Origin: Hexactinellida sp. DTS-2022
Taxonomy: Eukaryota > Porifera > Hexactinellida
Reading direction: 5' to 3'
Assembly: GCA_028753945.1 (NCBI GenBank)
Contig: JAPNXP010000005.1
Location: 1,798,001 to 1,862,000 of the forward strand
Length of the DNA: 64,000 nt
How positions within the stretch are numbered: the stretch's first letter is position 1; every line of letters starts with the position of its first letter. This document shows, in pieces, positions 1-64,000 of the stretch. The translations under genes were made by a program, and so were the position numbers. A model generated the notes under the pieces. It was not told where the DNA came from and did not search any database. It saw only the letters and a program-made list of their open reading frames with translations.

Positions 1-721
1 ATTATAGAAATTGCTTTAGATAGCGTCGAGTTTCGAGTATCTGTCAGGACTTGAATTAAATAAACAAGTCAGATGTTACCCCACACGCTAAGAAGACAAA
101 TCAAATACCTTAGAACTCGGTTAAGACGTACCACCCTGGGAAACTAAAAAGTACGTACTAACAGAGGTACGTTTCATCCGTATGCATATCCACATAGTAT
201 ATTTACATGTCCAATGATATGAATACGATGTAGGGTATTCAAGTCTTTAAGATACTTAACGATACGATTAAAGTATTTTAGTTGTCACATACTCACTTAA
301 ACCAATTACTAACCGAGTTCTGCTGATAGTTTTCTAGAGTAAGTACTAACCGAATTAACATAATTAAATTTTATATAATTGGGAATAGAAATTGGTACGT
401 CTTAACCGAATGATTCATAATGGATCAGATAGGAGAAAAAATAGGTTATTGAAGAACAGTACATAGTATCCGAGAGTACAACTTAAACCTAGTATGTACT
501 AAGCGAGTTTCACTGTACACCAACCCTGAAAAGTATTTGAACAACAACAACAATAATTTGTATTCATACATTCTAGCTTCTAGCAGCATAATAACATTTA
601 TAGATACTACTTCAATATGGATGTTGACATAAAACGATAAGTTAACTAAAATAAAATATCATTATTTTTGAATTTACATATTTATGTAGGTGTCAAACTC
701 ATTAGCCATATAATTAGATAA
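1..721. repeat. AT-rich flank with one inverted repeat
   Basis: No gene is visible. A short inverted repeat has arms at 117-132 and 394-409 (TCGGTTAAGACGTACC and its complement), so about 290 bp may be a decayed terminal-inverted-repeat element of the pogo-like kind found later in the window. The rest is AT-rich with no recognisable coding signal. Confidence 0.4.
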
Positions 722-1234
722 GCTATACTATTAAAACACAAACCTGTATATGTATGTATATATGTGTATATATTTGTTTGTATGTTACGAGTTGATTGAA
801 GAAAGTGGACGGTTTCCAAATGTAATTTTTGGCATATAGGGGTAACTTTTGGCACCCGCAACAAGTTGAGGTTTCCACTCAAAATTTCTCACACCTCGAC
901 AAGTTATGACGTCATTGTCACATTTCGAGAACCCTGAAAATTAACTTAATCGCACAGAATTCGCGCCCTCTAAGAGATAAAAATATGAAAATTTAATAGA
1001 ACATGGACATTAATGATGCGGACACGTCGGTCACACCAGATCGCCACTATGCTAACTCATTATCGCATGATGACGAAATCATTAAAATTTCACATTGATA
1101 AATTTTACTATTTAGGCCTATTTACGCTTTATAATCAATATTAGGAGTAGTATATAAACCACACACCAACCGCGAAGCGGTTGTTGTGTGGTTGTGTTCC
1201 GCCGCGAAGCGACCTATCAAGCGAAGCGCGCTAG
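722..1234 (+). mobile_element. Non-autonomous Helitron, family 1
   Basis: The left end resembles TCTATACTATTAAAACAC, with the first T changed. The right end carries the hairpin AACCGCGAAGCGGTT near 1168-1182 and finishes GCGAAGCGCGCTAG followed by T, the classic Helitron 3' end (hairpin, then CTAG, inserted before T). The body is shared with 36404-36900 and with the start of the large Helitron at 13795, for example TTATGACGTCATTGTCACAT. It has no coding capacity. Confidence 0.8.
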
Positions 1235-2050
1235 TTCAATATATAAATTCTGAAGATTTTTGAATCGAATTATGATTTCAGATTTGATTAAAATATGGTC
1301 GAATTACATTAGGTGCATAATTTCTAATCATAATGATTATTTTCCACTGAGATACAGCCACATTCCCATTAGTGTTACACGTGGCACGTGGCAGGGACAC
1401 TTATGCCACTTCATTGATATTGGATAAAAATGACATAAATTCATAATTTAATTTTAATTTGCATTTTCCAAGTCTTCTATTACATTACATATGCATTCAA
1501 ATGATACTAACTTTTGATTATCACTCACTTTCAGTTTGTCTGAGAAAAATCATTATATGCCAATGTATTTCAAGCTGAAATTAACCTGAAAGTACTCAGT
1601 TACATCCATTTATTATTCAAGTTTAGAATCAACATACTTAAATTGATAAGCAAGACTATAAATCATTGGTTGATTGTTGATACTTGAGTATTTATAGACA
1701 TTGTAAGGAAGCTACTTTTTGAATTCTCCAATACCGCAAAAGGAACCTTTATTCCCTTAACTTTAATTATAATTATAGTATTTATATAGCCTATAGCCTT
1801 CGATTCTCAACCTTTTTCAACCGTGAACTCCTCTATAGCAAATACCAAGCATTTATAGATTCCCTCCCATTGTCTTTAATAGAAATTTAGAAAAATTATG
1901 GACCCCCAAAAGGGTAATAGGAACCCAAATTGGGAACCACTGCTGTAGCATTCAATTAACAAGCAATTTTTACTGAACAATATTTGAACAATCAAGATTT
2001 AAATTTTTTCTACTAAGAGCTGTATGTATGTTGCATATTTTTACTATATG
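1235..2050. other. Gene-free AT-rich stretch
   Basis: I see no ORF, repeat end or motif here that I can support. Confidence 0.5.
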
Positions 2051-2680
2051 TGTAATAGGAATTAGTTAGTATGTATGTATTCTTACGCAACTTTAGTAGA
2101 CAATAGGCGTCACAACAATATAGTTATAGCAGAGATGCAGCGGTCTGGACCGGACTGCGGTCCAGACCGGGACCGGACCGGACTGACCGGTCTCAGGTCG
2201 GTCCGGTCTGCTTGTTTTCAAGTGCGGTCTGGACCGGTCCAAATTAACGATATAACGGTCTGGACCGTTCATCGGTCTGGACTCATCCTAGATTGGACAA
2301 GCGATCGGGCTCAAATCCGTTATTACCCATTGTTTACAAGCACATAAGTAATAAGTATCTTATAAACACAAGTGGATATAATTATCCACCCTACTTTGCG
2401 GTCTGTAACGGTCCAAATAAGGGATATAACGGTCTGGACCGGTTCATCGGTCTGGACCGGTCCAGACCGATCCAATATTTTGATCATACGGTCTGGACCG
2501 GTCCGGACTGTCCAGAAAAAATCATGACGGTCCGGTCCGGTCCATGAAATTTCCGGACCGCTGCATCTCTGAGTTATAGTACTAATACTATTAGATAGGT
2601 ATACTTTTGCTAGTCGTTATTTCCAATAAATATACCTTGTAGCTCTATATTCTCTTTGTGTAACACATCTTACTACGACA
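2051..2680 (+). repeat. 5' LTR of an LTR retrotransposon, split by a hAT element
   Basis: After removal of the hAT insertion at 2130-2571 and one target copy, about 180 bp remain. They match 10336-10507 closely, from TGT(A/C)(A/C)TAGGAATTAG to ACGACA. The pair flanks gag-pol coding remnants, so these are read as LTRs with TG...CA ends. No clean 5-bp target duplication and no primer-binding site could be assigned by eye. Confidence 0.75.
2130..2571. mobile_element. hAT-type MITE, GGTCTGGACCG-rich
   Basis: Terminal inverted repeats are CAGAGATGCAGCGGTC and its complement. The flanking 8-bp duplication AGTTATAG (2122-2129 and 2572-2579) is exact. The 3' LTR at 10336 has the unoccupied site. The interior is made of repeated GGTCCAGACCG-like words. 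A second copy in reverse orientation lies at 12982-13534. Confidence 0.9.
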
Positions 2681-2689
2681 TAAATTTCA

Positions 2690-3240
2690 GATGGCCACGC
2701 CCATGTAAAGTTTTTTGATCCCGCCTCTTTCGGTGGAGGAACGAGTGGAAAACTTGGAAGTTCTTTTTCGAGCAGCTTAAGACAGTTAATCTCCCAAGGA
2801 GAGCACGGGTTCAAGCTTGTGATTGGTTTGCTTCCAGCCTATGCGTGTCGTAGCCTGGAGGAACGAGAAGTAATAAGAGAGGTCGTGAGAACAAGTGCTA
2901 CATTAGACGAGGCCTTTAAGATCTTGAAGGAGAGATTCGACTCCCCAATCGATGAGTATGCGTCTATCCTTCGTTTCTGTGATTTAAAGTGGTCATATTG
3001 AAAGAGGGGTTTGGACGCCAATCACTGTTATTGGATCCGCTAGCTTAACGGTAGACGTGGGTGATGGACAGCAAGTCAACCAGTTGTTCCAAGTGCTTGA
3101 CAGTGAAGAACCCGTGGTGATATTGGGGCGTGACTTTCTGCGCAAGTTCGATTCTGTAGAGTTCAATTGGGGGTCATGTGGAGTTAACCTAGGTGGGATT
3201 TGGAAGCGTCCCAGTATCCTCACTTAGGGGTGGGACTGGG
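2690..3240 (+). pseudogene. LTR retrotransposon gag and protease remnants
   Basis: About 2819-3000 is an open stretch with gag-like helical content (ERFDSPIDEYASILRF) in the position expected for gag just after the 5' LTR. From about 3008 to 3185 another frame reads like the C-terminal half of a retroelement aspartic protease, with VVILGRDFLRKF matching the family's ILGxDfL strand. The usual catalytic D(T/S)G triad is not visible, so the N-terminal half is lost or frameshifted. The pieces lie in different frames and cannot give a working polyprotein. The family is Ty3/gypsy-like, judged from the downstream pol. Confidence 0.6.
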
Positions 3241-4338
3241 AGTGCTGTAACGCGAACAGTCATTGCTCGGCTGCACGACGCCGCGAGCCAATTTATGAAG
3301 AGCAATTTCGACGTCTACCCAGGCCTGGAGTTAGAAGAGAAGCAGAGTGTTGGAGTTATTGCAAGAGTTCGATGAGTTGTTCGCTAATAACCCGAAGAAA
3401 CCACCGTACACGCACTTGGGAGAGCACGTCATCAATACGGGTACGGCACAGCCAGTGAAGCAACATTTGAGACGGGTTTCACCCAACGCTGAAGTCGAGA
3501 TAAATAAACAAATTGAGATGTTGCGTAATGGTATCTGCCGGGTATTTAAGTCATCTTGGAGTAGCCCTGTCGTATTAGTAAAGAAGAAGGATGGGAGTTT
3601 AAGATTTGCCATTGATTATAGACATTTAAATGAGCTAACATAGAAGGACTCGTAAGCCATTCCGGATCCTCGGTCGATATTCGACAAGTTGGACGGGAGC
3701 AATATTTTCTCGTTCCTAGATTGTCGTCCGCGTACTAGTGCGTAAACTAAGGGAAGAGGACATCGAATAAACCGCTTTACAGTTCCTAGAGGCCACTACA
3801 AATGTTGGTGATGCCCTTCGGTCTGTGCAACAGTCAGAGCACCTTCCAAAGAGTCTTGGACATAGCATGGCATTGGTCAGAGCTGAGAGAATGGAATCAT
3901 ATGTAGATGATTGTATAACACACTCTTAGAGTTTCGAGGGCCATCTGAAGGACCTGAGGATAGCACTGAAATGTTTCCAAGAAGGCTAATATACAACTCA
4001 AATTTGAAAAGTGCCATTTTGGATACCCGAACGGACAGTTCCTCGGGCACGACATTTCTGGGCAAGGACGGAAGCCGTTGAAAGAGATGGTTGATAGTAT
4101 TGCGAGTTTCCCCTCGCCAACCAAGGTGAAAGAACTACAGAGATTTCTAGGAATGGTTAACTACTATAGGGAATATAATCCAGACATGGCGAGCTTGGCC
4201 GAACCGTTGTATAGGTTACTGAGGAAAAACGACTCATTGGGAGTGAGGTAAATCGTGTTAGGAAGCGTTCATTGTCTTGCGCCGACTCGTGGACCGACCT
4301 GTCCTATTGGCCCATCCTAAATGGGACGCCCCTTTTAT
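3241..4338 (+). pseudogene. Ty3/gypsy-type reverse transcriptase, decayed
   Basis: About 3347-3643 encodes the finger region of a Ty3/gypsy reverse transcriptase, including SSPVVLVKKKDGSLRFAIDY. The YVDD active-site box is at 3900-3911 in a different segment. Thumb/connection sequence with FLGMVNYY follows at about 4146-4170. Stops and frameshifts separate these parts (for example a TAG shortly after 3640 and several breaks at 3700-3900). The order protease, reverse transcriptase, RNase H, integrase is that of Ty3/gypsy, not Copia. It is an inactive old copy. Confidence 0.8.
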
Positions 4339-4346
4339 GTGGAAGC

Positions 4347-5057
4347 CAGGGCCGGATCACCCAATAGGCTAAGTAGGCTGCAGCCTAGGGGCCCGTCGAT
4401 TCTGGGGGCCCGATATAATCTGCTCGTCGTAAGTTTTTACATTAATTAATACATTGTTGATCTATCAAAACGTAATTATTGGCCTACTAATAAGTAATTA
4501 AATTACAATCTATATATTAAAAGCACGATTGTTTCTTTGTTTGTGTGTGTTTGTGTTTGCCGGGTGTATTAAAGTGATGGGGGAATCGAAACCGCATTTA
4601 TAATTGAGATAGACACTAACTTCAAAATTTTATGATAGGTAAACAAGTATGCTGATTTCAAATTTCGCAGTTACAAATTTCTAATTTCAATAATTGTTGT
4701 TGTTGTTGTTGTTGTTGTTAGTGTTGTTGTTGTTTACACAAATAGGTGAACAAATTAATTAAAATTCAAAATCGACCCAGAAGTAGGCTTTCATTGGGTT
4801 TTACGTAACATATTGTGAGTATGCAAAATGCTTGAAGGGATGGGATGTATATGACTAAGACAATTATTAACAAACTATGTAATTTATTGTTTGATCAGGA
4901 GTAAGGCCGCGTAGCGCCAGTTAACTTGAGACCGAAGGGATCGTGATCATACAATTAAATATACTAGTTATTTTGTGATCCATATTTTGATTGAAGGGGG
5001 GAGGGGGCCCCTAATTTTACCCAGCCTATGATCCCAGAGACCCATGATTCGGCCATG
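4347..5057. mobile_element. hAT element inserted in the retrotransposon RNase H region
   Basis: The ends CAGGGCCGGATCA and the complement of CATGGCCGAATCA are imperfect terminal inverted repeats. The flanking 8-bp duplication GTGGAAGC (4339-4346 and 5058-5065) is exact. Taking out the element and one duplication rejoins the retrotransposon frame at the first RNase H strand. It contains a Helitron family-2 copy at 4509-4943, which arrived later. Confidence 0.85.
4509..4943 (+). mobile_element. Small Helitron, family 2
   Basis: It starts TCTATATATTAAAAGCACG after an A and ends GACCGAAGGGATCG before a T. The 3' part is shared with 42310-42407 (GTAAGGCCGC...TTAACTTGAG), and the 5' part with 41464 onward (AAAGTGATGGGGGAAT). 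It holds a (TTG)n microsatellite near 4694-4733. No target duplication is seen, as expected for Helitrons. Confidence 0.7.
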
Positions 5058-5505
5058 GTGGAAGCGGATGCCAGCTCAGGTGTAGCAGCGGTTCTGTCCC
5101 AGAAAGATCCTGACACGCAGAAATTCCGACCACTCAGCTATTTCTCAACAACTATCGATGGCAGCCAGCGAAAATACAGCGCTGGTCAGAGGGAAGCCTG
5201 GGCCATACAAAACGCGACCAGAAAGTGGGATGAGTATTTGCGGGCGGTCGTTCACGTTTATGTGCTCACGGACTATAACCCACTAGTCTGGATGAGGAAC
5301 CAAAAAGACCCACGGATACTTATGCCAGGTGGTTGATGGAACTGGAAGACCTAGATTACGATATCATTTACCGGAATGGGAGCGAAAATGTAGTAGCCGA
5401 CGCATTTAGTAGAAGTGGCGGCTGTTATGAAGAGGACGTAAACAATGAAGAATCATTCGAAGATAGTGTATTCCATTACAGGACATTCTGAATGGATTGA
5501 AGAGA
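5058..5505 (+). pseudogene. Ty3/gypsy RNase H region
   Basis: This is the RNase H domain of the same retrotransposon. VEADASSGVAAVLSQ carries the first catalytic Asp, RKYSAGQREAWAI resembles the helix with the catalytic Glu, and VLTDYNPLVWM holds a further acidic residue. The frame breaks near 5336, and the connection continues in another frame with a DLDYDIIYRNG-like block typical of the end of this domain. The hAT element at 4347-5057 separates it from the reverse transcriptase. It is inactive as it stands. Confidence 0.8.
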
Positions 5506-5639
5506 TACGTACCGCACAAGAAGATGATGAAGCCATCGTAACGGCTAAGAAACAACTTCAGAAAGGCGGCATTCACTCAGGAAATTCAAAACATAAAGAG
5601 ACATGAACGTATCCGACGGGTTGCTTTCAGAGGGAAGAA

Positions 5640-6800
5640 GATCCTCATACCCAACCCTTTGAGAGAGAAAGTGGTTAAATTATACACGCGAGGACCCATG
5701 CAGGAGAACAGAGGATGATTGAGAGGGAAACTTATTAAACCAAATTATGTGTGGAAAGGTATGTGCGCGCAGATGTGGTCCAGTGGAGTAAATTGTGTCA
5801 AGTATGCAACCAGTCGAAGAGTAGTCACGCCCCAAAACAGTCATTACAACCTTATGAAGTTGGAGAATTAAGTCCTAGAACAGCGGTTGCAATGGATGTT
5901 ACAACTTTGCCATGGAGAAATGATCACCATCGCAACTTTCTGCTAGTAGTAGACATGTTTACTCGTCATATCGAACTAATTGCACTGCAGAACCAGACTG
6001 CGGAGACCGTCAAATCTGCTTTCGTCTCCGGATGGATACATTGACATGGTGTTCCGAGAATATTGATATACGACCAGGGGAGGAATGTTGACGGGGAAGT
6101 AGTAAATCGCTTGTGTGCCTCAGATTGGGAATAGAAAAGAGGAATTCTACACCCTACCACCCTGAAGGAGATGGACTAGCTGAACGGTCTATCGGGACAG
6201 TAAAACAGGTTATGCGTTGTCTCTTATCGAAACGGGATATTCCTAGTCGGGGTGGCCAACATTACTTAGTGAGGTTGCGTTTGCGCGCAACTCAATGATA
6301 AATACATCCACAGGGGTATCCCCACATGAAATAATGTACGGTAACAGATTGAGGGACCTTATTGATGCTGCACTGGAAAATGTGTCGACGGACGAATGTC
6401 TCAACGATATTGAATACACAGAGAAGCTAAAGGATACTCAAACAAAATTGTGGGATTTGGCAACCCAGAACTCGTAAGATGCTAGAGAAAGGATAAAACG
6501 GGCTTATGACAGGGGTAAGAAAGACAGTACTGCCTCTGAGGGTGACCTTGTGTTCGACGGAACGAGGCTAGGAGCGATTCCTTAGACCCATTATATATAG
6601 GGCCATTCCTGAATCTGCAAGAGAAGAAGATCCAAATTCAGCCAATGTATTGGTGATGGACGTTGTTACTAAAAAGGAGAAATGGGTGCAGGGTTGGTTA
6701 CAGGACACATGGTTTGGGATCGTCAGATCCTTACGTACCAGCCAACAGAGAGTATTTGGTGAACCCGTCCCTTGGGAAAGTCTGAAGGCACATAGCGTTA
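5640..6800 (+). pseudogene. Ty3/gypsy integrase, frameshifted
   Basis: The zinc-binding N-terminus is partly visible as LCQVCNQSKSSH at about 5790. The catalytic core follows: AMDVTTLP holds the first Asp, YDQGRN near 6070 the second, and YHPEGDGLAERSIGTVKQ near 6135-6215 the Glu helix. The parts lie in at least three frames (5751-6044, 6113-6298, 6295-6477). A C-terminal stretch at 6650-6800 ends with EPVPWESLKAHSVKDY, the position of the integrase tail in this family. The THAP transposon at about 6832 then interrupts the element before its 3' LTR. Not functional. Confidence 0.75.
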
Positions 6801-7150
6801 AAGATTATATAACCAGGCACGGGTCCACCGGGGGGGTGCGCACCCCCCCATCTCTTCATGAGATTGGACTCTTGAGACTGTCACAAAAATAGAGTGAGCC
6901 ATAGCCTACTCTATATATGGCCTGACAGTAACCTATAAAATATGGACCAAGGATTAAGGAGAAGATGGTAATATTTATCCAACCACAATATTTATTTTCA
7001 AAAATAATAATAATAATCAACCACATTAATTAGAAATATTCTTGAAATATATACAACTATTGATCAGATTTTATTCCAAAGTCTTCTATTGACGTACAAT
7101 CTCATCCTTTTAATTTCGATCTGGTATTTTATTCATATTAGCTTCTATTC

Positions 7151-7465
7151 ATGCCTAACTCGTGTTCTGTTCCCGGTTGCAAGAGCAACTACAACCCGGA
7201 AGACCATGTTCCTTGTGTTCAAGATGCCTCAAAATCCACCAACCCTGAATCATGCCTGGACATGCTTCTTCGTCACGAGGATTTTGGTGACCTGAAGGTG
7301 GTCTATGTATGTATCAACCATTTTCAGAAAGAAGACATAGACTACACTTTCAAAGTCCCAAAAGGAGATGGTATTTTTACTGAAGTACCGCGGGCGAAGC
7401 CAAAGCTGAAGGAAGGCGATGTACCAAGTTTGCTGCCCTGCTGCCCAGCATATTACTCATCCTAA
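7151..7465 (+). CDS. THAP-domain protein, N-terminus of a P-like transposase
   Basis: This is a 104-residue ORF beginning MPNSCSVPGCKSNY. The C-x4-C pair, then CINHF later (C-x2-H), give the C2CH zinc site of a THAP DNA-binding domain. The closing VPS block stands where the AVP box normally lies. THAP domains form the DNA-binding end of P-element-type transposases and bind the transposon ends. The usual mid-domain Trp is not obvious, and the reading frame stops at 7465, well before the transposase core seen at 7721, so the gene is broken or spliced. The ATG at 7151 is the natural THAP start because the first Cys is four residues later. Confidence 0.7.
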   Translation: MPNSCSVPGCKSNYNPEDHVPCVQDASKSTNPESCLDMLLRHEDFGDLKVVYVCINHFQKEDIDYTFKVPKGDGIFTEVPRAKPKLKEGDVPSLLPCCPAYYSS

Positions 7466-7699
7466 CCTAACAAACGGAATCGCTTCTCATACGATGCAAA
7501 AGATGAAGCCTTGATGAACCAAACACTACAACTCAGCTTGAGATCCGAGAGTCAAGAGAAAGAGAAGGGAAGTTTGTAGTCAACTCTACAGGACTTGAAA
7601 GATAAGTTAAAACCTTGATTTATTTACCTAATAGTTGGTTGGTGTGATTCCGTAATGAGAGTAACATAACGTTTGTTCTCGCTAAAATGGCTGAAAAAT

Positions 7700-8400
7700 T
7701 TTTCTCAGTAGATTTGTACCTTGAAAGTTGAAATCAATGTTTGTCTATCCACCTCAGCCGAATTTAATGGACAGAGTATATCCGTTGCTGCAATTAGTGA
7801 CATCCGAGAAATTGAATCTGTTTTGCAGGAACTTGCTTTAAAATACAACTCTATAGTTATTGTGATTATCCCTTTAAGTTCGGTTGTGCATCCTTTGAAG
7901 ATGTACGTCAATTATATAATTCAGAAAGAACAAGTTTAGCCAAGTTAGCTCCTCATTTGACTATGGAGTCATGTTTTCCGTCTAGCATAGAGCGTCAAAA
8001 TGTCAAACTGGTTTTGAAATGCGGTAACGACATAACAATATCTGCGCTAACTATCCAGAATATAGAAAGAATACTCCGGAGTTTGTTGATACCCTTCTTA
8101 CTGTTTGGAAATTATTCAACGTTAACACACCATTTAAAGGAAGACGTTTGAACGATAATTTCTCGAGACCTTTGACTTTTAATGACGAGCGATTTCTACT
8201 TTTGACTTGTGTAATTTTTGGTAAGATGCTTGGCAAACTTTACTAGAAAAAAATTGGCAAACTGAGTAAACAAACATCACCAGTTTTAGACATGCTTGTA
8301 TTGCCTTACCGTAAACTGGGCCGACTTAAGTTCATGGGTTTTAGTTTGGCCGAACGGTTACCAAATTCAGGAAATTATTGAAATCAATCTATAATGACAC
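7700..8400 (+). pseudogene. P-like transposase core relic
   Basis: Several frames carry conserved P-element/THAP9-type sequence. A block at 7721-7939 is followed by APHLTMESCFPSSIERQNVKLVL (7950-8018, given here as family resemblance to the block that precedes the last catalytic acid), then FVDTLLTVWKLFNV at about 8090. Stops at 7939 and 8151 and frameshifts separate the pieces, so the protein cannot be made in one frame. It continues the THAP ORF upstream and the C-terminal block at 9490-9690. Confidence 0.6.
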
Positions 8401-8540
8401 ACTTCTCTGGGAATTTGGAGGTAATAAACAGCAAAATTTTAAAGAAAAAGGTATTTTGCGATATTGCATCATACTATCACAAAATATATAATAACAAATA
8501 AGAAATTTGAACTCCATGTTCAGAAGAAAAACAAAACTAC

Positions 8541-8853
8541 TGTCAACTCCCGTTATAACCAAGTCGGATATAACGAAGTCACACAATGGTCCGGTGTATC
8601 TTATCACATTATTAAACTTCGGTTACAACGAAATGGATATAACGAAATTCCACTTATAACGAAGTAATTTAAATCCCATATAGCCTCTAATCTATTGATT
8701 TACTCCGGTTATAACGAACTCCGGTTACAAAGTATTCTGCTTATAACGAACTCAGGTTACAACAAATTCAACTTGTAATGAACTCTTTCAAGATCGAACT
8801 AAGTTATAACGAACTCCGGTTAAAACGAACTCCGATTATAACAAACTCCGCTA
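8541..8853. repeat. Array of TTATAACGAACTCCGG-like words
   Basis: About a dozen imperfect copies of a 16-24 bp word (consensus near TTATAACGAACTCCGG) are packed in about 310 bp, with variants such as GGATATAACGAA and GGTTACAACGAA. The word is the inner part of pogo-like terminal repeats (CAGT...CTCCGGTTATAACGAA). The array sits in the THAP transposon between its core and C-terminal coding relics. Confidence 0.75.
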
Positions 8854-9219
8854 GTCTGCTTATAACAAATGAAACTACGGTCCCGAGCACTTCGTTAAAC
8901 TTAAAACTGGAGTTGATTGTATATTTATCTGATTATCGTAACCTGATCAATCAGCAATATATATTTTAAATACATTTAACTAAGTTTGGGACAAAGCCAA
9001 CCATATGGGCCTAAGACGCCCCAGTTCACGGTACCACAAATTACCAACCATTTGACTCAATCTTTTGGCTTTACATATGTGTTATCCTCCTTTCTATAGA
9101 CGGATCCCTTGGACACCATTTCGGTCTATACCGTATGATGTCGGGTTCTAATTATCACATCTATCTTCAAATCCTTGAACCGTGCATCCACTTTCTAGCA
9201 TATTAAACTTATTTACTGA

Positions 9220-9700
9220 CCAACAAGACACTTCCTTTCAATCTATTCAGTCATTTGTCAAGTCATTTTCTTGTCCGTATTCCACTACTGATGGTGAATT
9301 CAATTTGGAGCCATTTCTTGATGAGATTCATGACCTATCAACTATTGATTGTGATTCATAGTTGCTTCAATCATTTCCTTTATTGCAGGCTATACTGTCC
9401 ATCAGTACCTGAAACAAACAAAACCGTGTCATGTCTGTCTACATATGCTAACACTTGATAAATAATTTCTCCTTTATTTAGACCTGTACTCTCAGTATAA
9501 ACTTCTGCAGCTAACGGACCGTGGCGGACTTAAATATCCATCTTAGCCAGTTTTGAAATCCATTCTTGTTTTATGGAAGACCTTTAGTGCCATCGAAAAC
9601 AATAAAGAGCTGTTGGCGAAACTTGTAAGTGGACCTTCTAGAAAAATACTAGTTGAACTTTCGTTGATGTATTTGGAAGTCTACTTGTATTAGCGGTGTG
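9220..9700 (+). pseudogene. P-like transposase C-terminal relic
   Basis: After a weakly coding stretch at 9255-9458 (FNLEPFLDEIHDLSTIDCD in one frame), 9490-9690 reads GGLKYPS, then PVLKSILVLWKTFSAIENN and a leucine-rich end. The GGLKYPS block followed by a helix and a short acidic tail also occurs in the second THAP relic at 39528-39650 (GTLKYPSSHVLECIKVIF), so both are C-termini of one transposase family. One in-frame stop lies in the block. Confidence 0.6.
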
Positions 9701-10185
9701 TTTAGTTGGAACATCTTATCGAAGCTAGTCGACCGCAGCGAATTGCTTTCTTGCAAACAAAGTTAATAATTATAACTCGCTGGTTCCTTTCAAAAGCGTA
9801 ATTTAAAGAAATTCTTTTAATTATGTGTCTACTTATTTGTATTTACCATGATTTGTATTACTCTGTTTATTCATATTTCTATTATGTAGTTAAGTGTGTC
9901 GTGTGTCACTGCTAGAGCCAGAGAGAGATAGAGGAGAGAGGAAAGAAAGCAAATAATTGTGTAGTATTCACGTATATTAATATTAGAAATTGTACTGTTT
10001 GTGTTTATTATTACTATTAAATTATGAAAATCCAATCACCGTTCTCATTATAGTTAATATTAATTACGGGCTAGCACGGCTGAGTTATGTTTACGACCTA
10101 GAGACGTATAAAGAACTTAGTAGTTCAATATAGAAAACATTAAAAAATTAAAATTTCCCATCTTCTTGTGCATCCCTGGTATATC
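9701..10185. other. 3' non-coding part of the THAP transposon
   Basis: AT-rich sequence with a purine stretch near 9913-9950. No ORF or structure beyond the subterminal repeat that begins at 10186. Confidence 0.4.
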
Positions 10186-10335
10186 TACTGTCAGGCCATA
10201 TATAGAGTAGGCTATGAGTGAGCTAAATTAGAGTGATAATTACGCTATGGTTAAATTTGCACCCCCCCCCCCCCACCCCACTAATTCTAGTCTGGGTCCG
10301 TCCTTGTATATAACCTTGTTAGATGCGGGAGGTAG

Positions 10336-10507
10336 TGTACTAGGAATTAGTTAGTATTTATTCTTACGCAACCTTAGTAGAGACAATAGACGTAACAACA
10401 ATATAGTTATAGCACTTTTAGATAGGTACATTTTGGCTAGTCGTTATTTCGAATAAATATACCTTGTAGCTCTATATTCTCTTTGTGTTACACATCTTAT
10501 TACGACA
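10336..10507 (+). repeat. 3' LTR, unoccupied by hAT
   Basis: This 172-bp copy starts TGTACTAGGAATTAG, ends TTATTACGACA, and matches the 5' LTR at 2051-2680 apart from the 450-bp hAT insertion there. It provides the empty target for that insertion (ATAGTTATAGCAC). Confidence 0.8.
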
Positions 10508-10732
10508 TACGTATATACTAGTAAGTCCATTCTTGAAACCATTGCTTTTACGCGAACATTGTGCATCAATTCGCCCTAGTTATGTGAATAAGTCCACATA
10601 TATAGTGTAATTATGAGAAATAGAATAACTAAGGACAAATTTAATATATAGATAGTTTAATGAATAAATGATATATTCAATAAGCGAATCAAAAGATAAT
10701 CTAAAGTGTACAATAGTGAAGGTTAAACATGA

Positions 10733-11074
10733 TTAAGGTTGTTTTATGAATGGGTTGTAGGGGTTTGTTAAGGTAATCATTTTGGATAATACACCACTTC
10801 GAGTAAATGGAGACTCCATACAAGGATATTTCAAAATTTTGAATTCTCTAAGAGTTGTTGCAGAATAGACCCCTCTGTGATCCATAATGTGATGTGAGGG
10901 CCGAGTTTGTGTCCAATATTGGCAGCCAGAGTATCCAGGAATATTTGCCCCCCTAGATGTGAAAGTATAATTAGGAATGTGTGGTTGTTGTCTCTCATGA
11001 ATATTAGAACCAGAGTAAATATCTTTAAATGATTCATCTTTGTCTAATCTTGTATGACCAGTATACCCCGGAAT
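10733..11074 (-). CDS. SPMIP7: Terminal exon of a SPMIP7/SPATA48-like sperm axoneme gene
   Basis: On the minus strand a TTTAG acceptor (11075-11079) is followed by a 342-nt open frame of 113 codons that ends at a TAA (10735-10733). It begins IPGYTGHTRLD, has a second repeat IPGYSGCQYW at residues 45-54, and ends SGVLSKMITLTNPYNPFIKQP. IPGYTG repeats occur in ciliary and sperm microtubule inner proteins. The combination with a C-terminal PLSxxVT...PYNPF block is what I remember of SPMIP7/SPATA48, which lies on the inside of sperm doublet microtubules. Phase 0 at the acceptor matches the phase 0 donor of the exon at 57204-57753 on the same strand. Family assignment is from memory; the exon structure is read directly. 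An ATTAAA lies downstream near 10657 as a possible polyadenylation signal. Confidence 0.65.
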   Translation of the reverse strand: MPGYTGHTRLDKDESFKDIYSGSNIHERQQPHIPNYTFTSRGANIPGYSGCQYWTQTRPSHHIMDHRGVYSATTLREFKILKYPCMESPFTRSGVLSKMITLTNPYNPFIKQP

Positions 11075-11175
11075 CTAAAGTTGGTACACAAATAAGACTG
11101 AGAGGGCAAATTATTTGTTTCTTTAATTTGAGTTATATTCTGGAAATAAAATACTTATATAGAGTGGCGCTGCCA

Positions 11176-11332
11176 GGGGGTCCAGTCTCCAGTTAGCGCG
11201 GCTGAGGCCCCTGTTGTCGAAACCAGTATGGGCCCAACCATCTCAGTATTTCAGCCAACTGAAATAGTTAGGGCTGCTGCAAGAGCTAATCCAGCCCAAA
11301 GATGCGGAGCATCTTATTTAAATCTTAAATAA
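11176..11332 (+). other. GC-richer open stretch of unknown origin
   Basis: About 52 codons are open in one plus-strand frame, containing AEAPVVETSMGP and ARANPAQRCGAS. Its base composition is richer in G+C than its surroundings, which suggests former coding sequence. I do not recognise the family, and there is no start codon context. It could be a captured exon fragment or chance. Confidence 0.25.
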
Positions 11333-11370
11333 GTGGAACCTCGATTAACTGGATTTTTGGGACAAGTCCA

Positions 11371-11470
11371 CAGTGGCACGAAATGGTCATAATCTGGAAG
11401 TAGCTATTTGGCCAAGAGAAAGCGCATTAAACTATATTATTTACTTATGGGAAATCGTATCTGTAGAATA
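11371..11470 (+). mobile_element. Transib-like terminus, partial copy
   Basis: CACAGTGGCACGAA at 11371 and the inner words AAACTATATTATTTAC and TATGGGAAATCG match the left end of the element at 17294 (CACAGTGACACGAA, AAACTATATTATTGAC, TATGGGAAATCG). It has inserted into a pogo-like sequence (GTGGAACCTCGATTAACTGG at 11333). The other end was not found, so the copy is truncated, or its right end has decayed. Confidence 0.55.
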
Positions 11471-12051
11471 TATTGGTATTTCCATTGACACATTCTATTT
11501 TTAGAATTTCTTCAAGCTTACCATAATTGCTCTTATTTGTGTGAGAAAGTTTTGAAAAATTAATTAAGTTGATTGATCAACCATATTGTGTAAATTTGAA
11601 GGCCATTTTGTACCAATTGTTTGTGAAACATCTATTACTTAAAAAATATAAATTGAGGTAAGAAATAAGAAATAATACAAAAAAGATTATTTAGTGAACT
11701 AATCATCAATCAATATTATCATGATGATGATGAATAAGGTTGTTCATTAGAATAGGTTTCTTACATTTAAGTTACTGGCACTAGGGAGGCTTCGAATAGG
11801 AAACTGTCGATTTATTAACAGTATGGCATAACTGTGAGAAATCATTCTAACAAATATTATATCCTTAAAAAAAATTCAAATGGAAACAAGCGTTCAAAAC
11901 TTCTCTGTATCTTCGAAAATATTTGTTAGAAGCCTCTAGTCCCTCTTAAGATAAGAGTTCTAGTCCAAGCCCATCGTTGAAAGTTAAGATTTTTTCCGGA
12001 GCATGTGCTAACAGCTTGAGTCATGTAAGGGAAACATTAGCCCAAGGGAAT

Positions 12052-12318
12052 TCACTCGAATTGACTGGCAGATCTTACTGCAAAAACTGATAGCTCTTTT
12101 GTAACCACTTTTGCTGCTATATTATAGACGCGTAGGATTGCTCCTAGGCATGTGTGAATTTCAATTATGTGGGACTTGAACTCATACGGGATCACTGTTA
12201 AAACCCAGTAGAGGAAATATTGATCGTTGTCATCCTTTATTATCAAGCATCGTCTTACCACATTACCAGTTGTCGTAGTTCCACCTTGTGTAGAAGGGAA
12301 ATTGAAAATTGAAAATTC
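12052..12318 (-). pseudogene. Transib/RAG1-like transposase fragment (tentative)
   Basis: The minus strand is open from about 12318 to the stop at 12052. Near its start it reads QGGTTTTGNVVRRCL, then a run ending LTVIPYEFKSHIIEIHTCL and VYNIAAKVVTKELSVFA. A GNxxR word followed about 25 residues later by an IP and an acidic-basic helix is the arrangement in RAG1 and Transib transposases between the second Asp and the final Glu. The match is weak and rests on memory. It lies 0.6 kb from a CACAGTG terminus of the same orientation class, which supports but does not prove it. It could instead be an unrelated exon. Confidence 0.35.
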
Positions 12319-12516
12319 AAATTGTCATTAATTAATTGTAATGTATTTTTTAATATCTGAGACTCTCTTAGAAGTTGGTGACCACTGAATTACACCAGCG
12401 TGCAATTGGCTAATAAAATATTGAAAGCAGCAGATTTGAAATCGATGGGCAGCTATTCGATTGTAATCTGGAAACTTGACATCTGAGAGCAATAAACGTC
12501 TTAATTCGATGTACAG

Positions 12517-12601
12517 CAGGGTTGCCGTGGGAAGGGAATTTTCATTCCCATTCCCATCCCATTCCCACAGGATTTCTGTGGGAATTCCCATGGCAACCCT
12601 G
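12517..12601. mobile_element. 85-bp hAT-type micro-MITE
   Basis: The termini are CAGGGTTGCCGTGGGA and its near-complement, and the 8-bp duplication ATGTACAG (12509-12516 and 12602-12609) is exact. The interior is an imperfect palindrome of CATTCCC words. It abuts the pogo-like MITE at 12607, whose first bases it duplicated. Confidence 0.85.
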
Positions 12602-12606
12602 ATGTA

Positions 12607-12766
12607 CAGTCGACTCCGCTTAATAGAGTCACCTCTGGACCAGGTACTTCGACTCAAGCGGGGTACTATTAACCGAAAATATTTTAACCCATAAATCCTG
12701 TGAAAATTTGACCTCATTAACCGGAGAAACCTATTAACCGGTGGTTCTATTAAGGGGAGTCGACTG
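12607..12766. mobile_element. pogo-like MITE
   Basis: CAGTCGACTCCGCTTAATAG and its near-complement flank 160 bp with TA on both sides (12605-12606, 12767-12768). The inner words TATTAACCG are repeated. TA duplication and CAGT ends fit the pogo/Tc1 group. The same ends recur at 26451. Confidence 0.85.
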
Positions 12767-12981
12767 TATTTCTTCTTTCCAATATGTAAAGAATCCATTA
12801 AGAATGCAGCTTTATCACAGTTTAATTTATAGCAGACTATACCGAAGCTTCCCTTAGCAATAATTTATTTGCAGAATTTCGCATTAGTGAAGGCCCCTCC
12901 CCTCTACGTTGTAAAGCGAAATGAGATTGTAGTGTGTTTTTGATAGTATCCTATCTCTGACTTCTACTTATGTTGCAGCAG

Positions 12982-13534
12982 CAGCAGAGATGCAGCGGTC
13001 CGGAAATTTCATGGACCGGACCGGACCGTCATGATTTTTTCTGGACAGTCCGGACCGGTCCAGACCGTATGATCAAAATATTGGATCGGTCTGGACCGGT
13101 CCAGACCGATGAACCGGTCCAGACCGATGAACCGGTCCAGACCGATGAACCGGTCCAGACCGATGAACCGGTCCAGACCGATGAACCGGTCCAGACCGAT
13201 GAACCGGTCCAGACCGATGTACTGGTCCAGACCGTTATATCCCTTATTTGGACCGTTACAGACCGCAAAGTAGGGTGGATAATTATATCCACTTGTGTTT
13301 ATAAGATACTTATTACTTATGTGCTTGTAAACAATGGGTAATAACGGATTTGAGCCCGATCGCTTGTCCAATCTAGGATGAGTCCAGACCGATGAACGGT
13401 CCAGACCGTTATATCGTTAATTTGGACCGGTCCAGACCGCACTTGAAAACAAGCAGACCGGACCGACCTGAGACCGGTCGGTCCGGTCCGGTCCCGGTCT
13501 GGACCGCAGTCCGGTCCAGACCGCTGCATCTCTG
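12982..13534. mobile_element. hAT-type MITE, second GGTCTGGACCG copy, expanded
   Basis: The ends are CAGAGATGCAGCGGTC and its complement, with flanking 8-mers TGCAGCAG and AGCAGCAG (7 of 8 match). It is the reverse-oriented relative of 2130-2571 and is longer because of a tandem array at 13083-13226. The long open frames across it come from the 18-bp periodicity and are not genes. Confidence 0.85.
13083..13226. repeat. 18-bp minisatellite inside the hAT MITE
   Basis: About seven to eight nearly identical copies of GATGAACCGGTCCAGACC stand in tandem. The sister MITE at 2130 has a single such unit in the matching place, so the expansion is local and recent. Confidence 0.9.
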
Positions 13535-14888
13535 AGCAGCAGCCCTTTGAATTTCTATGAGTCCAGATCATGTCCCTAAATCTCGGATTTAGGGACATAT
13601 GTCCCCAAAATACTCCATAAAACACACTTTTATGGTGGATTTCCTTATAGGGAATTGAGCTTTTTTTTTACCTAAATTGTGTTGTAAAAAAAGCTTAGCT
13701 TTTAAATTGTGTCCCTAAATGTGCGATTGAGAGACACTTTCTAGCGGTGTCTATACTATTAAAACACAAGGGTGGATGTGTGCATGTGTGTATATCTATA
13801 CTATTAAAACACAAGGCTGGGTGTGTGCATATATATATATACGTATATATAAATATTTGTTTGTATGCTCCGAGTTGATTGAAGAAAGTGGAAGGATTCC
13901 AAATGTGTTTTTTGGCATATAGGGGTAACTTTTGGCACCCGCCAACAAGTTGAGGTTTCCACTCAAAATTTATCACACCTCGAAAGGTTATGACGTCATT
14001 GTCACATTTCGAGAACCCTGAAAATTCACTTAATCGCACATAATTCCCGCCCTCTAAGAGATAAAAGTATGAAAATTTAATAGCACATGTACATTAATAA
14101 TGCGGACACGTTGGTCATACCAGATTGCCAATATCCTTACTCATTATCGGATGATGACGTAATCACTAAAATTTCACATTGTTAAATTTGACATTTTAGG
14201 CCTATTTACGCTTTACCTTCACTTTAAAAGCACGCATAGTTTTCTTTATTGATGTGAAATATACTATGAGTGCATTAAGTGATAGGTCTCATATTTTTAA
14301 TTGATGCAGCTTCAAACAAATTAATATTGTAATTGGACCATGGATTGCGTATTGCGAACTTATTATACGCTAATGATCTAAACAAGGATATTACGAAGTT
14401 AATTCACTGGGATATTTTTACTCTTAATGTAAATAGAAGAAACTAGCAAATTATAACATTGGACGTTACATACAATACTATGAGTCGATTAGCAATACAA
14501 GAATATATGCATATATATATATATTATATTAATTCATAATATTATACGTAAATTAATACATATCAAATAAACAACGTATTATCACAAGTAAGAATCTAAT
14601 ATATAGTACTGTCGTAGGAAATCGATACAGATTTTCGCATAAAGTAGATTTCGCAACAACATAACACTGTGAGAAATTTAGCTATTCTTCTCAACGAGGT
14701 TATGATTATAGCGTATTAGAATAATAGTTACATTTATATGTGTTCTTAATTTTTAAGTTATAAACATGTTTGAGAATTTTAGTTTAGATAAGATAGGCCT
14801 ATACCAAGCAAGCTTTTAACTATAAATTCTTTGAGCTATTTAGATTTTGTCTTGGTGTTCTAATTACTAATTAGATTACTTTAATAAT

Positions 14889-15660
14889 ATGCCCAAACAA
14901 GTGAAACGTGGTCCCCTAAGAGGGAATACTGAAAGTTCTGGTGACAAGATGAGGAGAATACGGAATGTTGAAACTAATGACGAGCGACTCCTTCGATTGC
15001 AACAAATGCGGATAAGAGACTGTTGCGTTTGCGAATCCAGAGCCCCAAATCTATATGGGGAAGTCTCCAAGAGCAGTGCAAGCGTAATATACTTACCTTG
15101 CGAAAAGAGACGCCAAACACGAGAATGGCCAGGATACGAGCTATCGTTTCTCGGCAGGGCTCACGTATGCTATCTGAGACTCCCAAGAAGAGAGTTGCAC
15201 GTAGCCTTGATCTCCAGGATAGACAGGCCTCTCGGCTGAGTAAGGAGACGGACGAGGAGCGCGAAGTTCGTCTTACTGATCTCCAGGATTGACAGGTCTC
15301 TCGGGTGAGTAAGGAGACGGACGAGGAGCGCGAAGTTCGTCTTACTGATCTCCAGGATAGACAGGTCTCTCGGCACAGTATGGAGACGGACGAGGAGCGG
15401 GAGGTTCGTCTGACTGATAAACGAAAGCGAAAGGAATCTCGGCTCGGTAAGGAGACGGACGAGGAGCGCGAAGTCCGTCATTGATAAGCGAGAGCGACAG
15501 GCCTCTCGGCTGAGTAAAGAGACGGACGAGGAGCGCGGAGTTCGTCTGACTGATAAGCGAGTTCGAAAGGCTGAGTTGTATGCTAAGAGGGTTAAATCCC
15601 GGATTGCTCTAAACTATACCAGAGGCCAAATAGCCTCTGATGTTCCAGATTGTATTGTAC
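14889..15660 (+). pseudogene. Helitron protein, basic N-terminal repeat region
   Basis: From the ATG at 14889 the frame reads MPKQVKRGPLRGNTE and continues through frameshifts into about five copies of a 66-bp unit (15213-15560) whose protein is rich in Arg and Glu (LSKETDEEREVRLTDLQD). Charged heptad-like repeats of this kind are common at the N-terminus of animal Helitron proteins, just before the Rep domain. The units differ mainly in length by single codons. One carries an in-frame stop (TGA near 15290). Confidence 0.7.
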
Positions 15661-17293
15661 AAGAATATTCATTTGGCAGTTTGACTTATAGCTGCTTTGT
15701 TTGTCTTGGCAAAGTTTTGGGAAAATGAAAAGCTATCGGGTAGTACTAAGTTGCGTTACAAGTTCCCGTTATGCTGTGGGGATGGGAAGGTAGTTCTACC
15801 CTCTATAGCTTCACACCCTGACCCTGACCTGTTGATGCACCTCCTGACTGCTGCTGACCCGCGTGGAAGAGCGTTTCGAGAACAAATCAGAGCATACAAC
15901 TCCGCTCTGGCGTTTGCTTCTCTTGGAGTGAACTTAGACAAGGGTCTGGATAATGCTAAGGAGGGGGTGTACACATTCCGTATACACGGAGTAGTGCACC
16001 ATTTGATCGGACAGCTGATGCCTCGACAAGGCGAGGCACCCTGCTTTGCGCAGATCTATATTCATGATGGTACTCCTGAGGCTGAGCTGGAGAACCGTCA
16101 GCGGCATTTAGGAGAGACTTCTCTCCCTGAGTTGAAAGGGTTACAATTTATGCTACATGAGTATAATCTATATGTCTCTTTCTTCAGACAGGGAGTAGAT
16201 CTGATGCGAGAGCAGGGGGGCGCTGACGTGAGAATGATTATCCGAGCAGAAGGTGCTCCGGATCCTCGACGTTACAATGCGCCTACAGCCCCTGAAGTAG
16301 CTGTTATCATGCCAGGTGACGGCTATGGAGAGGAGGTGGCCAGCAGAGACATAGTGTTGCACGCGCGCACAGGCGGTCTTCAGCGTATAACAGAGACTCA
16401 CCGCGGTTATGATGCACTGCATTATGTCTTGCTCTTTCCTTTAGGTGAGGATGGCTGGCAGCTGAAAAATCCTCACGCTATAGGTAAGGGTTGTGTCACC
16501 GCTATGGAGTACTATTCATATCGTCTGATGATCAGGAGCAAAGAAAGTCCGCTGCATCTCTGTGGTAGACTCTTTCATCAGTACGCTGTTGATATGTATG
16601 ATAGAACAGAAGAGGCTGAATTACATCAAGATGAACCAGCAGCAGATTCGAGTGGATCTTTACTGTGGGTTGTCTGATGCAGTCGCTGCAGGTGATACAG
16701 ACTCAAGAGAACTGGGACGTAAGATTGTCCTTCCTTCTTCCTACACTGGTAGTCCTCGACAAATGTTTGAGTTGTACCAGGATGCGATGAGTATAGTCAG
16801 GAAATATGGTAAGCCAGACTTATTCATTATATTTACGTGTAATCCGAAATGGGAGGAGTTACGTCTGCTCTCCTATTAAATCAGAAAACGAGCGATCGTC
16901 CTGATTTTATAGTACGAGTCTTCAGATTGAAGTTGCGAGAATTACTTCGGGATATTATGATAAAGCATGTACTGGGCAAACCACTAGCGCATGTATATAC
17001 CATTGAATTCCAGAAGCGTGGTCTGCCTCACGCTCACATTTTTATTATACTCACTGACCGGGATAAGCCTAGAGACCCGCTTGAGTATGATCGAATTATT
17101 TGTGCTGAGCTTCCGGACCTTAATCTGCAACCTAGACTGGACTCTATCGTTAGACGCTGTATGATGCATGGACCATGTGGTGTAGCAAAAAAGAGTGCTC
17201 CTTGCTTAAGGGACGGGAAGTGCTCTAAGAAATACCCAAAGGCATTTTCAGCAATTAGAACAACTGCTGAAGATGGCTACCCCATGTATCGTC
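15661..17293 (+). pseudogene. Helitron Rep (HUH nuclease) domain, first part
   Basis: The Helitron N-domain runs from about 15690 (LAKFWENEKL) through HPDPDLLMHLLTAADPRGR, a YALLFPxGEDGW-like block at about 16420-16460 and YYSYRLMIR at 16507. It then changes frame twice (16562-16860, 16849-17293). FIIFTCNPKWEE is at 16823 and the nuclease motif GLPHAHIFIIL at 17020-17052, with the two metal-binding His (HAH, 17029-17037) intact. Three overlapping frames imply at least two frameshifts. The protein would nick and join single-stranded transposon DNA. The frame then runs into the insertion at 17294, exactly within a conserved YRRRDNGR block. Confidence 0.9.
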
Positions 17294-17439
17294 CACAGTG
17301 ACACGAAGCAGCCCAAACCTGGAACTAGGCATTTACGTTGCAGATAACATCATAAACTATATTATTGACCTATGGGAAATCGACCCCAAGGAATCATTTG
17401 GTGTAATCAGAATTATTCTATCGTTTCAGGTGTGAAATT

Positions 17440-17766
17440 TATGGCGTCATTGTCACATTTCGAGAACCCTGAAAATTCACTTAATCGCACATAATTTGCG
17501 CCGTCTAAGAGATAAAAGTATGAAAATTTAATAGCACATGTACATTAATAATGCGGACACGTTGGTCACACCAGATTGCCAATATGTTTACTCATTGTCG
17601 CATGATGACGTAATCACGAAAATTTCACATTGTTAAAATTGACTATTTAGGCCTATTTACGCTTTATAATCCATGTTAGAAGTATGTAAAGCACACACCA
17701 ACCTCGAGGCGGTTGGCGTGTGGTTGTGTTCTGCCGCGAAGCGACCTATTAAGCGAAGCGGACTAG
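17440..17766 (+). mobile_element. Helitron family-1 3' fragment
   Basis: Matches 722-1234 from GGCGTCATTGTCACATTTCG to the 3' hairpin and the final GCGGACTAG before T at 17767. The 5' half is missing. It lies inside the Transib-like element and so inside the larger Helitron of the same family. Confidence 0.8.
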
Positions 17767-18320
17767 TATAATTTAAAATCCATAATTTAATCCTATTTAT
17801 TATGATTAAATTACTAATATTAAAGAACCACAATATTTTATATTATATTTTGACAAGCGAAATTTGGGCAATTTGTGTCTGGTAATGAAATTGAAATGAT
17901 CGTAAAAATTTTCAGACCACTTCAGACCACAAGGTGATAGTCTGATCAAATGGAGATATTAAAATACTATAAAATAAAACTTGTGTGTAAAGTTGACAGA
18001 GCGCGACAGATTAAGTTCTTAAGGTTCGAAGTTGTGATAATGCAGAAAATGTTTTTCCCAAAAATAGCGATATTACAATGAAAATATACGTTAGATACTG
18101 AGCTATTCTTTTATATCAGCAACATTACTGCAAATGTTACTAATTATACAGCCTTGAAATCTTTCGACAACGTGCTGTCTTTACATCACAAACTAAAATA
18201 TTATTGTAGTATCGGGGCCGGGATAGTGTGGTTATGGAGACACACCCAGCAGGAGGCACGAGTGTTGTGATGGAGACTCCGTGGCAATAAGGAAGCGTGA
18301 CCACCCACAGGCGTGAGTGG
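17767..18320. other. Non-coding interior of the Transib-like element
   Basis: AT-rich up to 18190. From about 18200 the sequence turns G+C-richer with short repeated words (GGAGAC, GGCGTGAGTGGAGTC). This may be the 5' part of a small element that ends with the ribozyme. No ORF. Confidence 0.4.
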
Positions 18321-18325
18321 AGTCA

Positions 18326-18377
18326 TGGGGTCGAGGATCACCCTCCTGATGAGTTCCTATAATGGAACGAAACCCCA
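18326..18377 (+). ncRNA. Hammerhead ribozyme, open at stem III (type III)
   Basis: All core positions are present. Stem III is TGGGGT (18326-18331) with ACCCCA (18372-18377), including the A-U pair next to the core. The cleavage base is C18332. Stem I is GAGG (18333-18336) with CCTC (18342-18345), loop ATCAC. The core CTGATGA is 18346-18352. Stem II is GTTCC (18353-18357) with GGAAC (18364-18368), loop TATAAT. The core GAA is 18369-18371. This is the same layout as the plus-strand ribozymes of plant satellite RNAs and retrozymes. Expected self-cleavage is after C18332. No second copy was seen in the window. Confidence 0.93.
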
Positions 18378-18752
18378 CTAGTAGGTTATGTACGCTACTA
18401 GTCTACAGTTGCCCATCGTCGTAGTCTCCGTTACTACAATTATCAAATAATAAATGTGGTTTTTTCAATCAATAAATTCAAATTGAAATTAGTTGTCGTT
18501 AGAGGACTTTGAAGTCCTATTATTCCAAGAAGCTGTATTGTTTCGAGAAAATTTAACTGCAACCTTAGATATTAGACAATGCTCTATCAGATAGACTACG
18601 TTTGGATATTTTATAAGATGGTAAAATATTTTCTAATTCAAGGGGGTGTGCCACTGTGTCGTCGTAGAGACAATGGCCGTGCTGTTAATGTGGGCGGGGT
18701 TAAGCTTGATAATAGGTGGGTAGTACCATACAATCCCTATCTGTCATTGAGT

Positions 18753-18896
18753 GAGACTGTGAAAACTGCTGACACCAAGCGTGTTGATGAATTCAAACCG
18801 GGCAGTAAGACTGTAAAACTGCTGACACCAAGCGTGTTGATGAATTCAAATCAGGTAGTGAGACTGTGAAAACTGCTGACACCAAGCGTGTTGATG
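18753..18896 (+). repeat. Threefold 48-bp tandem repeat in the Rep gene
   Basis: Three near-identical copies of a unit containing CTGCTGACACCAAGCGTG and TTGATGAATTCAAA. The third copy runs back into conserved Rep sequence, so the unit derives from the 3' flank of the lost segment. It occupies the position of the catalytic Y2 motif. Confidence 0.9.
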
Positions 18897-18948
18897 AAAT
18901 ATCAAACTATTTGGAGGGTCGGTATGTTTCTGCTACAGAGGCGATTTA

Positions 18949-19402
18949 CTAGGGTGCGACCCGTAAAGCCCGTGGTCCGTGGCCCGCTATTCAAAGCCCG
19001 AGCCCGCGGCCCGCTTATTTACTCCGCCAGCCCGCGATTTAGGAAATTTGTTTATTTTATGGCACCTTTGGCTGAATTCGTGAATATATTCTCTAAGAAT
19101 TGAAAATACATATAATTTCCGCGTTATTAATGCGGGAAATCGTATGCGCAAATAGTATCTAGATTCTAGATGAAACTTTTTATATAGGTAACACTTTGAT
19201 AGTTTCGTTAGTTATTTCCTTTTTCTTCTATTAATGGTGGAAGATAGCAGCTTTAGTGCATCTAGACTTTCAGATTTATTAGTTATTGAAAAATTAACAA
19301 TTGATCTTTTTTACTCTTTTCGGCCCGTTTTGGGCCTGAGGCCTGTGGAAAAAGGCCCGCAGCCCGTGATTTACAATAAAGCCCGTACGGGTCGCACCCT
19401 AG
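18949..19402. mobile_element. hAT-type MITE in the Rep gene
   Basis: The ends CTAGGGTGCGACCC and exact complement, with an exact 8-bp duplication GCGATTTA (18941-18948, 19403-19410), define 454 bp. GGCCCG-rich subterminal repeats are typical of animal hAT elements. Removal restores the Rep frame (SATEAIYRIFAYDLHS). A short internal piece, near 19234-19320, faintly resembles a hAT C-terminus. Confidence 0.93.
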
Positions 19403-20615
19403 GCGATTTACCGTATCTTTGCATATGATCTCCATTCTAATCTGCCGCATGTGTTGAGGTTAGCTGTACATCTGGAGAATCAGCAGCCGGTATATTTCTC
19501 TGAGGAGACTGAACTCAAGGATGTATTGAGTAAACAGCGGCACACTACTCTGACTGGATGGTTTGTAGCAAACCAAACTTTCCAAAGCGCTAGGGATATA
19601 ACTTATACAAAATTTTCCTGATAAATTTGTCTGGGATAAATCTGAGCGTAAATGGAAACCAAGGGTAAAGGGACATGGTACCATGATTGGCCGGATGTAT
19701 TTTGCACATCCAGTGGAAGGAGAACGTTTCTATTTAAGAATTCTCCTCAACCATGTCACAGGATGTACTAGCTTACAGGACATCCGAACTCTTGCTGGTG
19801 GTACTGTGTGTAAAAGCTATTAGGAGGCTGCACGGAGTTTTGGATTGTTGGAGGATGATAAGGAGTTAGATGAGTGTTTAACAGATGCAGCTGCTTCTGC
19901 GATGCCCTCGCAGATGCGGCAACTATTTGTCACTATCCTGCTCTTCTATGTACCTACTGATCCTTTAGTCCTTTGGGAGAACCATAAGGCCTCTCTAGCT
20001 GAGGACTTTCTACACCGCGCTAAGCTGTCTGTTCCTGATGTCCAATTGGATGAGCATATACTAAATAGTGTATTGCTGGATATTGAACAACGCTTAGAGA
20101 AGCATGGAAAGTCTCTTTCGGATTTTCCCGGAATGCCAATGTCTAGGAATATTCGAAATCGATATGAAGAACCGAGAGTCATTCAGGATGAACTTGATTT
20201 ATGTGTAAGTGATCAGTTAGAGCGATTCCAAACAGGTGTTAACCTAATGAATGCAGACCAACTGATTGTATTTAACACTATCATGACAGCCGTTGATGAT
20301 TCTCATGTTTATCCTAAGGTGTTCTTCATCGACGGACCTGGCGGTACAGGAAAGACATTCCTTTACAATACTCTGTTAGCTAGGGTCCGATCGAGGGGGA
20401 TGATTGCCCTAGCTATGGCTTCTTCCGGAATAGCGGCGCTCCTCTTAAATGGTGGTAGAACAGTCCATTCCAGGATGAAAATTCCTCTTTCAACTAATGA
20501 GTACTCTGTCTGTAACATTACTAAACAGAGTGCGCTTGCTAGACTCATTCAGCGCTCAACTCTCTTGGTTTGGGATGAGGCTCCAATGGCACATAAGCAT
20601 GTCGCCGAGTGTATG

Positions 20616-21624
20616 CAGGGACGTCGCCACGGGGGGGGGGGGGCATAGAGGGCAATGACCCCCCTGGTAGAAATCCTCGCCCCGGGGCAATGCCTCCCCT
20701 GGTAAAATATATTGAATATTTTATTCCTCTAATTCATTGAGTTGCTATTGAATTCAATTTAATGAGTTCACACTTTCCAATTCATTTGAGTCATATCCTT
20801 GTACGAGGCTCCAATTTTCCCCTGTAGATTGGTCAAGATCCCTAGACACCTCAAATTTTTTCTCGTTCGCTTCGCTCGCTCGTCTAAAATGTAAATCTAC
20901 ACTTATATTGAAACGAATTACACTAACAAAAACATTTTATTATGTGTGTCAAGATATACATACGACACATGTTATTTATTCTTATTAAGTTTGACATAAA
21001 TCAAAATAATCACTTAGGAACCAGATAATATTGAAATATATAGTTTCACAGAGAATCCCTGTACGCTTGAATAGGGTATTAAATTACACAAAACAAAATG
21101 CTACATTTTAGGGTTAGGCATTTTTTTGTATTATTCGACAAACAATCAATAATTTATCCAAACTAGTAATCCATATACAAATTTATTACATTTCTGTACG
21201 CCTGGACAGAACATCCAAAATGGTTGAAATCCCTGTACGGTTGACAGGAATGGACTGTTAGTAATCTATGTAGATGCGCCTTGTAGGATATTCCTAGTTA
21301 TTTTGGCAACTTTTGTTCTAACTACCAATCAACTGTTTTACAAACCCAATACACTTTTTACTTTTGACCTGTTACATGTCAAAATTGACTTTTTACTGTC
21401 ATTATAGGAAGTAGTTAAGCTGTAGTATTTGCTGGAGTTGCAAAGTTATTGTATTGATTTTTGGAGGCTACTTTTCATACTTTGCAGGACATTAAATTAG
21501 AAAGCTTCACCTTTATCGCCTAGTTTTTGGTAACGTCAACTGCTAGATCTAACGCCAATATAATTTTTGCCCCCCTGGAAATTTCTATGCCCCCCCTAGG
21601 TGAAAAATCCTGGCAACGTCCCTG
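20616..21624. mobile_element. hAT-type element in the helicase gene
   Basis: CAGGGACGT(C/T)GCCA ends and the exact 8-bp duplication AGTGTATG (20608-20615, 21625-21632) define 1009 bp. Long G and C runs follow the ends. The interior shares a GAGGCTCCAATTTT to TTCGCTCGCTCG block with the hAT element at 59621, so the two are related. Removal joins the helicase frame (AECMDRTLRD). No transposase is visible. Confidence 0.92.
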
Positions 21625-21632
21625 AGTGTATG

Positions 21633-22787
21633 GATCGTACTTTGAGAGATCTGTGCTCTTGCGAACTACCATTTGGTGGCAAGGTTATCGTGTTTGGAGG
21701 TGATTTTCGTCAAATTCTACCTGTTCTTAAACGGGCAAGCAGGGGTGAAGTTGTGTCAGCGTGTCTGAACAGATCGCCTCTCTGGCGTCATGTTAAGGTA
21801 ATGCAATTGACTATTAATATGCGCCTGCAGAAATTATGCTCCCAGGATTGAAATGAGGTCAGTGAGTTCTCTGACTTTCTCCTGAGGGTAGGAGAAGGTA
21901 CAGAGCCAGAGGATGAGAATCAAATGATTCACATTGACAAGAAATTTGTAGTTCCGGGAGATCATGTTTCTGGCTTGGTTTACTCCGTTTATGGTGACAT
22001 TGTGAACAATTATCTTGATCAGAAGTTTATGTGTCAGCAAATCATTGTCTCCAAAGAATGAGACAGCTGATGTGATCAATGATTACGTCATGGGACTGAT
22101 CCCTGGAGATGCTGATACCTTTTTAGTGCTGATTCAGTTGATGATACTCAGGCTGCTATGTATCCGACTGAGTTCCTTAATACACTTAGTCCTAATGGTA
22201 TGACGCCTCATCGACTAATCCTGAAAAGGTTCGCATCTATTATTATATTGCGCAGTCTTGATCCTACTCAGGGTTTGTGTAATGGGACTCGCTTAACTGT
22301 GAGATCTGTTTGCAAAAGGCTGATAGATGCTGAGATTGCCACAGGTGGTCATGTGGGAAATCGAGTATTAATTCCCCGCATACCGCTCCTTATTCCAACG
22401 GATTCCGGCTTTCCGTTTGTTTTGAAGCGAAGGCAGTTTCCAGTGCGTCCTGCTTTCTACATCACTATAAACAAGGGTCAGGGTCAGAGTTTAGAGACTG
22501 TCGGCATTTTCTTACCCTCTCCTGAAGCCATATTCAGCCATGGTCAACTTTATGTGGCTCTGAGTCGAGTTCAGAATCCTAGAGGTTTGAAGATCATGGT
22601 ATGTGGAGGGAAGGAATGTGTCGGCGGTGGGGTGTTGGTTAAGAATGTCGTATATCGGGAGGTTTTGCTAACTCGAGTAGAGAAACCTCTGACATCCTGT
22701 CCGGATCTGATTAGTTCGCATTCGCAGGATGCATCGATCTTATCCTCTCACGGCGTCCCTGTCTTCTCGCCTTTAAGAGAAGCTTGA
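21633..22787 (+). pseudogene. Helitron PIF1-type helicase, motifs III to VI
   Basis: GGKVIVFGGDFRQILPVLKR (21673-21733) is helicase motif III, with the Gln that contacts ATP. A stop at 21851 and shifts near 22040 and 22150 follow. 22158-22787 then carries FPVRPAFYITINKGQGQSLE (motif V, about 22432-22491) and LYVALSRVQNPRGLK (motif VI with its arginine, about 22549-22594). The order and spacing are those of the Helitron C-terminal helicase, which unwinds the strand during rolling-circle transposition. It overlaps the OTU ORF start by four bases (ATGA at 22784). Confidence 0.9.
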
Positions 22788-23600
22788 CGGGTGAGTATAA
22801 TGAGAGAGAGAGTAAAGTGTCTAAGATCTTTGAGTTCATTCATAATGATGTTATTGCGTTAGAGGAGTTACCAGAGTGTATTCTTTCAAGCGATGACATT
22901 TCCCATGGTTCAACTGATAATCTCTTATGTGAGGTTATTAGGTTTCCTAGAGTTATGACTGATGATTCGGGCATCACTTCGGTAAACAAATTTACTCTCG
23001 CGATGCGACTTAATCTAGCCCAATCAATTGGGTTAGGTTCCGAGAAGATATTACCGAATCGGGAAGATCTTTCAATACGTGGAACATCGTTGCGTTATTA
23101 TTCATCACTCGCCACAAAACTGTGATAAATTTGGAATTGGATTCCATTTGTGTCCAGTTTATGGTGATGGTAACTGTCTATACCGAGCTCTATCTCATAT
23201 CATTTTTGGTAACGAGAGGTCGCATCATATTCTTAAACAATGTTTGATCTGTAAGTTTGAGGCTAATCCACAGCATTATTTTAATGTGATGGGCAGATCA
23301 GGCATATTCAGTGAACAGGACCTCCACTGTCATATAGATCGAATTAGATCTCGAAGTGAGTGGGGTACTAACACTGAGTTGAATATGATTGGGACTTTAG
23401 CTCGGATAGACGTGGTGTCAATTGAAGCAACTGATGTTGACCCTAACAATTGGAGTATCCGTCATGTTTATATTCATGAACATTTGGAGCTTCCGTTGTG
23501 ATCCAATCTATGAAGGTCAAAAATTAGGGGTAAATTACTATAGAATTGACCATCAAATTGGTATGGAGCACTTTGATCCATTTTACCAGTAACTCGATAG
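22784..23600 (+). pseudogene. OTU-like cysteine protease domain of the Helitron
   Basis: 22784-23125 is an open, unrecognised linker. 23079-23501 encodes the OTU core: YGDGNCLYRALSHIIFG holds the Asp and catalytic Cys, and after one frameshift near 23500 MEHFDPFY supplies the C-terminal His. OTU domains are deubiquitinase-type cysteine proteases found at the C-terminus of some animal Helitron proteins; their role in transposition is not settled. The frame change between 23125 and 23079 means the domain is not read through from the helicase as the sequence stands, unless spliced. Confidence 0.85.
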
Positions 23601-23639
23601 TTCTACTAATATATTGTGTGTACTACATTTACTTTGCAG

Positions 23640-24104
23640 TACATGACAAGTATTGGTTTGTGAATCAATATGTGCAATCATTCCTGAGATTGGGTGGAGG
23701 GTTCCTTTGAACTTGCTACCGTGTCATTCCAAGTGGTGAATTTGACCATGGTTATATCGGTGATTCTGTATTAGCCTGTGGAGATATAGATCATTGGTAT
23801 CCTGTGATCAAATTCATATGCAGATATGAACTTTGCTTTGATGTTCTCTACTTCGGTAGTATGCTGATAAGTATCGTGGCAAATTCGCATATTAAGTGGT
23901 CGCACTCAATGGCGCATTCTACTTCGGCAGTTTGTCCTTATTGTTCGCTGATCTTCCCCTACTATGGTAAGTAGCCAGTAGTACTCCTGATATTTAAATG
24001 CTATTTTATGGTATTTGTTTATCAGGTTGCTACTTGGTGAAACTGGAGTGGAGTACCTTTCGGGGTACACTTAAAATAGCTTATGCACTATTTCTTAGAG
24101 CATA
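23640..24104 (+). CDS. Possible two-exon ORF downstream of OTU, unknown
   Basis: A TTTGCAG acceptor ends at 23639. After one break near 23709 the frame is open from 23715 to a GTAAGT donor at 23967, then continues in the same frame after a TTTATCAG acceptor ending at 24025 (59-nt intron) to a TAG at 24104. The product includes HGYIGDSVLACGDIDHWYP and a VCPYCSLIF pair of cysteines. I do not recognise it. Matching phase across the intron supports a real spliced gene, possibly a second Helitron ORF or captured host exons. A further exon-like piece, 24183-24230, lies between an ATTTCAG acceptor and a GTACTG donor. Confidence 0.4.
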
Positions 24105-24397
24105 GTCTGACGGTTTGAAGTTGCTGGGTTCCCCTTTGTGAAGGAATTATTGAGTTACTAAAAGTGCAGAATATCATTTCAGGATGCTATTCTTCCTCCC
24201 GAAAAAATGGATCACTACGTTCGGGGAAAGGTACTGAGTGTGTCCCAAGTGCACTCCTCTTGAATTATAGGAGAACCCTGTGGGACTGAACACATAATGA
24301 CACTAAAGTTTGTCGTTTCTATTAGTATTTTTAGCTTTCGGCACATTTACAACTTTTCAGCGTCTTAATGCATTCTATACTGTTTTATGTCATTAGC

Positions 24398-24976
24398 ATG
24401 CCTCAAAATAACAAGAGGAGGGGGAGGGGAAGAGGCAGGGGCCGGGGCCAAACACAAAAAGCCCGGCGAGCTATCCCGGAATTAGCCGGGATACTCGCCG
24501 GGCTTACGAAGGCAGCCCTATTAATGGTAAGTTTACATAAATGTGATACACATCTTCAAGTGGTTATTTAGTTTGATTTATAGGCTGAGATAGAACAGAC
24601 ATTTATGTGAGTAAAGTATTTTTGATGTTCTCTATATGTTAAGTTTATGGTATTTTTGTCTGATAATATAGAAAAAGTCACAGCATCAGACAGCGACAAA
24701 TGTTAGTTAGGTGTGGGTTATGATTTGTCAGTCTATATATATATATATTTGTAAATATTATAGAGACCAGCCACCGCCACCGCCACCACCACCGGAAACA
24801 CCGCCGCCACCACCGGATCCGGAAACAGGACCGGGACAGAGGCAGGGGAGGAAAATCCCTTCCCCCAGAAGGGGAGAGGGGGAAAAAAAGTGAGTATAAT
24901 TAAATAGATTAAGTGTTTCATATACTATAATCGGTTTCAAAAAGTTTATTATTCGTGTAGAAGAGATCCCCACTAG
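24398..24976 (+). CDS. Possible five-exon small protein, RG-rich then Pro-rich
   Basis: Start ATG at 24398. Exon-like segments 24398-24526, 24584-24606, 24672-24701 and 24764-24889, then a stop a few codons into a segment beginning at 24961. They are separated by GT...AG gaps of 57, 65, 62 and 71 nt (donors GTAAGT, GTGAGT, GTTAGT, GTGAGT; acceptors all TAG). The frame stays open across all joins. The roughly 110-residue product starts with Arg-Gly repeats (RRGRGRGRGRGQ), then has a polyproline run and a basic tail. Such composition suggests nucleic-acid binding, but the function is unknown. It lies in the 3' part of the Helitron, where captured host gene pieces are often found. Confidence 0.4.
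24457..24507. repeat. G+C-rich stem-loop
   Basis: AAGCCCGGCGAG pairs with CTCGCCGGGCTT with a small offset, and an inner pair ATCCCGG/CCGGGAT lies between. It is within the first exon-like segment of the RG-rich ORF. Whether it is a regulatory structure or incidental is not clear. Confidence 0.6.
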
Positions 24977-25059
24977 GGGAAGAAGAGAGGGGGGGGGAAG
25001 AGGTGGCCTCTCCTCTTCCCGTAACTGCCCCATGGGGGGCAAGGAAGAAAGTCAGTTTA

Positions 25060-25890
25060 GTATACTTTTATATAAATAAATCTAAATTAGCATACTATTC
25101 TAATATTAGACAATACTAATCATATATGTGATATAATTTCCTGCTAATTTATACACATTTCTTTATAGAATAAGGTATCACTCACTATAAGTTAGATTTT
25201 TAATATAAGAATGTCCATAGTATTTCAATTTTTGATATATCTTTCCTAATTAGAAACGAAAGACTACGGATTAGGTAAGTATGATAAGTCTTCAGCTTTA
25301 CTAGATCCATTATGTCATATTGTGGTTTGTTATAGATTCGTCAATATTAGAAGGAGAAGGAGGAGGTGGTGGTGGTATAGAGTATTAAATTATAGTACGT
25401 GATTTGTTTGCCTATATATTTTCCTGGGGATAATGGGGGCAACAGCTTTAAAAAAAAAACTAGCAGCTAATTATGGATAATAACATAGCGAATGCATTCA
25501 ACTCTTTGTTAAGGTATAACTATCAAATTGGAATGCTAATTAATATATTAGTTGTATGAAAACCAACAGTCAGTACATCGATAATTCAGATATGAGAAAG
25601 AAGAAAGTAATTCAAATTTGTATTCTGTACACTATTTATATAGATTAGTTACTAATTTCTTATTGTGTTGTTGTGGAAAAAGTAGATACATTTGTTTTAT
25701 ATGACTATATTATGATATTAAGGGGATAATTATATCACCGGCTAGAAAAATGAAGATTGTAAATGTTACTAAGAGACCGCTACGGGATCGGGGAAATAAC
25801 ATAAATGAATTGAGGGACGAAGTCCGAAAGGGTTGTGAGAAATAATAATTACATATACGCCTCACGGCACGAAGTGATGAGAGCATCCAC
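25060..25890. other. AT-rich 3' region of the large Helitron
   Basis: No ORF or repeat that I can support, up to the terminal hairpin near 25897. Confidence 0.4.
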
Positions 25891-25962
25891 ATAACAACCG
25901 CAAAGCGGTTGTTGTGTGCATGTGTTCTGTCGCGAAGCGACCTAGCGAGCGAAGCGCGCTAG

Positions 25963-26450
25963 TGTATTGTATACCTTGAAATGTCAGTCCAGAGATAATA
26001 TCTGTACTTAGAAAGAAGCAATAATGTTGGCATTAATACTGTAGCATGTTAACATAGTAATCTAGGGACTGAACTACTTTTTCAGAATTACAATACAAAC
26101 ATTCATAATACCAGCCCTTCCAAAGGGTTCGGATAATTGAGGTCTCGCAATACATAGACTATGTATTCATTGTATAGGGATAAGAACTGGGACCAGTGGG
26201 CATGTTCGGTTAATCGAGATTTCTAGAAGGCTAGAAGGCCAGGGAATTAAAATTAATGATATGCTTGATTTTCCGAGAAATATGAATAATTGATTTTGAA
26301 TGAACTCAAATTTTATAATAGCAATTCAATTGATATTTGGGTAGTGAATATAGTTTGTATATTACGTCGAAATAACTACGAATGAAATAGGTTTCGCCCT
26401 TCTAAAGAGTAAAATTAACAATAAATCAATAAATTTTGATTTTGATTGTG
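25963..26450. other. Gene-free spacer
   Basis: AT-rich. Nothing recognised between the Helitron end and the pogo-like MITE. Confidence 0.5.
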
Positions 26451-26552
26451 CAGTCGACTCCACTTAATAGAGCCACTGGTTAATAAATTTCTTCGCTTAA
26501 TCGGGTCAAAGTTATCTGGTCCCGAGGTAACTCTATTAAGCGGGGTCGACTG
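26451..26552. mobile_element. 102-bp pogo-like MITE
   Basis: CAGTCGACTCCACTTAATAG and its near-complement, same subfamily as 12607-12766. TA is kept on the right only. Confidence 0.75.
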
Positions 26553-26700
26553 TATTAAAAAAAACTATTACTGAAAACTATCCCCTTTTTACTATCCCTG
26601 TAATAAGAAGGCCTAAAATTTTCGCGTGCAAGCTAAACTCGAGCAAATTGCAACAGAACAATGTGAAATTGAAAGATCGGCAAACAGTGTTGCAGACAGG

Positions 26701-26861
26701 CTTGGGGCTGATTACGATTACAACATTCCTGTAATCGTAATCACTCACTAGTAATCAGCCCCAAACTAAGCTTGGGGTTGATTACGATTACAATCTAAAT
26801 CGATTGTAATCGATTACAACATTTCCTGTAATCGTAACCACTCACTAGTAATCAGCCCCAG
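26701..26861. repeat. Two tandem copies of a palindromic MITE
   Basis: 26701-26765 and 26771-26861 both begin CTTGGGG(C/T)TGATTACG and end ACTAGTAATCAGCCCCA. The two ends of each copy are complementary, and inside are GATTACGATTACAA and its complement. The second copy has an extra ATCGATTGTAATCGAT. Confidence 0.75.
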
Positions 26862-27135
26862 GTCTGGTTGCAGATGGAGAGAAGGGTTTAATGTTATGTA
26901 AGTATTGAACGGTTTAATATTATTTGTACATGAAGCATATACAATTGAAATAATTTGTAGAAGAATTTATTGAATCTACATACCATGGTAACATTATTGA
27001 CAGTGGTATGTATTATATTGTATAGGTAGCCACTATTAAATAATATAATATAATAGAATGACCTAATATGTACTGAAAATATGCATGGTAGGATTATTAA
27101 ATTAGCTTACAATGCTATTATACCTCAAACATGTA

Positions 27136-27637
27136 CAGTCAGTTCTCTCTAATAGTCCACTTCTCTATTTGTTCCCCTTAATTAGTTGTTGAACTATATC
27201 CAGAATTATATAGTTATACGTTCTTGTTTCCTCACACAGTTTTAGTAACAATCCACTTTTGAATACTCTAATTCATTACTGGTCCACTTCTATAATTGTT
27301 TAATATTGTTATCGTGTTGATATTGATTTAGTTATTGTATATGCGAAATTATTTCTATACAACTATGTTATTTAAGCTAATGCCCACATGGGACCCCTTA
27401 GGCCTTAACTCAGGTGGATTGGTTCATTACGTATTACTTACGTACAGTTTATACTCCCTAATAGTCTCTTTACGTATATCCTCGATTATATTTGCTTGTA
27501 CTAATACTTTAATTACCGTATGTTAGTATATTATGTTAATTGATGTCACATAAGGCTAATTTCTTTATAGTCCATGTTCTCTATTAGTCCACCTGGGTCC
27601 TTTTTACCAATGGTGGACTATTAGAGAATATATACTG
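27136..27637. mobile_element. Terminal-inverted-repeat element, unclassified
   Basis: CAGTCAGTTCTCTCTAATAG at the left after TA, and CTATTAGAGAATATATACTG at the right. TTCTCTCTAATAGTCCAC recurs with variation inside (27190-27300). No coding region. CAGT ends suggest a pogo-like affinity. Confidence 0.55.
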
Positions 27638-27854
27638 AATACAATACAGTTATTATTATCTATTTTGATTTTCTTCTAAAAGAACTACGGAAAATGAAAT
27701 ATAATTTCAAATTGGGTTTTAGTAGAGAAAAAATAAACGAGAACTGGATAGAAAAAAAAATCAATTGCCGAAGGTTGTTCACAAATTTAGTGTAACAGTG
27801 CGAACTAAAGAGTGATAATGCATCAACTTGAAAACAAAACTCACTTCCTGAGTT

Positions 27855-28347
27855 AACCAATGGTAATCAAGCTGCCGATACTGTGAAAACCTTCGTTCCA
27901 ATGGATCACTTTGAAAACGACCAGTAAATACGCAACACATTATTTTTGTACCTAATATTGTACTAGTTTCAACATTGTACTTCGGGTGGACTGCCTAGTA
28001 TGGTTCTTATGTTCCTTGCGATCCTTCATATCTGCCTCATGTAAACAATTAGTGTATGTATATTTCTTGTTGAGGCAGATAAATGGATTAAATTAAATAA
28101 ATAAAAAAAACCAATGGTAATCAAGCTGCCGATACTGTGAAAACCTTCGTTCCAATGGATCACTTTGAAATCGACCAGTAAAAACGCAACCATATCCTTC
28201 ATTAAGCAATTCAAGAGACAGTTCAGATATGGCATAATTCGTCTGTATTAATGCTTTGAATGTTTGTTGTGATAAAGCCAACTTTTTTGAGTCTAGCCAT
28301 GCATCCAGCCAATTACTAAAAGAACAGAGATTCAGTTTTGCAATCAT
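27855..28347 (-). pseudogene. P-like transposase fragment (FQSDPLE block)
   Basis: Minus-strand ORF 28347-28093 reads FSNWLDAWLDSKKLALSQQT, then ends in GRFQSDPLERRFSQYRQL. The FQSDPLE...F..YRQ block with its conserved acids is typical of the C-terminal third of THAP9/P-type transposases. The N-terminus and end are missing. An 82-bp part of it (28109-28190) is repeated at 27855-27936, a local duplication inside the fragment. The family resembles but is not the same copy as the THAP relic at 38848, which keeps a parallel HNDALEHQFGLYQQMSG block. Confidence 0.65.
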
Positions 28348-28850
28348 TTGAAACTAAAGCGCTTCCTCGACTTAAAGGGCGAAACTTCAATTTATAATTG
28401 ACACGAAGCCACCAACCCCGAATTAAGTTAAAAAACAGCAATAGTCTCTTCTTCAGGGAGGTATAAACGAATACCTGCTATAGTCGTCTTGTGGATAAGT
28501 GCAAGAACTAAAGCAACATATTGCGCGTTATTTCCTGGGTGTAGTACTCAAGAGTTCATTATATTTCCAGCACGGAGTTTATTATATTTGCAGCACGGAG
28601 GCGTGCAGATAAAATTAGGTCTCTTTCATGAATAGTGTGTAGATGAGACCACCGAACAAATCCCAGAGGAAAAGAAAGTTGAAATTTACAGAAACAAATT
28701 CAAAACCTGGAATCAAAAAAAACTTTTTGACACTAGGTTATTTCTGATGTTCTTGATGAGGTGGTGACAAGTATCAAATAGAAGATAAATATTCTGATGA
28801 GATAGGAAAGGGTGGTAATCTTGTAATTCTTGTCTTGATATTTGAAACTA
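28348..28850. other. Gene-free stretch with a weak Transib-like word
   Basis: GACACGAAGCCACC near 28401 recalls the inner part of the 17294 terminus (GACACGAAGCAGCC), but no heptamer or partner is present. Two copies of AGCACGGAG(T/G) near 28570-28600. No gene. Confidence 0.35.
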
Positions 28851-29310
28851 CAGTGTACTCCGCTTAATTGGGACACCGGTTAATTGCAGGGCCGGCGACA
28901 GAAATTATGGGCCCCCTGCTACGATTTCTGGCCGGGCCCCTCCACATCCTCCGACCACGATTGAATTTTTAGAATTCCCGAAACATTAGACAAAATAAAT
29001 TGCAACTCGAAACAAATTCCCAATTAGACGAAAATTTCACTAAAGATAGAACAAAGATATTATTATTGTAAAATAATATAATAGGTCAAGTAAATGAAAT
29101 TTTTGTTAAAAAAATATAGGATTTCTCAATGAGTCAAGCTTAGTAAACTAATAATATGCATGGGCAGCGCGGCCGCACCCCACACGGGTGATTCACCCGC
29201 GGGCCCCTCAACCGATTACAAAGAATTTATGTAAGGGTCCGGGGGCTTCCAAAAAAGGTGGGCCCCTAAAAGGTCGATCACCCGGGGGCCCCAAAAGCTT
29301 CGCCGCCTCT
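28851..29310. mobile_element. pogo-like left end broken by a hAT-like insertion
   Basis: CAGTGTACTCCGCTTAATTG at 28852 equals the left end of the MITE at 35318. It is cut at 28887 by CAGGGCCGGCGACAG, a hAT-like terminus. The likely other end is the complement of CAGAGGCGGCGAAGC at about 29298-29312. GGGCCCC words abound between. The target duplication is not exact, so the boundaries are tentative. Confidence 0.45.
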
Positions 29311-29354
29311 GTAATGGTTTCAACCAATGAAATACAATTAGTAACAATATATTC

Positions 29355-29445
29355 AGGGGCGTAGGAATGGGGGGGGGGCGGGGGGGCCGTGGTCCCCCCA
29401 ACATCAAACACTGGGAGGCCTGCCCCCCCCCCCCCCCCCCCCAAA
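29355..29445. repeat. Poly-G/poly-C hAT remnant
   Basis: CAGGGGCGTAGGAATGG followed by long G runs, then an 18-base C run at 29424-29441. The first word is a hAT-like terminus. Homopolymers make the exact length unreliable. Confidence 0.5.
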
Positions 29446-29703
29446 TGAATTTACTATATATCATAAAGATTTTATCTGCATATGCATATCGGGTATATAT
29501 GATGCAATTATTTTGAATTATTGAATACCTCTATTTACTGATCCATATATAATGAAGCCACTGACTTGTTAATAGTTAAAATCTATTTACTCCTCCACGA
29601 TTATCTACACTGATTACTATTATTCTCAGCAATACCAGATATTGTGCATGAACTCTCCAGATATTGGTATGTAGGTTATTTGTCTAAGATGAAGTTTCAT
29701 ATT

Positions 29704-30512
29704 GGTTCATGGCCTACTTAATATACGGCTATATATGTTCCCGAGAAGGCCAAGAAAGAAGAAGGCCAGTTTCTAATTTTCATTTTAGGATAAACTATGC
29801 CTCCTATTGTTGTTATTTGGGTTGTATGTGGGGTAATCAACCATTGCGAGTCCAATGGAACCACTTTTGAGAATCTCAGATTTGTGGTTAAGCTGTTTAG
29901 GCGCAATTTAATGATGACACCACAAATATACAAAAATATAAAATTTGAGTATAAAGAACTGCGAGAAAATGAAAATAATTTGCTAATATACTTCGAATAC
30001 ATTTTCCGGATATATATTGATAATGAATATATATAAACCAGCAATTATATACGTTTTATGTACGAAAATAGTAAGTTTTAATTCGGATACTACTTGTATT
30101 TTAGCATGTGGTTGCTTTATAATTTTTCATTTTTTTTAGAATGTCGCCATTTTGTGATTTAGTAGCCTTTGGGGTATGAAATATATCCCTATATTAGTAT
30201 TCCTATTATAAAATTATTAGAAAGTAGGAAGAAACTGAAATTAATGATATTTGAAAAAAATTCATTTTACCATAAATTGTTACCGTCATCATTAAATTGC
30301 GCCTAAACAGCTTAACCACAAATCTGAGATTCTCAAAAGTGGTTCCATTGGACGCGCAATGGTTGATTACCACATATACAACCCAAATAACAACAATAGG
30401 ATTATAGGAGGCATAGTTTATCCTAAAATGAAAATTAGAAACTGGCCTTCTTCTTTCTTGGCCTTCTCGGGAACATATATAGCCGTATATTAAGTAGGCC
30501 ATGATTGGTTAC
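29704..30512. repeat. Fold-back repeat with about 220-bp arms
   Basis: 29704-29925 and 30287-30511 are inverted copies (GGCCTACTTAATATACGG outermost, then GGCCAAGAAAGAAGAAGGCC-like sequence and a CTCAGATTTGTGGTTAAGC block), with about 360 bp between. The ORFs seen in both arms are the same sequence read twice and are not genes. Confidence 0.85.
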
Positions 30513-30554
30513 AGAAAGAACCATTATATATTCAACATAAGGTATATACTCTAA

Positions 30555-30812
30555 TAGTAGCCCTATTCGAATAATCACCTAACTCCAATAATAGCCCCCC
30601 CCCCCACAAAAGAAATTAGAAAATACAAATTTACTACCGGTACAATGAGTAATTTTTTTATCGAATATTAGTCGCAATACGATTATCAACCGACTATACT
30701 AAATAAAATGTATCAACATGTGATATTCACGAAAAGTCACAAAAATTATTGGTCAGAAAACGGCCTAAAAACAATAATAGCCAAGGCTACTATTCGAATA
30801 AATACGGTAGTT
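30555..30812. mobile_element. Short inverted-repeat element
   Basis: TATACTCTAATAGTAGCCCTATTCG at the left (30545-) faces CTACTATTCGAATAAATACG at the right (30789-). The same TACCGTATTTACTCTAATAG word stands at 36319. Interior contains a 13-C run. Superfamily not determined. Confidence 0.5.
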
Positions 30813-30889
30813 AGGGTCCATTTGAGGAATCGAAAGGAGTTTTCAAAAACCAAATCTTAATAAAGTAATATCAGACAAATTTTCAATGA

Positions 30890-31902
30890 TGTGACAAGAA
30901 ATGATCCTTCAGCATGTGATATATCTTTTCCACAATGCGAATCGTCTATGTATCGTGCAAGAAGAAAACTACAACCCATCATCCCTCAGACAGCTTCCGA
31001 ATTCTGTGATTTGTTACCGACAACAACTTTTGGAGACTATTACAAATTCTCTGTAAGGTGCGGGAATGATATTGGAGTTGTTTTTTTACTCAGATCAAAT
31101 GAGCACTTTGCTGTCAGAAATTACTAACATCCAGTTCGATGTAATGTTTTTCACGGTACAGTGGAACCTCCACAAACGGGGCCTGTGGAAACGGGGATCC
31201 TCTTGAAAATTGTGTTTAAAAAACTTCTGCAAATTCCTAGTACCACATAAATGAACCTCCACAAACGGGGAATCGGCACAAATGGGGAATCGGGGTGGCT
31301 AAGACCTTGCGTCCCTGGCACCCCGTTTGTGGAGGTTCCACTGTACCATATTCAGTTCTTTCAGCTTGGACTATATTCGTAGCGGTGGGGAAACATTCTC
31401 TACCTGCAATTCACTGTTTGATGACTGCAAAGAGTCAAGATGTATACCAAGCAATATTGGAAAATAAGAGTATAAGACTACCCTATTAAAATCTTTAGCA
31501 TCGATGTCAGACTTGGAACCAGCAGTTCGAAATGCCATTAAAGAAGTATTTCCTCATATTAAAGTGACGGTTGTTGGTTCCATTTACTCAGCGTGTTTGG
31601 ATGAAGACACAAAAGCTAGCACTTAGCCAAGGTTTTAGAAATAACCACGAGATAACAAAATATATTAAACAACTGATGACGATCCCCTTTTTGTCTCATC
31701 ACTATTTAACCCTAGCTTTAGTTCCTTCATATTCCTACATTAGAACAACAGATATGGTAAAGGTCGAAAAAATACTTTCAAAACACTGGTTAAGTCAAAT
31801 TAAACCAGAGGAACTTTCAATCTACGAAATAAATTTTACAACGAATAACTCAGCAGAGAGTTATCATTCAAAAGTTTTAAAACTAAAATCAATTATAAAG
31901 AC
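30890..31902 (+). pseudogene. Phantom-type Mutator transposase, decayed copy
   Basis: Parallel to the transposase at 48220-48940: FCDLLPTTTFGDYYKF here against FSEVLPTTTFAVNLKD there, then PAIHCLMTAKSQDVYQ against PAIHCLLTNKDEELYV, and IKYIKQLMTIPFLSHHY-like sequence near 31650. These blocks span the MULE catalytic domain. The copy has lost its FLYWCH N-terminus and has stops at 31127 and 31489. The pogo-like MITE at 31159-31343 sits in its middle, and another breaks its 3' end near 31905. Removing the first MITE rejoins the frame. Confidence 0.75.
31159..31343. mobile_element. pogo-like MITE in the Mutator relic
   Basis: CAGTGGAACCTCCACAAACG and exact complement, TA on both sides (31157-31158, 31344-31345). 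185 bp with inner copies of CACAAACGGGG. Confidence 0.9.
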
Positions 31903-31904
31903 TG

Positions 31905-32363
31905 GTCATCTCTTGTCCCAATTAAGCGGCGATCCCAATTAACCGAAAATTATGTAAAGTAGTGATCTACCTACGATTTGCAACAATTTCACTTTTAAAC
32001 CTGTTACAACAATTTCTCCAATGCCTGCGGACCCTTGATTCTACTCAAACCCATTTATGAGCCTTAATATTATGTGGATCGTTTGAAACTATCCCTGAAC
32101 CACAAGGTCATGATCTCGGGTAAATTTCGATTTTCGGAATTCAATAAGAAAATTAACCCTATTTAGATATTTTGTTGTGCCTTAATCAGAATTAGCTAAG
32201 ATTATTAGAATTTGTTCTGATCAATATGAATTTTCTATTGAGCGAGCACTAGTTTGTCCCGATTAAGCGGAGTTTGTCCCGATTAACCGAAAATATTTAG
32301 GATTAGGTGCTATGGAAAGAATTAGGTTCTTGGTGGGTTGTCCCAATTGACCGGATTACACTG
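31905..32363. mobile_element. pogo-like MITE, left end truncated
   Basis: Matches 35365-35852 (CTTGTCCCAATTAAGCGG, then GTTACAACAATT and TGCGGACCCTTGATTCT) and ends GGATTACACTG before TA (32364-32365). The left terminal repeat is missing. Confidence 0.75.
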
Positions 32364-32365
32364 TA

Positions 32366-32690
32366 ATTGCCGAATTTGATTCATTTCTTGAGAATTACAT
32401 AATGCAATATGGAAACTGTGGCACTGGGAATTATCCTATCTCTCTAAAACCATATGTGATTACTCATCATACTAATGTCGAAGAAGTTTAAGGAATCAAT
32501 TTTGAATGACCTTAGACATGCTCGATATTTTAATTCATGTGTTGACTCTACACAAGATATGTTGCATATCGACCTAATGATAGTTATAATCCGATTGGTC
32601 TCTTCAAATGATGGCCTTCCCATCGAACGATTCACAGTGGTCGAAAATGTCAAATCACGAGAAATCGATATTTATAAAACGTTCTAGAAA
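32366..32690 (+). pseudogene. hAT transposase fragment (TTF/DUF4371 type)
   Basis: Begins with FDSFLENYIMQYGN in one frame, then 32475-32687 reads DLRHARYFNSCVDSTQDMLHIDLM followed by GLPIERFTVVE. The DSTxDxxHxDQ-like block with a following Arg-Phe is the catalytic core start of ZMYM-like hAT transposases. A frame change near 32475 and loss of everything after 32690 make it a relic. Confidence 0.65.
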
Positions 32691-32939
32691 TAGTCTATAC
32701 AATATATTATTCTTGTATACTTTATCAGTCATATGGTGTCGATTGAACATATCAAAATTTTTGTATGGCTTCAATGTTTCGAATTATGGCGTTATTTATG
32801 ATGTTGTCAAAAACACTAATGACGTTTTATACTGATGAAACCGATTTCACAATAGAATAAAACAACCAATCTAACACCCATAGTATATAACCCTAAATAC
32901 AGTTTATGGCTGATCAAAAATGATGATATAGTGAACGCA

Positions 32940-33122
32940 TGGTTTCATCCAGGCGTGCGCGACGCGCCTCTAGGCGCTTAATTTTGAAAAGAAAATTTTC
33001 TAGGCGTACGAAGATCGAGAGATGCTCCCATAGACGTAATATAAATTGAGTATTTAGACGCGTATGAGCGAGCTCAAACTTAATCTAGGCGCGCAGAAAT
33101 TTTTGCCTGGATGAAAGCCTGA
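32940..33122. mobile_element. Small TIR element with AGGCGC words
   Basis: TGGTTTCATCCAGGCG at the left and the complement of TCAGGCTTTCATCCAGGC at the right, flanked by GTGAACGCA and GTGAACGTA (8 of 9 match). A 9-bp duplication suggests a Mutator-like mobiliser; the superfamily is not otherwise shown. Confidence 0.6.
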
Positions 33123-33130
33123 GTGAACGT

Positions 33131-33815
33131 AATTATGTTGTATGTTATATTGTCTAGAGTCAGTTGAGTCATGAAATATATCACCATAGCCATTTATTAT
33201 AAACATACCATAATATAATAATAATAATATTTAGTAGAGTAAATTTCGAAAATTATTGTATTTTCTCGGACTTTAATCGTAAATACTAATGTTTGCGGGT
33301 ATCTGCGGGTCTAAATATGGTTTTAATTAATAGGGTAGATGAAAGACTACTGATTCATGTTGATACTACATTTCTCAATTGCCTTCAATTGTATTTGTCT
33401 ACTTTTGATAATCTAACAATACAAGTAAATTAATTCGAACGAGGAGAAATGTGGAGAGAGGAAAATCGGGATAATTAGTCGATGAATCTGTGCAATGTTA
33501 TCATCATTAGAAAGAATAAATAAAATACTTTCGAAACATGTAATCACATTATTGTTACTACGTATTTCTATAAGCTTCCTGAGATTGAAAGAGTAAATGG
33601 TATTTTTACCAACTTAAATTTAAACCAACAAGTTGATCTCATATCCATGACTTTAGTTAGGTGAAATTGGAATGTATCCCTAATAATTATCCACTGCTGA
33701 AACGCTTTCTAGGTTTTCGAGTTTGGTGAATTAATTAGAAATAAAATAGTTTACTTTTTTCTCCTGCTTTAACCACTGTACAAGGAAGGTCAAAATTACA
33801 ATATTCTTGTATAAT
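33131..33815. other. Gene-free AT-rich stretch
   Basis: No ORF or repeat end that I can support. Confidence 0.5.
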
Positions 33816-33923
33816 CTGTGCACAAATTAAGGATGTATCCAATAGTGATATCATATCAGTGTAACCAATGAAATTTTATGGTATTTGCTCCGGGAAACAC
33901 CTAAAGCAATAAAATTATCACTA

Positions 33924-34123
33924 CAGTAAAACCTCGTTAAAACGAACACCAACGGACGGTCTAATTTGTTCGCTCTATCCGGTGTTCGTATTAATCGGAG
34001 TAATACCCATTGAATAGCCAATGTATATGTAGGGACCTGAGTCACCTGACTTTGTGGAACTGTTTGTTCGTCTGATATCCGGAAATTCGTATTAACCGTG
34101 TTCGTACTAACGAGATTCTACTA
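33924..34123. mobile_element. pogo-like MITE
   Basis: CAGTAAAACCTCGTTAAAACG and an imperfect complement ending GAGATTCTACTA, TA on both sides. Several TTCGTATTAA words inside. It interrupts a repeat (33815-33920) that also occurs at 52590-52690. Confidence 0.75.
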
Positions 34124-34179
34124 TAAACTTCGTTTACGGTAAATTAGCGTAGGCCTAAAACAGTATTGTTACTTATTGA

Positions 34180-35045
34180 TATCCCGTAATCCGCTAATGC
34201 TAGAAACAGGAAATGTATTATTGTCGTATAGGAAGTCATATTTTGGGAGTCCAACGGTCATATTGGTTTATCGAAAATATCTGTGGAATATAAGTTATGC
34301 GATGTTCACACCTTTCCATATATGGTAATATTGTTGAAATCTTGAGATTACTTAACTTTATCCATATGAAATTTATTATTGGCGAATGGGAAATGGGAAT
34401 TCATATTTAGGGACTCAGTAGATCACATTGATTAACTAAGGCGTTCCCCTTGGCCTATATTAATATTTTGGCACTCTCCACAAGAGAATTGCCCGACCCC
34501 GTTTTGTAGTTTAGCTAATTCTTACCTACCAGATATCTGTCATTATGGTGTTTGTTAAAGGATTTATTGTATTGAGTAGGATGGCGGTTAACCGGTTAAC
34601 CGTGGCGAGAAATCGAATTGTAACCGTAGCCTCAGATCGGTTAGCCAACCCCACCCTTTGATTCTGACTAATCCTAATGATTATGATAAATAAATTCAGA
34701 TAATAAATAATTCCATAAATAATCCCATACTCTGAGTTTATTTATCATAATCATTAGGATTAGTCAGAAGAAAAAGGAATAGATTTGAAAGAAACTTATC
34801 AATATTTTTTAATAAACAACATAATTACAGATATCTGATAGGTAAGAATTAGCTAAACTACAAAAAATGGTCGGGGACTCGGGGCAAAGCTCTTGTGGAG
34901 AGTGCCAAGATATTAATATAGGCCAAGGGGAACGCCTTAGGTAATCAATGTGATCTACTGAGTCCCTAAATATGAATTCCCATTTCCCATTCGCCAATAA
35001 TAAATTTCATATGGATAAAGTTAAGTGATCTCAAGATTTTAACAA
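34180..35045. repeat. Fold-back repeat pair and repeat Y copy
   Basis: 34187-34347 is a diverged copy of 54011-54170 (called Y here). 34360-34552 is then repeated in reverse at 34826-35030 (AGATATCTG, TTAGCTAA, CACTCTCCACAAGAG), and an inner pair lies at about 34665-34692 and 34738-34766 (CTGACTAATCCTAATGATTA). The arms diverge by a few percent. Confidence 0.75.
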
Positions 35046-35049
35046 CATT

Positions 35050-35159
35050 TTCTAGGCCTAACTTCAATAATCTTTGAGATAATGAGATTATTAGCACTTA
35101 ATTCTTTATATGGTAATACAATCATTATCTCAAAGATTATTGAAGTTAGGCCTAGAAAA
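35050..35159. repeat. 110-bp hairpin
   Basis: TTCTAGGCCTAACTTCAATAATC... and its complement at the other end give two arms of about 40 nt with a short loop near 35095-35115. It lies against the fold-back repeat above. Confidence 0.8.
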
Positions 35160-35234
35160 TGTATTATCAATGAATAGGAAGTTACCAATTGCGGATAGAT
35201 CAGTACTAGCATAGTTTACATAAAATCGATATTT

Positions 35235-36180
35235 TTGAGTATGGCTCATTTTAGGGAATATGCATTTCCCTGGTAACCGAGGAATGTGTCAACATTCCAT
35301 ATATAAAATCGATATACAGTCTACTCCGCTTAATTGGGACACGTTTGTTCCAGGCCTCTTGTCCCAATTAAGCGGAGATCCCAATTAACCGAAAAACTAT
35401 TGTAAAGTAGTGATTTACCTACAAATTTTGGTTTTAAACCAGTTACAACAATTCATTCAATGCCTGCGGACCCTTGATTCTTCTCAAACACATAGAATGA
35501 GCCGTAATATTCTCTTGACCGTTTGATATCCCTGAACCACAAGGTCATAATCTCTGGTAAATTTCGATATTACTGAAATCAATAAGAAATAGACATTATT
35601 TAGATATTTTGTCCTGCCTTCATCTGTATTGACAAAGATTATTAGAATTTGTTGTGATCAATATGAATTTTCTGTTGAGCGAGCACCAATTTTGAACCAA
35701 ATTTGTTTAGTTTGTCCCGATTAAGCGGAGTTTGTCCCGATTAACCGAAAATTTAGCATTAGCTTCTAATGAAAGGATTCTGTTCTTGGGGCGTTGTCCC
35801 AATTAAGCGGCTGTCCCGATTAACCGGTGTCCCAATTAAGCGGAGTACACTGTATTTCATTCAACTAGTTATGGACATCCTCATGTTCCAATTTGAACAT
35901 TTATAACGCGTTTAACTATGTTCAAAGCAGACTATAAAAACACGATAATTTCCACGAAAAATAGCGATTACGTAATCAAATGGTGATATATCACAATTCT
36001 AAAGTGTGTCATGTATGCCTTGATATCATGTTCCTAACTTCCTATATAATTATAATGCATTTCTCAGGTCTGTCAATACTAGCTATTGAGATAAAGATAT
36101 GTCAGCTAATAATCAATGGCCTTTAAGTAATCCATGGTACGGAGTAGTAGTAAGGCCTTATATAACGAAGGTCACGGCCT
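35235..36180. repeat. Repeat Z, copy 1, interrupted by a pogo-like MITE
   Basis: 35240-35317 plus 35855-36180 match 46600-47330 (CTGGTAACCGAGGAATGTG, AACTAGTTATGG, AACACGATAAT, TTATATAACGAAGGTCACG). The copy here lacks the hAT element found at 46698, and copy 2 lacks the MITE found here. Function unknown. Confidence 0.8.
35318..35852. mobile_element. 535-bp pogo-like MITE
   Basis: CAGTCTACTCCGCTTAATTG and an inverted copy ending GCGGAGTACACTG, TA on both sides. The repeat Z copy at 46680 shows the empty site GATATATTTCAT. The interior repeats TGTCCCGATTAAGCGGAG. Truncated relatives: 28852, 31905. Confidence 0.92.
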
Positions 36181-36403
36181 ACGCAAATTTTACCGTGAAA
36201 AGAAGTTTATTTTTAGTCCCTATATTAAAGAAGTCCCTGCTATTATGTACTATATGAACTAAATGCGAGTAAAATATATTCAATGGACTCATGATTTAAC
36301 ATAAAATATATGTACGTATACCGTATTTACTCTAATAGTCGCCTAGGCGATCAATGCTTTTTTGCAGCATTTTGCGGCCAATTTTTTTAATTTTTCTAGA
36401 ATA

Positions 36404-36900
36404 TCTATACTACTAAACACAAACCTGTATATGTGTATATATTTGTTTGTATGCTACGAGTTGATTGAAGAAAGTGGACGGTTTCCAAATGTTATTCTTG
36501 GCATATAGGGGTAACTTTTGGCACCCGCCAACAAGTTGAGGTTTCCACTCAAAATTTCTCACACCTCGACAAGTTATGACGTCATTGTCACATTTCGAGA
36601 ACCCTGAAAATTCACTTAATCGCACATAATTCCCGCCCTCTAAGAGATAAAAATCTGAAATTTTATTAGAACATGGACATTAATGATGCGGACAAGTTGG
36701 TCACCTCACCAGATCACCAATATGCTAACTCATTACCGCATGATGACGTAATCACTAAATTTCACATTGCTAAATTTTACTATTTAGGCCTATCACGCTT
36801 TGTAATCATTGTTAGAAGTATATAAACCATACACCAACCGCGAAGCGGTTGGTGTGTGGTCGTGTTCTGCCGCGAAGCGACCTAGCAAGCGAAGCGCTAG
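36404..36900 (+). mobile_element. Non-autonomous Helitron, family 1, intact ends
   Basis: A|TCTATACTACTAAACAC at the left and GCGAAGCGCTAG|T at the right, hairpin AACCGCGAAGCGGTT before it (36837-36851). 497 bp, closest to 722-1234. Best-preserved small copy in the window. Confidence 0.92.
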
Positions 36901-37131
36901 TCATATTTAAAACAGCGATAATTTACTTAACTGTGGATAATAATGCCGAAATAATTAACCAATTATACTTATAAATAATTGTGGATCTATACATATTTAA
37001 ATGAATTTGATCAATCTCATAGATGGTATAAGAAAACAAATTTCAATTTAACCAAACATTGCTTGAGGCTCGTTCCAATGAACAGATGGTTCCTGACACC
37101 TTGAAGCGATGCTGATTACAAGTAGAAAAAT

Positions 37132-37249
37132 TAAAAATTGCAAACTGTGCCGACTGCATTTCCCTTGGAAGCACTACAAATTTCCAACCACCAAATGTAG
37201 TGCCTCTAAAGGGTGATGCTGTATGCACAGCTTGCAATTTTTGATTTTT
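37132..37249. repeat. Diverged X-type hairpin
   Basis: AAATTGCAAACTGTGCCGACTGCA... with complementary right arm ...TGCACAGCTTGCAATTTTTG. Same design as the hairpins at 50165, 51000, 57826, 58441, 62187 and 63066, but less well paired. Confidence 0.7.
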
Positions 37250-37274
37250 AAAAATAGATTTCAATTAATCAGTC

Positions 37275-37669
37275 CAGAGAGGACCATGGGTCAACATTGC
37301 TGACTCATGACCCATCTGACCCATTGACCGATCAAGTAAAGCTTTGACCCATCGTGTTACCCATTGCGCTTTTTATATATCTATTTTTTAATATCTAAAC
37401 ATTATGTAACACAATCCGACTTATAATATATGTATGATGCTTGTCAATCAATTAATTTTGGTAGATTTCTTATGCCAAAGTAATACCCTGTAATGTTTCT
37501 GGGTTAATTTGAATCGTACTATAAGTGGACGAACATCGAAATTCCAAATGGGTCATGGGTCATGGGTCACAGAGCCGTGACCCATGACCCATCTGACCCA
37601 TCAAACCCAACTATTTAAGTGACCCATCTGACGAATGACCCATGACCCATCGACCCATGGTCCACTGTG
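37275..37669. mobile_element. hAT-type MITE rich in GACCCATGACCCAT
   Basis: CAGAGAGGACCATGGGTC and the complement of CACAGTGGACCATGGGTC, exact 8-bp duplication AATCAGTC (37267-37274, 37670-37677). GACCCAT words are iterated near both ends. Confidence 0.88.
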
Positions 37670-37677
37670 AATCAGTC

Positions 37678-38847
37678 TATTTAAGCCGAATTTTTCCATT
37701 ATTTAATCATTAACTCTATAACTTCGTATAATGTAGGAAATTGATAGGCATCTTTTGTAGCTCTCCGTAAAAGAACATTTTATAGATTTAGATTTTACAT
37801 TCTATTAAATGGTTTTGAGCCAAAAGATCGGTGATTTTAACCTTTAGTGACGTAAGGTAAAAATTTACCGAATCAAATTTTTATATCACAAGTGTACATA
37901 TAGCATGTCAAAGAATAGCTAGGAGTGCTTAAACAAGAATATTTAATCTTTCATCATTATACAATAATCCACAGGCCTAGGATTTTTTATGTAAACAAAC
38001 GGTGTTTAGAACCTCTAGTGAAGTAAAAGGTCAAAAAATTGTCCAAATCGAATTTTTCTTTCAGATTTGGATAGATAGCATGTCAAAGTATAGTTAGGAA
38101 AATCTTAGCAATATATGTATATTCAATTTCTTTGATTTTCTCGCAATTTAGTACCATATCACCTTAATAATTCTTCAATAAATAGTAATTTAAAACGAAT
38201 TTGGCTACCATATTTGAATTCAGCACACCCGACAACCCCTAAAAAACTGGAAGCGTCTCTATATGTCAAATACTGACTAAGTTAATTTAAAATAAATACG
38301 TCAGTCATAGCATTCTATACACTAAGGCAATGGTGGTCACTAATAATTTTGGACCATGTATTGGTTAAATACTTCAATTCGACAAAATGCTTTTTCGTTA
38401 TTTTGTACATTAGTTTAATAAAATCCTTATTGAATAGTTACAATCAGCCTCGTGTAGTATGAATTGTGTTCATTTTGAACAAATTAATAATAAACTAAGT
38501 CGAATACTTTTCCTATTTGGATTGTTCATTGGGACAATAATTTATATGGCTTTTAATATTGAATAGAAATTAACAATTAATTAACTATATTGTTCATCAT
38601 AAGTAGGCCTGAATCATAAGTAATCTATAAGAGTATACTTGTATTTGAACTGATGTTCAAAGGAACTGATATTGCGTGTCACCTATACATTTTGTTTTTA
38701 TCCACCCATAATGTAAAAATTTACATTGGTGGATATTAATGGGATTCTAAAAAAAAATTAATTGCCCCTTCTATTCTATTCCATCCCAATCCACTCTCAC
38801 TTATTCCAAATACATACCTCAACCAGTATATTATCTATCTGAATACG
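37678..38847. other. Gene-free stretch
   Basis: AT-rich. A duplicated half-repeat: TTTAGTGACGTAAGGT near 37842 and TCTAGTGAAGTAAAAGG near 38013 with similar flanks (TAGCATGTCAAAG in both). A small hairpin ATCCACCCATAATG...TTGGTGGAT lies at 38700-38735. No gene. Confidence 0.45.
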
Positions 38848-39860
38848 ATGTCTTGTGTTGTGCCTGGCTGTACCTCCAATTACAGAGGAGAAGATTTCAC
38901 GAAAATTTTTAATTTCCCAAAAGATGAGGATCTTCGGGAAAGATGGTTCAAGGCTATTCCCAGACCCAGAGAAGACTACCAAAACAACAAGATTCCAAGG
39001 ATACCTGCAGGCATTACCTTTACTACTCGAATTGATTTGTACAAAATATGTTTTCAAATACCTTCTGACATCAAGGATACATAACGATGCTTTAGAACAC
39101 CAATTTGGTTTGTACCAGCAAATGTCAGGTTCACAGTATCACATTTCATATTGTCAAATGCTGGAGTCTGAGCGCCGGATTTAGCTTTCTAATATTCTAA
39201 ATTGTTTCAGATCAGAAGAGAATCTGATACAATTGAGAGACCTACTAGTCTCTTAGAGTATTTAAGTACATTTTCCCACTCAAATGACGATGAACATGCT
39301 GCTAGTTTTGATGTAGATTCCTATTTGTCAACCTTAAATGAAATCAGCCTTCCGGAAATGGCAGCATCTCAAGTTGAGTGCCTCGCGTTTGTCGCTGGCT
39401 ATGCTGTATTTTCTTATATAAAAAATCTAGTAATTGTATATTGTGCAGGAGATTACAGTGTACTAAAAAATCCTTACAAGTGAATGATGACATGGGCAGT
39501 CAGTCTATACTAATAGAATTGCTAGATAGGGGTACTCTCAAATATCCATCGAGCCATGTTCTTGAATGCATTAAGGTCATTTTTGATAAATTTAGCAAAA
39601 TTGAAAGTCATAGGGAACTATTTGACAACTTTTACTCTGGCTCTTCCCGTAGAAAACTTGTTCAACTGGCATGGGACACTATGGAACTAGAGCGTAGCAC
39701 ACTTTGGAGATTCGTATGTGAATGCAATGTATCGCGGTGGGACATTCTACGAAAACTTTTTCTCACTGTTTCCAACTGTTTATTATCTAATAGAGTTAAG
39801 AATTATAATGTACTAGTATTGAAGCGTGAGAATTGTAAGCTTACTAAATTCAAGAATTAA
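38848..39860 (+). pseudogene. THAP transposase with internal deletion
   Basis: ATG at 38848 begins MSCVVPGCTSNYRG, the first Cys pair of a THAP domain, then FNFPKDEDLRERWFKAIPRP with the conserved Trp. The C-x2-H half is absent. About 39085-39180 in another frame reads HNDALEHQFGLYQQMSG, a C-terminal block of P-type transposases, so the catalytic middle has been deleted. 39202-39480 (ECLAFVAGYAVFSYI) and 39500-39860 (GTLKYPSSHVLECIKVIF, LVQLAWDTMELERSTLW) give the rest of the C-terminus in two further frames. It is a shortened, inactive relative of the element at 6832. Confidence 0.75.
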
Positions 39861-40186
39861 ATTTTCTATATTTCTTTTAGTTTTATTCAGTCAACCTGTT
39901 GCTGTTCCTGTAGACGTATTAAGTGTGACTACTCCCTCTTAGAAGTATATCTCTATTTACGTATTGATGTCTTAAGCTCCTTAGTATCATAATAACATTT
40001 ATATCAATATCTGTGTTTGTATGAGTATACTGTATTATATATTATATATTAAACTCCATATATTTCCAATCGTTTTAATTGACAATAATATGTTGTAAGG
40101 ATGATGAGGGTAGCTAAAATTAATGGAAAATTGAACAAATTACCATTTTAGAAAATGTAGTTTTGAAGTACTTAACCAATCCCTGG
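39861..40186. other. Gene-free AT-rich stretch
   Basis: Nothing recognised apart from short TATATTA runs near 40030. Confidence 0.45.
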
Positions 40187-40375
40187 TTATCGTGAAATCA
40201 TTCTCAAAAGTATTTTAGATGTTTCTGGCGTGTTTGAAAATCTAAGTTTAGTTTATTCCATGACGATAGGTATTCATTTTACGAGCAATTAGAAAGTAAA
40301 CACTGGCCTGGAAATGAAATGAGCAAATACTTGACTTATCTAGCCGTATTATATAGTACGTAGGCCATGATTGGA
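40187..40375. repeat. Repeat shared with 56505-56690 (inverted)
   Basis: GTTTCTGGCGTGTTTGAAAA through CACTGGCCTGGAAATG and TAGCCGTATTATATAGTACG occurs in reverse at 56505-56690. Ends near GTAGGCCATGATTGG, the word that also bounds the fold-back at 29704-30512. Confidence 0.8.
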
Positions 40376-40439
40376 TTAAATAAGAGTTAAAATTCTTTGA
40401 TCAAAAATCGTAACCCCGGTGGAAATTAGACGGTCATAA

Positions 40440-42700
40440 TGCACCCACATGCAATTTTCAGCCCTCAATCTATAAAGGTGTAGGCAGGGCATTGTCTACA
40501 GAAAAAGATAAATAAATACATACCCAATACTAACCCAATAAGTAGTAGTCGGCACTGTAATAACTAGGGTATAACAGGCTTATTTTTAAGATTGAGATTT
40601 ACACCAAGATCCGCCTTAAAATCTAAAATTGCAGCTGTTCTGACAGCATTTTCCTTGGAAGCCTATCAATTACCCAACCAGTTTCCACCAAAATGACTCA
40701 GCTCAGTTGATGACTCAGCATTTGTTATGTGCGTGTTGGGTGATCACCCAACACCAACCAGCCCATTAGAATTATATAATTCGCAAAATTGTAAAAGACA
40801 TTTTTTTCAACGATGTCATCATCACCTCAAGGTGTCAAGACCCTTTGTAGAGGTGCTACGTGGCATAAGGATCAATTGTAAATTGCAAGTTTGTTTCTAT
40901 CTTGTATCATCTCTGAGATTAATGCCATTTAGCAAATTAGTATAAATAATTATTCATAATATTAATAATTTAACACCAATTTCAATGTCAACTTAAATTT
41001 ATTGAGTTTAATTATTTGTCATAAGGCCACATAAAATAAATTACTTGTTTATAATCCATATTTTTCGAGAAAATTGGGACGGCGGACGGGATTTTATTTA
41101 TATTTTTTATTCCCATTAATATGCAAATAACATCATCCTATGCCAGAAATAAATCTAAATATTTAATTTAATTAGAAAATAACATGACAATGCCCAAATA
41201 ATTAAAGTAATGCTCTAAAATATAGCACTTATCAAAAATTTATGCATAGTAGGTACTTTACACAAGGTTTATTGCTTATATTTTGTACGATTATGTTCAT
41301 AAGATAATAATAAAATAGATCCGGACGGATAGTAAAAATTGGGGCGGGCGGGGATGATAAACAAGTTAGTTATTTTATACGGCTTAAATAGTAAATTAAA
41401 TAAATTTGGATACCAAATTTAAATTCCGCACACTCGATGACCCCTAATAATCAAATTGGAAGATCTATATCTATATTATTAAATCTCGATTGTTGTGTGT
41501 GTGTGTTTGTGTGTTTGTTTGTTTGTCCGGATTGTATTAAAGTGATGGGGGAATAGAAACCGCATCAATATATGAGATATAAACTAACTGTCAAATGTTA
41601 TAATTGGTAAACAAGTATGCTGAACACGAATTTCGCATTTATAAATTTCTAATATGAATAGTTGTTGTTGTTGTTGTTGACACAAATAAGTAAACAAATT
41701 AATGAAAATTCAAAATCAACCTAGAAGTTAGCTTTCAACGTGTATTATAGGTAAACAAGTATGCTGAAGACGAATTTCGCGTTTATAAATTTCTCATATT
41801 TATATTTGTTGTTGTTGTTTACACAAATAGGTAAACAATTAATGAAAATTCAAAATCAACCTAGAAGTTAGCTTCCAACGGGTATTATAGGTAAACAAGT
41901 ATGCCGAACACGAATTTCGCGTTTATAAATTTCTCATATTAATATTTGTTTTTGTTGTTTACACAAAATAGGTAAACAAATTAATGAAAATTCAAAATCA
42001 ACCTAGAAGTTAGCTTTCAACGGATATATAGGTTAACAAGTATGCTGAACACGAATTTCGCGTTTAAAAATTTCTAATATGAATATTTGTTGTTGTTGTT
42101 GACACAAAATAGGTAAACAAATTAATGAAAATTCAAAATCAAACCAGAAGTTAGCTTTCAACGGATATTATAGGTAAACAAGTATGCTGAACACGAATTT
42201 CGCATTTCTAAAATTCAAATATGAATAGTTGTTGTTGTTGTTGTTGTTTACACAAATAGGTAAACAAATTAATGAAAAATTCAAAATCATAACGTCCCTT
42301 CTACCATTTCCATGGTAGAAAATGTGAGGAGTAAGGCCGCACAGCGGCCGTTAACTTGAGGTGCGTAGCACCGATCTGTCGCAAAGCGACCGATACCGAA
42401 GGGCTCGTCAGTAATAAAGACTGAATCAATATTAATTAATAACGTCAGTATATTAACAGTGCAAGAGTATTCTAGCAGAAAGGAAATATAATCATATAAT
42501 TTGTCGTTGTTATGGAATATATAATCTTAATTTTCAATTAGAAAAACGAAGCCTATTCGATCTCACAAGTTGAATTAATATAATTATTACAAGTTGAAAC
42601 AATAGAATTAGATTTAACAGTTTTACTGAAACTGAAGTGTGAGTAAACAAAGAAATTTCAACCTCCATTTATGCCATGAATTAAAACCATTGTTAAAATT
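40440..42700 (+). repeat. Repeat X, copy 1, with Helitron family-2 insertion
   Basis: Half of an X hairpin (40618-40685), then GTGTTGGGTGATCACCCAAC, CATCATCACCTCAAGGTGTC, and CCGCACACTCGATGACCCC, all shared with 49690-50100 (reverse) and 63340-63760. It ends with ACAAGTTGAAACAATAGAATTAG words near 42590. The Helitron at 41464-42407 splits it; 63715-63740 gives the empty site. No coding region; class unknown. Confidence 0.75.
41464..42407 (+). mobile_element. Helitron family 2 with five 140-bp tandem repeats
   Basis: A|TCTATATCTATATTATTAAA at the left and CCGAAGGGCTCG|T at the right. In between, about five units of 140 bp (41600-42290), each with GTAAACAAGTATGCTGAACA, a (TTG)n run and AAATCAACCTAGAAGTTAGC. 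Near the 3' end are palindromic words GGCCGCACAGCGGCC and GGTGCGTAGCACC. A smaller relative with one unit is at 4509. Confidence 0.75.
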
Positions 42701-42984
42701 TGTCTTCTCCCATCAGACGCAAAATTTTATGGTGAATCCAATGGTGAAATAAAATTGAGGGGTTTAGTATAACATTTTTGGAGTTATGGACCAGACAAAT
42801 TTTCAAAGGTGTCAAAGTGGTATAAAAAATGGTTTATTAAAAATTTGGCTCGAGATGCACAGTAACATATGGGACACCGATGCTAAAAAGTTGAGCTCCG
42901 GAGAAATTTTACTCTGGCCTGTAGAGCGGATACTGACTAAAAAAACAAAGTAACAAACCAAGGCAGTAGATTAAAACGGGGCCA

Positions 42985-43265
42985 CTATACTATATTATTG
43001 TCGGCACAGTATAACTAGAATTTCAATATTCAAATTACATTTAATCTTAGTGTAATAGAATTTATTAATGTTTGAATTGTGAAGACTTCAAATGTTTAAA
43101 TTAATTAAAGATGAATTATTACAAATAGAAATAGGAATACGTGTAGTATTTACGTTACTATTTTTACTGTGCCGACTATACTATAGTATAGTGGCCCCGT
43201 TCTAATCTTACTGCCTTGGTCATCATTATTATTACTGTGCCGACTATACTATAGTATAGTCGGCC
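42985..43265. repeat. Palindromic TATACTATAGTATA repeats, set 1
   Basis: CACTATACTATATTATTGTC, then two copies of ACTGTGCCGACTATAC followed by TATAGTATAGT at about 43165-43200 and 43238-43265. The core is a 20-bp near-perfect palindrome (CACTATACTATAGTATAGTG). Flanks CAAGGCAGTA(A)GATTA are conserved. Further copies at 43866, 51856 and 61998-62182. Confidence 0.75.
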
Positions 43266-43269
43266 CCGG

Positions 43270-44072
43270 CTCATAATTTTGGGTTCGGGCCCCCTCTGAT
43301 ATTTTAGGTCCGTTATCGTGAAGTGTATAAACTAAACCCAAACTATCGCATTCGTATTATATATATTTACATTTTAAAATAAATTAAATCCTCTTTACTC
43401 TTATATTTTATGAATTTTGAAATAGCTATATAGCTATAGAGTTTATGATATAGAGGTTTTTTTGCACCAGATTTATGTAGATAAGAAGACATCACAGGTT
43501 GTGATTTATTGTTCTAAACAGTCAAAGAAACAAAAATGTTGTTAGCCTATTTACTCGTGGCTGCGTTTGGATCGGATCCCGTAAACTCAGTTAGTTATGG
43601 AAAAAATTTATAACTGATACAAAGTAAGTCAGGACTGGGTTTCTAGGAAAGATTAAATAACCAAGGTAGTACTCTGCCCAGCGAAGTCTTTATTTTACCC
43701 TTGACTTGTCTACTTAATACAGCCAATAAAGTCCATGCATACCTTGACAGGCAGAGTTTCTCGGGGCCCTGGGGTAATTACCCCGCCTACCCCCCCACCC
43801 CCCCCCCCCCCTCTCGACGGCCCTGATAATGGCCCAGTAATGATCTTACTGCCTTTATTATTTTTACTGTGCCGACTATACTATAGTATAGTGCAGGGTT
43901 TTTTTTAAGGCCGATCTTGGTGTAAAATTTTCACCAAGATCTTTTGGAATTACACCACGATTCCGTTCGGCAGCGGCCTCTGCAGTCTTGAGTTACACCA
44001 CGATAAAGGGTCGGCCGCAGCCGCTGCAGTTTTGAGTTACACCAAGGCCGCGCTGAGTTGCACCAAGGTCTG
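43270..44072. other. Mixed repeat remnants
   Basis: GGCCCCGGCTC and GGGGCCCTGGGG with a C run near 43790-43812 suggest hAT debris. 43920-44060 has three copies of GAGTTACACCA(C/A)G with G+C-rich neighbours. No gene. Confidence 0.4.
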
Positions 44073-44272
44073 CCATTTCACTACTTTGGACCAGGGATAA
44101 GATAAAGGCGGGTTTATTTTTCTAACTGTAACCAATTACCTGATAAATACTAGACTCTTTATATCAACTACACATATCAAAGTTTTATATATGGGTCATA
44201 GTTGTCTCCCAACATAAATTCAAGCTCAAGTATTTTACATGCAAACTAGATAGTATAATTATGAAAACTAAG

Positions 44273-45007
44273 CTAATATTTAGAGGAATCTCTCATGATT
44301 TTCTTTGGGGCAGGTAGTAGGAACAATAATACAATATGGTTCTTTGCCTTGCTGCTGTTAAGTAACAATTGGCTACTGTTGTTAAAATTTAAAGTAAGAA
44401 ATTGATTTTCCTTCTGTACTAAGCAATCTATACACTCATCAACGAAGTCTTCGCACTTTTCACTATAGAGTTTTAGGAGGGGCAGTTGATTGAATCCGAT
44501 TGAAAACATAATTGTAAACACTTTCCAAGGTGTAAACACCACATTTAGCACGTAATTGGAAGGGCCATTTTAAGCAGCCACGATCAAAAAGGCCAATCAA
44601 AAGGCAAAAGTTAAAATCCGGGTCTCAATTTCCATTCAATTCCGTATACTTTCAGTGAGTACTGAACAACGATCGGGGTACAAATCTGAGATTTTAGACA
44701 ATTTCCTTAATAAGAAAGGCAGCATATCCTCCGATAAAAGCTAGAGGTTTGTCTTGTGTATGAATTCAGGAAAAAAATTCAAAAGAGTGGCCACAGACAT
44801 TATGTGTGAAATCACAATTCTCAGGATGCTGCGATAAAGATCTGCTGATAAATTCCATAAACAAATCTTGATCTTTATGGACATAATCTTTCCTATTATA
44901 CAACTTGAGAATATTAGACTGTTTAAGTGCCCTCTCATTTTCCAGGAATTGACGAACCAATACATTGTAGTTTTACATCTGTTACTGACAGGGTTGATAA
45001 AAATCAT
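44273..45007 (-). pseudogene. Downstream ORFs of the third THAP element, unrecognised
   Basis: 45007-44741 (QFLENERALKQSNILKLYNR and a C..H-bearing end) and 44551-44273 (FIGFNQLPLLKLYSEKCEDF) are the only coding-like stretches after the THAP part on this strand. I do not recognise conserved transposase blocks, and the hAT element at 44989 clips the first. Their position suggests transposase remains, nothing more. Confidence 0.3.
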
Positions 45008-45395
45008 GATTTTTTTTAAAAAATCAAAAAAATCCGATTTTTTTGATCTAAATCAGATTTTTTTGATTTAAATCAGAATTTTGATTTTAATTGTTTTTTT
45101 GCAATCTAAATCACACTGGCGTATATTATTTGGCTAATAGATTAATTACATTGTTAATGACTCATTATCAATGTAATTTGACTCATTATCAATGTATTTC
45201 TTTTCTTTTCGCAAAAAACAATAGACATAAAAAATCTGATTTAAATAAAAAAAAGTCTGATTTAAATAAAAAAAGTCCGACTTTTTTGATTTAAATCAGA
45301 CTTCTTTGATTAAAATCAGATTTTTGATTAAAATCATGATTTTTATTAATAAAAATCATTGATTTAAATCACTTGATTTAAATCAAACAACCCTG
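44989..45395. mobile_element. hAT-type MITE, AAATCAGATTT-rich
   Basis: CAGGGTTGATAAAAATCATG and a right end finishing CAAACAACCCTG. The interior is iterated GATTTAAATCA. CATCTGTTA before and CATCTGTA after are a probable, slightly altered duplication; four extra bases stand before the left end. Confidence 0.75.
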
Positions 45396-45839
45396 CATCT
45401 GTAGTCTCGTTCCTTGAGACGAACTCCCTTCCAAGAGTGTTGATTAATCAATCAATGTCCATATTTATCGGTTTTCAAACATCCAGCTGATTGAGAGATT
45501 CGCAAGGGTTCCACGATTATAACACTAACTTGAAGAAACTTGTCAATAGTAATAATGTTTTGGACTGAAATGACAATATTTTATGTCTTATTGACAATAT
45601 AAATGTGGTATCAAGGTGCCAAAAAACGATCCTTGGAGATCTTAATGTCAGATGATTTAGAGACAGTGAATTTTCTGTTCTTCTTCGTACAAGTCAACAC
45701 TCTGTTTGATTGCCTATATACAATAACATACAACATGTTAAAATACAAAACTTTTACATTTAGCACAACTTGACATACTTGGATCTGTAAATCATGCTCC
45801 TTTTGTCTCTATCAAGCCGCTGATACTTGATAGTGTGAT

Positions 45840-46018
45840 CAATAAGACCATCTGGGCCACCAGGAAGGTATTTAGGTACTGCGCTTTAATTCAATGTAGC
45901 TTTTATTGGTCGTATCTTCGCTTGGCCATCAATGTCAAGATAAGTTTGTGCGTCAATGATATCATCAGGATCAAAGTGTTTAGCACAAACGAAAATGGTT
46001 TTCAGTGTGTGAAGATCT
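45840..46018 (-). pseudogene. THAP domain, second half-exon
   Basis: Minus strand TIFVCAKHFDPDDIIDAQ provides the C-x2-H pair. RPIKATLN, one stop, then SAVPKYLPGGP provides the AVP box that ends the domain. Together with 46370-46257 all zinc ligands of a C2CH THAP module are present. The single stop and the upstream frameshift make it a relic. Confidence 0.65.
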
Positions 46019-46062
46019 AGCATATAATTACATAATTACGTATGATGAATTAAAGAGCATCC

Positions 46063-46215
46063 TTATATGTAGACGGTCTATATAAAAAGCCCATACAAAT
46101 AAGCCAAAATTGTCGACCGTCTATAAATTCTGTAGACCAAAAGCCCTCCCGTCTATGGGTATTACTAATGTATATGTAAGAAAACCTGGTCTAGAAATAG
46201 ACGGTCTACATATAA
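46063..46215. mobile_element. Small TIR element in the THAP intron
   Basis: TTATATGTAGACGGTCTAT at the left and the complement of TTATATGTAGACCGTCTAT at the right, 153 bp, with further AGACC/GGTCT words inside. Lies between the two THAP half-exons. Confidence 0.5.
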
Positions 46216-46256
46216 GTTATTTATACTAGTAAAGCATACTCACCATCTCTATGCAG

Positions 46257-46370
46257 AAAACGTTTCCACTTGCGGCCCAGAAGGAATGTGAAATACTGCA
46301 ACACCAATATGGTCACTATAGTATGCAGTAGCACATCTGGGAGCAGAACAAGAGTTTGCATGAGTCCAGG
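46257..46370 (-). pseudogene. THAP domain, first half-exon
   Basis: Minus strand reads NSCSAPRCATAYYSDHIG then VAVFHIPSG, the C-x4-C pair and the FHxP box of a THAP domain. After a frameshift it continues GRKWKRFLHRD with the basic Trp helix and runs into a GTGAGT donor at 46256. The second half follows at 46018-45860, so the domain was split by an intron in this lineage, unlike the single-ORF THAP at 7151. Confidence 0.6.
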
Positions 46371-46599
46371 ATATAAATAAACAAGGAGCTAGCATTATAA
46401 AGGCAAAGTATGATTGAATTAAAGAGAATTTGTAATTAGAATAGCTAATATTTATAGACGAATCTCGTTACTATTTTTCTAAACCAGAGCATTGTAGTTT
46501 TAATCAAAATAGATATACTTACATTATGGGTATATAAGAAAATCGCCTTCATCTTATCCCTGGTCCAGGCGCATTTGGCTCAGTGAAATGGCCTTATGT

Positions 46600-47340
46600 T
46601 TAGTAGGCTATGGAAATATACATTACCCTGGCAACCGAGGAATGTGATAACATTCCATTTATAATTTTGATATATTTCATCTAACTAGTTATGGGCACAG
46701 GGGTTTATCTAGGTGCTTGGACGGTACTTTTAAGTGCCGGCCAGGCATCAGTTGTGATGAAAAAGTGCGTGAATTTAGGTGCCGGTTTGGCACTTAATTA
46801 GTTGTCGCGTGTATGGCCAGATTTTCTGGTCGAGAAATGCTCATATAGACAACTGTTTGTGCACCGTAGCAATTTACCTCCTTTAAATATTGCCGCATCA
46901 TTGAATTATACTGATTATGTATTATGGGTAATACATTTAGGGTGCCGGAAAATTTATACCTCAATAATAAAGTGCCAGCCACGAAAATGATAGATAAACC
47001 CCTGTATGGGCATCATCATGTTCCAATTTAGAACATTTAGAACGCGTCTAACTATGTTAAAAGCAGGCTAAAAAAACACGATAATACCCACCAAAAATAG
47101 CAATTACGTGATCAAATGATGACATTACTCAATTCTGAAGGGTGCTATGTATACCTTGATACCATTTTCCTATATAGTTATAGAACATTTATGAAGTCTA
47201 TCACTACTAGTTATTTAGATAACGATAAATAACCTATTTATCAAATGCCTTCCTTTAATCCATGGTCCAGTTTTACAAAGTTGGTGCATAGGCCTTATAT
47301 AACGTAGGTCACGACTGACGTAATTAATTATATAATTAAT
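46600..47340. repeat. Repeat Z, copy 2, interrupted by a hAT MITE
   Basis: Same sequence as 35235-36180 without its pogo-like MITE. It carries 46698-47004 instead. Confidence 0.8.
46698..47004. mobile_element. hAT-type MITE
   Basis: CAGGGGTTTATCTA and exact complement, exact 8-bp duplication TATGGGCA (46690-46697, 47005-47012). The empty site is TATGGACA in repeat Z copy 1 at 35872-35880. The interior repeats GTGCCGG words. Confidence 0.93.
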
Positions 47341-47405
47341 CCAGTCTTTATTTGACTTGTATAGAAGCTTCCAATTTGTTTATTAGGTGTTATCGAGGGG
47401 CGCAT

Positions 47406-47520
47406 GCATTAGGTCGAATTATGGTGTTGGCATTAGGTCGAATTTAAAATGTATGCATTAGGTCGAATTAAAATGTATGCATTAGGTCGAATTTCATGTG
47501 TTGGCATTAGGTCGAATTTC
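47406..47520. repeat. Left terminal array of the Mutator-like element
   Basis: Five copies of GCATTAGGTCGAATT spaced 20-27 bp apart with alternating linkers (TGTGTTG or AATGTAT). Mirrored at 49495-49640. Likely transposase-binding sites. Confidence 0.85.
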
Positions 47521-47632
47521 AATTGTCTTATTCAGTAAGTGATTAATTTCTAAATAAATGTGAGAATTGAAAGTTTAATGTGAAATATGAAATCAAGTTA
47601 TATTAGGTATGTGTTGTAAATGTGATGAGATT

Positions 47633-47884
47633 TTAATTAAGAAAAATTTGAAATTTGGCTTCAATTATGCCTCTGCACGTTGGACAAGTCTGTTGAAGTT
47701 GTTCAATTGTGTCGCTACACTGTGTGCAACAATTTACATGCTTGCAAGGCATGAATAGCCATGTGGTGCTCCTTGTTTGTAGACAAACTGCGCATTTATT
47801 TGTATCAATACTGCCGAAAGTTTCAGGCTCCTCATGTATATCAGAATCATCTGAAATATTTGTGTCTTCTAATGAAAGAAGCAT
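47633..47884 (-). CDS. RING-finger C-terminus of the Phantom element
   Basis: 83-residue ORF. After an acidic start (EDTNISDDSDIHEEPETFG) it has a complete C3HC4 RING: CAVC, then CKH, CC and C, then CPTC (residues about 31-71), of the short type found at the C-terminus of IAP proteins. RING domains act as ubiquitin ligases. It lies 330 bp after the transposase core on the same strand inside the 9-bp duplication, so it belongs to the transposon, either as its last exon or a separate ORF. Whether it is joined to the transposase by splicing cannot be told. All zinc ligands are intact, unlike the rest of the element. Confidence 0.75.
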   Translation of the reverse strand: MLLSLEDTNISDDSDIHEEPETFGSIDTNKCAVCLQTRSTTWLFMPCKHVNCCTQCSDTIEQLQQTCPTCRGIIEAKFQIFLN

Positions 47885-48219
47885 TGCCTATATAGCAACT
47901 AATACTTTCGAGAAATTGTATGGGAGAGTAACTCCCACTTAACAGTTTTTCTTTGCATCGCTTTCGACGTTCATTATAAATTATGTTCTTCTTTTTGCTT
48001 GGTCTCGTTATCTCTCTTCCTTGCTGTATCCGGGCCATTTCACAATCATAGTCAGCAATAATTTCGTTAATGACAGTCAGGAAATTCCAAATTCTTGGAT
48101 GGCTTGATTTTATGATGCACTTTAATTTTGCATGGTAGCTTTCTGCTGCATTGTTTGTTATATTGTCAAGTTAAAAAATATATAGTTCTTCGGGGCCAAT
48201 TTTAGTCAGCCACTACTTC

Positions 48220-48940
48220 TTAAAATAATTCAAAAATACTTCCAAGTTTGGTCATTTGACTCTGTTGCAATGTTGGAATCTGAAGAAGGGAGTATGTTGG
48301 AAGAATCAATTCAGCTGGAAGAAACGGAATTGCCATAATCTTCTCAACGAATGATGCACATTCGGAATTTCCTCGGTAAGTCGAAGCCAAACCACACTTT
48401 TGAGTTTTTCTCCAAATAGCTTGCGTATAATGGAACCAGCACCCGTTCATCCTGATTCCAGGATAAACTCGCTTGACAGCATTCCGAGCTGCATGTTCCC
48501 AATCTGACATTACGCAACCCGGTTCTAGCTGAGGTACAAGTTCTCGTATCTTCTGTAAACTGCCACATATAACTCCTCATCTTTATTAGTCAGCAAGCAG
48601 TGAATGGCTGGAATTGCATGTCTCCCGGCTGTAAGAAAAAGAGTCCACAATTGGTAAAATGGTTTAGGTAAGGTGTAGAATGTACCGTCAAATTGGATAT
48701 TGGTAATATCTGCGGGCAGATCGTATAATTTGTCAGAAAAGAAAATGACAGCTATCCGACCATCTACAATGACAGTATCCTTAAGATTTACTGCAAAGGT
48801 AGTTGTGGGTAGAACTTCACTAAATTCACTAGCAGACTGTGGGATCTTAGGCGCCGATAGTGCCGATTTGGGCGGGTCCGGACCCGCCCAAATTTTAGAG
48901 GAAATCATAAGAAATCGGCGCCAATGTGTGGGATCATAGG
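48220..48940 (-). pseudogene. MULE transposase core of the Phantom element
   Basis: 48908-48525 reads SASEFSEVLPTTTF, then ITNIQFDGTFYTLPKPFYQL (first catalytic Asp in FDGTF) and PAIHCLLTNKDEELY. 48580-48220 in the next frames gives SDWEHAARNAVKRVYPG (second Asp, in SDWE) and GCWFHYTQAIWRKTQKCGL (the CxxHxxxAxxR-like block of MULE domains). One frameshift near 48530 separates the halves, and an 81-bp MITE (48847-48927) interrupts the N-terminal part. The catalytic blocks are preserved enough for secure family assignment. Confidence 0.85.
48847..48927. mobile_element. 81-bp MITE inside the transposase
   Basis: Exact 8-bp duplication GTGGGATC (48839-48846, 48928-48935), ends TTAGGCGCCGAT and ATCGGCGCCAATGT, palindromic centre GGGCGGGTCCGGACCCGCCC. 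Confidence 0.8.
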
Positions 48941-49120
48941 TTGTAATATTTTCCTTGCGCGAAACATTGACGATTCACATTCTTTAAATGTGACTTGAGA
49001 AGCTGAGGGATCTGATCTCGTAACATCGTTGAATATTTGTCTCAGGTTGTATTGCGAGGTTTGAGCTATTGTTTTGCACTTTGTTTAAATTGCATATACT
49101 TCAGCACTATAGTCTTGTAA

Positions 49121-49438
49121 TCATCCATGATTATGTTCTGACTTAGGATAAATCAAATTCGTAGCCTTTTCCAATTTCGCACTTCCTTTGCAGTCTTTTC
49201 TGAAAAATACACATCTTAAGTAGAGAATATTTTCTTTAGATTTATGACAGAAGTATTTGTAGCCATCAGAGGAGGTGAAGACTTTTCCAGTATTACGTTT
49301 GTATTGGTCGTGTGAATAGTCCATGCGTAAGTTAACAATAATGTACATATTATAATCATCATGAAATTTATAATAAATGAACAATAAAAACTGTTTTATT
49401 ATTGAAAAAACACCAAAATTGTTATTATTAAGTAACAA
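49121..49438 (-). CDS. FLYWCH zinc finger of the Phantom element
   Basis: ORF of 105 residues. From residue about 60 it reads GKVFTSSDGYKYFCHKS, then LYLRCVFFRKDCKGSAKL and ends in SEHNHG. The pattern F..GY.Y......YLRC.....C.GSAKL...HNH is the FLYWCH zinc finger (two Cys, two His), the DNA-binding module of Phantom transposases. It stands at the N-terminal side of the MULE core on the same strand, with about 180 bp of non-matching sequence between, perhaps an intron. The first 55 residues are probably not coding; the true start may be MDYSHDQYKRNTG. Confidence 0.85.
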   Translation of the reverse strand: MLLNNNNFGVFSIIKQFLLFIYYKFHDDYNMYIIVNLRMDYSHDQYKRNTGKVFTSSDGYKYFCHKSKENILYLRCVFFRKDCKGSAKLEKATNLIYPKSEHNHG

Positions 49439-49656
49439 AGTAAGACATTTGTACGAAACCTACTACATACAACTATTATTCGACTTAATGTAAACAATGG
49501 AATTCGACCCAATGCCAACACATGAAATTCGACCTAATGCCAACACATGAAATTCGACCTAATGCATACATTTTAATTCGACCTAATGCATACATTATAA
49601 ATTCGACCTAATGCCAACACAATAATTCGACCTAATACAGCGTCCCCGTTATCGAG

Positions 49657-50750
49657 TGTGCGAAAATATGGTAGCCAAATTAATTATATTTACTATTTAT
49701 GACAAATAATTAATCTTAATAAAATTAAGTTGGCATTGAAATAGATGTTAGTTAATAATCATTTGAATAATTATTTATACTAATTTGCTAAATAACATTA
49801 ATCTCAGAGATGATACAAGATAGAAAAAATTTCATATTTATCAATTGATCCTTATGCCACGTAACAACTCTAGAAATGGGTCTTGACACCATGAGGTGAT
49901 GATGACATCGTCAAAAAATGTGTTTTTACAATTTTGTAAATTCTATATTTCGAATGGGTTGGTTGGTATTGGGTGATCACCCATACGCACATAAAAAAGC
50001 TGACTCATCACTTTTTATATTCTACTGAAACTTGGATATCTTTGAAATGAATTGAGCTAAAACTAAACTTCTAAGTTCTAACTCACTAAGGATCGTTGCC
50101 TTCCGAAACATCTTTCTGAAATGGTTCAATACCTTCATAGTGATGATTACATGTCGAAAAAAATATCCAAAATTGCAGCTGTACAGACACATTTTCATTT
50201 GGAGGCACTATCAAATAACCAACCAACTAAATATTGTGCCTCCAAGGGAACATGCGTCGGCACAGCTGCAATTTTGGATTTTTATTATTATTATTTCTAC
50301 GTAAAATGTGCCCTTGATGGGCTGAAACTTGGCATGTAGGTGCGGTGTTGCCGTCTAATTTGCACATGGGGTTACGATTTTTGATTAACAAATTTTGGAC
50401 ACATTTTTAACACCTTTCAAAGAATTTCTGGTCCATAACTAAAGAGATATTATACGCGACCCACAATTGTTATTTCACGATTGGATTCAGCATAAAATTT
50501 GGCGTCTGATGGGAGAAGACAAATTTTAAGAATGGACTTAATTCATGCCATAAATGGAGGTTGAAATTTCTTTGTTTACTCACACTTCAGTTTCAGTAAA
50601 AGTGTTAAATCTAATTCTATTGTTTCACATGTAATAATTATATTGATTTAACTTGTTAAATCTTACTCTATTGTTTCAACTTGCGATAATTATATTGATT
50701 TAACTTATAAATTCCAGCTGGCTTCTATTTAATTGTAGTATTACTATACA
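49657..50750 (-). repeat. Repeat X, copy 2 (reverse)
   Basis: Continues the repeat split by the Mutator-like element: GTGTGCGAAAATATGG, CCTTATGCCACGTAAC, GGTGATCACCC, then the hairpin at 50165-50281 and TTTAACTTGTTAAATC words at 50640-50710. Confidence 0.8.
50165..50281. repeat. X hairpin 1
   Basis: ATCCAAAATTGCAGCTGT facing ACAGCTGCAATTTTGGAT, about 42-bp arms with some mismatches, loop containing CCAACCAACTAAATATT. Confidence 0.85.
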
Positions 50751-50859
50751 ATGGATTAACAAAATAACAAAATATAAGGAATTTGTTGATTCAACTCAAC
50801 CAACCGTGGATACCATTGCTAAAATAAATAACTACGTAATATTATAATATAATATCAAT

Positions 50860-51440
50860 ACATAATGAATGAATGGCATTAAACTCAAGATGGTTTATGA
50901 TAGAAACAAACTTCAAATTTATCTACCGTTCCTTGTGACTCGGACCAATTAACAAATGGTTCTTGACACCTTGAGGCGTTGATGACATGGCGAAAAAATC
51001 CTAGATTGCAGCTGTGCCGACAGCATGTTCCTTTGGAGGCACCATCAATAAACCACCACCAAATATAGTGCCACCAAAGGAACATGCTGTCGGCACAGCT
51101 GCAATTTAGGATTGTTTTTACTCCGTAGACGGTTCCTTGGCCAGGCTTTATAGTTGATGGACTGAAACTTGGCATGTAGGTGCGATGGGACCGTCTAATT
51201 TGCATCTGGGGTTACGATTTTTGATTAACGAATTTTGCACACCTTTTTAACACCTTTCAAAATTTGTCTGGTCCATAACACAAAAATGTTTTACTAAACC
51301 CCCAATTTTTATTTCACCATTGGATTCATCTTAAAATTCTGCGTCTGATGGGAGAAGAGAATTTTAAAAATGGGTTTAATTTCTGCAATAAATTGGGGTT
51401 GAAATTTCTATGTTTACTCACATTTAATTTCAGTAAAACG
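50860..51440 (-). repeat. Repeat X, copy 3 (reverse)
   Basis: TGGTTTATGATAGAAACAAAC, GGTTCTTGACACCTTGAGG, the hairpin at 51000-51113, then GTCCATAACACAAAAATG shared with copy 2. Ends in an unreliable G run at 51439-51458. Confidence 0.8.
51000..51113. repeat. X hairpin 2, nearly perfect 42-bp stem
   Basis: Left arm CTAGATTGCAGCTGTGCCGA continuing to 51041; right arm 51068-51109 is its complement with very few mismatches. Loop of about 26 nt. Resembles a fold-back MITE or a small-RNA-type hairpin. Confidence 0.88.
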
Positions 51441-51656
51441 GGGGGGGGGGGGGGGGGCGGGAACTATTTTGTCTGATATAGGAGTACTTTATGTTAATGC
51501 GGAATTGCTATACGCCCTGGACAGGGAGTCCATAATTAGCCGTTTTACTGAGATACCCCACCGTATACTATTATAGGACAGAATATTTAACTAAGTTGGT
51601 CATTAAAAATATCGATTTTGGTTTGAATGTCAATTTTTGGAATGTTTACAATCATT

Positions 51657-51808
51657 GCCGGCGCCACGTATTATGAGGTGTGGGTGTAGTGGGTAGTGGG
51701 TGTCCACTGTATAGTCTAGTGGGTGTCATTGTACAAGCACCGCTTCATTTCCTTGAGGAAGTGGGTGTCCGGACACCCAGGACACTCCCGGTGGCGCCGG
51801 CCCTGACA
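51657..51808. mobile_element. Probable hAT remnant, GTGGGTGTCC-rich
   Basis: GCCGGCGCCACG at the left and GGTGGCGCCGGCCCTG at the right are complementary. GTGGGTGTCC repeated inside. No clear duplication. Confidence 0.5.
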
Positions 51809-51934
51809 ACTATTGGGTTTGCCCATGCAGCGCATTGGTCCGCCCCCCGCTCCTGCACTATACTATAGTATAGTCGGCTGTGTAAATAATTTGCTAAGTA
51901 TGAGGGAAAATACTTAATCTGTAGCTATTTTTGA

Positions 51935-52739
51935 CAGTACATAATGGATATAGTGATAATGCTGGCGACATGGGATTTTTGGCCAATTATCACTATATCC
52001 AATACATACATCACTATATCCAATATATCACTATATCCATTATGTCAATGTATCCACTAAATCAATTCAAACTAATATATGACTGTATACATTGTCAGTA
52101 CTTGAAATTCCTAATCGAATTCAACTAGTAACGATATTTATACTGTAAAAAAAATTAAAATATGGGTGCCAAGGATGGTAAAAAATCTAGGGCTAAACGA
52201 ATATACCGAATATTCGAATATTCGTTCGATATGATAGAACGAATATTCGTTCGTTTGCAAACGAATATTCGTTATGAAACGAATATTAGATTGGAACAAA
52301 TATTCGTTGACTAATTTTTGGACAACAACAGGACTTTTGTATAGCTTAGAGATATCGTAAATATATATTCCCACTTAAACTAGCTGATTATTAGTTAACT
52401 TGTGTATTATACCATTGTAACATTATCAAAGTCCTATTTTCCAATGTATTTTGTCTCTAGAAATTGATTAATGCTCAGTCATCCAAACGAACGAATATTC
52501 GAATATTCGTTAGTTCAGAAAAAGATTCGCTCGTTACATTTCTAATATTCGTTTCAGCCCTACAAAAATCGAATATTATTGTACAATTTGTGCACAAATT
52601 ATCACTATATCCAATAATTACGTAACTATAACCAAGAAAATTTGTATGGGGTTTGCTCGGGGACACACCTAAAGAGGAAAAATCATCATTATATCCAATA
52701 TATCACTATATCCAATATCACTATATCCATTATGTACTG
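51935..52739. mobile_element. TIR element with ATCACTATATCCA repeats
   Basis: CAGTACATAATGGATATAGTG and exact complement at the right. ATCACTATATCCA occurs at least six times near both ends. CAGT ends suggest a pogo-like affinity. A related inner segment is at 33815-33920. A hAT element at 52188-52562 is nested in it. Confidence 0.75.
52188..52562. mobile_element. hAT-type MITE, CGAATATTCG-rich
   Basis: TAGGGCT(G)AAACGAATAT ends, flanking 8-mers AAAAAATC and CAAAAATC (7 of 8). Iterated CGAATATTCG words, which self-pair. Confidence 0.82.
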
Positions 52740-53380
52740 TACTCAATTTTCAGGGAAATAATAACTTTACTGAGTTTAAATTAATTAAAGTTGAAGATAA
52801 AAGTAATTAGTGAATAAAGTCTTTGCAGGGAGCAAATATTACCATTAAAAGCTTATGATAAGTATAATTGCAATGACATAAATTCAATGCCCAAAATATG
52901 GTGGTGCCATATGACAATAAATGATGACGCAACAAGAAAATCAACTTCCCAACCATGGGAGATAGAGCTTAGCTCTAAACTCCTAGTACTATTTGCCATT
53001 AATTTCAAGTCACATGTGCAACTAAATTTATATTGGAATCGTGTTTTTATCGAAGTTTTAAATTTAGGTTGTGCTACTTCGACACAATTTAAAACTAATA
53101 AAAATCTTGTCCAGGGAAGTTTAAAAAATTTATGCTTCATAATGTACAAACCAAATCTGGCTAAATTTTTCTACAATGTTCCCAACATATAATTTAATTA
53201 AATATATTAGTAGATTGTGGATAAAGTGTTTTTGCAAATATGGGAAGTGTTTTCGTTCTATAAAAAAAATCGGTGATTCGGGCAAAAAAGTGGATGGAAA
53301 TTGTGACTCTAGCCGTTTAACGCTAGGGCACTCATTGTTTGGATTGCGTATAAAGTAGAGCCTTAGTTTATCATGCGAAT
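52740..53380. other. Gene-free stretch
   Basis: Overlapping ORFs of about 100 codons exist on both strands (52853-53192), but none shows a recognisable motif or splice context. Treated as chance. Confidence 0.4.
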
Positions 53381-53388
53381 GTTTAGAT

Positions 53389-53706
53389 CAGGGGTTCCAA
53401 AACTGGGGTCCGCGAGGCACCTTTTATAGGACCGCGAGATATAATTAATACAATTTTTATAGTGAGATTTTTGCAAATTTTGTATTATAATCATTTCTTG
53501 TAAGCAAAGATTTAGTAATACAGGTTTAATATGTAGTTTAACCATAGTTTCGCTTTTTCTGCCATAATTTAGTATAGTTTTTTCAAAAGTATTTAAATTA
53601 CAAGTTGAGCAATTTTTGTATATTATTTCATGCGGGACCGAAAGACGTTCCCAAATGGATATGGGGACCAAAATGCCATTCTTTTCAAAAAGTTTGGGAA
53701 CCACTG
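53389..53706. mobile_element. hAT-type MITE with GGGTTCCAAAAC end
   Basis: CAGGGGTTCCAAAACTGGGG at the left, complement of CAGTGGTTCCCAAACTTTTT at the right, flanks GTTTAGAT and GTTTAGGT (7 of 8; the palindromic second copy keeps GTTTAGAT). The left boundary of the large palindrome falls inside it. Confidence 0.85.
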
Positions 53707-54976
53707 GTTTAGGTACTTCCCTAATAACAGTGCGCATATCATAGGCGGCGTAAGCAGCGTGCATGCGAGCACCTATATTTTGTCAGAAAATCTGGGCCTA
53801 GCTATTTTTAACGGCATCAACTGCATTTATAACTTCAGTATTCCTAATATTTAGATATTCTATCTGGATTTAATAAATACAGTAGACTCCGCTTAATAGC
53901 GCAACTGGTTAATCGGATCATGGCCTACTATCATAGACTACTTTAATTAAGGACTGTAGGCTGCCAGCTCGGGTCCTGGGACTTGGGTCCATTGTGTCTT
54001 ATTGATATCTCGTATTCCGCTAATGCTAGACACAGGAAATGTATTATTGTCGTATAGGAAGTCATATTTGGGAGTCCATTGGTCATATTGCCTTATCTAA
54101 AATATTTGTGGAATGTGAGTTTTGCGGTTTTCACACCTTTCCATATATGGTAATAATCTCAAATTCTCGACTTCAGCTTGAGTTATACATACGAAATGTA
54201 TTATAGTCGAATAGGAAGTCACATGTAAGGAAGATATTGGCATATAGACTATCACTAGTTAGCAGTGCTCAACAAATTAGGTTGGTTGTTGGCGTTAGCC
54301 ACCAAAAATCTTTCTTAAGCCACCAAATTTTGCCTTTGGAGGGTTAACTATTCCACCATTTGTGGATTATTTGCCTTGTGTAGATTATATTTTTTTGTTG
54401 CATTATTTGTTATTAATATTAGTGTTGTTTTACGGCATCAGAAGTTTGCTAAGCCATCAGTGTTTTTTAAACCACCCATTGTTTACCAATTTAAATCGGT
54501 AGGAGGTCCAACTGGCTGCTTTCCACCTTTTACACATTCGCCCAAACAATTCAAAATGTGATTCACGCACAAAGATTTCTCTTCGATCTTTGAGACCTCA
54601 GGATTATTTGCATTGCTTCAATCCACCTATTCCGTTCATTTTAATCAGTATGAAAACGTAGTATAAACTATTTCCCACCTAAATAATTATACCCTGCACA
54701 ATGCTTTGGCATAACTCGTATCCTGATGTCAGTCTCTCAGACGCTTCAAGTTGCGTGAATGCAACTGATAAACATAATACTATTATAATAGAGTTGAACT
54801 ATTAATAATCAAAGGTAGTTCAACAAATGTCAATAGTCAGTATTAGTCAAAAATCCATAACTAACATAATTTCCTAATTTTACATATCGATTCTAAATAA
54901 TCATTCTGGCTATTTTATAATCTCTACTCATAACTTATGTAACTATACTATCAACAAATTTAACCATATAAATATA

Positions 54977-55140
54977 CAGGTAAACCTCCGAAATGCGACA
55001 CTTTTGGGAGCAGCGCTTGTGCCGGATATTCGGAGGTTGCCCCCACATGCATTATTTATATTGAAAGTCAATCGGGAGAATGGTTTGTGCCGTATCTCGG
55101 AGGTTGTCGTATTGAGGTGCCGCTTTTAGAGGTTTACCTG
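54977..55140. mobile_element. pogo-like MITE in the palindrome spacer
   Basis: CAGGTAAACCTCCGAAATGC and the near-complement ...GCTTTTAGAGGTTTACCTG, TA on both sides (54975-54976, 55141-55142). 164 bp. Confidence 0.88.
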
Positions 55141-55241
55141 TATACCTTGTTACTTGTTTGTTTATAGCGAGTTTTAGTGATATATCTGTTTGTTATTTAT
55201 AACAATAAACTATGATACTACGAGTTATTAACTAATTACTG

Positions 55242-55549
55242 CAGTGCTCGACAAAATGTAATTTTGATGGTCACTAATTAAACCACCACCTCACTTTTTA
55301 TGGTAGCTAAAGAATAAACAATGGGTGGTTTAAGAAACCACTTATGGCTTAACAAACTTATGATGCCGTAAAACAACACTAATATTAATAACAAATAATG
55401 CAACAAAAAAATATAATCTACACAAGGCAAATAATCCACAAATGGTGGAATAGTTAACCCTCCAAAGGCAAAATTTGGTGGCTTAAGAAAGATTTTTGGT
55501 GGCTAACGCCAACAACCAACCTAATTTGTTGAGCACTGCTAACTAGTGA
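55242..55549. mobile_element. Possible hAT element with CAGTGCTC ends
   Basis: CAGTGCTCGACAAAATG at 55242 and the complement of CAGTGCTCAACAAATTAGG at 55530-55549. The flanks CTAATTACTG and CTAACTAGTG agree at 8 of 10. The right end is also present, reversed, at 54266 in the left arm, but the left end is not, so it predates the palindrome or straddles its spacer boundary. Confidence 0.5.
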
Positions 55550-56356
55550 TAGTCTATATGCCAATATCTTCCTTACATGTGACTTCCTATTCGACTATAA
55601 TACATTTCGTATGTATAACTCAAGCTGAAGTCGAGAATTTGAGATTATTACCATATATGGAAAGGTGTGAAAACCGCAAAACTCACATTCCACAAATATT
55701 TTAGATAAGGCAATATGACCAATGGACTCCCAAATATGACTTCCTATACGACAATAATACATTTCCTGTGTCTAGCATTAGCGGAATACGAGATATCAAT
55801 AAGACACAATGGACCCAAGTCCCAGGACCCGAGCTGGCAGCCTACAGTCCTTAATTAAAGTAGTCTATGATAGTAGGCCATGATCCGATTAACCAGTTGC
55901 GCTATTAAGCGGAGTCTACTGTATTTATTAAATCCAGATAGAATATCTAAATATTAGGAATACTGAAGTTATAAATGCAGTTGATGCCGTTAAAAATAGC
56001 TAGGCCCAGATTTTCTGACAAAATATAGGTGCTCGCATGCACGCTGCTTACGCCGCCTATGATATGCGCACTGTTATTAGGGAAGTATCTAAACCAGTGG
56101 TTCCCAAACTTTTTGAAAAGAATGGCATTTTGGTCCCCATATCCATTTGGGAACGTCTTTCGGTCCCGCATGAAATAATATACAAAAATTGCTCAACTTG
56201 TAATTTAAATACTTTTGAAAAAACTATACTAAATTATGGCAGAAAAAGCGAAACTATGGTTAAACTACATATTAAACCTGTATTACTAAATCTTTGCTTA
56301 CAAGAAATGATTATAATACAAAATTTGCAAAAATCTCACTATAAAAATTGTATTAA

Positions 56357-56710
56357 AATTGTATTATACACAAAATATGACTTCCTATACGACAATAATA
56401 CATTTCCTGTGTATAGCATTAGCGGATTACGAGATATCAATAAGATACAATGGACCCAAGTTCCAGGACCCGTGCTGGCAGCCTACAGTCCTTAATTAAA
56501 GTAGTCTATGCCTACTATATAATACGGCTAGATAAGTCAAGTATTTGCTCATTTCATTTCCAGGCCAGTGTTTACTTTCTAATTGCTCGTAAAATGAATT
56601 ACCTATCGTCATGAATATACTAAACTTAGGTTTTCAAATACGCCAGAAACATCCAAAATACTTTTGAGAATGATTTCTCATCGGATTTAACGATAATGAC
56701 GTAATAAAAT
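56357..56710. repeat. Repeat Y fragment and inverted copy of 40187-40375
   Basis: 56377-56515 repeats 55735-55880 in the same orientation. 56505-56690 is the reverse of 40187-40375. The junction at about 56357-56377 is where the palindrome arm stops. Confidence 0.75.
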
Positions 56711-57203
56711 ATACATACCCATATACATACCCAAGCGGAGTGTACTGTTAATTCTGTAATTACTATATTAATTAATAGTCACTTAGTCAGCTATTATTTG
56801 GGCCTATTTTTTGGTTACAAATGATTTTGGCACATCATAGGATTTTAAGAAAATTTGAGCCTAAATGATGCATGCTCGCACCTACATCGAAATGCTTCCG
56901 CCGCCACTGGCGCATATATGAAAGGAATTTTAAGCATTGTAACTGAACTTCCATCATGTTTCTATGGTATGCATTTCTTAAATATCTAATTTTAACATCT
57001 CAATGATTAATGCAACCTGCACATTTTTCCTGAGTACAATTATTATTAGCAAGGATTTAAAAGCACATATAAATATTGTTTAGTCTATTTCAACTGCGCA
57101 ATTCGTGCTGTAAGCTTTTAATTAAACTAAATAATGAGGCCTCAATAGGTTCACTAGTCATTCCAAAGTTCCAAACACAAACATTAGATTGAACATTGCT
57201 TAC
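56711..57203 (-). other. 5' part of the large intron, no gene
   Basis: AT-rich. CAAGCGGAGTGTACTG near 56733-56748 is an isolated pogo-like right end. Nothing else seen before the exon. Confidence 0.45.
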
Positions 57204-57753
57204 CTTAAGATTTTCTCTGTATGGACTAATAAATTTTGACACTTTTTTTTCTGGAATATTCCTAGGTTGGAAATAGTCCCAGCTGTTACCTAGTCTCTGC
57301 CAATTGAAAGAGTAAGGATAATAACGAGGAATCCTATTAGAGTTAGCAACCGGATCTGGTACTGATTGTTGGTGTGGTTGCATTGTATTTAGGAATTTGA
57401 AATTAAGTTTCTTGTTCCAATCAATCTCATCCCAAGCACTTTGAGTGGTTGCAGAGTATTTCCGTTTCGTGGCCAAATATTCCAAATTTCGAGAATTTGG
57501 CATTTCTGAATTTCTTGAGAGTTGGAGAGTACTACTATAACGGTAAGATTTAGGCTCTTCTAATGATTTCTTTTTCGGAAGCGATGTGTTACAAGATATC
57601 GGTCGCTGATAAAAACGAGGAATGTTAGTTGTTGCTAGTGTTGTTTGGGGTCTGTTACTAGTAGCACCTGCCGACGGCCAGCCACTAATTTTGTCAACCA
57701 GCCTATTATCTTCACGATGTGGAGTTGGCAACGAAGAATTGCTAACTAACATC
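57204..57753 (-). CDS. SPMIP7: Internal exon of the SPMIP7/SPATA48-like gene
   Basis: A strong TTTTGTCTATTCAG acceptor ends at 57754, and a strong AAG|GTAAGC donor begins at 57203. Between them 550 nt are open, phase 2 in and phase 0 out. The protein has SGWPSAGATSNRPQTT, IPRFYQRPI, SAWDEIDWNKKL, a YSFNWQRLGNSWDYFQPRN block and ends SKFISPYRENLK. Aromatic and proline-rich low-complexity composition is typical of doublet-microtubule inner proteins. The WDEI and SWDxFQxR blocks before a SP.....IP.YTGH junction are what I recall of SPMIP7. The ATG at 57752 may or may not be the start; an upstream exon is likely because the first G is left over. No repeats invade the exon. Confidence 0.7.
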
Positions 57754-57779
57754 CTGAATAGACAAAATAATATAAAGTG

Positions 57780-58815
57780 AAAAGTGAATTTGAACTTTTG
57801 TTGAACAGACTATAAATTACAAAATCCCAAATTGCAGCTGTGCCGACACATGTTCCTTTGGAGGCGAGGCAGTATATTTTGGTGGTTGGTTTTAATTCAT
57901 AGTGTCTCCAAAGGAAATGCTGTCTGCCCAGCAGCAATTTTGGATTTTTTTTCGCCATATCATGAACAACTTAAATAGAAGCCAGCTCGAATTCACAGCT
58001 TAAATCAATATACTAATTATCTAAGTTGAACCAATAGAGTAAGATTTAACAAGTTTAATCAATATTATATTACAAGTTGAAACAATAGAATTAGATTTAA
58101 AATTTGTAATTGAACAGACGTGTTGGTGAACAAAGGAAATTTACAACTCAATTGTGGCATAAAATAAGCCCAATTTGAAAATTCGTGCACTCTGACAAGG
58201 TGTAGATTTAATTCTCCATCGAATGCATATAATTTGAATTTTCGCGATCTATCTATTGTGGCTTTTCTAATATTTTAAACAGGTGTAAAATGTGTCCAAA
58301 ATAATATAATAAAAAATCGTGCCACCAAGTCCACATCTGTTACCCATGAGACACCTGTAGTAAAAATTTGGGCTCTTAGTTAATAAACTCTGTTCTTTGG
58401 AGATGATACTGAAGAATAAAAATAATAAAAATGATAATAAATCCAAAATTGCAGCTGTGCCGACACATGTTCCTTTGATGCACTATATTTGGTGGTTGGT
58501 TAATTGATAGTGCCTCCAAAGGAAAATGGTGTCTGCAAAGCTGCAATTTTGGATTAATTTCGCCATGTCATCAACGCCTCAAGGTGTTTAGACATAACAT
58601 CATGTGGTCACGAGCCAAAGGAACGATTGATAATTGGAAGTTAGTTTCGAGATTAATGACATTAATTATTATGCATAAATTAACAATTATTTATACATAT
58701 GTGTAACTATATAGAATTAGTTAATTGATTCAGGAATATAATCCACAGTTAAATCAATTACGTCTATAAATATTGCTTTATTTAATTTTATTTGATTTAA
58801 TCCATGCATATTTAA
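57780..58815. repeat. Repeat X, copy 4, with two hairpins
   Basis: Hairpins at 57826-57945 and 58441-58554, ACAAGTTGAAACAATAG words at 58070-58100, CATCAACGCCTCAAGGTG at 58569. Parts are shared with 61560-62560. Confidence 0.7.
58441..58554. repeat. X hairpin 4
   Basis: ATCCAAAATTGCAGCTGTGC facing GCAAAGCTGCAATTTTGGAT, loop with GGTGGTTGGTTAATTG. The sister at 57826-57945 has the same design. Confidence 0.85.
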
Positions 58816-58817
58816 AT

Positions 58818-58945
58818 TAATACTACGAGCCCTTCGGTCTCGGTCGCTTCGCGACGGATCACTCTGTCACAAAGGTAGCTTCGCGACCTTTGTTCGTTCG
58901 TGTAGAAATTACTTAACACAATTAACTGCCGCTTCGCGGCCTTGC
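58818..58945 (-). mobile_element. Helitron family-2 3' end (reverse)
   Basis: ACGAGCCCTTCGGTCTCGGT is the complement of the family-2 terminus at 42391-42407. GCGACCTTTG and GCCGCTTCGCGGC palindromic words follow. The 5' end was not found. Confidence 0.65.
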
Positions 58946-59255
58946 ACTCCTCAAAATATCACTCATGTCAAATACATATGTTAAACCTGTGACTTGTAAA
59001 TTACATGTACTCAATGGAGCATGCTGCTATTTGGGAGCCAAGTCATTAACTAATTAATTAATTAATTAATTATTTCTATTTACAAGGAAGCAAGCTCCTG
59101 TTAGTAATTGTTTGATTATTATTATTATTAATTCGCTGCATCATTAATATGTCATTTATTATGCAGAAGATATAGGTAATAAATAGTTGAGTAACTTGAT
59201 AGTAATATTATACATACATACTTATGTATGTAATTGACGTAAGCTAATTAGTACC

Positions 59256-59360
59256 AGTGCAGTAACTAGGGAGGGGGGGAAGCGGGGCATATGGCCCGGG
59301 CGCTAAATTACTATGGGGCGCAAAAATGTGAGGAAAGTCCAGGTAAATGGGGCGCCCCAT
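59256..59360. mobile_element. hAT-like end fragment
   Basis: CAGTGCAGTAACTAGGGAGG with G+C-rich following sequence (GGGGCGC words). Single end only. Confidence 0.4.
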
Positions 59361-59620
59361 TATGCAAACACTAAAGATTGACCTTTCTATAACGGAATGG
59401 AATAAACACGATGCACATACCGGATAATACAAGTGATACAAGTATTTTATACGTGTTTTCAAAAAATTAAATAAGATAAGAATCGGGGAGCATCTACTGA
59501 TTAAATTCTTGTTGTGAAATATTAATCTGATCAGTTTTGTTTCGTCAATCCTTTCAAGTATGTATTCGTAATTGACCAATTAAGGGCTCTATTTTTACAG
59601 TGTTTATTCATATACATACT

Positions 59621-60306
59621 CAGAGGCGTAGCTATAGGCGGTTCTGGCGGTTCATAGAACCAAGGCCCCCGATGTCTCGGGGGCCCCCAAAGGCATACCT
59701 GCCAACCGATTTGATTAATATCCCTGTACAGGGCTCCAATTTTCTCCTGTACATTGTCCAAATCCCGCTCACCTCCAAAAAGTTTTTCTCGCTCGCTGCG
59801 CTCGCTCGTCCAGGAAATTACTATTCACTTACATATAAAAATTATCACTTTGGAAAGGAGAAAGCATTGAATTATATACTGTACAGGGAATCCTTGTACG
59901 CTTGAATAAATATATAAACCAGTTGTGCCTTTATGTGGTCAATGCAGAATGCAAGGCAGAATATACTATCACTGTAGACATTTTTAGGCATTATTTGACT
60001 CATAAATAATAAATTAATCCCTGTACAAATGGAAGAAATCCCTGTACGCTTGTACAGACAGCCAAAATGGTTAAAATCCTTGTACGGTTGTCTGGTATGT
60101 CAAAGGTTCCAAAATTCTCCATATGCAAATACTATACTTCAATCATACTTCGTCAAAATGCCTGAAATGCCATTACCGAACCCAAATTTACCCAGTTACA
60201 TGCCGCGAACCTCCTTAAAATTAACTACTTCAATTTGAACCATTGGGGCCGGAGGCCCCGGCACATATTTTGAACCGGGGCCCCCGAAACCTTAGCTACG
60301 CCACTG
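59621..60306. mobile_element. hAT element with CAGAGGCGTAGCTA ends
   Basis: CAGAGGCGTAGCTA and the complement of CAGTGGCGTAGCTA, exact 8-bp duplication TACATACT (59613-59620, 60307-60314). GGGGCCC words near both ends. The interior shares GGGCTCCAATTTTC and CTCGCTCGCTGCGCTCGCTC with the hAT element at 20616. No transposase. Confidence 0.92.
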
Positions 60307-60412
60307 TACATACTGAATTATGCTTTCAAATATTAATACAGTATTTCAATAATTTCAAAACTATTAGAATTCAAACAGGCTTCTGAAGATCGAAGAATTA
60401 CACGAAGAAAAT

Positions 60413-60505
60413 GTCTAAAAAGCCTTCTGGGTCTCAATTTCGGAAGAGACATTATTTTGGAAAGGCTAAAAAGGTCACTATAGCCGTCGCGATATATCAC
60501 TAATT
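60413..60505 (+). pseudogene. Start of a ZMYM/TTF-type hAT transposase (tentative)
   Basis: ATG at 60413 gives MSKKPSGSQFRKRHYFGKAK, then the frame closes after about 30 codons. KPSGxxxRKR...KAK at the very start is common in ZMYM-like hAT transposases, the family of the fragment at 32366. No further homologous block follows, so only the N-terminus is left. Confidence 0.45.
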
Positions 60506-61380
60506 CCGAAGTATCTTCAAATACTGTTACCTACCTCTGGGCAAGAGAAAAAGTCGTTATCAGCGATTTGTCGCTAAAGCCTATGCCGTTAAATCCAAAG
60601 TTTACTGTATACAATCCAAAGTATTAACAACTTAGAAATAGATTATTAGTGAAATATTATATCATAAGATCCATACCATATGAGTATATAGATTTGAGCA
60701 TCTAAATAGCATGTAAATATTGCAATCTCATTCCAGTGCCGCAAAGAGCCAATATATCTTAGGGGCATTTTTTGTTACTTGCCCCGAACACTATAATTTC
60801 CTGTTAGGGCTCTGATTAGTACTAATACATCACGAATTGAAGTAAAGTGATGCAAGCCAAACTGGATTAATTAAAGCATGCATTTCGGAGTTAATGTAAG
60901 TGAAGATTAAATCATCAAACATCAATATTGCAATGACTCAGCAATTGGAGGCTACATTTTTGCTATTGTCTGGTGCATATTAAAAGCGAGATTACAAAAA
61001 TTTGTAGGCACATTGCGGCACATGCAATACAATATATTTTAGAATGTGACAAAATTGTTTGACGATTGAATCAAATTAGTAAGAGCCGAATCCAAATTAG
61101 TTCCTACGTGACGTGACAATCCCAAAAATCGGTATAGGTGTGTCTCATTGTATGTTGTGTTATCATCTAAAATTGTGGGCGAATCAAACAAAAACTGAAA
61201 GAGTTATTCCAAAATATGTGCATTTACGACGTCATAATCCCATTATTTCGTTTAGAAACTAATAGATCGTTGTCAGCGTGTAAAATTACCCCTGTATGCA
61301 ATTTTTCAGATTTCTAGAGCTTATGGTCTTTCCTATTAATTATGGACAAACAGACAAACAAAGAACAATTGCGGTTTTAA
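60506..61380. other. Gene-free stretch
   Basis: No ORF, repeat end or motif I can support. Confidence 0.5.
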
Positions 61381-61382
61381 TA

Positions 61383-61539
61383 CAGTAGATGTCGGATATA
61401 AGCACACCGGTTATAAGAACATATCGGATATAAGAACACTATGTTGGAAAACGGTTGCCATATACCCAATATAATTTATGTCGGTTATAAGCACATCAAG
61501 TGCAGTTCCCGACGATGTGCTTATAACCGGCATCCACTG
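61383..61539. mobile_element. pogo-like MITE
   Basis: CAGTAGATGTCGGATATAAG and an imperfect complement ending GCATCCACTG, TA on both sides. GGTTATAAG(C/A)ACA is iterated inside. Confidence 0.88.
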
Positions 61540-61997
61540 TATATAGATAATTAAATCAAAGCCAGTTCGAATTCATAAGTAGAATCAGTTAAATTAATAT
61601 ATAGATAATTAAATCGAAGCCAGTTGGAATTCATAAGTAGAATCAGTTAAATTATCGCAAGTTGAAACAATAGAGTAAGATTTAACAAGTTGAATCATAA
61701 TAATTATTACAAGTTGAAACAACTCCCCAATTATGGCACAAACCTAGACAAATTGAACATTAGTGATTTGCCAAAAGGTGTAGAACTTAATTCTATTTCC
61801 AAATAAGTAAATTTCATCAAATTAACTACTAATTATTTCATGTTATGTGCCATAATTAGATTAAATAGGTTTTAAAATTATTTGATCAAAAATCGTAACA
61901 CCAAGGTGCAAATTAGACGGTCATTCCGCACCTTATATGCCAAGTTTCATGTATAAAAGTGTGGCCAGGGTACAGTCTACCTAGAAATAAAGGCAGT

Positions 61998-62182
61998 GAT
62001 TTCAATACTGGGCCACTATAGTATAGTATAGTCGGCACAGTAATAATAATCGGTAACCAAAGCAGTAGATTAGAATTTAGAACTGGGTCACTATACTATA
62101 CCATAGTCGTCACAGTAATAATAATAACTAACCAAGGCACTGAGATTAGAACACTATACTATAGTACAGTCGGCACAGTAAA
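61998..62182. repeat. Palindromic TATACTATAGTATA repeats, tandem set
   Basis: Three units of about 75 bp: (G)GGCCACTATAGTATAGT... TCGGCACAGTAATAATAAT... AACCAAGGCAGTAGATTAGAA. They directly precede an X hairpin. Confidence 0.8.
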
Positions 62183-62186
62183 AAAA

Positions 62187-62303
62187 ATCCAAAATTGCAG
62201 CCTGTGCCGACGCATGTTCCTTTGGTGGCACTATATTTTGGTGGTGGTTTATTGATAGTGCCTCCAAAGGAACATGCAGTCGGCACAGGCTGGAATTTTG
62301 GAT
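62187..62303. repeat. X hairpin 5
   Basis: ATCCAAAATTGCAGCCTGTG facing CACAGGCTGGAATTTTGGAT, arms of about 42 bp, loop with GGTGGTGGTTTATTG. Confidence 0.88.
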
Positions 62304-63065
62304 TTTTTTTCCCCAAGTCATCAACGTCTCAAGGTGTCAAGAACCATTTGTTAATTGGTCCGAGCCACAATGAACGGTAGATTAATTTGAAGTTTGTTTC
62401 TATCATAAACCACCTTGAGTTTAATGCCATTCATTCATTATGTATTGATAATAAATTATATTATTAGTTATTTATTTTAGCAATATTATCCACGGTGAGT
62501 TGATTAAAGTCAACAAATTTCATATATTATTTTATTTTATTTAATCCATTGTATAGTGATACTACAATTAAATAGAAGCCAGATGGAATTTATACGTTGA
62601 ATCAATTTAATTATCACAAGTTGAAACAATAAAGTAGGATTTAACAAGTAAATCAATATAGTTACTACAGGTTGAAACAATAGAATTAGATTAAATATAA
62701 GTATTACAAGTTGAAACAATGGAAATTGATTTAACAGTTTTACTGAATCTGAAGTGTGAGGAAACACAGGGATTGGCACCCCAATAATGGCACAAACCTA
62801 GGCTAAATTGAATATTTGTGATTTGCCAAAAGGTGTAGAATTAATTTCTCTATCCGTACATGTAAATTTTATCAAGCTCAATATTAATTATTTCATGTTA
62901 TGAGCCATAATTAGTTTAAATAGGTGTTAAAATCATTTGATAAAAAATCGTAACCCCAGGTGCAAATTAGACGGTCACTCCGCAACTACGTGCCAAGGTT
63001 CAGCCCTCAATGTATACAAGTGTGGCCAGGGCACCTGCTACGGAGAAAAAATAATAATAAAAAAA

Positions 63066-63182
63066 ATCCAAAATTGCAGCCTGTGCCGACGCATGTTCAT
63101 TTGGTGGCACTATATTTTGGTGGTGGTCTATTGATAGTGCCTCCAATGGAACATGCTGTCAGCACAGCTGCAATTTTGGATT
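63066..63182. repeat. X hairpin 6
   Basis: ATCCAAAATTGCAGCCTGTG facing CAGCACAGCTGCAATTTTGG. More mismatches than hairpin 5. Confidence 0.85.
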
Positions 63183-64000
63183 TTTTTTTCCGCCATGTCA
63201 TCATCACTATGAAGGTGTTAAAATATTTTAAAAGGTGTTACAGAAGGCATCGACCCTTAGAGTGGCGGAAGTTTCCATTTAGTTCACTTCATTTTAGAGG
63301 TATTCAAGTTTGAGTAGAATATAATAGCTGATGACTCAGCATTTTTTATGTGAGTGTTGGGTCATCACCCAACTTCAACTAACCCATTTTAAATATCGAA
63401 TTAACAAAATTGTAAAAACACATTTTTTTGACGATGTCATCATCACCTCAAGGTGTCAATACCCATTTGTAGAGGTGTTACGTGGCATAAGGATCAATTG
63501 ATAAATTGGAAGTTTGTTTCTATCTTATTTGAATTCTGAGATTTATGATATTTAATTAATTAGTATAAATAATTATTAATATTATTTATAATATAACACC
63601 AATTTCAATGTCAACTTACAATTATTAAGTTAAATTATTTTGTCATAAATAATTAATTAATTAATTTGGTTATCAAATTTCAATTCCGCACACTCGATAA
63701 CCCCTAATACACAAATTGGAAGCATCTATATAAGTCATATACTGACTGAATTAATTATAATTAATTACGTCAGTCCAGTGCAAGAATATTCTCGCAGAAA
63801 TAAATATAATCACTTAATCTGTCGTTGTTGTGGAATGTAAAATCTTAGGTTTCAATTAGAAAATAGAAGCCTACTCGATCTCACAAGTTGAATCAATATA
63901 ATTATTACAAGTTGAAACAATGGAATTAGATTTAACACTTTTACTGAAATTGAAGTGTGAGTAAACAAAGAAATTTCAACCCCCATTTATGGAAGAAATT

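Follow-up and report, generated by a model that had tools for sequence, protein, structure and literature searches.

Plant LTR retrozymes, as presented in PMC4918200, carry a type III hammerhead ribozyme in each long terminal repeat (LTR), together with a primer site, a polypurine tract and a short non-coding centre. They also occur as solo LTRs, and have LTR ends and a primer site in common with Ty3/Gypsy retrotransposons. The retrozymes described from metazoans are likewise small non-coding hammerhead repeats (PMC7229834) but are non-LTR elements with type I hammerheads (PMC11722881; PMC7229834), and in the published accounts they lack LTRs, primer site and polypurine tract (PMC7761336; PMC7229834). 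Animal miniature LTR elements of the TRIM/SMART kind, such as Helenus and Ajax, have a primer site, a polypurine tract and 4- or 5-bp target duplications (Kojima, 2024; PMC10886601); we found no ribozyme described for them, and the word 'hammerhead' occurs once in that paper, in its reference list. Type III hammerheads are themselves known from animals. Those of termites, flies and HDV-like RNAs (PMC7936874) and the discontinuous hammerhead of mammalian Clec2 genes (PMC6155905) differ from the present ones in having a long or very long stem I, and the termite copies are described as isolated, with no recognised element. Insect elements with type III hammerheads are mentioned in PMC7761336 as work in preparation, and could prove to be of the same kind as those reported here. 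Our search of the open-access literature, with preprints and subscription papers outside it, found no description of an animal LTR retrozyme, which is not proof that such elements are unreported.

The hammerhead and the repeat that carries it

The window is a stretch of 64,000 nucleotides (C14:1798001-1862000) within a searched genome of 112.4 Mb in 18 contigs. It contains a type III hammerhead, listed with its surroundings in Table 1. The core read in the preliminary description (CTGATGA at 18346-18352, GAA at 18369-18371, A18372, T18331 and C18332) is exact at every position, and the stem lengths given there, 4, 5 and 6 bp for stems I, II and III, are reproduced by the predicted fold (-19.4 kcal/mol; as good in three of 200 shuffles, z = -2.45). 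Stem I has four pairs and not five because the pair at alignment columns 13-17, formed in 47 of 51 copies, is broken in the window copy (A against C).

The Rfam model RF00008 (Hammerhead_3), which defines a ribozyme family and not an element, is matched over its whole length, positions 1-54 of 54, when 701 bases are searched. The score falls 0.2 bits short of the curated gathering score of 48.5 bits, so that by the covariance-model check proposed in the preliminary description this single copy lies just below the cut-off. For this reason RF00008 had no match when the complete window was scanned with the gathering threshold applied.

Table 1. Features of the window around the hammerhead
Feature	Position	Strand	Basis
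Type III hammerhead ribozyme	18325..18378	+	RF00008 48.3 bits, E 1.7e-9; covariation across 51 distinct copies
GTC cleavage triplet, with the cut predicted after C18332	18330..18332	+	sequence
Stem III 5' side, pairing with 18372-18377	18326..18331	+	fold
Stem-loop I, 4 bp (most other copies: 5 bp)	18333..18345	+	fold, alignment
Stem-loop II, 5 bp, 6-nt loop	18353..18368	+	fold, alignment
Repeat read as solo LTR, family A, 234 bp, from TGTAGTATCGG to CCGTTACTACA	18205..18438	+	genome copies with common ends
Left target-site duplication ATTAT	18200..18204	.	sequence
Right target-site duplication ATTAT	18439..18443	.	sequence
Helitron hosting the LTR, span by ORFs	15685..23501	+	Pfam; first ORF by position only
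Helitron_like_N	ORF 16843-17301	+	Pfam
PIF1	ORF 19824-20648	+	Pfam
Pif1_2B	ORF 22116-22787	+	Pfam
OTU	ORF 23037-23501	+	Pfam

Bases 18200-18480 match at least 44 places in the genome, and the full-length matches end alike, at the positions corresponding to 18205 and 18438, with termini TG...CA. The closest other copy is 97.4% identical to that of the window. Among 19 copies labelled as flanked by host sequence on both sides, nine have a perfect 5-bp duplication, three agree at four of the five bases and seven at fewer; permuted right flanks gave 0.57 perfect duplications on average and at most four in 10,000 permutations. The 19 were drawn from 27 LTR copies with both ends found. This number should read 28, as L029 and L033 had their 3' LTRs merged into one; the missing copy is a 3' LTR flanked by a polypurine tract and lies outside the 19. 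On inspection, four of the seven low-match copies (L013 minus, L024 plus, L029 plus and L030 minus) proved to be bordered on one side by sequence that resembles a primer site or the stretch between LTRs, and the poor match of L012, L028 and L035 is without explanation. We read the window copy as a solo LTR because the unit has common ends, is flanked by ATTAT and belongs with host-flanked copies that show 5-bp duplications. The small unrecognised retroelement at about 18200-18500 that the preliminary description had guessed at is thereby given its limits and its kind. Judged from sequence, the parent element is a small non-coding LTR retrotransposon.

The repeat sits in a Helitron, of which the ORF at 15685-16677, with no Pfam match, is counted as part by position only. 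Tandem arrays lie inside or beside this Helitron at 18750-18907 (53-bp unit, 2.9 copies) and 13095-13234 (18-bp unit, 7.8 copies).

Copies, complete elements and a candidate helper

The preliminary description had proposed a genome search for further copies, and these were found. When two mismatches or fewer are allowed, the pattern of the hammerhead core has 293 matches (141 + 152) against none for a backward control. From 12319 first-look candidates 68 were scored with RF00008, a sample that does not include the window copy; every one of the 68 matched the model, and 64 of them exceed the cut-off (best 64.3 bits). The 25-base pattern GTCGAGGGTYACCCTCCTGATGAGT has no exact match in viral_contigs and none in genome_contigs, from which near relatives of the window genome were possibly left out.

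We aligned 51 of the 53 distinct hammerhead 54-mers, leaving out L022 (indel) and L023 (truncated). Paired cells amount to 90.5%, compared with 84.8% in shuffles, and 68 cells are altered on both sides, compared with 30.5. The covariation score is 0.213; shuffles give 0.106, with none of 500 as high, and no slid structure exceeds 0.092. The signal is weaker by two coarser measures: seven pairs show change on both sides against 5.3 in shuffles (25 of 500 as high), and the further pair types number 22, where shuffles give 19.0 (14 of 500 as high). The shuffles overstate independence because the copies are related, a relatedness that the slid controls preserve. Columns 31-42 and 33-40 of stem II alternate between C-G and U-A, and columns 4-51 of stem III between U-A and G-C. 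Of the pairs drawn, the outermost (columns 1-54) is formed in just seven of the 51 copies and is outside the ribozyme proper. A chance hammerhead was rejected because the genome holds so many core matches, with an empty control, and because nearly all of the scored candidates pass the RF00008 cut-off; the covariation of the stems weighs against it too.

With up to five substitutions allowed, the examined loci contain 80 hammerhead cores, one of them truncated. Clustering assigned 37 to families A and B, 34 to family C and three to a small cluster, leaving six single. Nine identical 28-base cores, eight of them on the minus strand, are spaced 35-510 kb apart within C1:13.00-13.91 Mb.

The plan of a complete family B element is seen in L044, which reads ACATG, LTR with hammerhead, T, TGGCGACGAAGGTGGGAT, ..., AAGGTGAGAGGAG, LTR with hammerhead, ACATG. 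It is 594 bp in total, with 149 bp between LTRs that are 98.7% identical. The same plan is found in L043 (duplication GTTAC, LTRs 97.3% identical) and L045 (ACATG, 85.7%). The hammerhead in each LTR runs in the same sense as the primer site and polypurine tract. These three elements fit the TRIM plan, having two LTRs, a primer site, a polypurine tract, a length below 1 kb and no room for enzyme genes.

The 18 nt of the family B primer site are exactly complementary to the 3' end of tRNA-Ser(GCT), namely the final 15 bases of its gene, which is in the same genome, with CCA added; the tRNA end was read by eye from the 7-bp acceptor stem, and the end given by ARAGORN is two bases further. The corresponding 18 nt of family A, that of the window, are exactly complementary to the 3' end plus CCA of tRNA-Gly(GCC). 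Directly behind this swapped primer site both families have CTGTAGGATACC in common; their LTR termini differ. In family A the tract TTAAGGAAGAAGGAG precedes the 3' LTR. The family A locus L046/L089 has 111 bp between LTRs, the first LTR and its hammerhead being truncated, such that L046 has one hammerhead over the RF00008 cut-off and one truncated. No full family A element with a duplication was found in the examined loci, L046/L089 being truncated, L045 mixed and the others inverted pairs.

In L045 (C11:12236400-12239600, 1302-1910) the first LTR is of family A, the type of the window, and the second of family B, the type of L044, within a single duplication; it appears from its sequence to be a recombinant or converted element. 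Its five duplicated bases are identical to those of L044, yet the flanks are different. Head-to-head inverted pairs of hammerhead LTRs around a shared stretch were observed at L013/L049 (C18:1604600-1607700), L024/L048 (C16), L004 (C13) and L039 (C1), with the inverted LTRs of L049 99.6% identical. Such pairs may come from self-integration or template switching.

Family C has LTRs of the form TGTGACGAG...CTCATAACA, the best copies measuring 325 bp and the hammerhead-bearing rows of our table 255-328 bp. A perfect 4-bp target duplication is present in ten of the 26 rows, two of which (L088 and L077 minus, without hammerhead) are spurious. A near-complete C-like element, L096, has 385 bp between its hammerheads, repeats that are 97.4% identical and ATAG at both outer sides. 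No tRNA primer site was recognised by eye in family C. A hairpin of about 14-16 bp, also identified by eye, spans the border of LTR and internal region in L039 (about 1042-1091) and L004 (about 1331-1382), at the place expected for a tRNA primer site. Where these two copies differ, a change in one arm of the hairpin is matched in the other arm. The hairpin could possibly serve in self-priming or be the sign of another primer.

Two hammerheads that each exceed the RF00008 cut-off are present in L043, L044, L045 and L096. The preliminary description had looked to paired copies 0.5-1 kb apart; pairs over the cut-off do exist, in these four loci and in L039, but their hammerhead-to-hammerhead distance is shorter, at 371-486 bp. 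The one-LTR RNA of L044, 371 nt long, has a predicted folding energy of -144.7 kcal/mol and beats all of 100 shuffles (mean -118.7, sd 5.9; z = -4.42).

A candidate source of enzymes was found through the tRNA-Ser primer site, which has ten genome matches (L079-L088), four inside hammerhead elements (L080-L083) and six outside. Among the pieces scanned with Pfam, L084 shows RVT_1 and RNase H, L085 shows a zinc knuckle and a retroviral-type protease, and the scanned piece of L079 has no family. The best PDB matches to the reverse transcriptase piece of L084 are 4ol8 (reverse transcriptase/RNase H, 3.9e-33) and 7q5b (Ty3-G Gag-Pol, 2.6e-32). Its LTR is 169 bp long and recurs after 3,244 bp in a second, 100% identical copy whose limits are exactly TGTAGTAAC and ACGTTATTACA; the outer flanks, TTGTC and GTGTC, agree at four of five bases. 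L084 and L044 have 30 exact bases in common over LTR end and primer site, a result for family B and its tRNA-Ser site. L084 also begins with TGTAGTA, and in families A and B and in this Gypsy element the polypurine tract ends in GGAG immediately 5' of TGTAGTA. L084 is short for an autonomous element and is therefore taken to stand for the helper family, a putative helper itself; it may be defective. No hammerhead over the RF00008 cut-off was found in L079, L084, L085 or L097, and a looser limit of E 0.1 likewise gave none in L079, L084, L085, L086 or L088. An autonomous element bearing the hammerhead was not found among the loci examined, nor was a Gypsy element with the tRNA-Gly site in the seven of ten matches to that site that were examined. 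The 351 bp upstream of the L085 primer site are mostly another repeat.

With respect to the host, the MH1 (SMAD) domain, which is not known from outside the animals, has three matches over cut-off in the genome. Two of them, at C18:1162313-1162615 and C5:2556717-2557019, belong to uninterrupted reading frames 479 and 593 amino acids long, from which these two genes seem to be poor in introns. Searches for COX1 and for Wnt gave no match, the Wnt result being no proof of absence. A cadherin ORF shares a 3-kb locus with the tRNA-Ser gene. The MH1 and cadherin domains identify the host as an animal.

The resemblance to plant retrozymes noted in the preliminary description is supported by the LTRs, primer site, polypurine tract and Ty3/Gypsy termini. 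Compared with the plant elements as described in PMC4918200, the host is an animal; the primers are tRNA-Ser and tRNA-Gly rather than tRNA-Met; the target duplication is 5 bp in families A and B, against 4 bp in plants, family C having a perfect 4-bp one in ten of the 26 rows; the LTRs, mostly 222-238 bp in A and B and about 325 bp in C, compare with 300-400 bp; and the hammerheads are closer together than the 697-776 bp of Jatropha retrozymes. Since the plan agrees except for primer tRNA, size and duplication length in A and B, we use the name animal LTR retrozyme.

Proposed movement and competing explanations

We consider it very probable that the window holds a solo LTR from a population of animal LTR retrozymes, with a type III hammerhead in each LTR, and that these elements are moved by Ty3/Gypsy enzymes, with a small circular RNA as the probable intermediate; both the cleavage and the circle are our inference. 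A transcript spanning both LTRs would be cut in both hammerheads, and the freed RNA of one LTR plus internal region (371-486 nt in copies with two good hammerheads) would be ligated to a circle. The circle would be primed by tRNA-Ser or tRNA-Gly and copied by a Gypsy reverse transcriptase, possibly for more than one round, and the copy would be inserted by a Gypsy integrase with a short target duplication. Recombination between LTRs would then leave solo LTRs such as that of the window. With its single LTR, the window copy would at most cut a transcript passing through it and would release no circle. The same route of two cuts, a circle, tRNA-primed copying and integration has been proposed for plant retrozymes (PMC4918200; PMC7761336); the elements described here differ from the plant LTR retrozymes (PMC4918200) in being known from DNA alone.

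An ordinary TRIM that carries the hammerhead as a passenger and is mobilised in the usual way through linear RNA, with no circle formed, is unlikely. The elements are TRIM-like in size and in their LTRs, primer site and polypurine tract, and the circles are our proposal. However, compensatory changes maintain the hammerhead, with a covariation score well above those of shuffled and slid controls, across families that differ in LTRs, duplication lengths and primers. Moreover, as set out for plant retrozymes (PMC4918200), cutting both LTRs yields an RNA without the repeated R region that normal strand transfer needs.

The preliminary description had also considered a Transib-like element, for which we found no support. 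The domains on both sides of the repeat are those of the Helitron (Helitron_like_N, PIF1 and OTU), and the ends TGTAGTA...TACTACA are LTR ends. A MITE, for example of such an element, with a hammerhead by chance, would account for these short inverted ends and for the 5-bp duplications. Transib-like elements likewise make 5-bp duplications. This reading is nevertheless very improbable and was rejected on the LTR pairs, primer site and Gypsy termini seen in L044, L043 and L084: pairs of direct repeats enclose a tRNA-complementary primer site and a polypurine tract, and the same kind of ends is found on a Gypsy element with a reverse transcriptase. The Pfam scan, which took in ten of the 20 listed window ORFs, found no transposase domain in them other than that of the Helitron.

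It is equally hard to credit that the Helitron has co-opted the inserted hammerhead to cut its plus-strand transcript between the Rep and helicase parts. The hammerhead is on the same strand, between Helitron_like_N and PIF1, but similar solo LTRs lie at many other places in the genome, and the window hammerhead is short of one stem I pair. A metazoan non-LTR retrozyme or Penelope-like element, suggested by short hammerhead repeats, tandem or inverted, in an animal genome, can be dismissed almost entirely, because by published criteria the type III rather than type I layout and the LTR anatomy (LTR ends, short target duplications, primer site and polypurine tract) do not belong to it.

Returning to the animal LTR retrozymes, we note that a nearly constant 54-nt ribozyme is found in at least three types of LTR element. 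These have different LTR sequences, target duplications of either 4 or 5 bp, and a primer that is tRNA-Ser in one, tRNA-Gly in another and unrecognised in the third. A tentative and somewhat doubtful extension is that what replicates is the hammerhead circle, which would switch from one helper retrotransposon to another by acquiring different LTR ends and a different primer site. Such a circle would be the parallel, in an animal, to the connection with viroids that has been proposed for the retrozymes of plants.

A population of several families linked to Ty3/Gypsy in an animal would imply that the association of hammerheads with LTR elements is older, or has been gained repeatedly. The animal genome is also small, and matching ribozyme, primer and helper within it would make the circular-RNA model testable outside plants.
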